A stretch of DNA of 64,000 bases from Flavobacterium xueshanense. Lineage in GTDB: Bacteria; Bacteroidota; Bacteroidia; Flavobacteriales; Flavobacteriaceae. The stretch spans positions 1-64,000 of the forward strand of contig NZ_FONQ01000018.1 in the NCBI RefSeq assembly GCF_900112975.1, given 5' to 3'. This document shows, in pieces, positions 1-64,000 of the stretch; the first letter of the stretch is position 1; each line of letters opens with the position of its first letter. The notes under the pieces were generated by a model. The model was not told where the DNA came from, did not search any database, and was given only the letters and a program-made list of their open reading frames with translations. A program made the translations under genes and the position numbers.

Positions 1-300
1 CCATACGGAGTAATAAAACGCCAATGGGATTTTTATTATATCATGACCAAAAAAACGATCAAACACGCCTCAGCTGATGTTGGATTGATTTTTACGGCCT
101 ACAACCTGCGTCGAATATTTAATTTAATAGACCAAAATCTATTAAAACAATATCTAAAAGTATTGGCTTTGCATTTTGGGTTTCTAACACCCATTTTTAA
201 CGCTTTTTACGGATTGTTATATTTTAAGAATTATCAACCGACTTTTCTCAGAAAGAATTTTAATTGTAGTTTAAATCATATATATTTACTAACTGATTGA
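1..300 (+). CDS. IS1182-type transposase, C-terminal fragment
   Basis: The reading frame is open from base 1, so the 5' part lies outside the window; the first in-window ATG at 43 is internal. About 99 codons remain. The residues around the ATG (IKRQWDFYYIMTKK, then SADVGLIFTAYNLRRI) match what I remember of the extreme C-terminus of IS1182-family DDE transposases. The catalytic residues would be upstream and cannot be seen, so I cannot say whether the element is intact. The gene ends just before a short inverted repeat and an ACGTTAT junction, so the element appears to sit at the edge of the cassette-like region. Confidence 0.75.
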   Translation, partial: PYGVIKRQWDFYYIMTKKTIKHASADVGLIFTAYNLRRIFNLIDQNLLKQYLKVLALHFGFLTPIFNAFYGLLYFKNYQPTFLRKNFNCSLNHIYLLTD

Positions 301-309
301 CTAAAATGA

Positions 310-335
310 GTTCGTGTAGAGGTTTTTAGACGAAC
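310..335. repeat. short inverted repeat, probable right end of the IS
   Basis: GTTCGT at 310-315 and ACGAAC at 330-335 are complementary and lie 10 bp after the transposase stop. This fits an IS terminus or transposase-proximal hairpin, but the other end of the element is outside the window, so the assignment is inference. Confidence 0.35.
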
Positions 336-337
336 TG

Positions 338-348
338 ACGTTATAAGC
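338..348 (+). other. attC-like right half (ACGTTATAAGC)
   Basis: An ACGTTAT core lies directly after the IS end and about 40 bp before the next ORF. The same core occurs at 1142 and 5758, each time just before a gene of unknown function. It resembles the GTT-containing right core of integron attC sites, but the left half here would have been removed or separated by the IS. This is inference from motif and position only. Confidence 0.3.
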
Positions 349-383
349 AACCGACAAACTAAACGAAAAATGATTTACGAAAA

Positions 384-1025
384 ATGATTAACGGAAAAGA
401 AATACAGAAAACTATTTTTGCGGGAGTATTTTTAATATTTGCTTCTTTAATTCTTATATTTTATACCGAGGAATCTATATTTCTTAAAATCATTGGATTA
501 CTTGGATTTCTTTACTTTGCTTGTGCATTAATTGCAACTCTGCTTCATTACTATTATCCAAATTCAAAGTCTATAGAGAAGTTTTACTATAAAATAACTG
601 GAAAAACTGAAGCCAATCAAAGTATAGATTTGAATAAAAACTTTATGGAAATATATAACGACAATGGAATTTTTACTTTTAACGATAATTCTTTTTCAAT
701 TCAGATCGAAAATTCAATTAAAGAAATAAATTGGAGCGAAATTAATTCTATGTTAGCTTATAAAATAGATTTATATGCAACTGACCTGATAACTTTAGAA
801 ATTTATTGCTCAAGTAATTTTAATTTTAAAATAAATGAAGAAACACCCGGATGGTTTAGATTCTTGGAAAATTCAAAAAAAATGTTTCCTCAAATTACCG
901 AAAATTGGGAAATGAATATTGCGGTTCCAGCATTCGAAACCAATTTGACTTTGATTTATGACAATGAAAACAGAGATTTAGAAACAGTAACTAAAAAACT
1001 AAAAGAGAAAGAAGGCAGCTTATAA
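384..1025 (+). CDS. hypothetical two-helix membrane protein
   Basis: A 213-aa protein I do not recognise. Two hydrophobic helices lie at about residues 11-28 and 33-53. A polar, mainly beta-predicted cytoplasmic-type domain of about 140 residues follows (for example INWSEINSMLAY and ETPGWFRFLEN). The two-helix plus beta-rich layout resembles small proteins with PH-like domains, but no defining motif was seen. It is a single gene bounded by ACGTTAT motifs on both sides, as expected for a mobile cassette. The ATG is kept because an earlier ATG at 370 opens only a five-codon frame. Confidence 0.65.
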   Translation: MINGKEIQKTIFAGVFLIFASLILIFYTEESIFLKIIGLLGFLYFACALIATLLHYYYPNSKSIEKFYYKITGKTEANQSIDLNKNFMEIYNDNGIFTFNDNSFSIQIENSIKEINWSEINSMLAYKIDLYATDLITLEIYCSSNFNFKINEETPGWFRFLENSKKMFPQITENWEMNIAVPAFETNLTLIYDNENRDLETVTKKLKEKEGSL

Positions 1026-1150
1026 CAGCTACAACGGATTTGGTCAATTGGCTAAATGGAAAAATGGTTTTGTATTTGGGATGATTTGGCAAATCCGAAT
1101 AATGGGCTTAATTTAATCCCAAAACCCGCTGTAATAGCGAGACGTTATCG
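1026..1150 (+). other. attC-like imperfect palindrome
   Basis: The 125 bp between two ORFs contain nested inverted repeats. ACAGC near 1027 pairs with GCTGT near 1130, and ACGGATTTG near 1033 pairs with CAAATCCG near 1090. The segment ends in GACGTTATCG. Length, nested arms and terminal GTTAT fit a large integron attC site. The left core does not match the consensus well, and no integrase is in the window. Confidence 0.4.
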
Positions 1151-1162
1151 ATCATTTTAGGA

Positions 1163-1849
1163 TTGCCGGAAAGTCAAAATTTATTTTTATATTTGTCAAT
1201 GCTAAATGATTTAAAAAATGAACTACACAATATCGTTTCAGGAAAGAGCCAAATTAGGACTGGAACAATTATCCAAACAATTGCCTGTTACCTTAACGAT
1301 GGCGAGAAAACAAGCAAAACTTCTGCAGACGAAAAGCATTTCAAAAAACAAGAAGCAAAGAAGTTAGAAGATTATATTACAGAGAAAAATCTTTGGATTA
1401 ACAACATAGATTTTTCTCAATATGTCAGTGAAGGAGCTGAACAGAAAGTCTATCTCAAAGACAGCGAACATGTTTTAAAGCTAAATGACGCTATTTATTA
1501 TAACTCTTGGAAAGATTATTTATACAATTTATTACTTCATAATTATTTCTTTTCCGACACAGCATATGATTTGTTGGGTTTTACTAAAAACGATGAAATT
1601 TTATATGCAGTAGTTCAGCAAAACTACGTTTCAATTACTTCTAACACAGATTTGAAACAAGTCAAAGAATTTTTAACATTGAACGGTTTTGAAAACACTC
1701 GCAACAATGATTATCATAACCCGGAATTAGGAATTATTTTAGAAGATTTACATGACGAAAATGTCTTGACACGAAATGAAATCTTATATTTCATTGATAC
1801 CGTTTTTTATCTTACCGAAAACTTTTGGAAAAATATAAACGAACGCTAA
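1163..1849 (+). CDS. putative polyvalent protein-kinase-like domain protein
   Basis: The frame is 228 codons from a TTG; the ATG at 1199 (residue 13) is an equally possible start. The C-terminal half reads GIILEDLHDENVLT, then ILYFIDTVFYL. This matches my memory of the polyvalent protein kinase family, with an HDEN catalytic-loop-like block followed by an FID metal-binding-like block. The N-terminal part has SEGAEQKVYL, a possible glycine-loop equivalent. Family members are often found in mobile elements and phage polyvalent proteins; here it stands alone, next to an attC-like motif at 1142. Substrate and activity are unknown. Confidence 0.6.
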   Translation: MPESQNLFLYLSMLNDLKNELHNIVSGKSQIRTGTIIQTIACYLNDGEKTSKTSADEKHFKKQEAKKLEDYITEKNLWINNIDFSQYVSEGAEQKVYLKDSEHVLKLNDAIYYNSWKDYLYNLLLHNYFFSDTAYDLLGFTKNDEILYAVVQQNYVSITSNTDLKQVKEFLTLNGFENTRNNDYHNPELGIILEDLHDENVLTRNEILYFIDTVFYLTENFWKNINER

Positions 1850-2021
1850 CAGCGGTTATGAACTATTGCTCATTTTGTGCTAGCGGAAAAATTATTTTCT
1901 TAACTTCGTTTTTCGTTACTTGAAATAAAGCGTTTTAAAAGTCGCAACAGTTTTATAGCCGCGCGACGTCAAACTATTTTACAACTTTCTTTTTTGTTGC
2001 TTGTATTTTTTGTGTTAAAAA

Positions 2022-2122
2022 CCCGACGGCGCGGATTTGTAATCCGTGCCCACAACGACAAGCATTAATCAAAAGAAAATGCAAGATGTGTTTCCTTCGA
2101 TCCTCGCAATAACTCAACAAAC
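2022..2122 (+). repeat. REP-like repeat, copy A (partial)
   Basis: The copy begins CGACGGCGCGGATTTGTAAT and continues into the shared body (AATCAAAAGAAAAT, then CCTCGCAATAACTC) found in four other copies in the window. The hairpin arms CGGATT and AATCCG are intact. The right-hand hairpin seen in copies C and D is missing. It lies directly before the dead trmH fragment, the same order as copy E and the intact trmH. The remaining bases from 1850 to 2021 hold no gene I can support. Confidence 0.7.
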
Positions 2123-2153
2123 CGTTAAAATCTAATTTTAGTGTACGTTTACA

Positions 2154-2330
2154 TTACCTTAAATTTTCTTCAAAATACCGTTCTTCAATTCTTTTAATAT
2201 CTTCAATTGAATTTTTGGCCTAAGACAATCTTTTTACCAAAATTTCATTTTCGGATAAATGCCAGTCAATAGTTGAATTCCAAAATCGGTTCGTTAATTT
2301 TTCAATGATTAAAATTGCAGAAATTATATT
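2154..2330 (-). pseudogene. TrmH-family RNA methyltransferase, C-terminal remnant
   Basis: Reading the minus strand gives about 58 codons that align without gaps to the C-terminus of the intact TrmH-family gene at 7837-8499. Shared blocks include LTNR, DWHLSENEIL (NWHLSENEIL in the intact copy), DIKRIE and RYFEE. The stop is in the same place. A TAG interrupts the frame where the intact gene has TGG in KRLAWAKNS. The fragment lacks the SAM-binding knot and is non-functional. Its upper end abuts and slightly overlaps the 3' end of the dehalogenase gene, so the junction is a rearrangement breakpoint. Confidence 0.85.
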
Positions 2331-3130
2331 AAAATTAGCTTCTGAGCAACTAATAAAATATTCTCTTCATTAATTTCAGGTAAATTTGCAAGAGGAAACA
2401 ATTGCTGTCCAGGACGGCTGACAAAAACCGTTTGCCAACCTGCCCAATTTGCACCGGCAACATCCCAACCATGGGCAGCTATCAACATACATTCATTCGG
2501 TTTCAATCCCATTTTTCTGGCAGCCCAATTATAAGTATCTGTATGTGGCTTGAATTTACCTACGTCTTCTATACTTAAAACATCGTCAAATAGATCATGA
2601 ATTCCCGCATATTTAAGTTGCGTTTCAACCGCTTTATTGGATGAGTTAGTGAAGGCAACCAATTTAAAACCCTCTTTTTTCAAAAGTAAGAGTGCTTCTT
2701 TTACCTCGGGATGTGCAGGCAATGATAAAATTGCGGCAACAGCATCTTTAGCTTGTTTATCCGTTATAGTAATTCCATTTTTGTGGGCAACCATCATAAG
2801 TGCAGCGGCTCCAATTGTTCCAAAATCTTGATATTGGTTTGCAACTGTGGTAACCAATGAATACTGAAGCATTGTAGTGAACCACAAGGACATCAATTCA
2901 GGACGATCGCCAAGCGCTGAGCCAATACTTTTTTTCATGCTATTAAGATCCAGCAACGTTTCATTTACATCAAAAAACAAAACGTTAGGTCTCTTAAAAT
3001 AACCAACGCTATATTCCTCACTATTGTTTTTCTCCTCTTTTACAATTAAACTAGGCGCACCAACTCCTTCCCCTCCAACTGGCAATGTGGTATTTATTAA
3101 ATTTTGATTGCTATTTTTATATTCATTCAT
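2324..3130 (-). CDS. haloacid dehalogenase type II-like HAD hydrolase
   Basis: A 268-aa HAD-superfamily protein. Motif I is FFDVNETLLD (about residues 52-61) with the nucleophilic Asp. Motif II is FTNSS (about 161-165). Motif III is the Lys in GKFKPH (about 192). The acidic tail lies near HGWDVAGANWAG, which together with TVFVSRPG is typical of type II L-2-haloacid dehalogenases. They cleave carbon-halogen bonds through an aspartyl ester, but the true substrate cannot be told. The N-terminal extension of about 45 residues is low-complexity and unusual, so a later start is possible. The 3' end runs into the trmH remnant, suggesting the gene arrived by rearrangement. Confidence 0.8.
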   Translation of the reverse strand: MNEYKNSNQNLINTTLPVGGEGVGAPSLIVKEEKNNSEEYSVGYFKRPNVLFFDVNETLLDLNSMKKSIGSALGDRPELMSLWFTTMLQYSLVTTVANQYQDFGTIGAAALMMVAHKNGITITDKQAKDAVAAILSLPAHPEVKEALLLLKKEGFKLVAFTNSSNKAVETQLKYAGIHDLFDDVLSIEDVGKFKPHTDTYNWAARKMGLKPNECMLIAAHGWDVAGANWAGWQTVFVSRPGQQLFPLANLPEINEENILLVAQKLILI

Positions 3131-3301
3131 TATTTTTCTTTTTAAATCATGCGTTAAATAAAGTGTACGACAAAGTATCTTGTTTTGCGGAAACAGTACA
3201 AGTTACATGATATTTTTTAAAATAAAGAACATAAGCATAACATTATTTAGAAGAACTATTTTACGTTTTCAGCAAAGTATCGATCTTCAATTCGGTAGTA
3301 T

Positions 3302-3518
3302 TCGATAACGAGGGTTTGCAATCCGTGCTCACAATAATAAGCACTTAATCAAAAGAAAATACGAGATGTGATTGCTTCGTTCCTCGCAATGGTCAAGAAG
3401 TGCTCAGTTATTATTTTTTAGCAACGATAACAGATAAGTAATCCTTTTAATCATTGCATAGCGATAAATAAAATCTACATTTTGAAAATTTCAAATAGGT
3501 ATCGTAAAATGTAATTGA
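3302..3518 (+). repeat. REP-like element, copy B (right hairpin absent)
   Basis: The left end is diverged (TCGATAACGAGGGTTTGCAA). The body matches copies C and D. At the right, ATTGTAA is followed almost directly by GGATCGTG. In copy C a hairpin segment of about 28 bases lies between these points. The difference marks the hairpin as a separable module. Confidence 0.75.
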
Positions 3519-3648
3519 TTATTGTAAAGGATCGTGTATTTTGTTTAAGTTATTTTTCTAAAATAAGAAAAAATAACTTTTTTTGTAATTAAAATCAGTT
3601 ATATTTATATGGAAAGTTAAAATACTATTTAATTACTAAAAAACTATT

Positions 3649-3849
3649 ATGAAAGAATTCAAAGTAGAAAGTTTAATTTATTACTCTAAATTGACTTTAG
3701 ATTCAAAGCACATTGCAAATGACTCAAAAAAAGAAATTCAGGAAAAATTAGATGAATATGCCGCAAAAGGATATAGGTTCACTACATCAACATCAACAAA
3801 TTTTGGTGCCGCAATTTATATTCATTTGTATTTTGAAAAAGATATTTAA
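3649..3849 (+). CDS. small DUF4177-like protein, copy 1
   Basis: A 66-aa soluble protein. The segment KLDEYAAKGYRFTTST resembles the EYAAxGW/YR core of DUF4177 proteins, whose role is unknown. It differs from copy 2 (4843-5043) only at residue 4, Phe here and Tyr there. The other four base differences are silent. The low ratio of replacement to silent change, beside more diverged flanks, suggests both copies are, or recently were, selected as protein. It has its own terminator 56 bp downstream. Confidence 0.7.
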   Translation: MKEFKVESLIYYSKLTLDSKHIANDSKKEIQEKLDEYAAKGYRFTTSTSTNFGAAIYIHLYFEKDI

Positions 3850-3904
3850 TCAAAATCAGATAACAATACTCTTACATAATCAAAAAATCCAGACTTAAAA
3901 ATAG

Positions 3905-3942
3905 ACCATTTCATTGTATGCTTACTTTGAAATGGTTTTTTT
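3905..3942 (+). terminator. rho-independent terminator
   Basis: ACCATTTCA at 3905-3913 pairs with TGAAATGGT at 3928-3936 and is followed by a T run. It is conserved in the second duplication unit. Confidence 0.8.
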
Positions 3943-4015
3943 ATATCCAAGTATTCGTTGTCTATATTTTAAACTGTCCGCTCTTCCAAGCACTTTTGTT
4001 TAGCAGCAACAAACC

Positions 4016-4417
4016 AATGTTTTTACTCTATGCCGCTAGTTTATAAAATAGGATTCTTTGTTCATCAAACAACACAGTCTTACAGCTTATTTGCAATGAA
4101 TAGACTTAAAATACTAAGGGTATCGAAATTCTAATATTAACATTTAAGCCATTTTAATTTAGAAGATAGACTTTTGCCATTTTACCAAAAAAACTACAAT
4201 ATCTATAGAAATTTAACATACAATAAAAGTCAAAAACACTAGTTTTATAAACTTATTCATATAAATTTATATATTAGCACTGATTTTTAAAAACGACTAA
4301 TAAAATGTATAAATTTTATCCTACTATTTTTTGTCAAAATAATTAACTTAAACCATAAAAAAAACACTTTATTACAAATGAATAATTCTGATCTGATAAA
4401 AAGAAAAAATGCAATAA
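4016..4417. other. AT-rich spacer, no gene seen
   Basis: About 400 bp between the duplication units, very AT-rich. It shows no ORF of useful length, no convincing hairpin and no match to the repeats on either side. Confidence 0.6.
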
Positions 4418-4468
4418 AAGAACTATTTCACGTTTTCAGCAAAGTATCGATCTTCAATTCGGTAATAT

Positions 4469-4724
4469 CCGATAGCACGAATTTGCAATCCGTGCCCGGA
4501 ACGTTAAACGCTTAATCAAAAGAAAATACTAGATGTGATTGCTCTGTTCCTCGCAATGACCCCGAAGTGCTCACTTTTTATTTTTAAGCAACGATAGCAG
4601 ATTAGTAATTTTTTTACTCATTGTACATCGACAAATAAAATCTGCATTTTGAAAATTCCAAACAGGTATCATAAAATATAATTGATTATTGTAACGGGCA
4701 CAGATTGCAAATCCGCACTGTCGG
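4469..4724 (+). repeat. REP-bounded MITE-like element, copy C
   Basis: The left end is CCGATAGCACGAATTTGCAA, continuing TCCGTGCCC to 4497. The right end is GGGCACAGATTGCAAATCCG, continuing CACTGTCGG to 4724. The ends are near-perfect inverted repeats of 29 bp, and each contains its own small palindrome (CGGATT/AATCCG type). The body has no ORF of note. Total length is 256 bp. The structure fits a REP doublet of the kind moved by Y1-type (RAYT) transposases, or a MITE. Confidence 0.75.
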
Positions 4725-4842
4725 ATCGTGTATCTTGTTTGAGTTATTTTTCTAAAATAAGAAAATACAACTTTTTTTGTAATCAAAACCAGTTACATTT
4801 ACATGGAAAGTTAGAACACTATTTAATTATTAAAAAATTATT

Positions 4843-5043
4843 ATGAAAGAATACAAAGTAGAAAGTTTAATTTATTACTCTAAATTGACTTTAGATTCAA
4901 AGCACATTGCAAATGACTCAAAAAAAGAAATTCAAGAAAAACTAGATGAATATGCCGCAAAAGGATATAGGTTTACTACATCAACATCAACAAATTTTGG
5001 TGCCGCAATTTATATTCATTTGTATTTTGAAAAAGACATTTAA
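4843..5043 (+). CDS. small DUF4177-like protein, copy 2
   Basis: A 66-aa near-identical paralogue of the gene at 3649 (Tyr instead of Phe at residue 4). The same KLDEYAAKGYRF core is present. The upstream region is conserved but about 10 percent diverged, so the coding sequence has stayed closer than its flanks. No membrane segment or signal peptide is seen. Function unknown. Confidence 0.7.
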   Translation: MKEYKVESLIYYSKLTLDSKHIANDSKKEIQEKLDEYAAKGYRFTTSTSTNFGAAIYIHLYFEKDI

Positions 5044-5098
5044 TCAAAATCAGACGATAATACTTTTTCCCAATTAAAAAATCCAGACTTAAAATTAG

Positions 5099-5136
5099 AC
5101 CATTTCATTGTATGCTTACTTTGAAATGGTTTTTTT
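5099..5136 (+). terminator. rho-independent terminator
   Basis: ACCATTTCA and TGAAATGGT form a stem followed by seven T. It is the duplicate of the terminator at 3905. Confidence 0.8.
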
Positions 5137-5208
5137 GTACTCATGTATTCGTGATCTATATTTTAAACTATCTGTTCTTCCAAGCACTTTTATGTAGCAG
5201 CAATAAAC

Positions 5209-5471
5209 CCGATAGGGCGGATTTGCAATCCTTGCCCATAATGATAAGCACTTAATCAAAAGAAAATACTAGATGTGATTGCTTGGTTCCTCGCAATGAC
5301 CACGAAGTACTCAGTTATTATTTTTAAGCAACGATAATAGATTAGTAATCCTTTTACTCATTGTGTACAGCGACAAATAAAATCTGCATTTTGAAAATTT
5401 CAAACAGATATTATAAAATATAATATAATTGATTATTGTAACGAGCACGGATTGCAAATCCGCACTGTCGG
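5209..5471 (+). repeat. REP-bounded MITE-like element, copy D
   Basis: The element begins CCGATAGGGCGGATTTGCAA and ends GCAAATCCGCACTGTCGG, at 263 bp. Inverted terminal hairpins and the shared body are both present. It follows duplication unit 2 directly and is not accompanied by a gene. From 5472 to 5735 no gene or clear structure is seen. Confidence 0.75.
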
Positions 5472-5727
5472 ATTTTGCCGTAAATAACTCCGTTTACGAT
5501 TTCCTGTAATAATCCTGAGATGAGATAATATATGTTTTAGAATAAATTAATTACCGTTTATTTTATAAGTATTTTCAGCGATTTATTTATATATTTGAAA
5601 ATAGATAAAACCACGCTCCGCAAAGTATCCCTGAAAACACATGAGTTTTTCGTAAACGCTGCGCAAATGTCTCTGACTTTGCGCAATTTTCAGGAATTGA
5701 TAATATATTAAAACTTTATAAAATGGC

Positions 5728-5766
5728 TGGCTTTCATCAGCCCGCTGTACTACCAGAACGTTATGC
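5728..5766 (+). other. attC-like right half (GAACGTTATGC)
   Basis: CAGCCCGCTGTAC is followed by GAACGTTATGC, the same arrangement (CCCGCTGT, about 10 bases, ACGTTAT) seen at 1126-1149. It lies immediately before the next small gene. A left half cannot be defined here. Confidence 0.35.
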
Positions 5767-5789
5767 AAAACCAAAACAACTCTTTAAAT

Positions 5790-6233
5790 ATGAAAAAAAT
5801 ATTATTTGCAATTTTACTATTATTTTCATTCAGCATAAATGCGCAACATAATAAAAATGAAATTAAGAAAGATGCATTACAAATTCTTAAGAAAATTAAT
5901 TTCGAATATAAAAATGGAAGTCTAACCACGGAACAAATCTCTGAACTCTTTTGTGAAAAAATTTATTGTTCTGTTTGTGACACAGAGGACTATGATGATG
6001 ACTATTTAATTCAAAACCAAAAAATTTTAAAAAATTTTAAAAAAATTGCTGCTTTCTTAAACTTACGCAAACTAAAAAAAAGCAGAATAACTTACGATGA
6101 AGAGAGGAAAGAATATACATTAAGTTATCAATTAGTTAGACCTACAGCCAAATTTGAAGGTTCGAGCGCTCTATTCAGTTTTATATTAGAAAATGGAAAA
6201 CTTAAATTGAATAGTATTCAAACAATTCCTTAA
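5790..6233 (+). CDS. hypothetical secreted protein
   Basis: 147 aa from the ATG at 5790. This start opens directly into a signal peptide (MKKILFAILLLFSFSINAQ) with a likely cleavage after AQ. The ATG at 5763 is part of the ACGTTATG junction and would add nine polar residues before the signal, so it is unlikely. The mature part is about 128 residues, charged, with one CEKIYCSVC cluster of three cysteines. No family recognised. Its position right after an attC-like half site is typical of a gene cassette. Confidence 0.6.
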   Translation: MKKILFAILLLFSFSINAQHNKNEIKKDALQILKKINFEYKNGSLTTEQISELFCEKIYCSVCDTEDYDDDYLIQNQKILKNFKKIAAFLNLRKLKKSRITYDEERKEYTLSYQLVRPTAKFEGSSALFSFILENGKLKLNSIQTIP

Positions 6234-6342
6234 ATACGCTACAGGTCACAGCTAAATCCTAATTACAGACGTAACACGAACAATAACAGTAAGATAACGC
6301 AACCAAATACCTTTTTTACTATCTTTATAAAAAGATTTTCAA

Positions 6343-6834
6343 ATGAAAAAAATAGTACTTCTCCTGCTGGTTTCATTTCTACTTGTTTCTTGTTGGCCAA
6401 CTACAGATAATGGTGAATTTGCTCGACAAGAATACAAACCCGTGATTATAGCCCGTACCGCTTTGGAAAGCTCCATTGCCTTTCAAAATTCGCAACCCAT
6501 CATAAAAGCGGGAAAAATTTACATCAAGGACGATTTAATGTTTATCAATGATGTGAATAAAGGTTTTCATGTTTATGATTACACTGATCCCAATAAACCT
6601 ATACGATTGCATTTTATAAAAGCTCCGGGTGCTACAGACCTAGCCATCAAAGGCAATACCTTGTATATCAACCAAGCAGTAGATCTGGTCACTGCCACTT
6701 TCAATCCTGCCACTAAAAAATTTACTGTTACCAACAGAAATAGATATGTGTTTCCGCAAAAGCAAGCTCCAAACGGCTCAAATGCCTACACTAAAGAAAA
6801 TGAAATAATAATCGATTGGACTTTAATCAAGTAA
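6343..6834 (+). CDS. LVIVD-like repeat lipoprotein, short
   Basis: 163 aa with a lipoprotein signal (LVSFLLVSC, acyl Cys at about residue 17). The body carries beta-propeller-like strand patterns with IYIKDDLMFINDVNKGFHVYDYTDPNKPIRL, written here only as the block around FHVYDYTDP, which resembles the LVIVD repeat. It is short for the family, with one or two repeats. It is followed by a related lipoprotein three bases downstream, so the two probably form an operon. Each has its own signal peptide, so this is not one gene split by a frameshift. Confidence 0.7.
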   Translation: MKKIVLLLLVSFLLVSCWPTTDNGEFARQEYKPVIIARTALESSIAFQNSQPIIKAGKIYIKDDLMFINDVNKGFHVYDYTDPNKPIRLHFIKAPGATDLAIKGNTLYINQAVDLVTATFNPATKKFTVTNRNRYVFPQKQAPNGSNAYTKENEIIIDWTLIK

Positions 6835-6837
6835 CAA

Positions 6838-7566
6838 ATGAAAAAAATTATATCCTTCGTATTAATAGTGTTTATAATCGGTTGCTCGGACAGTGACAGC
6901 GCGCAAAACAGCGACATAGGGCAAGGCGGTTCACTTGCTGTTTTTGCTATAAAAGGCAATTATTTATACGGCGTAGACCAAATGAAATTGAATGTATTCT
7001 CGTTAATCGATCCCGAAAAGCCCGTAAAAGTCAATGAGATTCCGATAGGTTTTGACATTGAAACACTATTTTCATTTGGGGATAATTTATTTATTGGATC
7101 TAGAAATGGAATGTTTATCTATTCGATTGCAAATCCGGAAAACCCAACGAAATTATCAAGCGTACAACACTTTACTGCTTGTGATCCAGTCATTGCCAAT
7201 AGCACGCACTCCTATGTGACATTAAACTCGAACGCAACCTGTGGCAACAACACTAACGTTTTGCAGGTTTATGACACCAAAGATCTTACGAAACCAAAAT
7301 TAATTCATAGCAGAACACTCTCTCAACCTAAAGGCATCAGTTTTTACACCGCTGATTATTTACTGGTTTGCGATGACGTTATCAAAATATTTAACATTCA
7401 AAATCCTGTAGAACCCGTTTTAGTGCATGCCATTGACAAAAATTGTTTTGATTTAATTATTCGAGAGAATACATTGTTTGCAATCGGGAACAACGGAGTA
7501 TATCGCTATAAAATGAACCCAAATAATATAAAAGACATACTATTAGAGAGTGAAACAAAGTTTTAA
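6838..7566 (+). CDS. LVIVD repeat-containing lipoprotein
   Basis: 242 aa with lipobox IIGCSDS (Cys at about residue 16). Several repeats of the type LNVFSLIDPEKPVKV, MFIYSIANPENPTKL and IKIFNIQNPVEPVLV follow. These are LVIVD repeats expected to fold as a beta-propeller at the cell surface or periplasm. No enzymatic residues are recognised. It starts three bases after the preceding related gene. The two probably arose by duplication and act together, but their ligand is unknown. Confidence 0.8.
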   Translation: MKKIISFVLIVFIIGCSDSDSAQNSDIGQGGSLAVFAIKGNYLYGVDQMKLNVFSLIDPEKPVKVNEIPIGFDIETLFSFGDNLFIGSRNGMFIYSIANPENPTKLSSVQHFTACDPVIANSTHSYVTLNSNATCGNNTNVLQVYDTKDLTKPKLIHSRTLSQPKGISFYTADYLLVCDDVIKIFNIQNPVEPVLVHAIDKNCFDLIIRENTLFAIGNNGVYRYKMNPNNIKDILLESETKF

Positions 7567-7586
7567 TGTTCTTTTTTTGAACTAGT

Positions 7587-7637
7587 AGGTATGTAAATCT
7601 AAAAAAGATACCTACAAGGTTTTGGAAACCTTGCAGG
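7587..7637 (+). repeat. overlapping hairpins after the LVIVD pair
   Basis: AGGTAT at 7587 pairs with ATACCT ending near 7613. CAAGGTTT pairs with AAACCTTG at about 7615-7633. There is no strong T run after the second stem, so this may be a repeat-type palindrome rather than a terminator. Confidence 0.5.
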
Positions 7638-7678
7638 ATTATGAACAGCAATGAAAATCAACACTTTAACAATTGCAC

Positions 7679-7800
7679 CCGATTGCGCGGATTTGCGCAC
7701 GAACGAAGTTAACTGACGAAGTAATTCGTATCCACAACAATATGCAATTAAACAAAAGAAAATAGTAGTTGTAATTGCTTCGTTTCTCGCGATGACTCAG
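7679..7800 (+). repeat. REP-like repeat, copy E (diverged)
   Basis: The copy begins CCGATTGCGCGGATTTGCGC. It has an inserted stretch, then the shared body (AAACAAAAGAAAATAGTAGT, TTGCTTCGTTTCTCGC). It lies just downstream of the intact trmH 3' end, mirroring copy A beside the dead fragment. Confidence 0.65.
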
Positions 7801-7836
7801 CAAACCTTAAAAATCCAGTTCTAACGTTTGTTTACA

Positions 7837-8499
7837 CTATCTTGGGGTTTCCTCAAAATACCGTGCTTCAATTCGCTTGATGTCTTTTATTGAATTTTTG
7901 GCCCAAGCTAAACGCTTTTCTAAAATTTCGTTTTCAGATAAATGCCAATTAATTTCGGAATTGCGCAATCGATTCGTCAGGTTTTGAATGATGATTGCCG
8001 CCGAAACCGATATATTTAAACTCTCAGTAAAACCCACCATAGGGATTTTAAGAAAACCATCGGCGCGTTTCAAAATTTCTTCGGATAATCCGTCTCTTTC
8101 TGTTCCAAAAAATAAAGCGCTGGGTTTAGAAATGTCAAAATCTTCCATCAAACAATCATTTTCATGTGGAGTAGTAGCAATGATTTGGTAGCCTTTGCTT
8201 TTTAACGTGTCCACACAATTCGTAATGTTGTCGAACGTGTTGATGTCAACCCATTTTTGGGCACCCATCGCAATTTCTTTGTCGATACTTTTTCCGTACC
8301 GTTGCTCGATAACGTTCAATTCCTGAATTCCAAAAATCTCACAACTGCGCATTACAGCACTCGTATTGTGCATTTGAAAAATATCCTCGACAACAATCGT
8401 AAAATGCTTGGTTCTGTTTTCCAATACTTTCAAGAATTTTTCTTTGCGGTTATCAGTCAGGATATTTTCGAGAAAAGCGAGGTAATCGATGTCGACCAT
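7837..8499 (-). CDS. TrmH-family (SpoU) RNA 2'-O-methyltransferase
   Basis: 220 aa from the ATG at 8499. SpoU motif 1 is HNTSAVMRSCEIFG (Asn and Arg conserved). Motif 2 is ALFFGTERDGLSEE. Motif 3 is IPMVGFTESLNISVSAAI. These are the SAM-binding trefoil-knot elements. The target is probably a tRNA ribose, position unknown. The frame is open to 8820, but the added residues have no family similarity and a TATTTTTG promoter element lies at 8517-8524, so I use the shorter start. A dead copy of its 3' end lies at 2154-2330. The sirtuin gene is divergent to it. Confidence 0.9.
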   Translation of the reverse strand: MVDIDYLAFLENILTDNRKEKFLKVLENRTKHFTIVVEDIFQMHNTSAVMRSCEIFGIQELNVIEQRYGKSIDKEIAMGAQKWVDINTFDNITNCVDTLKSKGYQIIATTPHENDCLMEDFDISKPSALFFGTERDGLSEEILKRADGFLKIPMVGFTESLNISVSAAIIIQNLTNRLRNSEINWHLSENEILEKRLAWAKNSIKDIKRIEARYFEETPR

Positions 8500-8516
8500 T
8501 AGAATATTTATTTTTG

Positions 8517-8524
8517 CAAAAATA
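8517..8524 (-). promoter_or_regulatory. -7 promoter element of trmH-like gene
   Basis: TATTTTTG on the minus strand fits the Bacteroidota consensus TAnnTTTG. Its position 18 bp before the ATG at 8499 supports that start. Confidence 0.55.
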
Positions 8525-8716
8525 GTAAAAAAGACTAGCTTTAGACCTTCAAAAGTAGATTCTGATTGCTGCTTTTGGGATTGTTTCATAAAAGCGGAAT
8601 TATGAATGTTTACGGAATACGCGTGAGGGATAGAGGCGATATCCTTTTTTGGCTTTTTAGCCAAAAAGATAAAGCCGAAAGCCCGACCCTTGTGGTCACG
8701 CCCAAATTGATATAAA

Positions 8717-9412
8717 ATGAAAAAGAAATTAGTGGTTTTGACAGGAGCAGGAATTAGTGCCGAAAGCGGCATCAAAACCTTTCGCGATAGTGATGGGCTT
8801 TGGGAAGGCCATAATGTCAATGATGTAGCAACTCCAGAAGGCTGGCATAAAAACCCTGCTTTGGTACTGGATTTTTACAATCAAAGACGAAAACAACTCA
8901 AGGAAGTACAACCTAATTTGGGTCATCAGATTCTTGCTGAATTAGAAAATGAATTCGATGTTTTCATCATCACACAAAATGTAGATGATTTACACGAACG
9001 CGCCGGAAGTTCGAATGTGTTGCATTTGCACGGCGAATTATTGAAAGTAAGAAGTACCAAAAACCCAAATTACATTCTAGATTGGCAGGACGATTTAAAT
9101 TTTGGCGATTTTGATGAAAATAAAAATCAATTGCGCCCGCATATTGTTTGGTTTGGAGAGGAAGTTCCCGCTCTTGAAGAAGCGTTAACACTTACTCAAA
9201 GCGCGGATTATTTTGCGGTCATTGGAACATCTCTAAACGTATATCCTGCGGCAGGATTAATTGATTTTACAACCCGAGAAACGCCTATTTTTTATATTGA
9301 TCCAAAACCCATTAAAATCCCAAATCTTCGAAATCCATTGGAAGTAATTCCGATGCGTGCCACGGAAGGAGTTGCTTTTATGAAAGAAAAATTGCTCAAT
9401 CAAATGCAATGA
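8717..9412 (+). CDS. cobB: NAD-dependent protein deacylase, sirtuin family
   Basis: 231 aa. GAGISAESGI (about 10-19) and TQNVDDLHERAG (86-97) bind NAD, and His105 in LHLHGE is the catalytic base. GTSLNVYPAAGL is also present. Tyr54 and Arg57 in DFYNQRR match the YxxR pair linked to desuccinylase/demalonylase activity in class III sirtuins, so it may remove acidic acyl groups. Between residues 106 and 140, where most sirtuins carry four zinc-binding cysteines, there is no cysteine at all. The gene is divergent from the methyltransferase, with about 200 bp between. Confidence 0.9.
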   Translation: MKKKLVVLTGAGISAESGIKTFRDSDGLWEGHNVNDVATPEGWHKNPALVLDFYNQRRKQLKEVQPNLGHQILAELENEFDVFIITQNVDDLHERAGSSNVLHLHGELLKVRSTKNPNYILDWQDDLNFGDFDENKNQLRPHIVWFGEEVPALEEALTLTQSADYFAVIGTSLNVYPAAGLIDFTTRETPIFYIDPKPIKIPNLRNPLEVIPMRATEGVAFMKEKLLNQMQ

Positions 9413-9494
9413 CAACAACAATTGCAATGGCAAAAAATCAATTACAATTCCAATAAAAATCTAAACTTATAACCCATAACTTATAACTTATAAC

Positions 9495-9502
9495 TATTTT
9501 TG
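9495..9502 (+). promoter_or_regulatory. -7 promoter element of purB
   Basis: TATTTTTG, 25 bp before the purB ATG, fits TAnnTTTG. Direct repeats of CTTATAAC lie just upstream (about 9467-9494). Confidence 0.5.
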
Positions 9503-9527
9503 TGCCTTTCGAACAAACAACTAAACA

Positions 9528-10874
9528 ATGACTACTTTAAACGAATTGAATGCTATATCGCCAATCGACGGAAGATATAGAAACAAGACTATTTCGCTGG
9601 CTCCATTTTTCTCTGAAGAAGCCTTAATCAAATACCGCGTATTGGTTGAAATTGAATATTTCATTGCTTTGTGCGAAGTTCCTTTGCCACAACTAAAAAA
9701 CGTAAACCCAGATTTATTTGAAAGTTTACGCAATATTTATAAAAATTTCTCCACTGAAGATGCGCTTTGGATCAAAGAAACGGAGAAAGTAACCAACCAC
9801 GATGTAAAAGCGGTGGAATACTTCATCAAAGATGCTTTTGAAAAACTAGGCTTATCCCAATATAAAGAGTTTATTCATTTTGGATTGACTTCTCAGGATA
9901 TTAACAACACGGCTATTCCGCTTTCGACAAAAGAGGCTTTCGAGAAAGTATACATGCCTTCTTTAATTACTTTAACATCAAAATTGAAAGATTTAAGTGT
10001 TGAATGGCGCGATATTCCAATGCTCGCCCGTACTCATGGACAACCGGCTTCTCCAACGCGCTTGGGTAAAGAAATTGGTGTTTTTGTAGAGCGTTTAGAA
10101 GAGCAAATGCGTTTGTTGTTCAACATTCCGTTTGCAGCTAAATTTGGCGGTGCAACCGGAAATTACAATGCGCATCATGTAGCATATCCACAAATTGACT
10201 GGAGAAAATTTGGAGCGAAATTTGTGGAGGACAACCTTGGTTTACACCACTCCTTCCCGACTACACAAATTGAACATTACGATCATTTTGCTGCATTTTT
10301 TGATGCTTTGAAAAGAATAAATACCATCATCATTGATTTAGACCGAGATATTTGGACGTACGTTTCAATGGAATATTTTAAACAAAAAATTAAAGCGGGA
10401 GAAATTGGTTCTTCGGCGATGCCACATAAAGTTAATCCTATTGATTTTGAAAATTCAGAAGGAAATTTAGGAATTGCTAATGCAATTTTCGAACATTTAT
10501 CGGCTAAATTACCATTGTCCAGGTTACAACGCGATTTGACTGATAGTACTGTTTTAAGAAATATCGGTGTACCGATGGGACACACGCTAATTGCTTTTGA
10601 AGCTACTTTGAAAGGATTGAACAAATTGTTATTGAACGAACCAAAATTTCACGAAGATTTAGAAAAAAACTGGGCTGTTGTCGCCGAAGCGATTCAAACA
10701 ATTTTGCGTCGTGAAGGATATCCTAATCCTTACGAAGCGTTGAAAGGATTGACCAGAACCAATGAAGCGATTGACAAAAAGGCAATTCACGGCTTTATCA
10801 CTACCTTAGACGTTTCGGATGAAATTAAAGCGGAATTAATGCAAATTACTCCAAGTAATTTCTTGGGAATATAA
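9528..10874 (+). CDS. purB: adenylosuccinate lyase
   Basis: 448 aa, full length for the E. coli-like branch. It cleaves SAICAR and adenylosuccinate to release fumarate, acting twice in purine synthesis. The opening NAISPIDGRYRNKT is typical. TSQDINNTA contains the substrate-binding region, RTHGQPASPT the general-acid His region, and SSAMPHKVNPIDFENSEGN the flexible signature loop with the catalytic Ser. Cytosolic tetramer in known members. It stands alone with its own promoter and a strong terminator at 11014. Confidence 0.97.
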   Translation: MTTLNELNAISPIDGRYRNKTISLAPFFSEEALIKYRVLVEIEYFIALCEVPLPQLKNVNPDLFESLRNIYKNFSTEDALWIKETEKVTNHDVKAVEYFIKDAFEKLGLSQYKEFIHFGLTSQDINNTAIPLSTKEAFEKVYMPSLITLTSKLKDLSVEWRDIPMLARTHGQPASPTRLGKEIGVFVERLEEQMRLLFNIPFAAKFGGATGNYNAHHVAYPQIDWRKFGAKFVEDNLGLHHSFPTTQIEHYDHFAAFFDALKRINTIIIDLDRDIWTYVSMEYFKQKIKAGEIGSSAMPHKVNPIDFENSEGNLGIANAIFEHLSAKLPLSRLQRDLTDSTVLRNIGVPMGHTLIAFEATLKGLNKLLLNEPKFHEDLEKNWAVVAEAIQTILRREGYPNPYEALKGLTRTNEAIDKKAIHGFITTLDVSDEIKAELMQITPSNFLGI

Positions 10875-11013
10875 GCTCATCTTGGGACAGTGAGAAACAA
10901 AAGACTATTAAAGACTTTTTTCGAAATTTAAGTTCAAAAGGACAAATTATAAATATGATTTGATTAATAATCACTTTTTAAAGCATTTTTTGCTAACCAA
11001 AATAGTTAAAATC

Positions 11014-11068
11014 AAATCCCGTCAAAATAAAACCTCTGATTTTATTTTGACGGGATTTGGTTTTTTTT
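11014..11068 (+). terminator. strong rho-independent terminator
   Basis: A 19-bp perfect stem at 11014-11032 and 11040-11058 around a 7-base loop, followed by a T run. It lies about 140 bp after purB; the rest of the 10875-11227 gap shows no gene. Confidence 0.85.
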
Positions 11069-11227
11069 CATTTTGAAAACAAAAAAAGCTTTTTGAATCT
11101 TTTTATATCTTCAAAAATTGAGCAATATTTTATATCTTTCAACACGTTTTAAAAACAGTAAAAACTACTGTAAATCAACGATATAACCTGATTAAATCTC
11201 TTGAATTAAAAAGCAAAAATAAATTTC

Positions 11228-11833
11228 ATGTCGAAAAATAAAATCTTAATTCTATTTTCCCATCCGCTATTCGAAAAATCACATGCGAATAAAGCTTTGG
11301 TGAAAAATATTCCAGAATCGGAAAATATTACTTTTCATGATTTATATGAGGAATATCCTGATTTTGATATTGATGTAAAAAAGGAACAAGTATTGTTAAG
11401 TCAACATGACATTATTATTTGGCATCATCCTATGTATTGGTACAGCTGCCCGCCATTGATGAAACAATGGATTGATATGGTCTTAGAACACAATTGGGCG
11501 TATGGAAAAAAAGGGAATGCATTGCAGGATAAGATTATTTTTCAGGTGATTACAACCGGTGGAAATAAAGAAAACTATAGTGAAACCGGAATTGACCGCT
11601 ATACTGTTCTTGATTTGCTGGAACCCTTTAACCAAACTGCAAAAGTGTGTAACATGATTTACTTGCCTCCATTTGTAGTGCATGGAACCCACAATATGAC
11701 TAAAGAAGATTACGAAAGAAATGGGGTCATTTATGGTTATTTTCTCGATTATCTAGAAAATAATAATTTGGATAACGATGAAATTTTGCAGTACCATTAT
11801 TTGAACGAGTGGTTTGCTACAATACAGATATAA
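11228..11833 (+). CDS. KefF/KefG-like flavodoxin-fold NAD(P)H oxidoreductase
   Basis: 201 aa. The block HHPMYWYSCPPLMKQWIDMV and the following EHNWAYG are diagnostic of the KefF/YabF/YheR quinone-reductase-like family. These bind FMN and act as soluble activators of glutathione-gated K+ efflux antiporters. The N-terminus (KILILFSHP) gives the flavodoxin-like phosphate loop. The antiporter gene starts one base after the stop, which fits the known partnership. Whether glutathione or another thiol gates the system here is not visible. Confidence 0.9.
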   Translation: MSKNKILILFSHPLFEKSHANKALVKNIPESENITFHDLYEEYPDFDIDVKKEQVLLSQHDIIIWHHPMYWYSCPPLMKQWIDMVLEHNWAYGKKGNALQDKIIFQVITTGGNKENYSETGIDRYTVLDLLEPFNQTAKVCNMIYLPPFVVHGTHNMTKEDYERNGVIYGYFLDYLENNNLDNDEILQYHYLNEWFATIQI

Positions 11834-11834
11834 G

Positions 11835-13724
11835 ATGGATACCAATTTTTTATTACAAGCAATTATTTATTTGTCAGCAGCAGTAATCTGCGTTCCTATT
11901 GCTAAAAAATTAGGGCTGAGTTCAATTTTAGGCTATTTATTAGCGGGAATTGTAATTGGTCCTTATGTACTTGGTTTTATTGGTCAGGAAGGCGAAGATA
12001 TTATGCATTTTGCTGAATTTGGTGTAGTAATGATGCTTTTTCTAATTGGTTTAGAACTGGAGCCCAGCAAATTTTGGAAAATGCGAAAATTCATTCTCGG
12101 GATGGGTTCTGCACAATTAATAGGAACTACTCTTCTTCTATTTGTGGGATGTGTTTTATTTATGGACTGGAAATGGGAAACCACCTTAGCCATTTCACTA
12201 GCACTGGCATTATCTTCCACAGCCATTGTACTGCAAACTTTAAAGGAAAAAGGATTGTCTAACACCTCTGTGGGACGTTCCTCATTTGCGGTTTTACTTT
12301 TTCAGGATATTGCGGTTATCCCAATTTTAGCTTTTCTGCCGCTTTTGTCAACAGTAAATCTTGAGGCAACAAATGATGGACCACAATCCTTGATTAATGG
12401 TTTTCCTAGTTGGTTGCAAACTTTAATTGTACTCGGAAGTATTTCGACAATTTATTTTGCAGGACGTTTTCTATTTGTTCCCTTACTGCACATCATTGCA
12501 AAAACCCGATTACAGGAATTGTTTACCGCTTCAGCATTGTTACTGGTTGTTGGCGTTTCTTATTCGATGCAATTAGTAGGTTTAAGTCCTGCTCTTGGAG
12601 CTTTTATGGCGGGAGTTGTATTGGCAAACTCCGAGTTTCGTCATGAATTAGAAGGCGATATCGCACCGTTTAAAGGATTGCTTTTAGGCCTCTTTTTTCT
12701 TGGGGTTGGTGCATCGATAAACTTCAAATTAATTATTGAAAATCCACTTTTCATCTTTGCTTTTGGAGCCATCCTGACCTTTGTAAAATTTGTTGTTTTA
12801 TTTGTAATCAGTAGGTTTCATAAAAAAAATACCGATCAAAATCTTTTATTCGCTTTTGGCTTAAGTCAGGCAGGAGAATTTGGTTTTGTGATTATGAGTT
12901 TTTGCATGCAACTGAATATTATTCCTAATGTTTTGGCGAACCAAATCATGGCAGTCATTGCGATGAGTATGGTTGCAACTCCTTTTTTGTTGTTAATAAA
13001 TGAGCGATTAATTTATCCTAATTCAAGAACTAAAGAAAAAGCAAATGAAATTAAAAAAGATAACGATTTTATTGACGAAGACAATCCTGTAATTATTGCT
13101 GGTTTTGGTCATTTTGGAAGTACAGTTGGGCGTTTATTAAAAGCGAATAAGGTAAAATCAACTATTCTGGATTATGATTCGGATCGAATTGATGTACTGC
13201 GAAAAATGGGATTCAAAGTGTATTATGGAGATGCTACACGATTAGAATTATTGAAAGCCGCCGGTTGTGAGAACGCAAAGTTATTTATTGCTGCCATCGA
13301 TAATCCTTCGGTAAATTTAAAAGTGATTGAAACTTTAAAAAAACATTTTCCACATTTAAAAATCTTAACCCGTGCCCGAAACCGGAATGATGCCTATGAA
13401 TTAATTGATCATAAAGTAGAAAATATTTATCGGGAAACGTTATATAGCGCGGTAAATATGGGGGTTGATGCGCTCGTAGAATTGGGCCATCGGAAATATA
13501 CAGCGACTAGACAAGGACAGCAGTTTATAAAATATGATGAAATTACCACCCGAAAATTAGCCGAAAAACGTCATGATAAAATGGCCTACATGATAACCGT
13601 AAAAGAAGAAATCGAGCTGCAGGAACAACTGCTAAAAAGCGATATTTATTCCCAAGTGGCTGCAACTAATCATAGTTGGGACAGCGAGCATTTGAAGAAA
13701 AACTTATCGGATTCTGCAGATTAA
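11835..13724 (+). CDS. KefC-like CPA2 monovalent cation:proton antiporter
   Basis: 629 aa from the ATG at 11835. The frame is open to an upstream TTG, but that overlaps the kefF-like gene. The N-terminal 380 residues hold about 12 helices of the Na+/H+ exchanger fold, with GPYVLGFI, FLIGLELEP and SPALGAFMAGVVLA. A TrkA-N/RCK Rossmann domain follows (NPVIIAGFGHFGSTVGRLL, about residues 415-433), which binds nucleotide and regulates the channel. The C-terminal part is polar. The role is K+ efflux under electrophile stress or pH homeostasis, inferred from family and from the one-base spacing to its KefF-like partner. Confidence 0.93.
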   Translation: MDTNFLLQAIIYLSAAVICVPIAKKLGLSSILGYLLAGIVIGPYVLGFIGQEGEDIMHFAEFGVVMMLFLIGLELEPSKFWKMRKFILGMGSAQLIGTTLLLFVGCVLFMDWKWETTLAISLALALSSTAIVLQTLKEKGLSNTSVGRSSFAVLLFQDIAVIPILAFLPLLSTVNLEATNDGPQSLINGFPSWLQTLIVLGSISTIYFAGRFLFVPLLHIIAKTRLQELFTASALLLVVGVSYSMQLVGLSPALGAFMAGVVLANSEFRHELEGDIAPFKGLLLGLFFLGVGASINFKLIIENPLFIFAFGAILTFVKFVVLFVISRFHKKNTDQNLLFAFGLSQAGEFGFVIMSFCMQLNIIPNVLANQIMAVIAMSMVATPFLLLINERLIYPNSRTKEKANEIKKDNDFIDEDNPVIIAGFGHFGSTVGRLLKANKVKSTILDYDSDRIDVLRKMGFKVYYGDATRLELLKAAGCENAKLFIAAIDNPSVNLKVIETLKKHFPHLKILTRARNRNDAYELIDHKVENIYRETLYSAVNMGVDALVELGHRKYTATRQGQQFIKYDEITTRKLAEKRHDKMAYMITVKEEIELQEQLLKSDIYSQVAATNHSWDSEHLKKNLSDSAD

Positions 13725-13746
13725 AAGTTTTAACTAAAGATAAAAA

Positions 13747-13788
13747 GCATATTTAAAACCGTTAGCGGAATTAAATATGCCTTTTTTT
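13747..13788. terminator. bidirectional terminator
   Basis: GCATATTTAA and TTAAATATGC form a stem flanked by A runs on the left and T runs on the right. It can serve both the antiporter and the convergent guaB. Confidence 0.75.
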
Positions 13789-13809
13789 ATTGTTTTAAAA
13801 AACTAAAAA

Positions 13810-15282
13810 TTATCTTGAATAATTTGGAGCTTCTTTCGTAATCGTAACATTATGAGGATGACTTTCGTTAATTCCGCTGGCAGTTATGCGAACAAAACGT
13901 CCTGTTTCCTGCAAAGTTGGAACATCTTTTGAACCACAATATCCCATTCCGGCACGAAGACCACCAATGAATTGTTGCATGCTTTCGTTCAATTCTCCTT
14001 TGTAAGGAACACGTCCTACAATTCCTTCCGGAACCAGTTTTTTTACATCATCTTCAACATCTTGAAAATAACGGTCTTTGGAACCTTCCTGCATCGCTTC
14101 AACAGAACCCATTCCACGGTAAGATTTGAATTTTCTTCCTTCAAAAATAATAGTTTCACCCGGAGATTCCATAGTTCCGGCTAATAATGAACCTAACATC
14201 ACACAATCAGCACCCGCAGCGATCGCTTTTGGAATATCACCCGTATAGCGAATTCCACCATCAGCAATTACGGGAACTCCAGTTCCTTTGATAGCCGCAG
14301 CCACTTCAAGAACAGCAGAAAACTGAGGAAAACCAACACCTGCAACAATACGAGTAGTACAAATAGAACCTGGACCAATTCCAACTTTTACACCATCTGC
14401 TCCATTTTTAACTAAAAATTTAGCTGCTTCAGGAGTCGCAATATTTCCCACAATAACATCAATTTGAGGGAATTTACTTTTTACTTCTTTCAAGACATTG
14501 ACAACACCTTGCGTATGCCCGTGAGCAGTATCAATAATAATAGCATCAACACCAGCGTTCACTAATGCTTCGGCTCTTTGAACCGCGTCACCTGTTACAC
14601 CAATCGCCGCAGCAACTCGCAAACGACCGTAAACATCTTTATTGGCAATCGGTTTTTGGGTTAATTTAGTGATGTCTCTAAAGGTAATTAATCCAACTAA
14701 CTCATATTTCTCGTTTACAACAGGTAATTTTTCGATTTTATGTCCTTGTAAAACTACTTCTGCTTGTTCCAGAGAAGTTCCTTCCGCAACGGTAACTAAG
14801 TTTTCAGTAGTCATGACCTCAACGATAGGTCTGGCGCTATTTTTTTCGAAACGCAAATCACGGTTGGTAACAATTCCTTTTAGAATTTTATTTTCATCCA
14901 CAATTGGAATACCACCAATACCATATTCTTTCATTGCATTTTTGGCATCGGCAACTGTCGAAGTTAATGGCAAAGTAACCGGATCGATAATCATTCCGGA
15001 TTCTGCACGTTTTACTTTTCTAACTTTCGCAGCTTGTTGCTCGATAGTCATATTTTTATGCAAAACGCCTATTCCTCCTTCTTGAGCCATAGCAATTGCC
15101 ATAGCACTTTCGGTAACGGTATCCATAGCAGCGGATACAATAGGAACATTTAGCGTTATATTTCTTGAAAATTTGGACTGAATACTCACTTCACGAGGAA
15201 GCACATTTGAGTAATTGGGAACTAATAGAACATCATCGTAAGTTAATCCTTCACCGATAATCTTAGAGTTGTGTGCGATCAT
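13810..15282 (-). CDS. guaB: inosine-5'-monophosphate dehydrogenase
   Basis: 490 aa, normal length. It oxidises IMP to XMP with NAD, the committed step to GMP. The start [13 protein letters not shown] is typical. Two CBS domains (about residues 95-215) interrupt the barrel. The catalytic Cys lies in [15 protein letters not shown] (about 305). The Arg-Tyr flap is in [12 protein letters not shown]. It is monocistronic with a TATATTTG element 30 bp upstream of the ATG. No truncation or unusual feature. Confidence 0.97.
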
Positions 15283-15311
15283 TGCAATTGTAGTTGGAGT
15301 TTAATTGCGTG

Positions 15312-15319
15312 CAAATATA
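15312..15319 (-). promoter_or_regulatory. -7 promoter element of guaB
   Basis: TATATTTG on the minus strand, 30 bp upstream of the guaB ATG, fits the TAnnTTTG consensus. Confidence 0.55.
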
Positions 15320-15446
15320 GACAATCTTAAGCAAAAAATCGCTATAATTTTGCAATAATTAATTAAATTGCAGTATGAAGTCAATTCTTTTATTCCAAAA
15401 TACGCCTTAGTTTCCAATCCAGAAAATCCAATTAATTTATTTTGCT

Positions 15447-17993
<2,547 letters not shown>

Positions 17994-18001
17994 AACCAAA
18001 T

Positions 18002-19396
18002 TTATTTTTTACTATTCTTAAAAATAACATTCAGCCCGAGTTGAAAAGAAAGACTATTTGCTTTAGTTAAATCTCTGTATTCTAAAAGATTATCGGCAAG
18101 AACATAGAAATTCATAGGTCCAAAAGCACTGGATAATCCCAACCCTATGTTCTTATACGAATACGAATCTAGCGTGTACGTAGCTTTCAATTGCAATGCC
18201 TTGAATATTTTTCTTCGGTAATATGTGGTAAAAGCGACTAATGGCGTTCTTGGTGTAGACATTACAAATAACTGTGCACCAACCGCACTTTTATAAGTAG
18301 TTTCAGGATCATAATTGATGCAATTGCAATCTTCAGAGCGTTCTTCATCAAATGAATACTGAACCGAAGTGTTGAACTTTGCCGGGCGCCAAGTCGTGTA
18401 ATCCGCATATAACGTATCCAAAGGGATGGCATTTTTGAATTCCTGATATCCGTTTCCTACTGAATTACCGGAACTGAAATTTGGAATCACACCTTCGTAT
18501 TTGTAGGTTCCTTTGTACGTTAAACTTTCTACTTCTTTACTGTGTTTAATGAAACCTACGTCAATAACACTGGCGGTAAGCTGTATGTTTTTCTTTGGAT
18601 AATAGGTAAAACCGGCATCAAATCCTAAACCTAAATTGCCTCCTAAAAAAGCTCTTTTAGTAATGTCTTTTACCACATTTGGCTCATAATCTTCATCATC
18701 ATATTTAGAAATTCCAGATGTATTGAGTTGCAGTTGCGAATAAATCATCTGTTCATAGACTCCAGTAGAAGAGGGAATCGTGTAAATGTAACCGGAGTTA
18801 TTCGTAGAACTAGCATTGTAAATACTGGAATAAATTTTTCCGCGTGCTCCTAAAATAAGCTTTTCGTTGATATTTTTATGAAATCCAAGGTGAAATACGG
18901 ATAGCATTTCTGCTTTGACACTCAAATCGCCCAAATTAAAAACTTTACCCAGATAGTCTTTGTTTCCGTCTAAAGCTAAAACTGCAATATCTTTAGGGAC
19001 ATAACTCAACAAATCAAATTCCTGATACATTCCAAACGAAATATAAGAATCGCTTTGTTCTCCGGTAATTTTAAAACCTCCATTAAAAATTTCTATTTGT
19101 TCGTTGATCGCTACTCTGTCTTTTCGGGTTGTGGAGAATACTGCGTTGCGTAATTTCACATTAAAATCGACTCCATTATCCGCAAATAAATCATAGGCCG
19201 AAAACCCGCTTGAACCTACATTTGCAGAAATCCCAGACAATAAAGGAACTCCAAAATACCAATTATATTTGAAATCCGAACCAGGGTTAGTCAACAAAGA
19301 CTGTGGTACCGAAGTAAAATTATATAAAATTTGTTTGTTTTGTGAAAAGCAATTTATTGTCAGCAATAGAACAAAAATCAAGATTATTTTTCTCAT
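18002..19396 (-). CDS. DUF5723-type outer-membrane beta-barrel protein
   Basis: 464 aa with a signal peptide (ILIFVLLLTINCFSQ). Sequence near the N-terminus, SVPQSLLTNPGSDFKYNWYF, then GVPLLSGIS, matches my memory of the DUF5723 family found across Flavobacteriia. The rest is alternating beta-strand sequence rich in aromatic residues, and ends near a Phe-type barrel signature (SFQLGLNVIFK). Probable outer-membrane protein of unknown function. It overlaps the preceding lipoprotein gene by four bases, so the two are translated together. Confidence 0.75.
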   Translation of the reverse strand: MRKIILIFVLLLTINCFSQNKQILYNFTSVPQSLLTNPGSDFKYNWYFGVPLLSGISANVGSSGFSAYDLFADNGVDFNVKLRNAVFSTTRKDRVAINEQIEIFNGGFKITGEQSDSYISFGMYQEFDLLSYVPKDIAVLALDGNKDYLGKVFNLGDLSVKAEMLSVFHLGFHKNINEKLILGARGKIYSSIYNASSTNNSGYIYTIPSSTGVYEQMIYSQLQLNTSGISKYDDEDYEPNVVKDITKRAFLGGNLGLGFDAGFTYYPKKNIQLTASVIDVGFIKHSKEVESLTYKGTYKYEGVIPNFSSGNSVGNGYQEFKNAIPLDTLYADYTTWRPAKFNTSVQYSFDEERSEDCNCINYDPETTYKSAVGAQLFVMSTPRTPLVAFTTYYRRKIFKALQLKATYTLDSYSYKNIGLGLSSAFGPMNFYVLADNLLEYRDLTKANSLSFQLGLNVIFKNSKK

Positions 19397-19947
19397 TCTA
19401 CTACTAAATAAGCGGTTACACTTGAACGCAATATTAATCTACCTGAACTATTCTCATTCAATGGAGCACCCGGCAACATTCGTAATGTGAAAGCAATTTT
19501 TGTCGTTCTTTTTAATAAGTCAAGTTGGGTATTTTCGAATATTTCAGTCTTGGTCACTTTATTATCTAGACCCGTGTAAGCCGGAACAGTAAAATTGGTT
19601 GTATGAACGACTTGATTAGTTCTGTCCAAAAATACCAAGTTTACAACATAAGTTCTATTTATGGTATTTTCCATTTCATAGAAAAATTCCACTTTTTTTA
19701 AACTTTTCCTAAAAAATCCATCATTGAAAATATCCACAGTTGGCACGTCAAAAATCACTGACTGCTCCACATCATTCGTGACAAATTCATGTGCAGGAAC
19801 ATCAAAATAGGCCAAATTAGCTACAAAAATAGGCTCCAGTTTTATATTATTTGCCTGATCGTAGTCTAAATCACTCGCGCATGAAAAAGAAAGTAACAGA
19901 AGTAAGAATAGGCTAAAAACGCTATTTAAAACAGGTAATTTCATCAA
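19393..19947 (-). CDS. hypothetical lipoprotein paired with DUF5723 protein
   Basis: 184 aa with a lipobox (LLLSFSCAS, Cys at about residue 23). The mature part is beta-rich with no recognised domain. It is the first gene of a two-gene operon. The ATGA-type overlap with the barrel gene suggests a surface or periplasmic partner of that barrel, which is inference from context. Confidence 0.7.
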   Translation of the reverse strand: MMKLPVLNSVFSLFLLLLLSFSCASDLDYDQANNIKLEPIFVANLAYFDVPAHEFVTNDVEQSVIFDVPTVDIFNDGFFRKSLKKVEFFYEMENTINRTYVVNLVFLDRTNQVVHTTNFTVPAYTGLDNKVTKTEIFENTQLDLLKRTTKIAFTLRMLPGAPLNENSSGRLILRSSVTAYLVVE

Positions 19948-20051
19948 TTTATAAGTTAAAGGCAGTTTTCGTGAGTCTTATACTCAACGCATCAATACTA
20001 CACTTAGTATTTACAAAGTGAGGAGTTCAACAATAATTTTTTAATTTATTT

Positions 20052-20915
20052 CTAGTGAAACTCCCCAAATAACTTAGACGCTTCATTATAAGCACTTTCA
20101 AAACTCATTGGACTCATATTCGTAGATTCTTTTTGTGTTGTAAAATAAGACAATAATTTCTCCGTAGGCATGTTACCCGTTAAATTATCAGTTGCCATTG
20201 GACAGCCTCCAAAACCTTGAATAGCACCATCAAAACGGCGACAACCCGCTTTATAAGCGGCATCAATTTTCTCAAACCATTTATCAGGTGTCGTGTGAAG
20301 GTGCGCACCAAATTCTATTTTGGGATATTTTGGAATTAAATTCGAAAATAAGTACGAGATTACATCAGTAGTAGAACTTCCCACCGTATCAGAAAGTGAC
20401 AGAATTTTCACCCCCATTAAAGCTAATTTTTCAGTCCACTCACCTACTATTTCAACGCTCCAAGGATCGCCGTATGGATTTCCAAAACCCATTGATAAAT
20501 ATGCCACTACTTCTTTATTGCTTTTATCGGCAATTTCAAGAATTTCCTGTAGGGTAATTAATGATTCGGCTATGGTTTTGTGGGTATTCCGCATTTGGAA
20601 ATTCTCAGAAATCGAAAATGGAAAACCTAAATAACGTATTTCAGGATGAACAGCTGCCAAAGTAGCCCCTTGTGTATTTGCAATAATAGCCAGAAGTTTG
20701 CTTCGGGTTTGAGACAAATCAAGTCGTGCCAAAACTTCGGCCGTATCCTGCATTTGCGGAATTGCTTTGGGCGAAACAAAACTTCCAAAATCAATACTGT
20801 CAAAACCTACACGCAATAATGATTGAATGTAAGCTACTTTTCTTTCCGTAGGAATAAATGGTTTGATGCCTTGCATGGCATCGCGTGGACATTCTATAAT
20901 TTTTATTGGTTCCAT
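20052..20915 (-). CDS. hydroxymethylglutaryl-CoA lyase-like enzyme
   Basis: 287 aa. A DRE-TIM barrel protein with IIECPRDAMQG at the N-terminus (the metal-binding Arg-Asp region), HLHTTPDKW for metal-binding His, and FGGCPMATDNLTGN, which carries the catalytic Cys loop of HMG-CoA lyases. It would split HMG-CoA into acetoacetate and acetyl-CoA in leucine catabolism. The ATG at 20915 is preferred over the upstream one at 20939, because a TATCTTTG element at 20923-20930 leaves almost no leader before it. Confidence 0.85.
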   Translation of the reverse strand: MEPIKIIECPRDAMQGIKPFIPTERKVAYIQSLLRVGFDSIDFGSFVSPKAIPQMQDTAEVLARLDLSQTRSKLLAIIANTQGATLAAVHPEIRYLGFPFSISENFQMRNTHKTIAESLITLQEILEIADKSNKEVVAYLSMGFGNPYGDPWSVEIVGEWTEKLALMGVKILSLSDTVGSSTTDVISYLFSNLIPKYPKIEFGAHLHTTPDKWFEKIDAAYKAGCRRFDGAIQGFGGCPMATDNLTGNMPTEKLLSYFTTQKESTNMSPMSFESAYNEASKLFGEFH

Positions 20916-20922
20916 AGATAGC

Positions 20923-20930
20923 CAAAGATA
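20923..20930 (-). promoter_or_regulatory. -7 promoter element, near-leaderless
   Basis: TATCTTTG on the minus strand fits TAnnTTTG. Its end is seven bases from the ATG at 20915, so the transcript would carry almost no leader. Confidence 0.5.
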
Positions 20931-21012
20931 GAAAAACAATTATTAATTTTAAATTCTGATTTCAAATTTCAAAAAATTGATACTATTTATGAGTTTTACT
21001 GATGTTTAAAAG

Positions 21013-22032
21013 CTACAATCTTTGTAAAATCTTTTTGTTTATAGCTTTCACCAAAGCTGGTCCTTCATAAATAAAACCGGTGTACAATTGTATTAAACTT
21101 GCTCCGGCATCGAGTTTTTCTATCGCATCTTCGGCAGAATGAATTCCTCCTACTCCAATAATCGGAAAGGCTTTATTACTTTTTTGAGACAAAAACCGAA
21201 TTACTTCTGTAGAACGTTTTGCCAATGGTTTCCCTGATAATCCGCCCATTTCAGTTTTGTTTTCAGATTGTAAACCTTCACGCAAAATCGTGGTATTGGT
21301 AGCAATAACTCCCGCAATTTTAGTTTCTTTAACGATATCAATAATATCCAGCAATTGCTCATCCGTTAAATCAGGAGCGATTTTTAATAAAATTGGCTTT
21401 TGTTTTGGCCTAGCCAAATTCTTATTTTGTAGCGTTTGCAACAGTTGCGTCAACGGTTCTTTATCTTGCAAAGCACGCAGGTTTGGCGTATTTGGTGAAC
21501 TTACATTTACCACAAAATAATCGACGTAATCATACAAAGCGTCAAAACATATTTCATAATCAAAAGTCGCTTCTTCGTTTGGAGTCAATTTGTTTTTTCC
21601 GATATTTCCGCCAATCAGCACATCTTTATTCTCTTTTAATCGTTCCACCGCTTCTTGCACACCGCCATTATTGAACCCCATTCTGTTGATGATGGCGCTG
21701 TCCTCTTTCAAACGAAACAATCGTTTTTTAGGGTTTCCTTCCTGACCTTTTGGCGTAAGCGTACCTATTTCGATAAAACCGAAACCAAAATTGGACAATT
21801 CTTTAAACAACTTCGCGTCTTTATCGAAACCGGCCGCAAGTCCTACCGGATTTTTAAATTTCAATCCAAAGACTTCGGTTTCTAATCTGGGATCATTGAC
21901 TTCGTAAAGCAATTTAAATAGAGAAGAAAATCCCGGAATTTTAGACAAAAACCTAATCAATGAAAAAGTGAAATAATGAACCTCTTCAGGATCAAACAAA
22001 AAAAGTATGGGACGCAAGAGTAATTTGTACAT
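21013..22032 (-). CDS. pyrD: dihydroorotate dehydrogenase (quinone), class 2
   Basis: 339 aa, full length for class 2. It oxidises dihydroorotate to orotate with FMN and passes electrons to quinone. The N-terminal segment ([20 protein letters not shown]) is the membrane-associating helix pair. [13 protein letters not shown] starts the barrel. The catalytic Ser lies in [11 protein letters not shown]. The phosphate-binding [11 protein letters not shown] is near the end. The start is supported by TATTTTTG at 22053-22060. Confidence 0.96.
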
Positions 22033-22052
22033 ATATATGTTGTTGTGTTGTG

Positions 22053-22060
22053 CAAAAATA
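22053..22060 (-). promoter_or_regulatory. -7 promoter element of pyrD
   Basis: TATTTTTG on the minus strand, 21 bp before the ATG. The rest of 22061-22294 shows no gene. Confidence 0.5.
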
Positions 22061-22294
22061 GAATTATCTTACCGATAAATAAATATTTGGAAAATAATTT
22101 ACCAAATCATTTTGACTACTAAAAAAGTGGATATAATTACATTTCATTTGGCTGTAGCCAAAAAAGAAAAAGGCATAGAAGAACCTTTTTCATCTATTTC
22201 TCTAAAAAAGGCACAATTATGACGGAAATGACTTAAATTTCCGTGGAAATGCATTAATAATACATTCCCTTTTTTTAATTAAATATTTAGTCCG

Positions 22295-22833
22295 ATGAAA
22301 ATGAAAATAACAACAACAATTTTCTTTTTTTTTATAGTTCAACTTTTTTTTGCACAAACTGCAAAAAATGACACTATAAAAGTCGCTACAAAAACTACTG
22401 TCACTACAGTAACAACTATAAATGACACTGTAAAAGTTGCTGCAACACCAAGTGTAGGTAATCCTAAACTTAAAAAAGAAGCAATATCTTTAAATAATCA
22501 ACTCAAATCGGAGAAAAAAGCATTAGAAGAAGCCAAGAAAAAAAAAAAGAAAAAAAAGAGTTTGAAAAAGAAAAAAGCAACTTCGACAAACAACAAAGTA
22601 AAATTATATCCAGCGAAAAATCAGCCCGAATAATAAAAGATAATGTAGCTGATACTGAAAAAGACTTAATTCGAAATAAGGAAAAATTAGAAAATAAAAA
22701 ATTAAAATGAATACTACGTTATACTCAAACTGAAAAGGAAAATATAAAAATCAGTAGGTAACAAATCAAAATCAACAAATTGGAAAAAGATCTTGAAAAA
22801 GCTGAAAAAAAATTAAATAAAACCAGAGACTAA
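22295..22833 (+). pseudogene. secreted coiled-coil protein, frameshifted
   Basis: The first frame gives a signal peptide (TTIFFFFIVQLFFAQ) and a Lys/Glu-rich region, then leaves its path in a run of A and ends at 22633. A second frame continues the heptad-like coiled coil from about 22557 (EFEKEKSNFDKQQSKI). It has a TGA at about 22708 and a TAG at about 22759-22761 region, and finishes EKAEKKLNKTRD with TAA at 22831. The composition matches Flavobacterium secreted coiled-coil proteins. At least one frameshift and two stops make it a decayed gene, unless the A run is variable or misread. Confidence 0.7.
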
Positions 22834-22838
22834 ATTTG

Positions 22839-22864
22839 AACCATCTTCCGATGGTTTTTTTTAT
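22839..22864 (+). terminator. rho-independent terminator
   Basis: AACCATC and GATGGTT around a 4-base loop, then eight T, six bases after the pseudogene stop. Confidence 0.85.
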
Positions 22865-22987
22865 GATAAAAAATTATGATTTCAATAATAATACAACCTA
22901 CTAAGATTTTAGTTTGATACATTTAAAAAATTGACATAAACAAAATTTAGTTGTGGATTTACTTTAAAATGCTCCTGAAAAAATGAT

Positions 22988-22995
22988 TATATTTG
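22988..22995 (+). promoter_or_regulatory. -7 promoter element of pepT
   Basis: TATATTTG, 17 bp before the pepT ATG, fits TAnnTTTG. Confidence 0.5.
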
Positions 22996-23011
22996 CATAA
23001 AACAAAGAAAT

Positions 23012-24265
23012 ATGCAACATATTATAGATCGTTTCATCAGCTATGTAATTATAGACACGGAATCTGATCCGAACTCAGAAACCACTCCAAGCACACCAAA
23101 ACAATGGGTCTTGGCCAATAAACTGGTTGAAGAATTGAAAGCTATTGGTATGCAAGATGTAACAATAGACGACAAATCATATATCATGGCGACTTTGCCT
23201 AGTAACGTAGATTATGATGTACCAACTATTGGATTTATTTCTCACTTCGACACTTCACCGGATTTTTGTGGTGCAAATGTAAAACCTCAAATTATCACGG
23301 ATTATGATGGAAAAGACATTGTATTAAATGTGGCTAAAAACATTGTATTATCGCCTAACTATTTCAAAGATTTATTGCAATATAAAGGCCAAACATTAAT
23401 CACCACTGATGGAACAACCTTATTAGGAGCCGATGATAAAGCCGGAATTACGGAGATTGTTACCGCAATGGAATTGCTAATTAATACCCCTGAAATCAAA
23501 CATGGAAAAATCAGAGTTGGTTTTACACCGGACGAAGAAATTGGCCGTGGAGCCCACCATTTCGATGTGGAGAAATTTGGAGCAGACTGGGCGTATACAA
23601 TGGATGGAAGCCAGGTAGGAGAATTGGAATATGAAAATTTTAATGCGGCTGGCGCCAAAATTACTTTTAAAGGTAAAAGCGTGCATCCAGGTTATGCCAA
23701 AGGCAAAATGATCAATTCGATGTTGATTGCCAATGATTTCATCAATGAACTGCCTTCCGGAGAAACTCCTGAAGAAACAAAAGGGTATGAAGGCTTTTTC
23801 CATGTGCATCATTTAACTGGAAGTATAGAAGAAACCGTTTTGGAACTTATTATTCGCGATCATAACAAGAAAAAGTTTGAAAAGCGCAAAGAATTAATCG
23901 AGAAAATTGCTCGAAAAATCAATAAGAAATATGCCAAACAATTTGGCGAGGACATTGTTGTTACTGAAATTAAAGATCAGTATTACAATATGAAAGAAAA
24001 GGTGCTACCTGTGAAACATATTGTGGATATTGCAGAAAAAGCAATGAAAGTGTTGGATATAAAACCGCTTATTAAACCTATTCGCGGAGGAACTGACGGT
24101 TCTCAATTGTCCTATAAAGGATTGCCTTGCCCTAATATATTTGCTGGTGGACATAATTTTCACGGAAAATACGAATACGTTCCTGTTGAAAGCATGCAAA
24201 AAGCAGTAAAAGTCATCATGAAAATTGCCGAACTGACTGCGTTGGAAGAATCTGCTAAAAAATAA
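23012..24265 (+). CDS. pepT: peptidase T (tripeptide aminopeptidase)
   Basis: 417 aa, usual length. A family M20B metallopeptidase that removes the N-terminal residue from tripeptides. First metal His and catalytic Asp are in SHFDTSPDF. The bridging Asp is in [12 protein letters not shown]. The catalytic Glu pair is in [10 protein letters not shown]. The third ligand lies in [16 protein letters not shown]. The C-terminal [19 protein letters not shown] and [12 protein letters not shown] complete the site. Cytosolic. It has its own promoter. Three bases after the stop, a decayed gene begins. Confidence 0.96.
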
Positions 24266-24269
24266 GTCA

Positions 24270-24859
24270 TTGAAATCCTCAAAAGCAACTCTGCCTTGGG
24301 ATAAAAACACCAGTTGGTCAGATGAATTAAAATTTGCAAAATCAATTATTGTCACAACTGAATTGGTGGAAACTACCAGATAGGGCGGAAATGTTAATGT
24401 CCTAAAATTGTAAAAATGGAATTGGAATTGGAAGATTCAAAAATTATTTTACAATTTGGTTTTTCCATGGTGTTTTGCTTCAGGACAAAAATCATTTTTT
24501 AGTAAACGCATAAGAAAGAATTACTAAATCTTTGCGACAATAGCGTTTTGGATCTAAAGAAGAAATCGACGAGCCAGAAGTACTGTCTTATATAAACGTA
24601 GCCATTGAAAATGAAAAGCAAGGAAAAACCAGTAAACCTGAAAAGAAAGCATCAATTTTATCCGAGTTTTTTCAAAAAAAAAAAATTAGATGATATTTCA
24701 GAATTAGCAGAAGCTTTTCGAAAATTTTCAGCATACAAACAATATGAATTCTTGGAGTATATTGAAACTGAAAAACAAGAAGAAACCAAGTGTTTCGGAA
24801 TCGAAAAGATTATACCAATTGTATTAGAAAACTTTGGCTTTAATGACAAATACCGATAA
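24270..24859 (+). pseudogene. YdeI/OmpD-associated (DUF1801) family pseudogene
   Basis: The stretch reads in changing frames as a DUF1801/YdeI-like protein. It shows LPWDKNTSWSDELKFAKS-type opening, TTR-stop-GG where the family has WGG (TGG changed to TAG at about 24381), then KNYFTIWFFHGVLLQDKNHF in a shifted frame. The last 84 codons (from 24605) are open and match the C-terminus (YEFLEYIETEKQEETKC, EKIIPIVLENFGFNDKY). At least two frameshifts and several stops break it. The 84-codon ORF alone is a fragment. Confidence 0.8.
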
Positions 24860-24876
24860 GATTAAATTTTTGCCCT

Positions 24877-24926
24877 AAAATAATCGCCCCAAATAGTCAA
24901 TTGCTATCTGGGGCAATTATTTTATT
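24877..24926 (+). terminator. hairpin terminator
   Basis: AAAATAATCGCCCCA at 24877-24891 pairs, with two mismatches, with the stretch from TGGGGC at 24909 to 24923. A-rich and T-rich flanks make it usable from either side. Positions 24927-25188 hold no gene. Confidence 0.7.
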
Positions 24927-25188
24927 TAAAAGCAATGAGAATCTTGCATCTACTTTTTCAATGATTTATAAATACTGCGCTTGAATTCCTTTTCCCGACG
25001 AACTTTAAATCTGTTTCATTTGCTTGTTAATTTATTTGTTGAAGTAAACTTCATTCAATTTACAGAAAACCTTAACATTGAACAATAAAATAAATCACTA
25101 TATTTACTTACAATAAAATAACAATTTAGTAACGTTCGAAGAAATATTGTCTTTAGTAAAATAAAAACTGACATAAATAACACAAACT

Positions 25189-25635
25189 ATGATACAAAAA
25201 AAAGAAGAGGATACAACACAACCGTCTCCAATAAAACCTGAAAGTCAAAAGCCGGCCAGAGCTAAAAGAACGAAAGTAATTAACCCTGCAGAGGAGCATG
25301 CTGAAATTATCGAACCCGAAAATGATGCAATTGTAACTAAAATCATTGAAGAAACGATAACTATTTCGGTTGAAGGCGAGGATGACACTACCACTGTTGT
25401 TCCAGATAAAAAGAATAGTAAAAAAAACACTAAAAAGACGTTAAAGATGAAAGATAAAGACAAGAAAAAGGCTAAAAAAGCCGATGCGAAAGAAAAAGCA
25501 AAAGCGAAAGCAAAAAAGGCTAAAAAAGCTAAAAAAGACAAGGCTAAAAAAGCCAAAGTCAAAGCTAAGATTAAAGCTAAAAAAGCCAAAGCAAAATCTA
25601 AAAAAGTTAAGAAGAATAAAAAGAATAAAAAATAA
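25189..25635 (+). CDS. lysine-rich histone H1-like protein
   Basis: 148 aa in two parts. The N-terminal 75 residues are acidic and polar (VEGEDDTTTVV). The C-terminal 70 are almost entirely Lys and Ala with repeats of KAKKAKK, like the tail of histone H1 or bacterial HctB/AlgP-like proteins. Such tails bind nucleic acid, so a nucleoid or RNA-binding role is inferred. No signal peptide or folded-domain motif is seen. Low complexity makes homology assignment unreliable. The probable terminator region after it is interrupted by an IS remnant. Confidence 0.65.
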   Translation: MIQKKEEDTTQPSPIKPESQKPARAKRTKVINPAEEHAEIIEPENDAIVTKIIEETITISVEGEDDTTTVVPDKKNSKKNTKKTLKMKDKDKKKAKKADAKEKAKAKAKKAKKAKKDKAKKAKVKAKIKAKKAKAKSKKVKKNKKNKK

Positions 25636-25672
25636 TCCGATTATTTTTATCCAAAAAAAAGTCCCAATATAA

Positions 25673-26402
25673 TTGGACTGCCCCAAAAATTTTGGACAAA
25701 TTTATAATTAATTTTGATAATAGTGAGCTCGATATTGTATCGGGCTCATTTTGTTTACATTTGACTTAATTCTTACGCTATTGTAATAGCTTAGATACTG
25801 TTTAACTTCCCGTTTTATTTCATCTAAACTTTCAAATTTTTGTATGCAAAACAGTTCTGATTTTAGTATTCCAAAAAAGTTTTCAATAATAAGTAGCAAG
25901 AAAGATAAATTGTCGCAATTGTTAAAAAGATTTTTTTCCACAGATTGGAAAGATTAAAAAAAGATTTTTAAAGCTACCTGACGAATTAATCTGTGCAATC
26001 TATTGCAAAAAATTGTAGCGCTTTATAAAAATACGACATTAAATTTTAGCCATTACTTAATTGCACCCAACGGGTTAGTATTAGGCATCTTAAACCTAAA
26101 ACTGGTGGCTCTCAGGAACAATGAGTCTTTGTCAATGGCTTTTAGTTCTTACAATTTAAAATCTAACGAATAACTTTGGTTCTTTCTCGGGAGCAAAGAA
26201 ATACCGCCATAATGTTTCTAAAATTCAACACATTTACGAATGTTAGATTCATTTGAACCTTTTTGATTAGAAACATAATTATCAGAATAATGCTTTTCTA
26301 ATACTAATTTTGGGCATTCATGTTTAAACGCATAATCATGCTTGACTTTTTTTTTCATAAAAATATCCCAAAATAATGTCTAACTTTTTGGGGGCAGTCC
26401 AA
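25673..26402 (-). mobile_element. IS3-family remnant 1 (IS150-like)
   Basis: The ends are TTGGACTGCCCC at 25673 and its complement ending at 26402, with TAA on both outer sides as a possible 3-bp target duplication. On the minus strand a decayed orfA (LLPRKNQSYSLDF) lies near the upper end. The C-terminus of orfB (ENFFGILKSELF, NKMSPIQYRAHYYQN) is at 25708-25941. The central part of orfB, with the first catalytic Asp residues, is missing, and unrelated AT-rich sequence lies between. Non-autonomous and dead. Confidence 0.9.
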
Positions 26403-26470
26403 TAAGTTTTGGGGTTTTTTATAACTTTACGTGAAGCGGAGCAAATCTGTAAATTCAATTCGTTTCAAAC

Positions 26471-27350
26471 TTAGGAATTTAAAAATTCATTCCAATCCTT
26501 GTTTAGTTTATCTTTTTCGATATAAAATAGACCGTGTGGGGCTCCTTCATAAACAATAAATTTATTATCAGGAACTAATTTTTGCTGCTATTTCGGAGGT
26601 GATTTCGATAGGCACAGTTTTATCCTCATCACCATGAATAATTAAAGTAGGAACATTTACAGCTGACATTTCCGATCGAAAATCAGTAGTTGAAAATGAT
26701 ATGGCGCATTCTATAGTAGCACGAGGAGAAGCAAAGGAACACAACATTCTGTAATAATGTAATAAAGGAGTACTTAATGTTTTACTGATAACGTTCACTC
26801 CAAAAAACTTTTTTCCAAAATCATCCAAAAAACGAATTCGGTCGTTTTTAATTTGTTCCGCCATCGTATCGTATTTTTCTTGAGGAACCCCATTAGGGTT
26901 CGAGTCTGTTTGCAATTGAAAGGGTGTTACTGCCCCTATAAGTACCGCTTTGGAAATTCCCTTTCCGCCATGTCGACTGAAATAGCGAACCACTTCGCCA
27001 CCACCCATTGAAAATCCAACAAGAGCAGCTTCTTTTATATTCAATTGTTCAATATTGGCCTTTAAATCATCAGTCAAAGTATCATAATCGTATCCATCCC
27101 AAGGTTGTGAGGATTTCCCAAAAGCATAACGGTCATACACGATAACTCTAAAATTATTTTGAATTAAAGTATCAATGTAGTATTCCCACATTTCATTAGA
27201 TAATGGCCATCCGTGAATAAGAATTACTGGTTTTACCTGCCCATAATCTTAAACATATAATTTTACATTTGGTGCTATTTCAATATGCAAGTCTATGCCA
27301 CTATTACTTTTTTTGTATAATTCGTTATCATTCATTTGACTTATTTTCAT
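26471..27350 (-). pseudogene. alpha/beta-hydrolase (chloroperoxidase-like), inactivated
   Basis: The minus strand from the ATG at 27350 reads MKISQMNDNELYKKS, then a TAA at about codon 34, then GQVKPVILIHGWPLSNEMWE, which is the oxyanion-hole HGWP motif. The central part is intact (VGFSMGGGEVVRY with nucleophile Ser; IIHGDEDKTVP with the acid Asp). Near the end a one-base shift at about 26570 separates it from EGAPHGLFYIEKDKLNKDW, which carries the catalytic His. One nonsense and one frameshift disable an otherwise well-preserved haloperoxidase-type hydrolase, so inactivation looks recent. Confidence 0.85.
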
Positions 27351-27486
27351 ACTGTTTATTATTTAAAAGACGAATTAGATATCATCTTTTGTAAAATTAG
27401 AACTATCAAGCAAAAAAAAAATACACAATTAGTTTAAATAGTTATATAATTTTCTACGTTTGTTCTTTAGTATTTTATTTGAATAA

Positions 27487-27834
27487 ATGCAAAATATGGA
27501 CAACCTTAGCTGGAATGAATTCGAAAGAGTAGAAATGCGTGTGGGGACAATCTTGGAAGTAAATAATTTTCCCGAAGCCAGAAAACCCGCATATCAATTG
27601 ACAATAGACTTTGGTTCTGAAATAGGAATCCGAAAAACATCCGCACAAATAACGAAACGGTATCAAAAAGAAGATTTACTCAACCGGCAAATTGTAGCCG
27701 TAGTCAATTTTCCTAAAAAACAAATCGGGAAATTTATGAGCGAGTGCCTTGTTTTAGGAGCCATTGGAGCAGAAGGTGATGTAATTTTACTGGCTCCCGA
27801 TTTTAAAATTGAAAATGGACTGCGAATTGGGTAA
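27487..27834 (+). CDS. csaA: tRNA-binding domain protein CsaA
   Basis: 115 aa, a single OB-fold EMAP/Arc1-type tRNA-binding domain. Motifs: VEMRVGTILEVNNFPEARKP, IDFGSEIGIRKTSAQITKRY, VNFPKKQIGKFMSE and VLLAPD. Strong similarity from memory to Bacillus CsaA, proposed to be a secretion-related chaperone that binds tRNA. A start at the second ATG (27496) is also possible. It converges on the next gene with one base between stops. Confidence 0.92.
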   Translation: MQNMDNLSWNEFERVEMRVGTILEVNNFPEARKPAYQLTIDFGSEIGIRKTSAQITKRYQKEDLLNRQIVAVVNFPKKQIGKFMSECLVLGAIGAEGDVILLAPDFKIENGLRIG

Positions 27835-27835
27835 T

Positions 27836-28756
27836 TTAAGACTCTAAATTACTGATACTTTTTACTTCTAGTGTGTCATATTTATTGTGGATAGCTAAGA
27901 TTATCACGCCAAACAATACTGCGGCGACAATAAGTATGGTATTCAAAATTCCTTCTGTACCAAAAGAAAGTTTTATTAAAATTGTTGAAATGATAAAGCC
28001 TGAGTTGCGAATGACTCTATTGAATTTATCCGAAAGGAAGAATGAAAACAAAAGCAAAAGCACTTCAATTAAAATTAGAATTGTAAAAAAATCGGCAAAG
28101 AAAATTTTGTTAATGTCTTTAATTTTATCAACGATTTGAGTTATTGAAAAGAAACTTTCATAAATCCAATGGGCTAAACTGTATATTGAAAGTACCAAAA
28201 ATAGGGGGATGAGCCCGATAGCGAAAACATTTTTTAGTTTAATGAATGAATTGATATCATTTGTTTTCTGCAATTTAGACTGATTAATTTCATTTTTTTT
28301 GTTGAGATTGTAAAAGATAAATATTAAAAAAAACAGGACTATTGTTGCCACAATGTCAAGTGTAAAATTTACATTAGCTTTAAAATCAAACCAATTAGAG
28401 TTAAATTCTAATTTGGTTAAGTCTTTAAATATTCTTCTTATAATAATTAGCGTAATAATTTCATATTGTTTGCCTATATAGATAGTTGTTGATTTAGGTA
28501 AATAATAGACTAACAGATAAACTTCATAAATCAAAATAAAGGAGAATGGTGTATAAATTGCAGATATTGGATCACTTAATAATTTGGAATAATCATTAAT
28601 CAAAATAATTTGAAGATCAACTAAGGCGATGATTGCCAAATGCAATAAAAAACTTATTATCGCCAGCGACACAAAGAAAATTTCAGCTCTTTTTTTAGTT
28701 TTTTCAGATAAAAGTGCGGCGTATAGGAAACTAAATAATAAATTGGCTTCTTTCAT
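27836..28756 (-). CDS. hypothetical multi-pass membrane protein
   Basis: 306 aa, not recognised. About seven or eight hydrophobic segments: roughly residues 21-50, 64-85, 127-150, 172-195, 216-240, 245-265 and 270-290. No charged motif stands out within the helices, and no enzymatic signature is visible. Its stop is one base from the convergent csaA stop. No promoter consensus was found close to the ATG. The 608 bp upstream are described separately. Confidence 0.65.
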   Translation of the reverse strand: MKEANLLFSFLYAALLSEKTKKRAEIFFVSLAIISFLLHLAIIALVDLQIILINDYSKLLSDPISAIYTPFSFILIYEVYLLVYYLPKSTTIYIGKQYEIITLIIIRRIFKDLTKLEFNSNWFDFKANVNFTLDIVATIVLFFLIFIFYNLNKKNEINQSKLQKTNDINSFIKLKNVFAIGLIPLFLVLSIYSLAHWIYESFFSITQIVDKIKDINKIFFADFFTILILIEVLLLLFSFFLSDKFNRVIRNSGFIISTILIKLSFGTEGILNTILIVAAVLFGVIILAIHNKYDTLEVKSISNLES

Positions 28757-29364
28757 GTGTCATCAGTAAATTTAAATGCTATTCGTTATATGTTATTGCT
28801 ATTTTAGGTTGATTTTCAAAGGTTCAAATGATTTTCAGATAAATTCTCAAAAAAAATAATGTAAAGACTAGAAAATTTCTATTAAAAATGGTTCTCACTA
28901 TTTTTTGGCTCTGCGTTAGATCACAAAAAATATTTAAACTTCGGTTTTTAATTTTATTTATAATGCAATAAATTTAATAAAATAACATTTAAAATCATAT
29001 GGAAAACAATCTTTTAACTTCAGTTTAAAGATTAAGATTACTTGATTTTCGGTACGATTTGAGCACTTATTTGACAATAAAATTTGCAAGTCGTTCAATT
29101 TACTATTTTTAGATGACATAAATTAGTTTATGATCCCAAATTTATGGCTAATGTTCCACTAAAAAGAACGGACGTTGGCAAGTATATTTCAAATTATAAA
29201 CCGGTCTGGCAGCGCACACTATAAAATACTAATTTCTTTGTTAAGTGTTCATTCCACTCAATGTTTAAAATCACTGTCGGAATTAATGGTCGAAATCTAA
29301 TTTACAATGTAAAATCAGTTTTGATTTAAAAAATTTGGTTCAATATTTTTAAAAAGAATATATT
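28757..29364. other. 608-bp gap without a recognised gene
   Basis: Very AT-rich. No ORF over 60 codons with plausible composition, no strong hairpin with T run and no copy of the window's repeats were seen on either strand. It could hold a decayed gene or a small RNA that I cannot detect by reading. Confidence 0.5.
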
Positions 29365-30189
29365 CTACTTTTCTATTGAAAGATTTCCAATTTGTCCCCA
29401 CTCTGTCCAAGAACCATCGTACACTGATTTGGGATTTTTACCTATCAGTTCGTACGCAATTAAATCAATACAAGCAGTAACTCCCGAACCACAAGTGAAT
29501 ATTAAAGGTCTGCTATCGGTTTTCATAACTTTAACTAATTCCTCTTTTGGCAAAAATTTGCCATTTTGCAAAAACTGCGTATACGGCACATTTATAGAAC
29601 CGGGAATATGACCACTTCGTAATCCGGTTCTGCGCTCGGCTCCATTTCCTCTGAAACGGTTTTCCGCACGAGCATCAATCAAAACGGCATCCTTGGTGTG
29701 TACATTTTCTAAAATTTGTTCTTTGCTTTTTACCAATTCCGGGATAAATTCGGCTTCAAAATTACCAATGGAATAGTTTGGATTTTCCGGTATTGCTTCA
29801 ACTGGAAACTTTTGACTAATCCATTCAGGCAGTCCGCCATCCAGAACAGTTACATTTTGATGTCCCATTAATTTAAAAAGCCACCACGCTCTTGGACTGG
29901 AATAAATACCCAAGTTGTCATAAATTATAAGAGAACTATTTTTGTTTATACCTAGTTTTCTGGCTTCGAGTTCAAATTGTTCAGGACTCGGAATCGTATT
30001 CGGTAAAGGATTTGAGGTATCGCTAAAAGTATTTTTTATGTCAAAAAATCGGGTGCCTTTAATTTGAATATTTTTCAGGTCAGTTTTTACATTGGATTGA
30101 TTCTCTTTGAAACTGGCATCCAAAATTATTAAATTAGGGTCTTCAAGATTGCTGAAAAGCCATGCTGCACTTACTATAGGTTTTGTCAT
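29365..30189 (-). CDS. sseA: 3-mercaptopyruvate/thiosulfate sulfurtransferase
   Basis: 274 aa with two rhodanese domains. The inactive N-terminal domain includes VLDGGLPEW at its end. The catalytic C-terminal domain carries Cys233 in FTCGSGVTAC. The CGSGVT loop is the version associated with mercaptopyruvate rather than thiosulfate as donor. It transfers sulfur to acceptors such as cyanide or thioredoxin; the role is cysteine breakdown or sulfur trafficking. RSGHIPGSINVPYTQF is also typical. No signal peptide, so cytosolic. Confidence 0.92.
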   Translation of the reverse strand: MTKPIVSAAWLFSNLEDPNLIILDASFKENQSNVKTDLKNIQIKGTRFFDIKNTFSDTSNPLPNTIPSPEQFELEARKLGINKNSSLIIYDNLGIYSSPRAWWLFKLMGHQNVTVLDGGLPEWISQKFPVEAIPENPNYSIGNFEAEFIPELVKSKEQILENVHTKDAVLIDARAENRFRGNGAERRTGLRSGHIPGSINVPYTQFLQNGKFLPKEELVKVMKTDSRPLIFTCGSGVTACIDLIAYELIGKNPKSVYDGSWTEWGQIGNLSIEK

Positions 30190-30283
30190 TCCAGTTGTTT
30201 CTACTACTCATTTGAATATACAAAAAAAGTCCAAAAATCAAATGACTTTTAGACTTTTTAATTGGTAAGTATGGAATTAAAAA

Positions 30284-30664
30284 TTAGATATCATCAAATT
30301 CTATATTGGTAAAAGTTGATGTTTGTGGCATAATATCGTCATCTGATTTTTCAGAAGCATATTCTTTTTTGAAATCTTTCTGGTGTCTTTCTGAAATAAC
30401 TTCTTCGCCTTTATGGTTCAAAACGTAAGATGTCATTTCTCCTAAAATCTCAGCAAAAGCAGCGAAATCTTCTTTGTACAAGTAGATTTTATGTTTTTTG
30501 AAATGAAAAGATCCATCTTCTTCGGTAAATTTCTTGCTTTCGGTAATAGTAATGTAATAATCATCAGCTTTTGTAGCTCTCACATCAAAGAAATAGGTTC
30601 TTCTACCAGCTCTTAAAACTTTAGAAAATATTTCTTCTTTTTCTAACATGTCATGTTCTCTCAT
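30284..30664 (-). CDS. DUF3276 / PUR-domain nucleic-acid-binding protein
   Basis: About 126 aa from the ATG at 30664; the frame also has an ATG at 30679. Core: IFSKVLRAGRRTYFFDVRAT, DDYYITITESKK and HKIYLYKEDFAAF. This is the bacterial PUR-alpha-like (DUF3276) fold reported to bind single-stranded DNA or RNA. The family is highly conserved in Bacteroidota. The acidic tail SDDD and IEFDDI are typical. Its cellular role is unknown. Confidence 0.88.
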   Translation of the reverse strand: MREHDMLEKEEIFSKVLRAGRRTYFFDVRATKADDYYITITESKKFTEEDGSFHFKKHKIYLYKEDFAAFAEILGEMTSYVLNHKGEEVISERHQKDFKKEYASEKSDDDIMPQTSTFTNIEFDDI

Positions 30665-30735
30665 AATCCTTTCTATCAATTTATGGTTGTTAACTAGTAT
30701 CCAAAAATCTATAAAAAATATGTATTACACAACAA

Positions 30736-32496
30736 TTATAGCATTTCTTTTTCTGAAAGTTGTTTCAAATACAAAGCTGCGTAATAACCTTCTTGATTTA
30801 TCAATTGATTATGAGAACCTTGTTGTATAATTTGCCCTTTATCGATAATAATAACTCTGTCGGCATTTTTAGCTGACGATATGCGGTGGCTTACTATTAT
30901 TGTTGTTTTGTCTTTGCAAATTTCATATAAGTTGTTCAATATTGCTTCTTCAGTTTCTGTATCTACTGCTGATAAACAATCGTCAAAAAGTAAAATCGGA
31001 GGATTTTTAATAATGGCTCTGGCAATGGAAACGCGTTGTTTTTGTCCACCGGAAAGCGTAATTCCTCTCTCGCCCAGAACGGTTTCATATTGTTTATTAA
31101 AGCCCATGATATTGTCATGAACCACCGCGCTTTTGGCTGCAGAAAACACTTCTTCATCGGTAGCATTTTCTTTACCAAACATGATATTATTTTTGATGCT
31201 GTCCGAAAATAAGAAAGCATCTTGTGACACAATTCCGATGCTGTTTCGCAAATCAAATAGATTTATAGTGCTTATTTCATGTCCATCAATGGTTATTTTC
31301 CCTTCAGTTACATCGTACATTCTGGAAATTAACGATAAAATAGTCGATTTTCCGGATCCCGTTTTTCCTAAAATGGCTAAAGTTTCTCCTTTTTTAACCG
31401 TGAATGAAATGTTTTGCAACGCTTTGATATTAGTGTCTTCATAAGTATAGCTTACATTTTCGAAAGAAATAGAACCTTTAATCACTGATTTATTCAAATT
31501 TTTATTTTTTATCTCCGGTTCAATTTTTAGGAATTCGTTTAACCTTTTTTGTGAAGCCTCTGCCTCTTGAACCATCGAAGAAACCCAGCCTAATGAGGCC
31601 ACCGGCCACGTCAGCATATTGACGTACAAAATAAATTCAGCAATGGTTCCGATACTCTTTATGGTTCCGCTGATGTACATTAACCCTCCAAAATAAATTA
31701 CCACAAGGTTACTGATTCCTATCAGCGCCAACATTAACGGACCAAATAAGGATTGTACTTTGGCTAAATTCAAGCTTTTGCTTTTGCTTTCATTGGCTAA
31801 ACTCACCATATTATTTTGGTGTTGATCTTCCAGTGAATAGGCTTTGATCACTCGGATTCCTGAAAATATTTCTTGTGAAAAACTGGAAACTTTAGATAAA
31901 TATTGTTGAAAAATTGTGCTTCTTACATTGATTTCAGAGCTCAGTTTGAAAATAGCAAACGATAAAATTGGTAAAGGCAGCAATGTGTATAAAGTTAATT
32001 TTGGCGATACATTATACATATAGACAATTACTATTGCAAAACGAATGAAGGTATTGATGGTATACATCACCGCTGGGCCTACATACATTCTTACTTTTGA
32101 AACGTCTTCGCTGATGCGGTTCATTAAATCTCCGGTACGGTTTTGTTTATAGAAGTTTTGCGAAAGATGCTCGTATTGACGGAATACTTCGTTTTTTAAA
32201 TCAAATTCTATGTGGCGAGACATCACAATTAAGGTTTGTCTCATCAAAAAAGTAAGAAAACCGGCAATTATTGTAGTAGCAATAATTAGTAAAATATTCG
32301 ATATTAATTCTTCATGAATAACGGATTTGGACACGGTTTTATCTTTGGCAAAAGCCTCAATTAATTTGAATGATTTGCTAATCAACTTTGGAGTGAAAAG
32401 CATAAATATCTGAGCAATAATAGTAAAAACAATTCCGAGTAAAAAACTGTATTTGTATTTGACGAAGTATTTATTTAAATATCGTAATTCTTTCAT
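30736..32496 (-). CDS. ABC exporter, fused permease and ATPase
   Basis: 586 aa, MsbA/LmrA-like half transporter. Six helices lie in the first 310 residues. The ATPase domain has Walker A GKTGSGKST (about 378), Q-loop SQDAFLF, signature LSGGQKQRVSIARAI, Walker B ILLFDDCLSAVD and H-loop SHRIS. The catalytic Glu after Walker B is replaced by Asp-Cys (DDCLSAVD; usually DEALSAVD), which occurs in degenerate or heterodimeric half transporters. Substrate unknown. It starts about 200 bp from the divergent dehydrogenase gene. Confidence 0.9.
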   Translation of the reverse strand: MKELRYLNKYFVKYKYSFLLGIVFTIIAQIFMLFTPKLISKSFKLIEAFAKDKTVSKSVIHEELISNILLIIATTIIAGFLTFLMRQTLIVMSRHIEFDLKNEVFRQYEHLSQNFYKQNRTGDLMNRISEDVSKVRMYVGPAVMYTINTFIRFAIVIVYMYNVSPKLTLYTLLPLPILSFAIFKLSSEINVRSTIFQQYLSKVSSFSQEIFSGIRVIKAYSLEDQHQNNMVSLANESKSKSLNLAKVQSLFGPLMLALIGISNLVVIYFGGLMYISGTIKSIGTIAEFILYVNMLTWPVASLGWVSSMVQEAEASQKRLNEFLKIEPEIKNKNLNKSVIKGSISFENVSYTYEDTNIKALQNISFTVKKGETLAILGKTGSGKSTILSLISRMYDVTEGKITIDGHEISTINLFDLRNSIGIVSQDAFLFSDSIKNNIMFGKENATDEEVFSAAKSAVVHDNIMGFNKQYETVLGERGITLSGGQKQRVSIARAIIKNPPILLFDDCLSAVDTETEEAILNNLYEICKDKTTIIVSHRISSAKNADRVIIIDKGQIIQQGSHNQLINQEGYYAALYLKQLSEKEML

Positions 32497-32698
32497 TTTT
32501 TTAATATATTCTGTGTTGAATTGATTTTATTTTTAGAATAAAAATTTATTTTTAATTATTTTAACGGTAAATCCTCGAATGTTTAAATTGATGAATTAAC
32601 AATTTTTTGACACTACGTTGATGCTTATTTATATTTTATGTAAATTTGAAGTGTCTATTTGACAAATTCATAATTTTATCACTATAAAAATTTACACT

Positions 32699-33805
32699 AT
32701 GAATGCAGCTTTCACAACTGGAAAGGAACTTCAAAAAATGGATCCAGTTTTTGGTCAATTATCATTTGATGATCATGAACAAATTGTATTTTGCAACGAC
32801 AAAGATACAGGTTTAAAAGCAATTATTGGTATTCATAATTCGGTAATGGGTCCAGCTTTGGGCGGTACAAGAATGTATAATTACGCGAATGAATGGGAAG
32901 CACTAAACGATGTTTTGCGTCTTTCTCGCGGAATGACTTTCAAAGCGGCAATTACAGGATTGAATATTGGTGGAGGTAAAGCAGTGATTATTGGCGATGC
33001 CAAAACACAGAAAACACCAGAGCTGATGCGCAAATTTGGTGAATTCGTACACTCTTTAAGCGGAAGATATATCACTGCTGAAGATGTGGGAATGGAAACC
33101 GCAGATATGGATATTGTAAGAGATGTGACACCTTATGTTACTGGAATTTCTGAATCAAGAGGTGGTTCTGGAAATCCTTCGCCAGTTACGGCGTATGGTG
33201 TTTATTTAGGAATGAAAGCAGCTGCAAAACAACAATTCGGATCAGATGTTTTGAGTGGGAAAAAAGTATTGGTTCAAGGAATTGGACATGTTGGTGAAAC
33301 TTTAGTTGATTATTTAAGTAAAGAGGGAGCAATCGTTACTATCGCTGACATCAATGAAGAAAAACTGAATGAAGTAGGAACCAAGTATAACGCACAAATT
33401 TTCAGAGGAGAAGATTTATACAGTGCAGATGTCGATATTTACGCACCATGTGCGATGGGAGCGACTTTAAATGACAATACCGTTTATAAAATAAAAGCAA
33501 AAGTGATTGCTGGTGCCGCTAATAATCAATTGGCTGATGAGAATGTACATGGTGCAATTTTGCAAGAAAGAGGCATTCTATATGCTCCGGACTTTTTGAT
33601 TAATGCAGGTGGAATAATCAACGTGTACGCTGAATTAGCGCATTATGATAAAGCAGAAATCATGCGTAAAACGGAAAACATTTACAATACAACATTGGAG
33701 ATATTTGATTTTGCCATTACTAACAACATGACACCGCATCATGCCGCTTTGACTATTGCTCAAAATCGCATCAATCAAAGAAAGTTAGAGAATAGTAAAA
33801 AGTAG
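32699..33805 (+). CDS. Leu/Phe/Val (amino-acid) dehydrogenase
   Basis: 368 aa. Substrate site GPALGGTRM; catalytic Lys94 in GLNIGGGKAVIIGD; NAD-binding VQGIGHVGETLVDYL; C-terminal NAGGIINVYAELAHYD. It reversibly deaminates branched-chain or aromatic amino acids to 2-oxo acids. The exact substrate cannot be read from sequence; leucine is the usual annotation in this phylum. A TAAATTTG element lies at 32641-32648. It fits the same catabolic direction as the HMG-CoA-lyase-like gene at 20052, which is inference. Confidence 0.92.
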   Translation: MNAAFTTGKELQKMDPVFGQLSFDDHEQIVFCNDKDTGLKAIIGIHNSVMGPALGGTRMYNYANEWEALNDVLRLSRGMTFKAAITGLNIGGGKAVIIGDAKTQKTPELMRKFGEFVHSLSGRYITAEDVGMETADMDIVRDVTPYVTGISESRGGSGNPSPVTAYGVYLGMKAAAKQQFGSDVLSGKKVLVQGIGHVGETLVDYLSKEGAIVTIADINEEKLNEVGTKYNAQIFRGEDLYSADVDIYAPCAMGATLNDNTVYKIKAKVIAGAANNQLADENVHGAILQERGILYAPDFLINAGGIINVYAELAHYDKAEIMRKTENIYNTTLEIFDFAITNNMTPHHAALTIAQNRINQRKLENSKK

Positions 33806-33806
33806 T

Positions 33807-33877
33807 TTTCAGTACTCAGTTGTCAGTATTCAGTGATAAATTATTTCCCGTCACTAAATACTGATTGCTGAATACTT
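33807..33877. repeat. CAGTATTCAGT-type inverted repeat
   Basis: Direct repeats CAGTACTCAGT and CAGTATTCAGT are followed by the reverse-type ACTGATTGCTGAATACT, forming an imperfect hairpin directly after the dehydrogenase stop. Simple repeats of this kind are often seen between genes in Flavobacterium. Possible transcription end. Confidence 0.5.
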
Positions 33878-33920
33878 TAAAATAAGCGATTATATATTTT
33901 ATTTTAAAAAATGAAATACT

Positions 33921-33928
33921 TATTTTTG
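33921..33928 (+). promoter_or_regulatory. -7 promoter element of nusB
   Basis: TATTTTTG, 29 bp before the GTG start, fits TAnnTTTG. Confidence 0.5.
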
Positions 33929-33956
33929 CACGCTAATTAATAAAAGTTCTTACAAG

Positions 33957-34901
33957 GTGGTAAACAGAAGACACATTCGCGTTAAAGTTATGCAATCCAT
34001 TTATGCGATGCATCAAAGCGGTTCAGATAATCTGGAAAAAGAAGAAAAATTCCTTTTTTACAGTATCGACAATATTCAAGATTTATACCTGATAATGCTT
34101 TCCTCGCTGATTGAGATTTGTAAAACAGAAACTGTCTTTTTACATAAATCAAGTTTAAAGCATCTTGCGACTCCTGAGGAACGTAAACCCAACGAAAAAT
34201 TTGTGAAAAACAGGATTTTTCAAATTCTTTCCGAAAATAATTCATTAAGTATCGCGCTGGAAAATCGTAAAATTAATAATTGGACTTTAAATGACGATTA
34301 TATTTTATTGCTTCTTAATGATATAAAAGTCAGTAAATTGTATTTGGAATACATGAGTAATCCGGTAAATACTTTTGAGGAAGACCGACAGTTTATTGTT
34401 GATTTATTCATGGATGTAATTGTTCCTAATGAAAAATTATATGACTATCTGGAAGATGATAAGTTGACTTGGGTAGATGATATTCCGTTAGTAAATACGC
34501 ATATCATCAAACAATTGAAAGCGATTAAATCTGGTGAAGATGATAATTTCAGAGTGCCAAAATTGTACAAAGACAATGAGGATAAAGATTTTGTTAAAGA
34601 TTTATTTCGAAAAACGGTCTTAAATGAGTCGGAATTAGCGAAAGAATATGTTGATAAAACACCAAATTGGGACAGCGATAGAATTGCTGAAATAGATACC
34701 ATCATACTTAAAATGGCTATTTGTGAGTTCTTGAAATTCCCGTCGATTCCTGTAAAAGTAACCCTTAATGAATATTTAGAGGTTGCCAAAGAATATTCTA
34801 CCCCAAAAAGTAGTATTTTTATCAATGGAATTTTAGACAATTTAGTAAAAGAGCTTCAAACCAGCAAAAGAATTATAAAAGCCGGTCGTGGTTTAATGTA
34901 A
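33957..34901 (+). CDS. nusB: transcription antitermination factor NusB
   Basis: 314 aa, about twice the length of E. coli NusB but normal for Bacteroidota. The conserved RNA-binding end is NRRHIRVKVMQSIYAMHQS. The C-terminal NusB domain includes DRIAEIDTIILKMAICEFL, IPVKVTLNEYLEVAKEYSTPKSSIFINGILD. It binds boxA RNA with NusE (S10) in rRNA antitermination. The start is a GTG followed by GTA, chosen because the first residues match the family and no ATG is upstream. It precedes yajC by 30 bases and is probably cotranscribed. Confidence 0.94.
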   Translation: MVNRRHIRVKVMQSIYAMHQSGSDNLEKEEKFLFYSIDNIQDLYLIMLSSLIEICKTETVFLHKSSLKHLATPEERKPNEKFVKNRIFQILSENNSLSIALENRKINNWTLNDDYILLLLNDIKVSKLYLEYMSNPVNTFEEDRQFIVDLFMDVIVPNEKLYDYLEDDKLTWVDDIPLVNTHIIKQLKAIKSGEDDNFRVPKLYKDNEDKDFVKDLFRKTVLNESELAKEYVDKTPNWDSDRIAEIDTIILKMAICEFLKFPSIPVKVTLNEYLEVAKEYSTPKSSIFINGILDNLVKELQTSKRIIKAGRGLM

Positions 34902-34931
34902 TAATTAACAAATAAAAAGAGAATTAAAATT

Positions 34932-35204
34932 ATGGAACAATTAACTCAATTTGCACCGTTTATATTAATGTTTGTGGTGATCTATTTCTTTATGATCAGA
35001 CCACAACAAAAAAGAGCAAAAAACGAAAAAGAATTTGAAAGCACCTTAAAAGTAGGTGATAAAATCATAACCAAAAGTGGTCTTCACGGAAAAGTTTCTG
35101 AGCTTGCGGACACAACTGTTATTGTTGAAACCATGTCAGGAAAATTGAAAATGGAACGTTCTGCAATTTCTATGGAAATGAGTGCCGTTTTGAATAAAAA
35201 ATAA
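34932..35204 (+). CDS. yajC: preprotein translocase subunit YajC
   Basis: 90 aa. One N-terminal membrane helix (APFILMFVVIYFFMI) is followed by RPQQKRAKNEKEFESTLKVG and GDKIITKSGLHGKVSEL, the standard YajC signature. It associates with SecDF and SecYEG in the inner membrane. It is downstream of nusB. The space after it is occupied by an IS3 remnant whose left end begins 36 bp past the stop. Confidence 0.95.
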   Translation: MEQLTQFAPFILMFVVIYFFMIRPQQKRAKNEKEFESTLKVGDKIITKSGLHGKVSELADTTVIVETMSGKLKMERSAISMEMSAVLNKK

Positions 35205-35240
35205 TTCTCGTTTTCATAAATTAAAAAAATCCCAATCTAA

Positions 35241-36078
35241 TTGGACTGCCCCCAAAAAGTTATACACTATTTGGGGGTATTTTTATGGAAAGAAAAGTCA
35301 AGTTTAATAATGCGTTTAATCTTGAATGTATAAAATTAGTATTAGAAAAGCATTATTCTTGCAAGCATGTTTCTATTGAAAAGGGTTTAGAAAGATCAAA
35401 CCTTCGCAAATGGACTGGATTTTATAAAGAATAATGAGCCATTGGTTTGTTACCAAGAAAGAATCAAAGTTATTCGTTAGATTTTAAATTGCAAGTACTA
35501 AAAGCCATTGACAAAGACTCATTGTCCCTGAGAGCCGCAAGTGTTAAGTTTAATATCCCTGATACAGGTATTATTGATAAATGGAAGAAAGATTTTGCTG
35601 ATTTTGGTTTAGTAGTCTTACAACCAAAAACTAGGGGTAGACCAAAAACCATTAATGACAATAAACGAAAAAAGCGAAAATCGGACAAACCAGTTACGAG
35701 AGAAGAAGAACCTCTTTTAGAGATTGAAGCACTGCGTTGTGATAACGAATTGCTAAAAAAGTTCTAAACCTTAATTCAAGCAGAAGAGAAGGCCAGAAAG
35801 CGCAAGCCATAATGAAGTTAAGTCATAAATTTGATTTGAATTTACTTTTAAATCAAACCAAACTGTTATTGAAAACTTCTTTGGAATACTAAAATTAGAA
35901 CTGTTTTAAATACAAAAATTTGCAAGTTTAGATGACCTAAAACAGGAAATTAAAAAAATAGACTTTTACAATCGCGTAAGAATTAAATCAAATTTAAACA
36001 AAATGAGCCCGATACAATATCGAGCTCACTATTATCAAAAATAATTATAAATTTGTCTAAACTTTTAGGTTAGTCCAT
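35241..36078 (+). mobile_element. IS3-family remnant 2 (IS150-like)
   Basis: The left end TTGGACTGCCCCCAAAAAGT is intact. The right end near 36071 is decayed (TTAGTCCA). orfA starts at 35285 (MERKVKFNNAFNLE), breaks at TAATGA near 35432, and continues as a helix-turn-helix ORF from 35447 (LPRKNQSYSLDFKLQV) to 35767 (LRCDNELLKKF). Most of orfB is deleted. Its last part is at about 35860-36044 (ENFFGILKLELF, stop, then NKMSPIQYRAHYYQK). It is closely related to remnant 1 but in the opposite orientation and with a different deletion. Confidence 0.9.
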
Positions 36079-36124
36079 ACATTTTGGAATTTTTAAATTT
36101 TATAAGACCTATAATTTTTTTAGA

Positions 36125-37057
36125 CTATTTGACATCCATTAATTCTACGTCAAAAATCAAAGTGGCATTTGGTGGAATTGCTCCTCCAGCACCACGAGAT
36201 CCATATCCTAAATCAGATGGAATCACAAAACGTGCTTTGTCACCTACACGCAACAACGCAATTCCTTCATCCCAACCTTCGATAACCTGACCTTGACCCA
36301 ATTTGAATTCGATTGGTTTTTTTCTTGGATAAGAAGAGTCAAAAACTTTCCCATTCTCTAATGAACCTTCATAATGAACAGACACTGTTTTTCCGCTTTC
36401 TGCTTTTTTACCTTCACCTCTTTGGATGAATTGGTAACGCAAACCGCTTTCTGTTTTTTCAAAACCAGCGGCTAATTTTTCCATCGCGGCTTCAACTTCT
36501 GCTTTTAAAGATGCATCACGTTTGTTGCGAGATCCTTTGAAAGTGATGAAAGCCTCAATTGCATTCCAGTTTTTAGCTTCTTCTCCTTCTCTGATGATTT
36601 CCAAAGATTCTAAAACATCTCCTTGCTCTACAGCATCTACCACATCCTGACCTTCAACAACATGACCAAAAACAGTATGTTTGTTATCCAACCAATCTGT
36701 TGGAATGTGCGTTATGTAAAATTGAGAACCGTTTGTTCCTGGTCCTGAGTTAGCCATTGCCAAAACTCCCGGACGGTCGTGTTTCAAACTTGGGTGAAAT
36801 TCATCATCAAATTTGTACCCTGGATCTCCAGTTCCTGTTCCTTGTGGACAACCACCTTGAATCATGAAGTTAGGAATTACTCTGTGGAATTTTAATCCAT
36901 CATAAAATTTAACTCCTTGCGGTTTTACTTTATTTTCTAAGTTTCCTTCAGCCAATCCTACGAAGTTTCCAACTGTTCCTGGAGTCAAATCGTGTGCTAG
37001 TTTTACTAAAATAGCACCTTTAGTAGTGTTGAATTTAGCATATATTCCGTTTTCCAT
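36125..37057 (-). CDS. cyclophilin-FKBP fusion peptidyl-prolyl isomerase
   Basis: 310 aa with two unrelated PPIase domains. Residues 5-155 are a cyclophilin ([13 protein letters not shown] with the catalytic Arg; [25 protein letters not shown]). Residues 205-310 are an FKBP ([51 protein letters not shown]). A charged linker joins them. No signal peptide, so probably a cytosolic folding helper. Such dual-family immunophilins are known from Flavobacterium and some protists. Monocistronic. Confidence 0.93.
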
Positions 37058-37220
37058 TTTTATTTAATTTTTGTTAAAGCGCAAATTTACGAATTAAATT
37101 AGACAATTTAAAAATTCTCACTAAATGGATTCAGTTAATTGAAGTCCATTTTTTAATGATTATGCTGAGCTATTTTGGCAAAAAAGCGCTGTAAATAACT
37201 CCCTTTTCTAATTATAGAAA

Positions 37221-37757
37221 CTAATTGTGTTTTACCCAAATTAGTTCAGAAGTATTGTAGCCAAGATCTTTTGCTGTTTTTAAATAGGTTTCTTTGATAT
37301 TGTTAGGCATTGTTTTTTCACGCGAGAGCAGCCACAGGTATTTAAGACTTTCACCTGCAACCAACGCATACTTATAATCAGAATCAAGCGCAATAATGTT
37401 ATATCCTGAATAAAATGGCCCAAAAAAGGAAACTTTTAATTTTCCTTCATTTGAATCACCTGCAAACTTCACTTTACCTGTAGATGCTACATACTTGTTC
37501 TTTATGAAATTATACCCTCGGTTTACCACTTTAATACTTCCATCCTCATTTAGTGAATATTCAGCGGTTGTATTGTTTAAGTTTTTTTCAAAAACAAAAT
37601 CCAACCGTGCAATTTCGTACCAGCTGCCTAAATATTTATTTTTATCAAAATCTTGAATTGTCTTTAATCCTTTAGGCAAAGAGTTGCAGGAATTCATTAC
37701 CAACAGACTTGCCGAGAGCAACGTTAGACTTCCTAAAACTAGAATTTTATTTTTCAT
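37221..37757 (-). CDS. blc: lipocalin, Blc-like outer-membrane lipoprotein
   Basis: 178 aa. Lipoprotein signal with LLVMNSCNS (Cys at about 24). The lipocalin signature GSWYEIARLDF lies at about 46-56, followed by the eight-stranded barrel (KVSFFGPFYSGYNIIAL; YKYALVAGESLKYLWLLSRE). The closing Arg-containing motif LWLLSREKTM is present. Known Blc proteins bind lysophospholipid or fatty acids at the outer membrane. It stands alone. Confidence 0.92.
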   Translation of the reverse strand: MKNKILVLGSLTLLSASLLVMNSCNSLPKGLKTIQDFDKNKYLGSWYEIARLDFVFEKNLNNTTAEYSLNEDGSIKVVNRGYNFIKNKYVASTGKVKFAGDSNEGKLKVSFFGPFYSGYNIIALDSDYKYALVAGESLKYLWLLSREKTMPNNIKETYLKTAKDLGYNTSELIWVKHN

Positions 37758-38206
37758 GATCTTTCATTGAATATCAAAATTCAGAAATAAAAAATTGTAA
37801 ATCAATACAATTTAGAATACTTTAGGATTTGCTAAAACAAACCAAATACAAAACTAACTTCTAATTGATTAAATTCTTTGCTCCAAAAACTCAAATCTAA
37901 TATTAGAGAAAGAGGGATCTAAGTTCAAAGTATATAATTGTTTACATATTTTGAAAAAAGGATTATTAGATCTTACTGCTCTAAGCATTTCTAACAAAAG
38001 ATGGTTTCCTTTATCAGAATCGTTATTTGATGTGTGTTTTACCAAAATTTTTGTTGTTTTTAAACCTCCTAATTCCACCTAATCCTAGCCCAGATGGAAG
38101 TGAAAATCCTTTTTATGCGCCTTTTCGGCGGATAAAAAGATTGCAACGAACAGCTGGAAATAGCTCCAAAAAAAAAAAATTAATCGTTGATTTGGTTATT
38201 TGGTTA

Positions 38207-38236
38207 TTTGAAAACCTCAGCATCTTTGTACCTTTG
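38207..38236 (+). promoter_or_regulatory. promoter of trmD (TTTG ... TACCTTTG)
   Basis: TTTG at 38207-38210 and TACCTTTG at 38229-38236 are 18 bp apart, close to the -33/-7 layout of Bacteroidota promoters. It lies 28 bp before the trmD ATG. Positions 37758-38206 hold no gene; the open frame there in front of trmD lacks coding character. Confidence 0.6.
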
Positions 38237-38263
38237 CGGCTTAGAACCTTTTTAATAAAAATT

Positions 38264-38941
38264 ATGCGCATCGATATTGTTACCGTTCTCCCAGAATTAT
38301 TACGAAGTCCGTTTGAGGCTTCGATTATGAAACGTGCTATTGACAAAGGATTGGTGGAAGTTCATTTTCATAATCTGCGGGATTACACAACCAACAGGCA
38401 GAAAAGCGTTGACGATTATCCTTACGGCGGTGGTGCCGGAATGGTGATGACGGTGCAGCCTATTGATGCTTGCATCACGCATTTGAAAAGCGAAAGAGCC
38501 TACGACGAAATCATTTATATGTCGCCGGACGGGGAAACCCTGAACCAGAAAATGGCAAATACGATGTCGATGTACGAAAATATTATTATCCTTTGTGGTC
38601 ATTATAAAGGAGTCGATCAGCGGGTGCGCGACCATTTTATTACCAAAGAAATATCTATTGGTGATTATGTTTTGTCTGGCGGCGAATTAGGAGCTTTGGT
38701 ATTATCGGATGCATTAATCCGATTGATTCCGGGAGTTTTGAGCGATGAAACCTCAGCGTTGACAGATAGTTTTCAGGATGGATTATTGTCGGGACCTATA
38801 TATACACGCCCGGCAGATTACAACGGATGGAAAGTTCCGGAGGTTTTAACTAGCGGGAATTTCGCCAAAATTGACAAATGGCGTGAAGATATGGCGTACG
38901 AACACACAAAGAACAGAAGACCGGATTTATTGGACGATTAA
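38264..38941 (+). CDS. trmD: tRNA (guanine-N1)-methyltransferase
   Basis: 225 aa from the ATG at 38264; the frame is open further upstream but the promoter elements lie inside that extension. It makes m1G37 in tRNAs, preventing frameshifts. Conserved knot motifs: [61 protein letters not shown] and [14 protein letters not shown]. Length fits the family. It precedes rplS, as in many bacteria, although rplS has its own promoter here. Confidence 0.96.
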
Positions 38942-39031
38942 AAATTTGTTAGAAGTTTAAGGTTTAAAGTTGGCATTCAAGAACTTCTAAACTTTAAACA
39001 AGAAAAACTTTAAACTTTAAACTTTTTTATT

Positions 39032-39039
39032 TACTTTTG
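39032..39039 (+). promoter_or_regulatory. -7 promoter element of rplS
   Basis: TACTTTTG follows a palindromic cluster of CTTTAAAC and GTTTAAAG repeats at 38950-39020, which may serve as the trmD terminator. Confidence 0.5.
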
Positions 39040-39111
39040 CGCCCACATTAGTTCAACCTCTGGCGAGATCCGTGAATGTTGATTTAATGCAAACCATAAT
39101 TAAAAAATATC

Positions 39112-39462
39112 ATGGCAGATTTAATGAAATTCGTTCAAGACGAATTCGTAACAAGAAAAGAATTCCCAGTTTTTGCAGCTGGAGACACGATCACTGTTTA
39201 CTATGAAATTAGAGAGGGTGAAAAAACGAGAACACAGTTTTTTAAAGGAGTTGTTATTCAAAGAAGAGGTTCTGCTAATACAGAAACTTTCACAATTCGT
39301 AAAATGTCTGGTGCTATTGGAGTTGAGCGTATCTTCCCAGTAAACTTACCAGCTTTACAAAAAATTGAAATCAATAAAAAAGGTGCTGTACGTAGAGCGA
39401 GAATTTTCTACTTCAGAGAACTTACCGGTAAAAAAGCTAAGATTAAAGACAAAAGAAGATAG
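39112..39462 (+). CDS. rplS: 50S ribosomal protein L19
   Basis: 116 aa, normal length. Conserved FAAGDTITVYYEIREGEKTR, FKGVVIQRRG, TFTIRKMSGAIGVERIFPV and RRARIFYFRELTGKKAKIK. It sits at the 30S-50S interface. It lies downstream of trmD and is closed by a strong terminator. Confidence 0.98.
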   Translation: MADLMKFVQDEFVTRKEFPVFAAGDTITVYYEIREGEKTRTQFFKGVVIQRRGSANTETFTIRKMSGAIGVERIFPVNLPALQKIEINKKGAVRRARIFYFRELTGKKAKIKDKRR

Positions 39463-39481
39463 TCAACTATCTTTTTACTAT

Positions 39482-39513
39482 AAAAGTCCCAACACTGTTG
39501 GGACTTTTTTTTT
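39482..39513 (+). terminator. rho-independent terminator of rplS
   Basis: AAAAGTCCCAACA and TGTTGGGACTTTT form a near-perfect stem followed by T. Confidence 0.92.
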
Positions 39514-39714
39514 GGCTTAAAACCAAGACATTCAATATTATTCTTTAAATTTTACAGGAATTGAAAGTATTTCAAGCGCTTCATATTTGATAATTTATAA
39601 GGAATATTATTTTGATATTCTCAATTTGAACAAACAAAAACAATAATTTAATAATTCAATTTATACTACTAAAAACTTAATGAAAACGCATTTTCTTTTA
39701 CGATATCGTTTTGT

Positions 39715-39722
39715 TACATTTG
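39715..39722 (+). promoter_or_regulatory. -7 promoter element of icd
   Basis: TACATTTG, 42 bp before the icd ATG, fits TAnnTTTG. Confidence 0.5.
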
Positions 39723-39763
39723 TAGCTACTTCTTAAAATAAGAATTACATATATCCATGCACT

Positions 39764-40987
39764 ATGACAAAAATTAAAGTAGCCAATCCAGTGGTTGAAT
39801 TGGATGGCGATGAGATGACACGAATTATTTGGTCCTTTATTAAAGAAAAATTAATTCTACCGTATTTAGATTTAGATATTAAATATTATGATTTAGGAAT
39901 GGAAAGCAGAGATGCAAGCAATGACCAAATCACTATTGACTCTGCTGAAGCAATAAAAAAATACAATGTCGGTATTAAATGTGCTACTATAACTCCAGAT
40001 GAAGAACGCGTTAAAGAATTTGGTTTAAAAAAAATGTGGAAATCTCCAAACGGAACAATCCGTAATATTGTAGGTGGAACTGTTTTCCGTGAACCAATTA
40101 TCATGAAAAATGTACCTCGTTTAGTACCAGGATGGACACAGCCTATCGTCATTGGTCGTCATGCTTTTGGAGATCAATACAAAGCAACAGATACTGTCAT
40201 TAAAGGAAAAGGAAAACTAACCATGACTTTTGTACCTGAAGAAGGAGAAACACAAACATGGGAAGTATACGACTATAAAGGAGACGGAGTTGCAATGGCA
40301 ATGTACAACACTGATGAAAGTATTTACGGTTTTGCGCATTCATCATTCCAAATGGCTTTGACAAAAAAATGGCCCTTATATCTTTCTACAAAAAATACTA
40401 TTTTGAAAGCCTATGACGGACGTTTCAAAGATATTTTTGAAGAAGTATATCAATCTACTTACAAAGCTCAATTTGTTGAAGCAGGTATCGTTTACGAACA
40501 CCGATTAATCGACGACATGGTTGCTTCTGTAATGAAATGGAGCGGTGGATTTGTTTGGGCTTGTAAAAACTACGATGGTGATGTTCAATCAGACACTGTT
40601 GCACAAGGTTTTGGTTCATTAGGTTTAATGACTTCAGTATTGGTAACTCCTGATGGAAAAACGGTAGAAGCGGAAGCAGCTCACGGAACAGTTACACGTC
40701 ATTACAGACAACACCAACAGGGAAAAGCAACATCTACCAACCCAATTGCATCTATTTTTGCATGGACAAGAGGATTGGAACACAGAGGTAAACTGGACAA
40801 AAACCAAGCATTAATTGATTTTTGTCATGCTTTAGAACAAGTATGTATTGATACTGTTGAAAGCGGAAAAATGACTAAAGATTTAGCGATGTTAGTAAAA
40901 CCAAAAGGTTTAACTGACGCTGATTATTTGACTACCGAAGCTTTCTTGGCAGCGATAAAAGAAAATTTAGATGCTAAACTAGCCTAA
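39764..40987 (+). CDS. icd: NADP-dependent isocitrate dehydrogenase, eukaryotic type
   Basis: 407 aa. It belongs to the dimeric type found in mitochondria and cytosol of eukaryotes rather than the E. coli type. Diagnostic blocks: [87 protein letters not shown] (split here for length) and [12 protein letters not shown]. It makes 2-oxoglutarate and NADPH in the TCA cycle, feeding the glutamate synthase at 58199. It has its own promoter and terminator. Confidence 0.96.
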
Positions 40988-41008
40988 TTCTTTTTCTACA
41001 TTATATTT

Positions 41009-41039
41009 AAAAGACAACCCGAAACGGTTGTCTTTTTTT
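41009..41039 (+). terminator. rho-independent terminator of icd
   Basis: AAAAGACAACC and GGTTGTCTTTT around a 6-base loop, then T. Confidence 0.9.
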
Positions 41040-41129
41040 ATATATTAGCAATACCTTAACAGTTGTTATATGACAACTGCTATTCTATTTAGTGTAATTT
41101 ACATTTTTGTATTTAGAAAAATTTAAACA

Positions 41130-43511
41130 ATGACACCAAAGAAAATTATCATCTTTTTAGTTGTATTATTATCCTCGATCTCGTGTTTCGCTCAAGATAA
41201 ATTTACGTTAAGCGGAACTATTATTGACGCTAACAGTAATGAAACTTTAATAGGCGTCAATGTTGTAATTCCACAACTTAAAACTGGCGTAACCACCAAT
41301 GAATATGGGTTTTATTCCATTACTGTACCACAAGGGACATACAGTGTACAAATAAGTTATTTGGGATATCAAACCATTGAGGAATCAATAAATCTGAACC
41401 AAAACATAAAAAATAATTTCAATTTATATAGTAATGAAACCGCTTTGAAAGAAGTAATCATTACTGACAATAAAACAAAAACTGACATCAAAAAACCCGA
41501 AATGAGCGTCAATAAACTCTCTATTTCTGCTATTAAAAAAATGCCCGTTGTTTTGGGTGAAGTCGATGTTCTAAAATCTATTTTATTACTGCCCGGAGTT
41601 ACTAATGCTGGTGAAGGTGCATCAGGCTTCAATGTTCGTGGTGGTGGTGCCGACCAAAATTTGATTCTCTTGGACGAGGCAACGATCTTTAATTCCTCAC
41701 ATGTTTTTGGTTTTTTCTCTGTTTTTAATCCGGATGCCATCAAAGATCTAAAGTTGTATAAAGGGGGAATTCCAGCTCGTTACGGAGGAAGAGCTTCTTC
41801 TGTTTTGGATATTTATCAAAAAGACGGTAACAGCAAAGGTTTTCATGTCAATGGAGGAATCGGATTAATTTCCAGCAGAATTTTGGCCGAAGGACCACTA
41901 GTAAAAGACAAAGGTTCCTTCCTTATTGGCGGCAGAAGTTCCTACGCGCATTTATTCCTGAAACTATCCGAAGAACAAAAAAACAATACCGCTTATTTTT
42001 ATGATTTAAACACCAAATTAAGCTACAAATTAGATTCAAACAACAGTCTTTATTTATCCGGTTATTTTGGGCGTGATGTTTTCAGCCTGAACAAAAGCTT
42101 TACCAATATTTATGGAAATGCGACCGTAAACCTGCGTTGGAATCACTTGTTTTCTGAAAAATTATTTTCGAATTTATCGCTTATTTACAGTGATTATTAT
42201 TACGGTTTAGATTTGGATTTTATAGGTTTCAAATGGGATTCCGGCATTAGAAACTATAATATCAAATACGATTTCAAGAATTATATTTCGGATAAATTCA
42301 AATTAAATTACGGTGTAAACGGAATTTATTACGAGTTCAATCCTGGAACTATCAAGCCATCTGATGTTAATTCCGGAATAAATTTTGATCAATTGGACAA
42401 AAAATATGCTTTTGAACCCGCACTTTACATCAATGCTGATCAGGAAATATCCGATAAAATAGCACTTTCATACGGGCTTCGTTACAGTATGTTTTACCGT
42501 TTAGGACAATCTACCGTGAATATTTATATAGATGACAATCCTGTAACGTTCAATTCGGAACTACAGATTTATGAAAAAGCAACTCCTATTGGCACAAAGT
42601 TTTATGACAGAAATAAAATCATGCAAAGCTATAATTACTTGGAACCACGTTTTTCATTAGCCTACCAAATCAACGATGACCAATCCTTCAAAGCGAGCTA
42701 CAACAGAATGGTGCAGTATTTACAATTGATTTCAAATACCTCATCGCCTACTCCACTCGATGTATGGACGCCAAGTGACCGTTTTATAAAACCTCAAATT
42801 GCTGATCAGGTAGCTTTGGGATATTTCAAAAACTTCGAAGAAGGAATGTATTCCCTTGAAGTAGAAAGCTATTATAAAGAAGTGCAAAACCGATTGGATT
42901 ACATAGACGGCGCCAATTTGATTGCCAACAAAGCCATTGAACAAATAATCCTGAACGGGCAATTAAGATCCTACGGTTTAGAAATTATGTTCCGAAAAAA
43001 CGAAGGAAAATTTAACGGCTGGATTTCATATACATTATCCAAATCCGAGCAACAAACTCCGAGAAGAACCCCGATAGAAACTGGAATAAACAACGGGCAA
43101 TGGTACAATTCAGTATATGACAAATTGCATAATATTGCGATAACGTCTTCTTATAATTTGAATGAAAAATGGTCTTTTGGAGCTAATTTTGCGCTGCAAA
43201 CCGGGCAACCGGTAACGTATCCCGTTGGGCAATATGACTACTTAGGAATCAATGTCCCCAGCTATGGATTAAGAAATGAAAATAGGCTTCCGGCATACCA
43301 TCACCTTGACATTGCCGCTACTTTGACTCCAAAGAACAATAAAGATCGCCAGTGGAAAGGAGAATGGGTTTTCAGCATTTACAATTTATACAATAGAAAA
43401 AATGCCGCGTCAATTAATTTCAGACAAAATATTGATACCGGGAGCAATGAAGCTGTAAAAACTTCAATTTTTGGTGTTGTTCCTGCAGTGAGCTATAATT
43501 TCAAATTTTAA
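41130..43511 (+). CDS. TonB-dependent receptor with carboxypeptidase-like domain
   Basis: 793 aa. Signal peptide (IIIFLVVLLSSISCFAQ), then a carboxypeptidase-regulatory-like beta domain (about 22-105), a plug (VLKSILLLPGVTNAGEGASG, then NVRGGGADQNLILLDEATIF), and a C-terminal barrel ending in Phe (AVSYNFKF). Smaller than most SusC-type receptors. It is followed 41 bp later by a DUF4249 lipoprotein, a frequent partner. Together they form a surface uptake pair, ligand unknown. Confidence 0.92.
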   Translation: MTPKKIIIFLVVLLSSISCFAQDKFTLSGTIIDANSNETLIGVNVVIPQLKTGVTTNEYGFYSITVPQGTYSVQISYLGYQTIEESINLNQNIKNNFNLYSNETALKEVIITDNKTKTDIKKPEMSVNKLSISAIKKMPVVLGEVDVLKSILLLPGVTNAGEGASGFNVRGGGADQNLILLDEATIFNSSHVFGFFSVFNPDAIKDLKLYKGGIPARYGGRASSVLDIYQKDGNSKGFHVNGGIGLISSRILAEGPLVKDKGSFLIGGRSSYAHLFLKLSEEQKNNTAYFYDLNTKLSYKLDSNNSLYLSGYFGRDVFSLNKSFTNIYGNATVNLRWNHLFSEKLFSNLSLIYSDYYYGLDLDFIGFKWDSGIRNYNIKYDFKNYISDKFKLNYGVNGIYYEFNPGTIKPSDVNSGINFDQLDKKYAFEPALYINADQEISDKIALSYGLRYSMFYRLGQSTVNIYIDDNPVTFNSELQIYEKATPIGTKFYDRNKIMQSYNYLEPRFSLAYQINDDQSFKASYNRMVQYLQLISNTSSPTPLDVWTPSDRFIKPQIADQVALGYFKNFEEGMYSLEVESYYKEVQNRLDYIDGANLIANKAIEQIILNGQLRSYGLEIMFRKNEGKFNGWISYTLSKSEQQTPRRTPIETGINNGQWYNSVYDKLHNIAITSSYNLNEKWSFGANFALQTGQPVTYPVGQYDYLGINVPSYGLRNENRLPAYHHLDIAATLTPKNNKDRQWKGEWVFSIYNLYNRKNAASINFRQNIDTGSNEAVKTSIFGVVPAVSYNFKF

Positions 43512-43552
43512 TCTTAGCAATCAGTAAGAGCACAAAATAAAACAATAAAAAC

Positions 43553-44374
43553 ATGAAAAAAATAATAGTATACCTAATACTTATCACCGCTATTTTTTCC
43601 GCAAGTTGTGAAGATGTTATTGAAGTAGATTTAGATAATGTTCCTCCAAAATTGGTCATTGAAGCAGCAATCAATTGGAAAAAAGGAACTTCAGGAAATC
43701 AACAAAAAATAAAACTCACCACTACAACCGGTTTTTATAGTACTGAAATTCCAAAAGTTTCCGGAGCAACGGTTTCCATAAAAAACAGTGCAAATGTTGT
43801 TTTCAATTTTACAGAAATTGAAAAAACAGGCGAATACGGTTGCGCTACTTTTATTCCGGTCATTAACGAAACCTACACGTTAACCGTTATCAAAAATGGC
43901 AATACTTACACCGCTGTTGAAACATTGAAACCAGTTGCGCCAATAACTAAAATTGTTCAAAACAACAAAGGCGGTTTCACAGGAACAGATATAGAAATTA
44001 AAACGTTTTATCAAGATCCAACGGGTGAAAGCAATTATTACCTCTACAAATATTTATACTCGAACCAGCTGAAATCAAACTTTTATGTAGACCTGGATGA
44101 CTTTTTTAATGGAAACGAATTCTTCAGTATCTCGCAAAATGACGAGTTAAAAAAAGACGATAAAATTGAAATAAGCCACTTCGGAATTTCTAAAGCCTAT
44201 TACAATTACATGAGTGTTTTGGTGAGTATTGCAGGAAATAATGGCGGCGGACCGTTTCAATCTCCACCTGCAACTGTGAGAGGAAACATTATCAACACCA
44301 CGGATGCGGCGAATTATCCTTTGGGCTATTTCTCCCTCAGTGAGGTCGATATTAGAAATTACACCATTGAATAA
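43553..44374 (+). CDS. DUF4249 surface lipoprotein
   Basis: 273 aa with lipobox FSASCED (Cys at about 20). The opening CEDVIEVDLDNVPPKLVIE is characteristic of DUF4249. The mature protein is beta-rich (immunoglobulin-like part from about 20 to 125). Such proteins are encoded directly after a TonB-dependent receptor, as here, and are thought to act as its surface partner. Function inferred from context. Confidence 0.85.
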   Translation: MKKIIVYLILITAIFSASCEDVIEVDLDNVPPKLVIEAAINWKKGTSGNQQKIKLTTTTGFYSTEIPKVSGATVSIKNSANVVFNFTEIEKTGEYGCATFIPVINETYTLTVIKNGNTYTAVETLKPVAPITKIVQNNKGGFTGTDIEIKTFYQDPTGESNYYLYKYLYSNQLKSNFYVDLDDFFNGNEFFSISQNDELKKDDKIEISHFGISKAYYNYMSVLVSIAGNNGGGPFQSPPATVRGNIINTTDAANYPLGYFSLSEVDIRNYTIE

Positions 44375-44385
44375 TTAGGAGCTAA

Positions 44386-44524
44386 TCCAGCTGTTCATTA
44401 CAACCAAAAAACAGGTTCTAAACAGTTTTCCAGTCCGTATAAGGAGCTTCCTTTGGTCGCTCTTCTACTGCCGAAAAACTAAAGTTTACAACCTGTTTTG
44501 GTTTTCATTGCCATCCGGGCTAGT
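44386..44524. repeat. structured intergenic element
   Basis: Between the DUF4249 stop and the thiN-like gene, AACCAAAAAACAGGTT (44402-44417) pairs imperfectly with AACCTGTTTTGGTTTT (44490-44505). Outside these arms, GGAGCTAATCC and CCGGGCTAG form a second, weaker pair. It resembles, from memory, an intergenic repeat common in Flavobacterium, but no second copy is in this window. Confidence 0.4.
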
Positions 44525-44589
44525 ACGTGAGAGATAAAACGAGAACTTTTATTTACTTTTACATCATAATTTATAATTCATCATTAAGT

Positions 44590-45252
44590 ATGTCTTCACA
44601 CCATATCGTTCGGGACGACCAAGAACCTGCTTTAATCATTGCCAATGGTGCTTCCTGTAATCCAGAACTGTTAGGTCAGTTACTGGAATGGTCGCCGCTT
44701 GTGGTCGTATTAGATACGGCTATGGTTCGTGTCATGGAATTAGACATTAAAGTCGATGTGCTTTTAGGGGATTTCGACAAAGGATTTGATCCTGAAATTT
44801 ATAAAACCTCGCAGTACCCGATCGAAATCATTCATACGCCAGATCAAAATAAAACCGATTTAGAGAAGGCTTTTGACTATTTAATCGAAAGAAAAATTCC
44901 TGCAGTCAATGTTGTTTGGGCCACGGGACGTAGAGCCGATCATACGATTACCAATCTGACCAACATTACACGATACAGAAATCTATTGAAAATTGTCATT
45001 CTGGACGATCATTCAAAAGTGTTTTTATTGCCTAAGAAATTCGAAAAATGGTACACGGCAGACACCCCCATTTCATTAATTCCCATCGGTCATGTGACTG
45101 GAATACATTCGAATAATTTATATTACCCATTGAAAGATGATAGTTTGACCATTGGTTACAGAACTGGAAGCAGTAATCATGTCATCAACGACGGCATTGT
45201 GACAATCGAACATAACGAAGGCGATTTATTGATGATGGAATGCTTGGATTAG
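44590..45252 (+). CDS. thiN: thiamine pyrophosphokinase
   Basis: 220 aa from the ATG at 44590; the open frame begins at 44527 but the extra residues are not family-like. Motifs: ALIIANGA, LDTAMVRV, DVLLGDFDK (Asp-rich metal site), TPDQNKTDLEKAFDYL, and GRRADHTITN. It transfers pyrophosphate from ATP to thiamine. The C-terminal part is the B1-binding beta domain (GTGSSNH-like: YRTGSSNHVIND). Monocistronic. Confidence 0.9.
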   Translation: MSSHHIVRDDQEPALIIANGASCNPELLGQLLEWSPLVVVLDTAMVRVMELDIKVDVLLGDFDKGFDPEIYKTSQYPIEIIHTPDQNKTDLEKAFDYLIERKIPAVNVVWATGRRADHTITNLTNITRYRNLLKIVILDDHSKVFLLPKKFEKWYTADTPISLIPIGHVTGIHSNNLYYPLKDDSLTIGYRTGSSNHVINDGIVTIEHNEGDLLMMECLD

Positions 45253-45255
45253 CAT

Positions 45256-46122
45256 TTATTGAATATTCAACAATGCGTTTCTCACAATTTCATAATGGCT
45301 CCAGGGAATAAAATGATTCGCTTTTTCGATAGTTATTGTATCAATTGATTTTGCATTGACAAACATTTTTTTCATGAAGGCAACATTGCTGTACGGCACC
45401 AAAGCGTCTTTTGTTCCATGAATAATGGTAACATCGCAAGTAATCTTTTTCAACTCTGGTTCTAAAGCGACCAAATCCTGTTTCAGCCACCACAATTCAT
45501 CATTGGAAGGTCGTAATGCTCCGGGAATCAGATACCGTAAAGGCGATGCCTTGATAACGGTTCTCCATTTCTCTGGGTTTTCAGCTTTTGGGTCCAATGA
45601 GCCTGACACTATCACCAATCGTTTATACCAAGACGGATTATCTACGGCTAACTGAGCCACAACTGGACCACCAACGGAATGTCCCACCAAAATTAGCGGC
45701 TTTTTATTATCTATTTTTTTTATAAACTCAGATATTCTTTGAGACTGTACCCTTAAATTTTGAGCGTCACCAAAATCACTGTAACCAAAACCCGGACGGT
45801 CTATGGCAATCATTCGGTATTTTTTCAGTAACAAACTGTCTTTAAGATATTCTTTGAAAGCATTCCAACTTCCGGGCGAACCGTGTACAAAAAACAAAGT
45901 TGGATTTTGAATAGTTCCCGTTTCTACATAATGAATTTTATAACCATCAAAATCCATTGTTTTATCCTGAAATTCTGTTTTAGATGCAGCGAAAAATTTT
46001 GTTGTTTCTTTATTAGAAAATCGCATCGTCATACAGGACTGACATAGTAAGAAATATAAAAAAATTAAACAGTAAGCTATGTATCTCTTTTTAAAATGAA
46101 ATGAAGCGGGCATAAAAGTCAT
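45256..46122 (-). CDS. alpha/beta-fold hydrolase, membrane-anchored
   Basis: About 288 aa from the ATG at 46122; starts at 46176 and 46113 are also possible. An N-terminal hydrophobic segment ends in LLCQSCMT, which could be a lipobox or an anchor. Oxyanion motif is FFVHGSPGSWNAF. The nucleophile is in LVGHSVGGPVV. Acid Asp is in HGTKDALVPY. Catalytic His is in KANHFIPWS. Substrate unknown. It converges on the thiN-like gene with three bases between stops. Confidence 0.85.
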   Translation of the reverse strand: MTFMPASFHFKKRYIAYCLIFLYFLLCQSCMTMRFSNKETTKFFAASKTEFQDKTMDFDGYKIHYVETGTIQNPTLFFVHGSPGSWNAFKEYLKDSLLLKKYRMIAIDRPGFGYSDFGDAQNLRVQSQRISEFIKKIDNKKPLILVGHSVGGPVVAQLAVDNPSWYKRLVIVSGSLDPKAENPEKWRTVIKASPLRYLIPGALRPSNDELWWLKQDLVALEPELKKITCDVTIIHGTKDALVPYSNVAFMKKMFVNAKSIDTITIEKANHFIPWSHYEIVRNALLNIQ

Positions 46123-46254
46123 GCTATTTGTATTTTTTATAAAAGTAACCGTTTTTTGTCTTCGAAAAAACGGCAACAGTATAATTTTATGATTATTTTT
46201 TCACCTGTTTAATGGGTCTTAGTGGCCTTTAGCAATTTACAAAATAGGAATCGC

Positions 46255-46262
46255 TATCTTTG
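46255..46262 (+). promoter_or_regulatory. -7 promoter element of rlmF
   Basis: TATCTTTG, 17 bp before the rlmF ATG, fits TAnnTTTG. Confidence 0.5.
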
Positions 46263-46278
46263 CACCGAAATATAGAAA

Positions 46279-47235
46279 ATGAAACCGAAAACGATTAACG
46301 AAAAGACTAATTTACATCCTAGAAATCTTGACAGATTTGGATATGATTTTGAGCAGTTAATAGAAAAATCTCCTGAATTAAAAACTTTTGTTTCTGTCAA
46401 TGAATATAAAATTGAGACCATCGATTTTAGCAACCCTGATGCGGTAAAGTCACTTAACAAAGCATTATTATTATCCCATTATGACATTCAAAACTGGGAT
46501 ATTCCTAAAAATTATCTTTGTCCGCCCATTCCGGGAAGAGCAGATTATATTCACTATTTAGCGGATTTATTAGCTTCAAGCAACAACGGAATCATTCCTG
46601 AAGGGGAAACTGTTCAAGGTTTAGATATTGGTGTCGGTGCCAATTGCATTTATCCTATAATAGGAAATTCAGCGTACGGATGGAGTTTTGTAGGAACTGA
46701 TACTGATTTAAAAGCAATTGAAAATTGCAGTGCGATCATTGAAGATAATCCAAAACTAATTGATGCGATAAGTTTACAACAACAAACGGAATCGCGTTTT
46801 ATTTTTAAAAATATAATTACTCCCGAAGACAAGTTTACATTCACTATTTGCAATCCTCCTTTTCATGCCTCACAGGATGAAGCCACGAAAAGTACGGTTC
46901 GAAAAATCAATAATTTAGAATCTCACAGCGCTGGGAGCAAAGTAACTAAACCTGTTTTAAATTTTGGTGGCCATAATGCTGAATTATGGTGTGAAGGCGG
47001 CGAATTAGGTTTCGTTACCCAAATGATATACGAAAGTGCAAAATATCCGATGCAATGTTTATGGTTCACAACTTTAGTGTCTAAAAAAGAGAATCTTTCC
47101 AGTCTGTACAAAACATTAAATAAAGTAAGTGCGGTCCAAATTAAAACAATTGACATGGCTCAAGGCCAAAAAACTAGCCGAATTGTAGCATGGACATTTT
47201 TGAGTGAAGCACAACAAAAAGCGTGGAAATTTTAA
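46279..47235 (+). CDS. rlmF: 23S rRNA (adenine-1618-N6)-methyltransferase
   Basis: 318 aa. Opening LHPRNLDRFGYDFEQLI and WDIPKNYLCPPIPGRADYIH are typical of RlmF. SAM-binding GLDIGVGANCIYPIIG. Catalytic NPPF (NPPFHASQDEA), used by N6-adenine methylases. GGHNAELWCEGGEL and KKENLSSLY complete the pattern. It modifies A1618 of 23S rRNA in E. coli. It has its own promoter. Confidence 0.94.
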   Translation: MKPKTINEKTNLHPRNLDRFGYDFEQLIEKSPELKTFVSVNEYKIETIDFSNPDAVKSLNKALLLSHYDIQNWDIPKNYLCPPIPGRADYIHYLADLLASSNNGIIPEGETVQGLDIGVGANCIYPIIGNSAYGWSFVGTDTDLKAIENCSAIIEDNPKLIDAISLQQQTESRFIFKNIITPEDKFTFTICNPPFHASQDEATKSTVRKINNLESHSAGSKVTKPVLNFGGHNAELWCEGGELGFVTQMIYESAKYPMQCLWFTTLVSKKENLSSLYKTLNKVSAVQIKTIDMAQGQKTSRIVAWTFLSEAQQKAWKF

Positions 47236-47269
47236 GCATCATTTTTTATACTGTTAGGGGAACATAAAT

Positions 47270-48553
47270 AATACTCAAAATACGGCACAAATACTTACTA
47301 CAATAAAATTATACGCTCCTCGGGTAAGTTATTTTACAGCAGCTCAACAAACTGCTATCACTGATGCAGCTACAATTTCTCAAATGCAAACGGCATTAAA
47401 TTTTGATTCAACTGCCTGATAATTAGCGTATCTAGGTCTTGGAAGAAGAAATTTCAATATGAGAGTGGGACAATCTTCCTTAAAAAAGCGCTCAATTCTT
47501 TTTGAATGCCGCTTATCCAATCAATGACAAATTAGAAGCGTATGCTTTTGGAGGAACTAGTTATAGAGATGGTGAAGCTGCAGGTTTTTACAGAAGACCA
47601 AATCACGCCCGATCATAAATAGGATTGTATCCAAACGGATTTTTACCGGAAATATATTCAACAATCAACGACGTCTCCATTGCCGCAGGTCTTAAAGCTA
47701 TGATATTTGAAAGTTGGACTTTTGACTTAAGTAACACTTTTGGAAGAAATGCTTTTGATTACGGAGTTGAGAATACAGTGAATGCCTCTTTACGAGAAAG
47801 TCTCCAAATGCAATTTTGAATGCATTATTTGATACGGCCGGAGCAACTGCTGCAACTTTCTTTGCTAATGCAATTGACACTGAATCAAAAGGAATTGATA
47901 TTGTAATAAGTCATAAAACAAGTTTTGGAAATAATGTTTCTCTGAAAACAGATCTGTCAGGAACTTTTTCGAATACGTACAGAGTGGTAGATATTCACGC
48001 TTCTTCAGTTTTAGCAGCTGCCGGTCAGATAAATAAATACTATTCTGAAGCAAGCAGGGTATACTTACAAGAAGCAATTCCTAAAGTAAAAGCTAATTTG
48101 ACTAATTCGATTAGTTACAAAAAATTCGATTTCTTCTTAAGAAATGTTTATTTTGGTAAAGTTACTGATCCAAACATTGCTGATGCAAATAATGATGGAA
48201 CTATCAATGCTATTGTTGTAAATAATCAAGAAGTTGAAAACGAACATCCAACATGGGCAGCTAAAATCATTTCAGATTTGTCTGTTGGATTTAAATTAAC
48301 TAACGCCGCAAAAATTGTCGTAGGAGCAAATAACATTTTTGATATTTATCCAACTTTAAATTTAGGACCTCAAACAATTAAACAAAGAGCTTCTGGAGTT
48401 AATGCTAATGGAGGTGTAACTTACTCCCCAACTACTTCTTCAAATAATTACATTGACTTATCAAATGCAAATCAATTTGTATATTCGAGAAACACATCTC
48501 AATTTGGTCAAAACGGTCGTTTTGTTTTTGCCAGATTAAGCTTCAGCTTCTAG
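47270..48553 (+). pseudogene. TonB-dependent receptor, decayed and internally deleted
   Basis: Several frames carry pieces of one receptor in the right order: LYAPRVSYFTAAQQTA, then GRRNFNMRVGQSS, then NDKLEAYAFGGTSYRDGEAA, then GLYPNGFLPEIYS (ORF from 47625), then LFDTAGATAATFFANAIDTE to the final RLSFSF (from 47816). At about 47813-47820, SLRESLQ jumps to the C-terminal NALFDTAG block, so the middle of the barrel is missing. The N-terminal signal and plug are absent. The last 245 codons are open and well conserved. Confidence 0.85.
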
Positions 48554-48575
48554 AAAAAGATCTTTTATATAAAGG

Positions 48576-48609
48576 AAAGCCAACAACAAAAAGTTGATGG
48601 CTTTTTTTT
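48576..48609 (+). terminator. rho-independent terminator
   Basis: AAAGCCAACAAC and GTTGATGGCTTT form a stem with one mismatch, followed by T. Confidence 0.8.
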
Positions 48610-48645
48610 GGCTTAAACTTAGGTAAAAAAAGAATCCAAACGTTG

Positions 48646-48653
48646 TACCTTTG
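48646..48653 (+). promoter_or_regulatory. -7 promoter element of uvrB
   Basis: TACCTTTG, 29 bp before the uvrB ATG, fits TAnnTTTG. Confidence 0.5.
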
Positions 48654-48681
48654 TTCCTCTTAACCTTTGTTCTTGTTTTAC

Positions 48682-50673
48682 ATGAATTTCCAAGTAGTAT
48701 CTGATTACCAGCCGAAGGGCGACCAACCTCAAGCGATTGAAAAATTGACTCAAGGGATTATTGAAGGTGATAAATTCCAAACACTTTTAGGAGTTACAGG
48801 ATCGGGAAAAACATTTACCGTTGCCAATGTCATTCAGGAAGTACAAAGACCGACATTAGTTTTAGCACACAATAAAACATTGGCAGCTCAATTGTATTCG
48901 GAATTCAAGCAATTTTTCCCGAATAACGCTGTAGAATATTTCGTTTCTTACTACGATTATTACCAGCCAGAAGCTTTTATGCCTGTAACGGGCGTTTTTA
49001 TTGAGAAGGACTTATCTATCAATGAAGAACTAGAAAAAATGCGAATGTCAACTACTGCATCGTTGCTTTCCGGACGAAGAGATATTTTGGTTGTCGCATC
49101 GGTTTCGTGTTTATACGGTATTGGAAATCCCATCGAATTTCAAAAAAACTTGATTCCAATTGAGAAAGGACAAATTATTTCTAGAACCAAATTATTGCAT
49201 CAATTAGTGCAAAGTTTATATTCCAGAACAGAAGCCGATTTTAATCCGGGAAGTTTCAGAATAAAAGGAGATACAGTAGATGTTTATCCTAGTTATGCGG
49301 ATGAAGCCTATCGCATTCATTTCTTTGGTGATGAAATCGAGGAAATTGAAAGTTTCGACACAAAGAATTCTCAAGTACTCGAAAAATTTGAAAAACTGAC
49401 GATTTATCCCGCTAATATGTTTGTGACTTCACCAGATGTTTTGCAAAATGCAATTTGGGAAATACAACAGGATTTAGTAAAACAGGTTGATTATTTCAAG
49501 GAAATTGGAAAACATCTCGAAGCAAAACGATTAGAAGAACGAACCAATTTTGATTTAGAAATGATTCGGGAACTTGGCTATTGTTCCGGAATTGAAAATT
49601 ATTCCCGTTATCTTGATGGACGTTTACCCGGAACCAGACCTTTCTGTTTATTGGATTATTTTCCAAAAGATTACTTAATGGTCGTCGATGAAAGCCATGT
49701 CACACTTTCACAGGTCAGCGCAATGTATGGCGGAGACAGAAGCCGAAAAGAAAATTTAGTGGAATATGGTTTTAGACTTCCGGCAGCAATGGACAATCGC
49801 CCTTTGAAGTTTGAAGAGTTTGAAGCCATGCAAAATCAAGTTATTTATGTTTCTGCAACGCCGGCTGATTATGAATTGCAAAAAACGGAGGGAGTTGTTG
49901 TCGAACAAGTGATTCGTCCTACAGGATTATTAGATCCAGTTATCGAAATCCGACCAAGTTTAAACCAAATTGATGATTTAATTGAAGAAATTCAACTCCG
50001 TGCCGAAATTGATGAACGCGTTTTGGTGACTACTTTAACCAAAAGAATGGCAGAAGAATTGGCCAAATATTTAACGAAAGTCAATATTCGTTGCCGTTAC
50101 ATTCACTCCGAAGTAGATACTTTGGAACGGATAGAAATCATGCAAGATTTGCGAAAAGGAATTTTTGATGTGCTAATTGGCGTGAATTTACTTCGTGAAG
50201 GTTTGGATTTACCTGAAGTTTCTTTGGTGGCAATTTTAGATGCAGACAAAGAAGGTTTTTTGCGAAGTCATCGTTCGCTTACGCAAACAATTGGTCGTGC
50301 GGCGAGAAACTTGAATGGAAAAGCGATTATGTATGCTGATAAAATTACCAATAGCATGCAAAAAACTATTGACGAAACGAATTATCGCAGAACCAAGCAA
50401 ATTAATCACAATACTGAAAATAATCTTGTACCGCAAGCTTTAAATAAAAAAATTGAGAGCGCGTTTACTAAAAACCCTTTAGCTGATTATGAATTAGGCT
50501 ACACAATAAATACCGCCGCCGAACCCGAAAACTTGTATCTATCCAAAACAGAGATTGAAAAACGCATACGCGAAAAACGGAAATCAATGGAAAAAGCAGC
50601 CAAAGAGTTGGACTTCATGCAAGCTGCAAAATTACGTGATGAGATTAAAGCGTTACAAGGACAATTAACTTAA
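48682..50673 (+). CDS. uvrB: UvrABC system subunit B
   Basis: 663 aa from the ATG at 48682; the upstream TTG adds five non-family residues. The damage-verifying helicase-like subunit of nucleotide excision repair. Walker A GVTGSGKT; the beta-hairpin region YDYYQPEAFMP; DEAD-like DESH (VVDESHVTLSQ); motif VI QTIGRAARN; C-terminal UVR coiled coil (AAKELDFMQAAKLRDEI) that binds UvrC. Its stop overlaps the convergent TerB-like gene by four bases. Confidence 0.97.
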   Translation: MNFQVVSDYQPKGDQPQAIEKLTQGIIEGDKFQTLLGVTGSGKTFTVANVIQEVQRPTLVLAHNKTLAAQLYSEFKQFFPNNAVEYFVSYYDYYQPEAFMPVTGVFIEKDLSINEELEKMRMSTTASLLSGRRDILVVASVSCLYGIGNPIEFQKNLIPIEKGQIISRTKLLHQLVQSLYSRTEADFNPGSFRIKGDTVDVYPSYADEAYRIHFFGDEIEEIESFDTKNSQVLEKFEKLTIYPANMFVTSPDVLQNAIWEIQQDLVKQVDYFKEIGKHLEAKRLEERTNFDLEMIRELGYCSGIENYSRYLDGRLPGTRPFCLLDYFPKDYLMVVDESHVTLSQVSAMYGGDRSRKENLVEYGFRLPAAMDNRPLKFEEFEAMQNQVIYVSATPADYELQKTEGVVVEQVIRPTGLLDPVIEIRPSLNQIDDLIEEIQLRAEIDERVLVTTLTKRMAEELAKYLTKVNIRCRYIHSEVDTLERIEIMQDLRKGIFDVLIGVNLLREGLDLPEVSLVAILDADKEGFLRSHRSLTQTIGRAARNLNGKAIMYADKITNSMQKTIDETNYRRTKQINHNTENNLVPQALNKKIESAFTKNPLADYELGYTINTAAEPENLYLSKTEIEKRIREKRKSMEKAAKELDFMQAAKLRDEIKALQGQLT

Positions 50674-51074
50674 TTATGTTGCTCCTGAAAAACATTCAAT
50701 AAAACTTCGCCATCAATTATAGCGTTTGGTGCTTCATTCATCAACTTAAGAATACGTTTTGTAGCGACAGGATTAAGTCCCATTTCAAGTGCTATTTGTT
50801 GGATTGCAACAGATTCTTTTTGGTGTAAAACACCGTCACTATACATTAATAGAGCCAATCTGTAAAATTGCTGAATACGTAAAAACTCCGATTTAATGGG
50901 GATTTGCGGAAGTTCCTGATGAAACAAATCTTTAAAAACATCAATTCCAAACCCCAACTCACTAGCAACAATTGCCAAAAATTCATATTCTCTTTTATGC
51001 AAATGTCCGTCGACAGTAGAAAAAGCAATCATCTCCAAAACTAAACTCTTCTTTTCTTCGAATGTATTCATCAA
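50670..51074 (-). CDS. TerB-like helical protein
   Basis: 134 aa, all-helical. Two metal-site-like repeats of TerB type: MIAFSTVDGHLHKREYEFL (about 16-34) and LLMYSDGVLHQKESVAI (about 75-91), each with the DG.LH.xE pattern. The tellurite-resistance TerB fold occurs widely outside tellurite operons, and no other ter gene is here, so a stress or membrane-associated scaffold role is more likely. It is convergent with uvrB, with a four-base overlap. Confidence 0.75.
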   Translation of the reverse strand: MMNTFEEKKSLVLEMIAFSTVDGHLHKREYEFLAIVASELGFGIDVFKDLFHQELPQIPIKSEFLRIQQFYRLALLMYSDGVLHQKESVAIQQIALEMGLNPVATKRILKLMNEAPNAIIDGEVLLNVFQEQHN

Positions 51075-51127
51075 ATTATTATTTTTAGCTAAAATATTGT
51101 TTTTAAATCAAAACACAAAAACTATTA

Positions 51128-51949
51128 ATGATTCGACCACAGTTCCTACTCCTGCTCTTCTTTTTTACTATGGCAAAAATTGCTGCTCAGGACGTAAAAG
51201 AGCCGAGACAAAGTACCGCTTCAAAACAAGTTTCTACCTTTATTATTGAAGTACCACAACTTCAAACCATAAAGAAAATTTGGGTGTATTTACCTAAAAA
51301 TTATTTAACGTCCAAAAAGAAATTCTCCGTAATTTACATGCACGACGCTCAAAATTTATTTGATGAAAAAACTTCCTATTCGGGTGAATGGAATGTGGAC
51401 GAAAAACTGGACAGTTTAAAAGCACAAGTTATTGTAGTAGGAATCGAACATGGAAATGACAAAAGAATCGAGGAATTAACGCCTTTTAAAAACCAAAAAT
51501 ACGGTGGAGGAAAAGCGGATAGTTATTTAGAATTTATCGTGAAAACATTGAAACCACAAATCGACAAAACGTATCGTACAAAAACCAAAAAGAAAAATAC
51601 GATCATAATGGGAAGTTCCCTTGGTGGACTTACCTCTTACTATGCCGTTTTAAAATACCCTGAAATATTTGGAAAAGCAGGTGTTTTCTCGCCTTCTTTT
51701 TGGTTTACGAAAGACATTTATAATCTAACTGAAAAATCTGAAAAGATAAAATCTAAAGTCTATTTTCTCTGCGGCGATAGGGAAAGCGACGATATGGTTT
51801 CAGATTTGAACAAAATGGAACGTTTGTTAAATTCAAATAGATGTTATTGCCTGAATTTGAATGAAAAGAAAATTATAAAAGGCGGACAACATAATGAAAA
51901 ATTATGGCGCGATGGTTTTGTAAAAGCAATTTTATGGCTTGGCTATTAA
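51128..51949 (+). CDS. secreted esterase, EstD/Fes-like alpha/beta hydrolase
   Basis: 273 aa with a signal peptide (LLLLFFFTMAKIAAQD). Esterase family: VIYMHDAQNLFDEKT, nucleophile Ser in IIMGSSLGGLTSYY, FSPSFWF, acid in LCGDRESDD, and His in GGQHNEKLWRDGF. Periplasmic or outer surface. Similar proteins act on siderophore or acyl esters; the substrate here is not known. Short spacing (52 bp) to the downstream epimerase. Confidence 0.85.
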   Translation: MIRPQFLLLLFFFTMAKIAAQDVKEPRQSTASKQVSTFIIEVPQLQTIKKIWVYLPKNYLTSKKKFSVIYMHDAQNLFDEKTSYSGEWNVDEKLDSLKAQVIVVGIEHGNDKRIEELTPFKNQKYGGGKADSYLEFIVKTLKPQIDKTYRTKTKKKNTIIMGSSLGGLTSYYAVLKYPEIFGKAGVFSPSFWFTKDIYNLTEKSEKIKSKVYFLCGDRESDDMVSDLNKMERLLNSNRCYCLNLNEKKIIKGGQHNEKLWRDGFVKAILWLGY

Positions 51950-52001
51950 ATGGCATCTTTAAAGAAACTCATTAATTTTAAGTGTATAAAATCAGATTCA
52001 C

Positions 52002-53021
52002 ATGGAACTAATCTTAAGAGAATACAACCTCAAATTGAAACATACGTTTACGATTTCAAGAAAATCTATAGACTTCCAGCCTTCTTTGATTGTGGAACTC
52101 CAGCGTGACGGTTTTTCAGGTTTTGGCGAAGCAACTTCTAATCCCTATTATAAGATAACTGTTCCGGTTATTGTGCAAGATTTAGAAAAAATTCGCAGCA
52201 TAATCGAAAACACTACAGATCAAACACCCGAAGAATTTTGGTCAAAGATTCATCCTTTTCTAAAACACAACATGTTTGCGTTATGTGCTTTGGACATAGC
52301 ATACAATGATTGGTATGCGCGCAAAAAAGGAAAAAAATTGTACGAATTGTGGAATTATGACATTGACAAAAATCCATTGACAGATTACACGATTGGAATT
52401 GCATCTGTAGATAAAATGGTAGCAAAAATGAAGGAACTTCCTTGGCCGATTTATAAAATCAAATTGGGAACCAAAGAAGATATTGCCATTGTCAAAGAAC
52501 TTCGGAAACATACGAATGCCACTTTTAGAATTGACGCCAATTGTGGTTGGGGTGTGGAAGAAACGATAAATAATGCCGTTAAGCTGAAAAAATTAGGTGT
52601 TGAATTCTTAGAACAACCGATGAACGCCGACAATTGGGAAGGACATAAAGAAGTTTACAAACACTCTGTTTTACCAATAATTGCTGATGAAAGTTGTATT
52701 ATTGAACAAGACGTGGCCAAATCTCACCATCATTTTCATGGAGTGAATGTCAAATTAATGAAATGTGGAGGACTTACTCCCGGAAGACGGATGATTGAGG
52801 AAGCCAAGAAATTAGGTTTAAAAACAATGGTAGGTTGTATGACTGAATCGACCGTTGGAATATCTGCGATTGCACATTTATTGCCGCAATTGGATTATGT
52901 AGATATGGACGGTGCATTGCTTTTGGCTGAAGACATAGCAAGTGGTGTAACAATAGATTTTGGAAAAATAAGCTATTCTGAAATCAATGGAACCGGTGTA
53001 ACTTTAATTAAGGTCCTTTGA
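52002..53021 (+). CDS. dipeptide (L-Ala-D/L-Glu) epimerase
   Basis: 339 aa, enolase superfamily, muconate-lactonizing subgroup. Catalytic Lys in YKIKLGT (about 159); metal ligands Asp in RIDANCGW, Glu in EQP and Asp in ADES; second Lys in NVKLMKCGG. The LMKCGGLTPG and MTESTVGISA blocks are typical of Ala-Glu epimerases in murein peptide recycling. Dipeptide specificity is inferred from family. Confidence 0.88.
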   Translation: MELILREYNLKLKHTFTISRKSIDFQPSLIVELQRDGFSGFGEATSNPYYKITVPVIVQDLEKIRSIIENTTDQTPEEFWSKIHPFLKHNMFALCALDIAYNDWYARKKGKKLYELWNYDIDKNPLTDYTIGIASVDKMVAKMKELPWPIYKIKLGTKEDIAIVKELRKHTNATFRIDANCGWGVEETINNAVKLKKLGVEFLEQPMNADNWEGHKEVYKHSVLPIIADESCIIEQDVAKSHHHFHGVNVKLMKCGGLTPGRRMIEEAKKLGLKTMVGCMTESTVGISAIAHLLPQLDYVDMDGALLLAEDIASGVTIDFGKISYSEINGTGVTLIKVL

Positions 53022-53071
53022 AAGTGCACCAATTCTAAATCTAAAAATGTGGTCTAATTGCTTTTAAACCG

Positions 53072-53079
53072 TACATTTG
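53072..53079 (+). promoter_or_regulatory. -7 promoter element of DUF1456 gene
   Basis: TACATTTG, 15 bp before the ATG, fits TAnnTTTG. Confidence 0.5.
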
Positions 53080-53093
53080 TAAAAAATTAGAAT

Positions 53094-53564
53094 ATGATGA
53101 CAAATAACGATATCTTTAAAAAACTTCGTGTAGCTTTAATGTTACGTGATGATCAAATAGTTGAAATATTAGAATTAGTAGATTTTAGAATCACTAAATC
53201 AGAATTGGGTGCTTTTTTCCGTGATGAAAAACATGAAAATTATATGGAATGTGGTGACCAAGTGTTGCGTAACTTCCTAAATGCATTGGTAATTCACTTG
53301 CGTGGTACGAAAGAAAATCCAAAAAACCCAAATGATGTTTTGGCAAAACACAAAGCTCAAATTCCTGTAAAGGAAGGAACTTCTGAAAGAGCTGAATTTA
53401 AAGCAAAGCCAAGAGACGAGGAGAGATCAAGAGGTGACGAAAGTCCTTCAAAATCGAAACCTGCTGCTAAAAAACCGTTCAAAAAACAATTTTCAAAAGG
53501 AGCTCCAAAAGTTCAGGTAGTGGAAAAAGTAAAATTTAATTTCGGTAAGAATAAAAAATCATAA
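53094..53564 (+). CDS. DUF1456 family protein (YehS-like)
   Basis: 156 aa. Two repeats of a DUF1456 unit: NDIFKKLRVALMLRDDQIVE and YMECGDQVLRNFLNALVIHL, with ITKSELGAFFRDEKHENY between. A basic, disordered C-terminal tail (about residues 100-156, rich in Lys, Pro and Arg) is longer than in E. coli YehS. Function unknown; the basic tail suggests nucleic acid contact. The next gene starts two bases after the stop. Confidence 0.85.
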   Translation: MMTNNDIFKKLRVALMLRDDQIVEILELVDFRITKSELGAFFRDEKHENYMECGDQVLRNFLNALVIHLRGTKENPKNPNDVLAKHKAQIPVKEGTSERAEFKAKPRDEERSRGDESPSKSKPAAKKPFKKQFSKGAPKVQVVEKVKFNFGKNKKS

Positions 53565-53566
53565 CA

Positions 53567-54223
53567 GTGAAAACAGCTTTGATTATTGGCAGCACCGGTT
53601 TAATAGGTTCAGAACTATTAAATTTACTTTTATATAGCAATGATTATCTAAAAGTGATCACTTTTGTAAAAAGAGATACAGGAATAAGGCATCCAAAATT
53701 AACCCAACACATCATTGATTTTGACAAGCCGGAAACCTACAAAGATTTAGTTGTTGGTGATGATTTCTTTTGTACCATTGGCACAACAATCAAAAAAGCA
53801 GGAAGTAAAGAAGCTTTTAAAAAAGTAGATTTTGGATATCCAAAACAGTTTGCCGCTTTTGCATTGCAAAATAAAGTCCTACAGTATTTGATTATTTCAT
53901 CTCTTAGTGCTAATACAAATTCTGGAAATTTCTATTTAAAAACAAAAGGAGAAATTCAAGATTTTCTTCAAGATTGTAATTTTGAAAGCGTTGCTGTCTT
54001 GCAACCTTCCCTTCTTTTGGGAAACCGAACTGAATTTAGATTAGGAGAAAAAGTAGGTGCTTTTTTTATGAAAACACTTTCCTTCTTATTCGTTGGAAAT
54101 TTAAAAAAGTACAAACCTATTGAAAGCAAAACAGTTGCCAAAGCACTTTTTAAAATAGCTCAAACAAACAATAAAGGTTTTAAAATATATGAATCAGATG
54201 CGATTCAAGAAATTGGAAACTAA
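53567..54223 (+). CDS. Rossmann-fold NAD(P)-binding oxidoreductase (TIP30-like)
   Basis: 218 aa from a GTG. NAD(P)-binding ALIIGSTGLIGSELLNLL at the N-terminus, then DDFFCTIGTTIKKAGSKEAF and VDFGYPKQFAAFA, LQPSLLLGNRTEFR. This is the atypical SDR group that includes HTATIP2/TIP30 and YbjT-like proteins. Substrate unknown. Operon with DUF1456, two bases apart. Terminator follows. Confidence 0.85.
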   Translation: MKTALIIGSTGLIGSELLNLLLYSNDYLKVITFVKRDTGIRHPKLTQHIIDFDKPETYKDLVVGDDFFCTIGTTIKKAGSKEAFKKVDFGYPKQFAAFALQNKVLQYLIISSLSANTNSGNFYLKTKGEIQDFLQDCNFESVAVLQPSLLLGNRTEFRLGEKVGAFFMKTLSFLFVGNLKKYKPIESKTVAKALFKIAQTNNKGFKIYESDAIQEIGN

Positions 54224-54232
54224 TACAATATC

Positions 54233-54265
54233 AAAATCCTGAATAAGCGTTCAGGATTTTTTTTT
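54233..54265 (+). terminator. rho-independent terminator
   Basis: AAAATCCTGAA and TTCAGGATTTT around a 6-base loop, followed by T. Confidence 0.9.
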
Positions 54266-54303
54266 GATATTTAGTTCATCTAAGTGAATTTACAACTTCA
54301 AAT

Positions 54304-54825
54304 ATGAAATACATTCTAACCTTCTCATTATTCTTTTTCACTTCCTTATTTTTTGGACAAAACAATAAAACTGAAGAACCCGCGATGTTTCTCGATTCAA
54401 CTTTAGTTGCTTCAGCAACAATGGAATATGTTGACCCAAATGAAATTGAGTCTGTAAATGTTATCAAAAAAGACACCACGATAAATGGTGTTATATATCG
54501 TAGTCAAATTTATATTACTTCCAAAATTTCTAAGAAATATGATTTCATAAGTTTGGAACAAATTAAATCTGAATTTACCAAAATAAAAAATAACGATGTC
54601 ATTTATATGGTAAATGGCGCATCTATAAAAGACAATATCAAAACTTTCAAATTAGACCGAAACTATATTTTAGAAGTTGAAGTTACTAATTCAGAAGCAT
54701 TTTACAATTTTAGAAAAAGTGACACCAAATTTGACATCATTAATATCTTGGGAAAAACAAAAGAAAACTTAGAAAATAAAAATAAGATTTTAATAAAAGG
54801 TCATGAAGCAATTGGTATTAAATAG
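54304..54825 (+). CDS. hypothetical secreted protein
   Basis: 173 aa with a signal peptide (YILTFSLFFFTSLFFGQ). The mature part includes YVDPNEIESVNVIKKDTTIN, which resembles the short segment near TonB-box or plug-like DPNEI.SI.VLK motifs of Bacteroidota surface proteins. No catalytic signature. Monocistronic between two terminator regions. I do not assign a function. Confidence 0.6.
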   Translation: MKYILTFSLFFFTSLFFGQNNKTEEPAMFLDSTLVASATMEYVDPNEIESVNVIKKDTTINGVIYRSQIYITSKISKKYDFISLEQIKSEFTKIKNNDVIYMVNGASIKDNIKTFKLDRNYILEVEVTNSEAFYNFRKSDTKFDIINILGKTKENLENKNKILIKGHEAIGIK

Positions 54826-54866
54826 ATTCTATTTTTAATGTAATTTAATCGTGTTTATATTCCCTT

Positions 54867-56432
54867 CTAAGAACTACAACTCAACATCGAACATCCTACT
54901 TTATTTCTGGCCCAATCGGGTCTTTTGGCAAACCATTTCTGGGAATTTGGTTGCTCATCGTACGGATTTTTAAGCATTTCAAATAATTCGTTTAGCAAAG
55001 CATAGTCACCCTTATCTGCGTTATCAATGCACAACTGTGCCATATAATTTCGTAACACATATTTTGGATTCACTTGATCCATTTGTTCTTTCCTGACAAA
55101 ATCTGAAATAGCTTCTTCATTGATTCGAATGCTGTACATCTCAAACCAATCGTGCCAATCTTCTAAGATTGTTTTATCTAAATCTTTTTCACTATAAAAG
55201 GCGTCTTTTATGGCATTGAAAGCGGTTAATGCAGTATCGGCTTTAGTAACATTACTTAGATTTCTGAAGAAAATCGTCATATCCGTTTCTACTCTTTCCA
55301 ACAATTGGGTCAAACTCTGAATCAAAACTACATCTTGTTCTTTTTTGATTTGGAAACCGAGTTTATTTTTCATCATATTCAAATACTCCTTTTCGTAATT
55401 AGTACTGTAAGCATTCAAAATAGTTTCCAGCGGTTTTGCATCCTGAATTAAAGGATACAACGCATTCGCCAATTGATACAAATTCCACAGCGCAATTTCT
55501 GGTTGATTGCCAAAACGGTATCTTTTATGTTGGCTATCCGTTGTATTAGGCGTCCAAGTGGAATTGTAGTCTTCTAACCAGCCGTAAGGTCCATAATCAA
55601 TGGTGACGCCGTGAATTGACATATTATCCGTATTCATCACTCCATGAACAAAACCAACGCGTTGCCAGTGTACAATCATGTTCAGCGTAGTTTGAGTAAC
55701 TTCTTGAAAAAAGGCAAGGTATTTTTCGACACCTTCTTTTTTGATATGGGAAAAATGATGTTTAATTGTAAAATCCGCTAATAATTTGAGATTAACATGA
55801 TCTTCTCGGGAAGCAAATAATTCGAAACTTCCAAAACGGATAAAAGATGGAGCTACTCTACAAACAATGGCGCCTTTTTCATAGGCAGGATTTCCATTGT
55901 AGATTACATCACGCAATACTTGATCGCCAGAAAGCATTAGCGAAAGCGAACGTGTGGTAGGAACACCTAAATAATGCATCGCTTCAGCACATAAATGCTC
56001 CCGGATGGAAGATCGCAAAACCGCAAAACCATCTGCAGTTCTGGAATAAGGTGTTGGCCCTGCTCCTTTCAGTTGCAATGTGTACGACTTATTTTCATGA
56101 ACTACTTCAGTAAGATTAATGGCACGACCATCTCCTAATTGTCCTGCCCAATTTCCAAATTGATGTCCCGCATAACTCAAAGCATACGGTTTCGTACTTG
56201 GGTAAATGGTACTTCCTGAAAAAGTATTTAAAAAATCAGCCGAAAGTATATCTTCCTGAGAGAGACCAATAGCATTTGCTACTTCAGTTGAAGCATGAAT
56301 CAGCGAAGGATTTGAAGGTTTTTTGGGTAATGTGTACGAATAACAAGCTTGATGAACCTGTCTTGGAACATTGATTTGATTTGGATCTGCAGGTAATTCG
56401 GCAGTAAAACTATTTTGTATCTGGAGTTTCAT
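54867..56432 (-). CDS. selO: protein adenylyltransferase SelO
   Basis: 521 aa, YdiU/SelO pseudokinase-fold family that AMPylates proteins. Opening QVHQACYSYTLP; YAGHQFGNWAGQLGDGRAI, the nucleotide-binding glycine-rich segment; LQLKGAGPTPYSRTADG with the key Lys; NTDNMSIHGVTIDYGPYG, the catalytic loop with metal-binding residues. The C-terminus ends CSMLSCSS; where many bacterial and animal homologues place Cys or selenocysteine near the end, both are cysteines here. A TATCTTTG element lies at 56455-56462. Confidence 0.95.
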   Translation of the reverse strand: MKLQIQNSFTAELPADPNQINVPRQVHQACYSYTLPKKPSNPSLIHASTEVANAIGLSQEDILSADFLNTFSGSTIYPSTKPYALSYAGHQFGNWAGQLGDGRAINLTEVVHENKSYTLQLKGAGPTPYSRTADGFAVLRSSIREHLCAEAMHYLGVPTTRSLSLMLSGDQVLRDVIYNGNPAYEKGAIVCRVAPSFIRFGSFELFASREDHVNLKLLADFTIKHHFSHIKKEGVEKYLAFFQEVTQTTLNMIVHWQRVGFVHGVMNTDNMSIHGVTIDYGPYGWLEDYNSTWTPNTTDSQHKRYRFGNQPEIALWNLYQLANALYPLIQDAKPLETILNAYSTNYEKEYLNMMKNKLGFQIKKEQDVVLIQSLTQLLERVETDMTIFFRNLSNVTKADTALTAFNAIKDAFYSEKDLDKTILEDWHDWFEMYSIRINEEAISDFVRKEQMDQVNPKYVLRNYMAQLCIDNADKGDYALLNELFEMLKNPYDEQPNSQKWFAKRPDWARNKVGCSMLSCSS

Positions 56433-56537
56433 AATTACTAAAAAACATTAAAAACAAAGATAATTGTTGTAACCCAGAAAAGTTTACACTTTCAATTATT
56501 ATTATGATTTGTTCTCTTTAAAAACTTGTAGTCGTCC

Positions 56538-56577
56538 CAAAAAAAAATCCCGTTCGCCGTAGCAAACAGGATTTTCG
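56538..56577 (-). terminator. rho-independent terminator of sucC
   Basis: On the minus strand, AAAATCCTGTTTGC and GCGAACGGGATTTT form a stem with two mismatches, then T. It lies 21 bp after the sucC stop. Confidence 0.8.
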
Positions 56578-56597
56578 ATATATAACATTTTTCTTAA

Positions 56598-57791
56598 TTA
56601 AGAAAGTGCTGCTTTTACTTGGTCGGCTGCTTCTTGGAATTCAACAGCAGATAAAATTGGCATTCCTGAATTATCAATTAATTCTTTTGCGATAGCTGCA
56701 TTTGTACCTTGTAAGCGAACAATGATTGGCACTTTAATTGCATCACCCATATTTTTGTAAGCATCAACAACTCCTTGCGCCACACGGTCACAACGAACGA
56801 TTCCACCAAAAATATTAATCAAAATAGCTTTTACGTTTTGATCTTTTAAGATAATACGGAAAGCAGTTTCAACACGTTTTGCATCAGCAGTTCCACCTAC
56901 GTCAAGAAAGTTAGCAGGCTCAAAACCAGCATATTTGATTAAATCCATTGTTGCCATTGCTAAACCGGCTCCGTTAACCATACATCCTACTGTACCGTCA
57001 AGATCTACATAGTTTAATCCTACTTCTTTTGCTTCCACTTCGATTGGGTTCTCCTCACGAATGTCACGCATATCAGCATATTTCTTTTGTCTGTATAAAG
57101 CATTATCATCGATATTTACTTTAGCATCTACAGCCATAATTTTATTATCAGATGTTTTTAAAACCGGATTGATTTCAAACATCGAAGCATCTGATCCAAT
57201 ATATGCATTATATAAAGAATCAATAAATTTTACCATTTCTTTAAAAGCATTTCCTGAAAGGCCTAAGTTAAAAGCAATTCTTCTTGCTTGAAAACCTTGC
57301 AATCCAACAGAAGGATCAATTTCTTCAGTAAAAATCAAATGTGGAGTGTGTTCCGCAACTTCTTCAATATCCATTCCACCTTCAGTAGAATACATAATCA
57401 TGTTACGACCTGTAGCTCTATTCAATAAAACAGAAACATAAAATTCTGAAGTTTCACTTTCGCCAGGATAATATACATCTTCAGCGATTAAAACTTTATG
57501 TACTTTTTTACCTTCAGCAGAAGTTTGAGGTGTAATCAATTGCATTCCGATGATTTGCTCTGAAATCTCTTCAACTTGTTGTAAATTTTTGGCAAGTTTC
57601 ACTCCACCACCTTTTCCACGTCCACCTGCATGAACTTGGGCTTTTACAACATACCAACTTGTACCAGTTTCGGCAGTTAATTGTTTTGCAGCAGCAACCG
57701 CTTCTACAGGGCTATTAGCAACGATTCCGCGTTGAATGCGAACTCCGTAGCTAGCTAAAATCTCTTTTCCTTGATATTCGTGTATGTTCAT
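56598..57791 (-). CDS. sucC: succinyl-CoA ligase, beta subunit
   Basis: 397 aa, full length. ATP-grasp domain at the N-terminus (MNIHEYQGKEILASYGV; VKAQVHAGGRGKGGGVKLA), metal site in FEINPVL, and CoA-ligase domain with GCMVNGAGLAMATMDLI and LINIFGGIVRCD. It joins succinyl-CoA breakdown to NTP synthesis in the TCA cycle. sucD is not adjacent in this window, so the two subunits are encoded apart. Confidence 0.96.
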   Translation of the reverse strand: MNIHEYQGKEILASYGVRIQRGIVANSPVEAVAAAKQLTAETGTSWYVVKAQVHAGGRGKGGGVKLAKNLQQVEEISEQIIGMQLITPQTSAEGKKVHKVLIAEDVYYPGESETSEFYVSVLLNRATGRNMIMYSTEGGMDIEEVAEHTPHLIFTEEIDPSVGLQGFQARRIAFNLGLSGNAFKEMVKFIDSLYNAYIGSDASMFEINPVLKTSDNKIMAVDAKVNIDDNALYRQKKYADMRDIREENPIEVEAKEVGLNYVDLDGTVGCMVNGAGLAMATMDLIKYAGFEPANFLDVGGTADAKRVETAFRIILKDQNVKAILINIFGGIVRCDRVAQGVVDAYKNMGDAIKVPIIVRLQGTNAAIAKELIDNSGMPILSAVEFQEAADQVKAALS

Positions 57792-57840
57792 AATATAGAA
57801 TTTGTCTGGCTTCTGAATTTCTTTCAGAATAAAAGTGCCA

Positions 57841-57848
57841 CAAAAATA
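57841..57848 (-). promoter_or_regulatory. -7 promoter element of sucC
   Basis: TATTTTTG on the minus strand, 50 bp before the ATG, fits TAnnTTTG. Confidence 0.45.
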
Positions 57849-58173
57849 GCAAAATTAAACTTAACTGTTATTTTTTTTTCAATTAAATATAGCTCTAAAT
57901 TTAGATAAGAGAAAGAAAGACAAAGCCACCGTCAAAATAAAAAAAATATAAAAATTAATTACAAATTTGTTATAAATAACCACGATTCATGATTGGCAAA
58001 ATATTTCTTTCAAAATCACCCCTTTAATCAGTATTTTTTTATTTCCATTTTATCGAAAAATCAAATCGGATGTGTTTAAATATCATTATTGAGATTTATT
58101 CAACCTTTTTCTGTTAGAACTGTAAAAACAAGCCATTTTTAACCGTTACACCTATTATATGCTACTAAATCTT
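57849..58173. other. intergenic region between sucC and gltB
   Basis: About 325 AT-rich bases between the divergent promoters. No ORF, repeat or riboswitch-like fold was recognised; operators for nitrogen control could be here but none is identifiable by eye. Confidence 0.5.
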
Positions 58174-58181
58174 TAATTTTG
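58174..58181 (+). promoter_or_regulatory. -7 promoter element of gltB
   Basis: TAATTTTG, 17 bp before the gltB ATG, fits TAnnTTTG. Confidence 0.45.
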
Positions 58182-58198
58182 TAGAAAAAAATTTAAGC

Positions 58199-61100
58199 AT
58201 GACAGTTAAAGAACAAGGCCTTTATTTGCCCGAATTTGAACACGACAATTGCGGAGCAGGATTCATTTGTAATTTAAATGGAATTAAGTCAAATGATATT
58301 ATACACAAAGCACTTGATATACTAATCAAATTAGAACACCGGGGCGCTGTGAGTTCAGATGGGAGAACTGGAGATGGAGCAGGAATATTGTTTGATATCC
58401 CACATGATTTTTTTAAGAAAATTTGCGAATTTGATATCCCGGAAATTAAGGAATATGCCGTGGGAATGGTCTTTATGCCCAAAAGTAAAAATCAAGTTGT
58501 TTTTTGTAAAACTACTTTTGAAACTTCGATACGCGATCAAAATCTAGAATTAATAGGATGGAGAGACGTTCCTGTTGACGCATCAAATTTAGGACGAATT
58601 GCTGGCGAGAAAGAACCAACCGTTAAACAAGTATTTGTTGGTAAAAATGGATTAGACCTTACGGAACAACAATTTAATGCTAAGTTATTTGCAGCAAGAA
58701 AAATAGCAGAACATGCGATTCGAAATTCAAAAATTTCAGAAAGTCACATGTTTTATTTTTCCAGTTTATCGACTACTACAATAATATATAAAGGTTTGTT
58801 GATGCCGGAAGACATTAGCAGATATTATACGGATTTATTAGATGATGACTTAGTGACCAGACTGGCGTTAGTTCACCAGCGATTTTCTACCAATACATTC
58901 CCATCTTGGGAATTAGCACAACCTTTCCGTTACATGTGTCACAATGGTGAGATAAACACTCTTCGTGGTAACATTAGCCGCATGCGGGCTCGTGAAGAAC
59001 TAATGAAAAGCGATGTTTTTGGAGATGATATCAAAAAATTATTCCCAATTATTTTAGAAGGAAAATCAGATTCGGCTTCGATGGATATGGTAATCGAACT
59101 GTTATTGATGACGGGACGTTCTTTGCCGGAAGCGATGATGATGGTTGTCCCTGAAGCTTGGGAAAAACACCAAACGATGTCAGCCGACAAAAAAGCATTC
59201 TACGAATACAACGCTTGCATCATGGAACCTTGGGATGGTCCAGCTTCTATTCCTTTTACTGATGGTAACGTTATTGGTGCTTTATTAGATAGAAATGGAT
59301 TGCGTCCATCTCGTTATACATTGACCAAAAGTGGTTTCGTAATTATGTCTTCAGAGATTGGTGTTCTTGACATCAAACCCGAAGATGTGATTCAACACGG
59401 TCGTTTAGAACCGGGAAAAATGTTTTTAGTTGATATGAACGAAGGTCGAATTATTGAAGATGACGAGATCAAAAATGCTATTGTTACCAAACGTCCTTAC
59501 AAACAATGGTTGGATGAAAATTTAGTACAATTGGCTCAAATACCATATACTGACAATCCAATTCCAGTAGAAAACATAGATTTTGAAACAAGACAAAGAC
59601 TTTTTGGCTACACGTTAGAGGATTTAAAAACAATCATAAACCCAATGGGAAGTGAAGGTGCAGAGGCATTAAGTTCTATGGGAAATGATACTCCGTTAGC
59701 GGTTTTGTCAGATCAGCCACAGCTTTTATACAACTATTTTAAGCAATTATTTGCTCAGGTTACCAATCCACCGTTGGATGGTATTCGTGAAGAAATAATT
59801 ACTGATATCAGTTTAGCGATTGGTGGCGATTATAATATTTTTGATATTGTTCCAAAACATTGTAAGAAACTAAAAATTCAAAATCCAGTTATTTCGAACG
59901 AGGATTTAGATAAAGTAAAAAACATTGATCATGCTGATTTCAAATCAGTAACGATCTCTACTTTATACGATATCGAAAAAGGAGTAAACGGATTAGAACG
60001 CGCTTTGGAAAGAGCGGTTCAAGCAACTTTCAAAGCAGTTACTGAAGGCTGTAATATTGTGATTCTTTCAGATAGAGGAGTTAGTGAAAAAATGGCTCCA
60101 ATACCAATGCTATTAGCGTGTTCTTACATTCATCATTCGCTTAACATTCTAAAAGTTCGTTCTAAATTTGGAATCATAATTGAATCCGCAGAACCTCGCG
60201 AACCACATCATTTTGCATTATTATTTGGTTACGGAGCCAGCGCAATTAACCCTTACATGGTGAATGAGATTATTCATGACCAAGTTAACCAAGGTTTTAT
60301 CACTGGTGTAAAAGCTGATTATGCTATTAAAAATTACAATAAAGCTATTGCAAAAGGGATCTTGAAAATCATGAACAAGATCGGTATCTCTACTTTACAT
60401 TCGTACAGAGCGGCACAGATTTTTGAAATTTTAGGATTAAATAAAACATTCACTTCGAAATATTTCCCTTATACACCCTCCAGAATTGAAGGAATTGGCC
60501 TGATGGAAGTCGAAAAAGAAATCAAGAAAAGATACCAAAAAGCTTTTCCAGATTCAAAAGTGGCTAATTTATTGCCTTTAGAAATTGGAGGAATTTACAG
60601 GTGGAGAAGATCAGGAGAAAAACACATGTTTAATCCAACGACGATTTCTAAATTGCAACAAGCAGTACGTTTAAATAGTCCTGAAAGCTACAAGGAATAT
60701 GCTAAAATGGTCAATGACCAAAGTGAAAACTTGATGACCATTAGAGGTTTATTTGAATTCAATAATTTGGATCCTATTTCAATTGACGAAGTGGAACCTT
60801 GGACAGAAATTGTAAAAAAATTCAAAACTGGCGCAATGTCGTACGGATCTATCAGTCAGGAAGCCCACGAAAACTTGGCGATTGCCATGAACAGAATTGG
60901 TGGAAAAAGTAATTCTGGAGAAGGTGGAGAAGATCCTAAACGTTTCCAAAAAGACTTAAATGGTGATTCCAGAAATAGTGCTATTAAGCAAGTTGCTTCA
61001 GGAAGATTTGGAGTGTCTATCAACTATTTGACAAATGCCAAAGAGATTCAGATAAAAATGGCTCAAGGTGCAAAACCGGGAGAAGGTGGACAGTTACCAG

Positions 61101-62716
61101 GTGAAAAAGTAGTGCCTTGGATTGCTGAAGTTAGAAATTCAACGCCTTATGTTGGATTAATTTCTCCACCGCCACACCACGATATTTATTCTATTGAAGA
61201 TTTATCACAATTAATTTTTGATTTAAAAAATGCCAATCGTGAAGCGAGAATTAATGTAAAATTAGTTTCTGAAGTGGGTGTAGGAACAATCGCTGCCGGT
61301 GTTGCTAAAGCAAAAGCCGATGTAATCTTGATTTCTGGATACGACGGCGGAACCGGAGCTGCACCATTAACATCAGTACAACATACAGGAATTCCTTGGG
61401 AACTTGGACTTGCCGAAGCACAACAAACATTAATACTAAATGATTTAAGAAGTCGTGTAGTTTTAGAATGTGACGGACAATTAAAAACTGGACGTGATGT
61501 AGCCATTGCTGCTTTACTTGGTGCTGAAGAATTTGGTTTTGCAACTGCTCCTTTAGTTGCATCGGGTTGTATTATGATGCGAGCGTGTCACTTGAACACC
61601 TGTCCAGTTGGTATTGCTACACAAGATCCTGAGTTGAGAAAAAACTTCAAAGGAACGCCAGAACACATTATTAACTTCATGTATTTTATTGCTGAGGAGT
61701 TGAGAGAAATCATGGCACAATTAGGATTCAGAACATTAAAAGAAATGGTGGGACAATCGCAAAAATTGAATGTCAATAAAGCCATTAAGCATTATAAAGC
61801 AAGTGGATTAGATTTATCTACAATTTTATATAAACCAGAAAAAGCGAAAGTAGTACCAAATCACAATACTACAGAACAAGACCATGCTTTAGAACATGTG
61901 CTTGATTTTGATATTATAAAAGCCGCTATTCCTTCTATTTATCGAAAAGAAAGAACCAGAGTTACTTTTAAAATTAAAAATACGGATCGTTCCGTTGGAG
62001 CTATATTGAGTAATGAGATTTCTAAAATATATGGTGCACAAGGCTTGCCTGAAGACACAATATTAGTTGATTTTGAAGGCTCAGCCGGACAAAGTTTTGG
62101 TGCTTTTGCAACCAATGGTTTATCCTTTAAAATTCATGGAAACTGTAATGATTATTTAGGAAAAGGCCTTTCTGGAGCTAAATTAATTATCAAAGTCCCA
62201 CCATCTGCCACTTTCAAGCCAGAAGAAAATATTATCATTGGTAATGTTGCACTTTATGGAGCAATTACTGGTGAAGCATACATAAATGGTATGGCAGGCG
62301 AACGTTTTTGTGTTAGAAATTCTGGAGCAACAGCAGTTGTTGAAGGAATTGGAGATCATGGATGTGAATATATGACCGGTGGAACTGTAGTGGTTTTAGG
62401 TAAAACTGGAAGAAATTTCGCCGCTGGTATGAGTGGTGGTATTGCTTATGTTTTTGATCCAAATAAAAAATTCGACGCTACCTTATGTAATATGGAAATG
62501 GTCGCTTTTGAAACATTCGAAGAAGATGACTTTATTAAACTGAGACGTTTGATAAAAAATCATTCTATGTATACCAATAGTCCGTTGGCAAAAAGGATTT
62601 TAGAAGATTGGGAAAACCAAAGCAACCATTTTGTCAAAGTAATGCCTACTGATTACAAAAAAGCATTGCAACGATTAGCTGAAGAAAAACAAATTGAAGA
62701 ACTACTAGCACTATAG
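58199..62716 (+). CDS. gltB: glutamate synthase, large (alpha) subunit
   Basis: 1505 aa. Class II glutamine amidotransferase with nucleophile Cys18 in EHDNCGAGF, after a 17-residue propeptide to be removed. The central domain is followed by the FMN-binding synthase domain (KPGEGGQLPGEKV; SGYDGGTGAAPLTS; the 3Fe-4S cluster Cys in MMRACHLNTCPVGIATQ). The C-terminal GXGXG beta-helix contains GLSGAKLI, ERFCVRNSGATAVVEG. With GltD and NADPH it converts 2-oxoglutarate and glutamine to two glutamates. gltD starts two bases after the stop. Confidence 0.97.
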   Translation: MTVKEQGLYLPEFEHDNCGAGFICNLNGIKSNDIIHKALDILIKLEHRGAVSSDGRTGDGAGILFDIPHDFFKKICEFDIPEIKEYAVGMVFMPKSKNQVVFCKTTFETSIRDQNLELIGWRDVPVDASNLGRIAGEKEPTVKQVFVGKNGLDLTEQQFNAKLFAARKIAEHAIRNSKISESHMFYFSSLSTTTIIYKGLLMPEDISRYYTDLLDDDLVTRLALVHQRFSTNTFPSWELAQPFRYMCHNGEINTLRGNISRMRAREELMKSDVFGDDIKKLFPIILEGKSDSASMDMVIELLLMTGRSLPEAMMMVVPEAWEKHQTMSADKKAFYEYNACIMEPWDGPASIPFTDGNVIGALLDRNGLRPSRYTLTKSGFVIMSSEIGVLDIKPEDVIQHGRLEPGKMFLVDMNEGRIIEDDEIKNAIVTKRPYKQWLDENLVQLAQIPYTDNPIPVENIDFETRQRLFGYTLEDLKTIINPMGSEGAEALSSMGNDTPLAVLSDQPQLLYNYFKQLFAQVTNPPLDGIREEIITDISLAIGGDYNIFDIVPKHCKKLKIQNPVISNEDLDKVKNIDHADFKSVTISTLYDIEKGVNGLERALERAVQATFKAVTEGCNIVILSDRGVSEKMAPIPMLLACSYIHHSLNILKVRSKFGIIIESAEPREPHHFALLFGYGASAINPYMVNEIIHDQVNQGFITGVKADYAIKNYNKAIAKGILKIMNKIGISTLHSYRAAQIFEILGLNKTFTSKYFPYTPSRIEGIGLMEVEKEIKKRYQKAFPDSKVANLLPLEIGGIYRWRRSGEKHMFNPTTISKLQQAVRLNSPESYKEYAKMVNDQSENLMTIRGLFEFNNLDPISIDEVEPWTEIVKKFKTGAMSYGSISQEAHENLAIAMNRIGGKSNSGEGGEDPKRFQKDLNGDSRNSAIKQVASGRFGVSINYLTNAKEIQIKMAQGAKPGEGGQLPGEKVVPWIAEVRNSTPYVGLISPPPHHDIYSIEDLSQLIFDLKNANREARINVKLVSEVGVGTIAAGVAKAKADVILISGYDGGTGAAPLTSVQHTGIPWELGLAEAQQTLILNDLRSRVVLECDGQLKTGRDVAIAALLGAEEFGFATAPLVASGCIMMRACHLNTCPVGIATQDPELRKNFKGTPEHIINFMYFIAEELREIMAQLGFRTLKEMVGQSQKLNVNKAIKHYKASGLDLSTILYKPEKAKVVPNHNTTEQDHALEHVLDFDIIKAAIPSIYRKERTRVTFKIKNTDRSVGAILSNEISKIYGAQGLPEDTILVDFEGSAGQSFGAFATNGLSFKIHGNCNDYLGKGLSGAKLIIKVPPSATFKPEENIIIGNVALYGAITGEAYINGMAGERFCVRNSGATAVVEGIGDHGCEYMTGGTVVVLGKTGRNFAAGMSGGIAYVFDPNKKFDATLCNMEMVAFETFEEDDFIKLRRLIKNHSMYTNSPLAKRILEDWENQSNHFVKVMPTDYKKALQRLAEEKQIEELLAL

Positions 62717-62718
62717 TT

Positions 62719-64000
62719 ATGGGAAAGATAGGAGGATTTAAAGAATATACTAGAACCGACGAAAGTAATGTTGCTGTTCTAGAAAGAGTATCGAATTATA
62801 ATGAATTTACAATTCCGTTAACCAAAGATAAAATCAAAGAACAAGGATCTAGATGCATGGATTGTGGGATTCCATTCTGCCACAGTGCTTGTCCATTAGG
62901 AAATTTAATACCTGATTTTAATGATATGGTGCATCAGGAAGAATGGGAAAGTGCATTGAAAATATTACAATCAACCAATAACTTTCCAGAGTTTACAGGA
63001 AGATTATGCCCTGCTCCATGCGAAAAATCATGTGTTTTAGGTATAATCAGTGAACCAGTAGCTATTGAAAATATCGAAAAAAATATTATTGAAAGAGGTT
63101 TTGCAGAAGGATGGATAAAACCACAACCACCCGAAGTTAGAACAGGGAAAACAGTCGCTGTAATAGGCTCCGGTCCTGCTGGATTAGCGGCTGCGCAACA
63201 ATTGAATCGTGCAGGACATACCGTTACGGTTTTTGAAAGAGACAATGCAATAGGAGGGTTATTACGTTATGGAATTCCAAATTTCAAATTAGAAAAAGGG
63301 ATTATAGACAGACGTGTTAAAGTACTGGAAGCCGAAGGAATTACTTTTAAAACGAATGTAAATGTTGGCGTAAATTATAGTGTTGAAGAATTGAATTCTT
63401 TTGATTCAATCGTATTATGTGGTGGTGCAACCGAAAGAAGAAGTTTACCTACTAAAGGAATAGAAAGTAAAGGAGTTGTTCAAGCAATGACTTTCTTGAC
63501 ACAACAAACGAAATCACTTTATGGTGAGGTAATTCCTTATCAAATAATGGCTACCGGTAAAGATGTGATTGTTATTGGTGGTGGAGATACTGGTTCTGAT
63601 TGTGTTGGAACATCAAACAGACACGGAGCTAAATCAGTTACTAATTTTGAGATTTTACCAAAACCACCTGTTGGAAGAAGTGAAACTACTCCTTGGCCAT
63701 TTTGGCCATTGCAATTAAAAACATCCTCTTCACATGAAGAAGGTTGTAATAGAAATTGGTTAATCAACACCAAAGAATTCATTTCTAATGAAAAAGGAGA
63801 ACTCGTAGGTTTAAAAACCGTTGAAGTGGCTTGGAAAATGACACCTGGACAAAGACCTGAATTGATAGAAAAAGAAGGTTCGGAAAAAATCTGGCCTTGT
63901 GATTTAGCTCTGTTAGCACTGGGATTTACAGGTCCTGAAAAAACATTAAGCGATCAATTAGGATTAGCAATTGATATGAGAAGCAATTATAAAGCGACCA
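62719..64000 (+). CDS. gltD: glutamate synthase, small (beta) subunit, partial
   Basis: The frame from the ATG at 62719 stays open to the window end (427 codons), so the 3' end is missing. N-terminal Cys for 4Fe-4S clusters: CMDCGIPFCHSACPLGN and GRLCPAPCEKSCVLG. FAD-binding VIGSGPAGLAAAQQL, and the second nucleotide site VIGGGDTGSDCVGT for NADPH. It passes electrons from NADPH through FAD and Fe-S to GltB. It forms an operon with gltB. Confidence 0.97.
   Translation, partial: MGKIGGFKEYTRTDESNVAVLERVSNYNEFTIPLTKDKIKEQGSRCMDCGIPFCHSACPLGNLIPDFNDMVHQEEWESALKILQSTNNFPEFTGRLCPAPCEKSCVLGIISEPVAIENIEKNIIERGFAEGWIKPQPPEVRTGKTVAVIGSGPAGLAAAQQLNRAGHTVTVFERDNAIGGLLRYGIPNFKLEKGIIDRRVKVLEAEGITFKTNVNVGVNYSVEELNSFDSIVLCGGATERRSLPTKGIESKGVVQAMTFLTQQTKSLYGEVIPYQIMATGKDVIVIGGGDTGSDCVGTSNRHGAKSVTNFEILPKPPVGRSETTPWPFWPLQLKTSSSHEEGCNRNWLINTKEFISNEKGELVGLKTVEVAWKMTPGQRPELIEKEGSEKIWPCDLALLALGFTGPEKTLSDQLGLAIDMRSNYKAT

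Follow-up and report, generated by a model that had tools for sequence, protein, structure and literature searches.

The window, a stretch of 64,000 nucleotides of Flavobacterium xueshanense DNA, carries on its reverse strand a full SpoU/TrmH-family methylase gene (7837..8499; PF00588, 119.9 bits; start codon picked by eye) with repeats on its 3' side, and sequence comparison places a displaced 3' fragment of this gene at 2164..2334, on the same strand. The repeats are five related copies, A to E, all on the forward strand, which start at 2023, 3302, 4469, 5209 and 7679, where an earlier sequence-only reading had located them; judged by eye, these window copies are intergenic. Copy A (2023..2115) consists of a hairpin termed H1 (2023-2051), a linker and a degenerate copy of a second palindrome, H2 (2091-2115), and adjoins the methylase fragment. 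Copy E (7679..7798) has the same order, with H1 at 7679-7733 and H2 at 7773-7798, and adjoins the 3' end of the full gene; its H1 measures 55 nt against the usual 29 nt, the extra length coming from an insert. Copies C (4469..4724; H1 4469-4497, H2 4537-4561) and D (5209..5471; H1 5209-5237, H2 5277-5301) continue beyond the H1-H2 unit into a second half of ~165 bp that closes with an inverted H1 (4696-4724 and 5443-5471). As had been claimed, both are therefore two-ended, their end hairpins being 29-nt inverted copies with 5 mismatches in C and 4 in D. Copy B (3302..3525; H1 3302-3330, H2 3370-3392) has the second half and lacks the right H1. The claim that this hairpin is precisely missing is borne out by comparison with C (ATTGTAA-A-GGATCGTG in B, ATTGTAA-CGGGCAC...CTGTC-GGATCGTG in C), apart from one extra A in B. 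The hairpin may have been lost through deletion; CGG repeats flank it in C, and slippage between them is a possible cause.

H1 has the consensus CGATAGCGCGGATTTGCAATCCGTGCCCA and forms a hairpin of ~29 nt with a 9-bp stem and a 3-nt loop. Its predicted folding energy is -7.9 kcal/mol, against -5.7 kcal/mol for the complement strand, and the stem covaries: inner stem cells are paired in 158/165 cases across 33 variants, a count in which the pattern fixed the outer stem and left only 13 inner bases free; L039, one of 19 variants in the covariation set, resembles a chance match and was kept. The window holds 8 hairpin-pattern matches at up to 3 mismatches, where shuffling predicts 0.11. Allowing up to 2 mismatches, the whole genome has 20 H1 matches, spread over 8 contigs, with one hairpin counted twice, once per strand; the reversed-pattern control gives 0. 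A second stem subtype gives 11 matches, 2 of them also within the 20. Across the genus, H1 is present in 89/150 Flavobacterium genomes. H1 is thus a short imperfect palindrome in multiple copies, as a REP is; its foot is GATAG or GTTAG in most copies, i.e. [AT]TAG, and not the canonical GT[AG]G. It occurs singly, in inverted pairs, at the left end of a recurrent H1-linker-H2 unit of ~96 bp, and in composites of ~255 bp, namely C, D and two more on contig C28. The inverted pairs, for instance on C18 and, each at ~141 bp, in G110 and G147, have the form of a REPIN, in which a short spacer separates one REP from its inverted copy. Taken together, this spread supports the earlier proposal of a REP-bounded, non-autonomous family.

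The ~96-bp unit recurs at further loci and in other species, and the ends of A and E coincide with its ends. These copies had been read as keeping only the left part of the element; they are instead complete copies of a shorter element. Copy A, a complete H1-H2 unit, lies at the identical place in two other species, G178 and G241. Nor do the five copies represent five independent insertions, since A and E, like B and C, sit in duplications. The methylase 3' end is duplicated beside A and E (2064-2309 and 7747-7992, 76%). B and C belong to a block present twice within 3252..5208 on the forward strand (limits approximate, from alignments), composed of a methylase 3'-end stub, the element and a 66-aa ORF (3649-3846 and 4843-5040), with 85% identity over 283 nt and 95% over 300 nt, the ORF included. 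The ORF is DUF4177-like yet below threshold (20.3 bits against a cut-off of 25). The five copies look like about three insertions followed by duplication.

It is rather probable that the 2022-7800 cluster arose mainly by strain recombination and duplication at the repeat-rich 3' side of the methylase gene, with little transposition. The duplications just described point that way, G178 and G241 have copy A but lack B to E, and in G007, G200, G293 and F. sandaracinum blocks of the insert are found close to units. Against this, the same elements are present on other contigs, and the left junction of D is readable against the other copy of the 66-aa ORF region, which lacks D. Recombination and duplication would account for the cluster and not for the origin of the elements, and are largely complementary to transposition. 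The units of G007, G200, G291, G293 and G180 and one of G051 were rejected as independent insertion sites, as all lie no more than ~6 kb from one and the same methylase 3' end, a comparison made without a control region. Some genomes enter the counts under two names, for G178 and F. ranwuense L162 are the same sequence in the compared part and one unit is common to G007 and F. caseinilyticum. The loci with units or H2 partners were selected for containing a transposase, H1 or H2, and the presence of hairpins partly guided the choice of the 30 genomes compared at the methylase locus; rates drawn from either set are therefore not genus averages.

H2 (GATTGCTTCGTTCCTCGCAATGAC) has a weak predicted fold, with a continuous stem of 5 bp and a loop of 10 nt. 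This weakness is one reason to consider that H1-H2 is no mobile unit, H1 having inserted beside a pre-existing H2 or some units having lost H1, a reading to which we give somewhat less than even chances. It would also fit the frequency of lone H2 (of the 19 H2 matches in this genome, 11 lack an upstream H1) and the lone H2 at the site corresponding to copy E's H1-H2 in G070, G113 and G036, again compared without a control region. The regularity of the unit speaks against it: the linker is nearly fixed, measuring 34-39 bp in the majority of the 38 units listed (which include L166, without a real H1, and L034, with an odd 57-bp linker); H1 and H2 have one relative orientation at 14 places and the other at 1; three units stand in tandem in G200; and the flanking contexts form 17 clusters, although these merge via common element halves and methylase fragments. 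The exact unit pattern matches none of this genome's own units, each differing by at least one base. H2 was rejected as the terminal hairpin of a transposase element: a scan of 70 loci, allowing 4 mismatches at most, located it at L053, L112 and L113 and at the unit loci L132 to L135, and at none of them did inverted copies bracket a gene.

The genome-wide search for the hairpins and a RAYT gene that the sequence-only reading had called for found a RAYT-like Y1 transposase gene with an H1 on each side, in opposite orientations (C13:184876, forward, and 185568, reverse); with this gene and the spread over 8 contigs, confinement to a single locus without a transposase sharing the same ends is excluded. 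No other copy of it turned up in this genome, where the search gave one match at E <= 1e-15. The gene has an in-frame TAA ahead of the tyrosine motif, where an assembly error is possible. Its frame scores 59.7 on NF047646 (REP-associated transposase), below the cut-off of 80; an intact homologue, L034, scores 101.2. We defined transposase groups by identity, with a limit of 60%, and hairpin type. Across the genus, H1 is inverted on both sides of 24/31 transposases of the C13-type group and 0/38 of other groups, the 38 being regions hand-picked from the list of transposase matches; H1 lies on one side in 1/38. In the C13-type group H1 is wrongly oriented on both sides at 1/31 loci, and at 7/31 the threshold used leaves at least one side without H1. 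The other groups carry other hairpins. The median H1 count per genome is 5.5 with the C13-type group (the 30 genomes whose match reaches 170 bits), 1 with other groups only (a class that includes G102, partial, 71%) and 0 with no transposase match, from counts typed by hand from the genus scan. The link is not exclusive, since H1 is present in 38/79 genomes without a transposase match (E <= 1e-15) and in 23/41 holding other groups only; G123, for one, has no transposase match yet 17 hairpins. Also speaking against a RAYT/REP-like origin, no two-sided empty site was found in the junction comparisons.

We consider it very probable that the repeats belong to a RAYT/REP-like system of Flavobacterium as its non-autonomous palindromic elements, mostly relics and locally multiplied. 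The better-folding strand of H1, when single-stranded, would be bound and cut near its foot by the cognate transposase; C13-type transposases would have driven the past spread of H1 modules, and duplication and exchange may have multiplied copies locally. That the copies are mostly relics follows from the interruption of the cognate gene in this genome. The proposal that the family is still generating rearrangements thus finds no support: the gene has its in-frame TAA, copy A is shared with two species and the duplicated copies have diverged, and none of these proves inactivity. The hairpins might instead be retained as RNA signals (terminators or mRNA stabilisers); they adjoin gene ends, such as that of the methylase gene, and such roles have been proposed for REPs (PMC3733652). 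We regard this as very improbable, given the inverted H1 around one transposase group and the different hairpins of the others. For annotation, the RAYT/REP-like interpretation names a recurrent type of short intergenic repeat in Flavobacterium genomes.

Among known systems, REPINs and their RAYTs, as described in PMC8049555, share inverted REP pairs with a short spacer and a cognate Y1 transposase nearby; the present family differs in its few copies per genome, its [AT]TAG foot and its pairing of two different palindromes, and it is this difference between partners that sets the H1-H2 units apart from REPINs proper. H2 resembles the CGTC-tagged REPs, which are reported to lack a transposase (PMC3733652) and whose tag is CGTC, TGTC or CCTC: read backwards it is GTCATTGCGAGG..GAAGCAATC, with AT after the tag, which is mostly AGTC in Flavobacterium units and CGTC in L166, where H2 forms a CGTC-tagged dimer. 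Unlike those REPs, with their stem of 8-9 bp and loop of 4-5 nt, H2 has its short stem and long loop, and it is regularly joined to a RAYT-cognate hairpin; because of the stem, we term H2 CGTC-like and not a member of the CGTC REPs. Tentatively, and with the odds against it, the H1-H2 unit could be a chimeric REPIN, mobile, with outward feet, combining one RAYT-cognate REP and one CGTC-like palindrome. If so, CGTC-like repeats would spread with a REP borrowed from any RAYT system that the genome happens to have, offering a testable route by which palindromes without their own transposase could spread. Consistent with such borrowing, H2 in G143 is joined in the same orientation to GCTAGCGCGAGCGT..CGCTCGTGC, a hairpin type that belongs to another RAYT group and is found flanking other transposases. 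Literature searches did not find an oriented chimera of CGTC-like palindromes with hairpins of two RAYT groups, and with its recurring chimera of two hairpin types the family is slightly out of the ordinary.

The Y1/HuH transposase and the hairpins near the ends are shared with IS200/IS605, elements that insert beside a fixed target without duplicating it; at the junctions read here, all one-sided, no target duplication is visible. Unlike in IS200/IS605, each end hairpin is an inverted copy of the other, and L034, with its REP-associated score, reaches only 29.7 on the IS200 model, below the cut-off of 55. RAYT-like transposases with atypical hairpins in Bacteroidetes have already been published (PMC6006769); our results assign sequences to such 'atypical' hairpins and match transposase to hairpin group by group inside one genus. 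According to that paper, TnpA-Y1 subclass 2.6 is likewise mostly from Bacteroidetes, with atypical flanking structures that lack a GT[AG]G foot and have copies elsewhere in the genome, and it shares the WQ and YIH[QN]NP motifs. In the C13-type group WQ is found in 30/31 transposases, YIH[QN]NP in 22/31 and YIH[TS]NP in 4, while 5/31, interrupted or partial frames among them, have no YIH match. The HuH motif of subclass 2.6 is given there as NH[LIV]H, whereas most transposases here have SH[IL]H and 3/31 have NHIH, and we therefore did not file the C13-type transposase under that subclass. With SH[IL]H normal for this group, the SHLH of the C13 gene does not mark it as dead, which leaves only the in-frame TAA to suggest this.

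The window opens contig 27 of a 3.47-Mb Flavobacterium genome. The five related copies described by the sequence-only reading (A to E) were confirmed at window positions 2023, 3302, 4469, 5209 and 7679, and every match to the three patterns with which the window was scanned lies at 2-8 kb. Copies A and E, which that reading mistook for truncated copies, are units that recur elsewhere, in which a hairpin of about 29 nt (H1) is followed by a linker and a second, CGTC-like palindrome (H2). B, C, D and two copies on contig C28 consist of this unit plus an additional stretch; except in B, that stretch ends with an inverted H1. B is without the right H1 common to C and D, and its loss through slippage is possible, since CGG repeats lie on both borders of this H1 in C. 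The left junction of D reads CAATAAACC/CGATAG, as against CAACAAACC/AATG following the other copy of a duplicated ORF, and the right junction of C reads CTGTC/GGATCGT, as against ACAAAT/GGATCGT in genomes G007 and G200; no target duplication is visible at these two junctions, each comparison being one-sided. Copy E carries an insert with ACGAACGAAGTTAACTGACGAAGTAA inside its H1 (7679-7733), and similar inserts occur in H1-like hairpins next to transposases at loci L039 and L051, so H1 may recur in a variant form that has a hairpin within its loop or arm. Another palindrome, CTACAAGGTTTTGGAAACCTTGCAGG, precedes copy E at 7608-7640, and palindromes like it also lie near the corresponding methylase gene in G291.

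Across the whole genome, CGGATTTGNAATCCGTGC with up to 2 mismatches gave 20 matches on 8 contigs (two being one hairpin read on both strands) and its reversed control none; a second stem subtype, CAGTTTTGCAAACTG, gave 11, with two places on C18 common to both lists. Searching with the PF01797 profile yielded three Y1 transposase matches. The one on C13 lies between H1 at 184876 (+) and H1 at 185568 (-), an arrangement for which the sequence-only reading had proposed to look, together with the genome-wide hairpin count. The observations of that reading were largely right, and its element class was right, but the present activity it proposed is unsupported. The C13 frame has a TAA stop after 132 codons, with the YIHNNP motif in the same frame past it; on C16, by eye, a right H1 follows the apparent end of such a transposase gene. 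A second Y1 gene at C10:89942 (L032, about 1443-1850) has an in-frame TGA and is followed, by eye, by other short palindromes. An intact IS200-type gene (L026, 1538-1975; 79.7 bits, cut-off 55) is followed by an array of CCAACCGTTTCAACGGTTGG palindromes, whose 5 places are all the matches in the genome (C16:223537-224590 for gene and array region). A perfect hairpin, GCTGCGCAAATGTCTCTGACTTTGCGC, of a type that elsewhere flanks another RAYT (REP-associated Y1 transposase) group, lies 190 bp past D (5658-5684); it has 6 places in the genome, one of them on C26 next to an H1.

In the genus, H1 (up to 1 mismatch) is present in 89 of 150 genomes, with no match to the control pattern, and the C13 protein is matched at E <= 1e-15 in 71. 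Any H1 was found in 28 of the 30 genomes with a close transposase match (median count 5.5), in 23 of the 41 with weaker matches only (median 1) and in 38 of the 79 without a match (median 0). H1 counts are higher in close-match genomes than in the rest (Mann-Whitney p 2.9e-9, uncorrected for phylogeny); one genome, G123, has 17 hairpins yet no transposase match. The link between H1 and transposase across genomes is strong but not exclusive, as H1 also occurs in genomes with weaker or no matches. At the level of loci, inverted H1 stands on both sides of 24/31 transposases of the C13-type group (>=60% identity) compared with 0/38 other transposases, these groups being defined by identity and hairpin rather than by tree. 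The orientation is wrong in 1/31; the 7 close loci missed comprise three stem or loop variants (L040, L049, L055) and four with H1 one-sided or just beyond the mismatch threshold. Most other transposase loci have different inverted hairpins, of five kinds by eye, for example CTGGTGCTCGTTTGCAACGAG, GCTGCGCAAA..TTTGCGC and GCTAGCGCGAGCGTCCCGCTCGTG. Across 33 variants of H1, pairing holds in 158 of 165 inner stem cells, and both sides of the stem show changes.

Copy D, used as a query against 299 genomes, returned single hairpins and, repeatedly, a match over its first ~96 bases, namely H1, a linker (34-39 bp in most) and H2, GATTGCTTCGTTCCTCGCAATGAC. The window's genome has 19 H2 matches, 8 with H1 upstream; the H2 of A, too degenerate for the pattern, is outside these 19. 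Among the fetched loci, 38 units were listed in 17 flank clusters, two doubtful. D's second half was matched in G110 and G147 inside pairs of inverted H1 copies that measure about 141 bp, and judging from these alignments the long form appears to be a unit to which part of such a pair has been fused. Three tandem units with about 100-bp spacing lie in G200 (L248, about 3190-3480).

Of 398 genomes, 10 contain the exact H1-to-H2 pattern, at 14 places in all; two of these places (in G078 and G273) include a long gap and appear unrelated. With H2 reversed, the pattern occurs at 1 place in the 398. When named genomes were scanned, 25 stretches came up. Of these, 11 are from Flavobacterium or Flavobacteriales and hold 12 matches (gaps, in the pattern's terms, of 41-42 in seven, 37-38 in four and 30 in one), with H1 or a variant seen by eye in 11 of the 12; the other 14 are without H1 and look like chance or a lone H2. 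Of 76 distinct H2 places, 26 have a hairpin of 8 bp or more at 20-90 bp ahead of H2, compared with 9 of the 76 in the mirror window after it; by eye, 22 of the 26 were assigned, 20 to the H1 type and 2, both in G143, to the type of another RAYT group. The H2 fold itself is weak (a 5-bp stem), and L166 holds H2 as a CGTC-tagged dimer.

The locus lies on the 3' side of a SpoU/TrmH-family methylase gene (PF00588). In G178 (identical to F. ranwuense over the compared part) and G241, copy A is followed by a methylase 3' fragment, a HAD-type hydrolase gene (PF00702) and the methylase gene, and copies B to E are absent from the compared locus. Between the hydrolase and methylase genes the window has about 4.5 kb extra, which begins with a short remnant of the methylase 3' end abutting copy B. 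Units in G007, G200, G293 and F. sandaracinum have a 66-aa ORF nearby, and the next stretch, with genes at 6297-7203 (lipoproteins by eye only), occurs in G007, G293 and F. sandaracinum. This ORF is duplicated in the window (3649-3846 and 4843-5040) and scores below the cut-off against DUF4177; its identity to the copies in G293 and F. sandaracinum is 98%. H1 or H2 was found within up to 8 kb on the repeat side of the methylase gene in 13 of 30 chosen genomes, a count taken without a control region. In G070 (L245), G113 (L249) and G036 (L250), a lone H2 stands 65 bp away from the 3' end of the methylase gene, where E in the window has H1-H2. These copies and blocks in relatives suggest that the cluster marks a repeat-rich spot that is old and was probably reshaped via duplication and exchange.

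In the literature searched, which included few subscription journals, we found no published account of the Flavobacterium H1 hairpin and no report of RAYT REPs paired with CGTC-like palindromes; further related literature includes PMC8049555, PMC8266576 and PMC12306157. PMC3733652 describes CGTC repeats and reports that they are not associated with transposase genes, and PMC6006769 ties a mainly Bacteroidetes subclass of Y1 transposases to atypical flanking hairpins.
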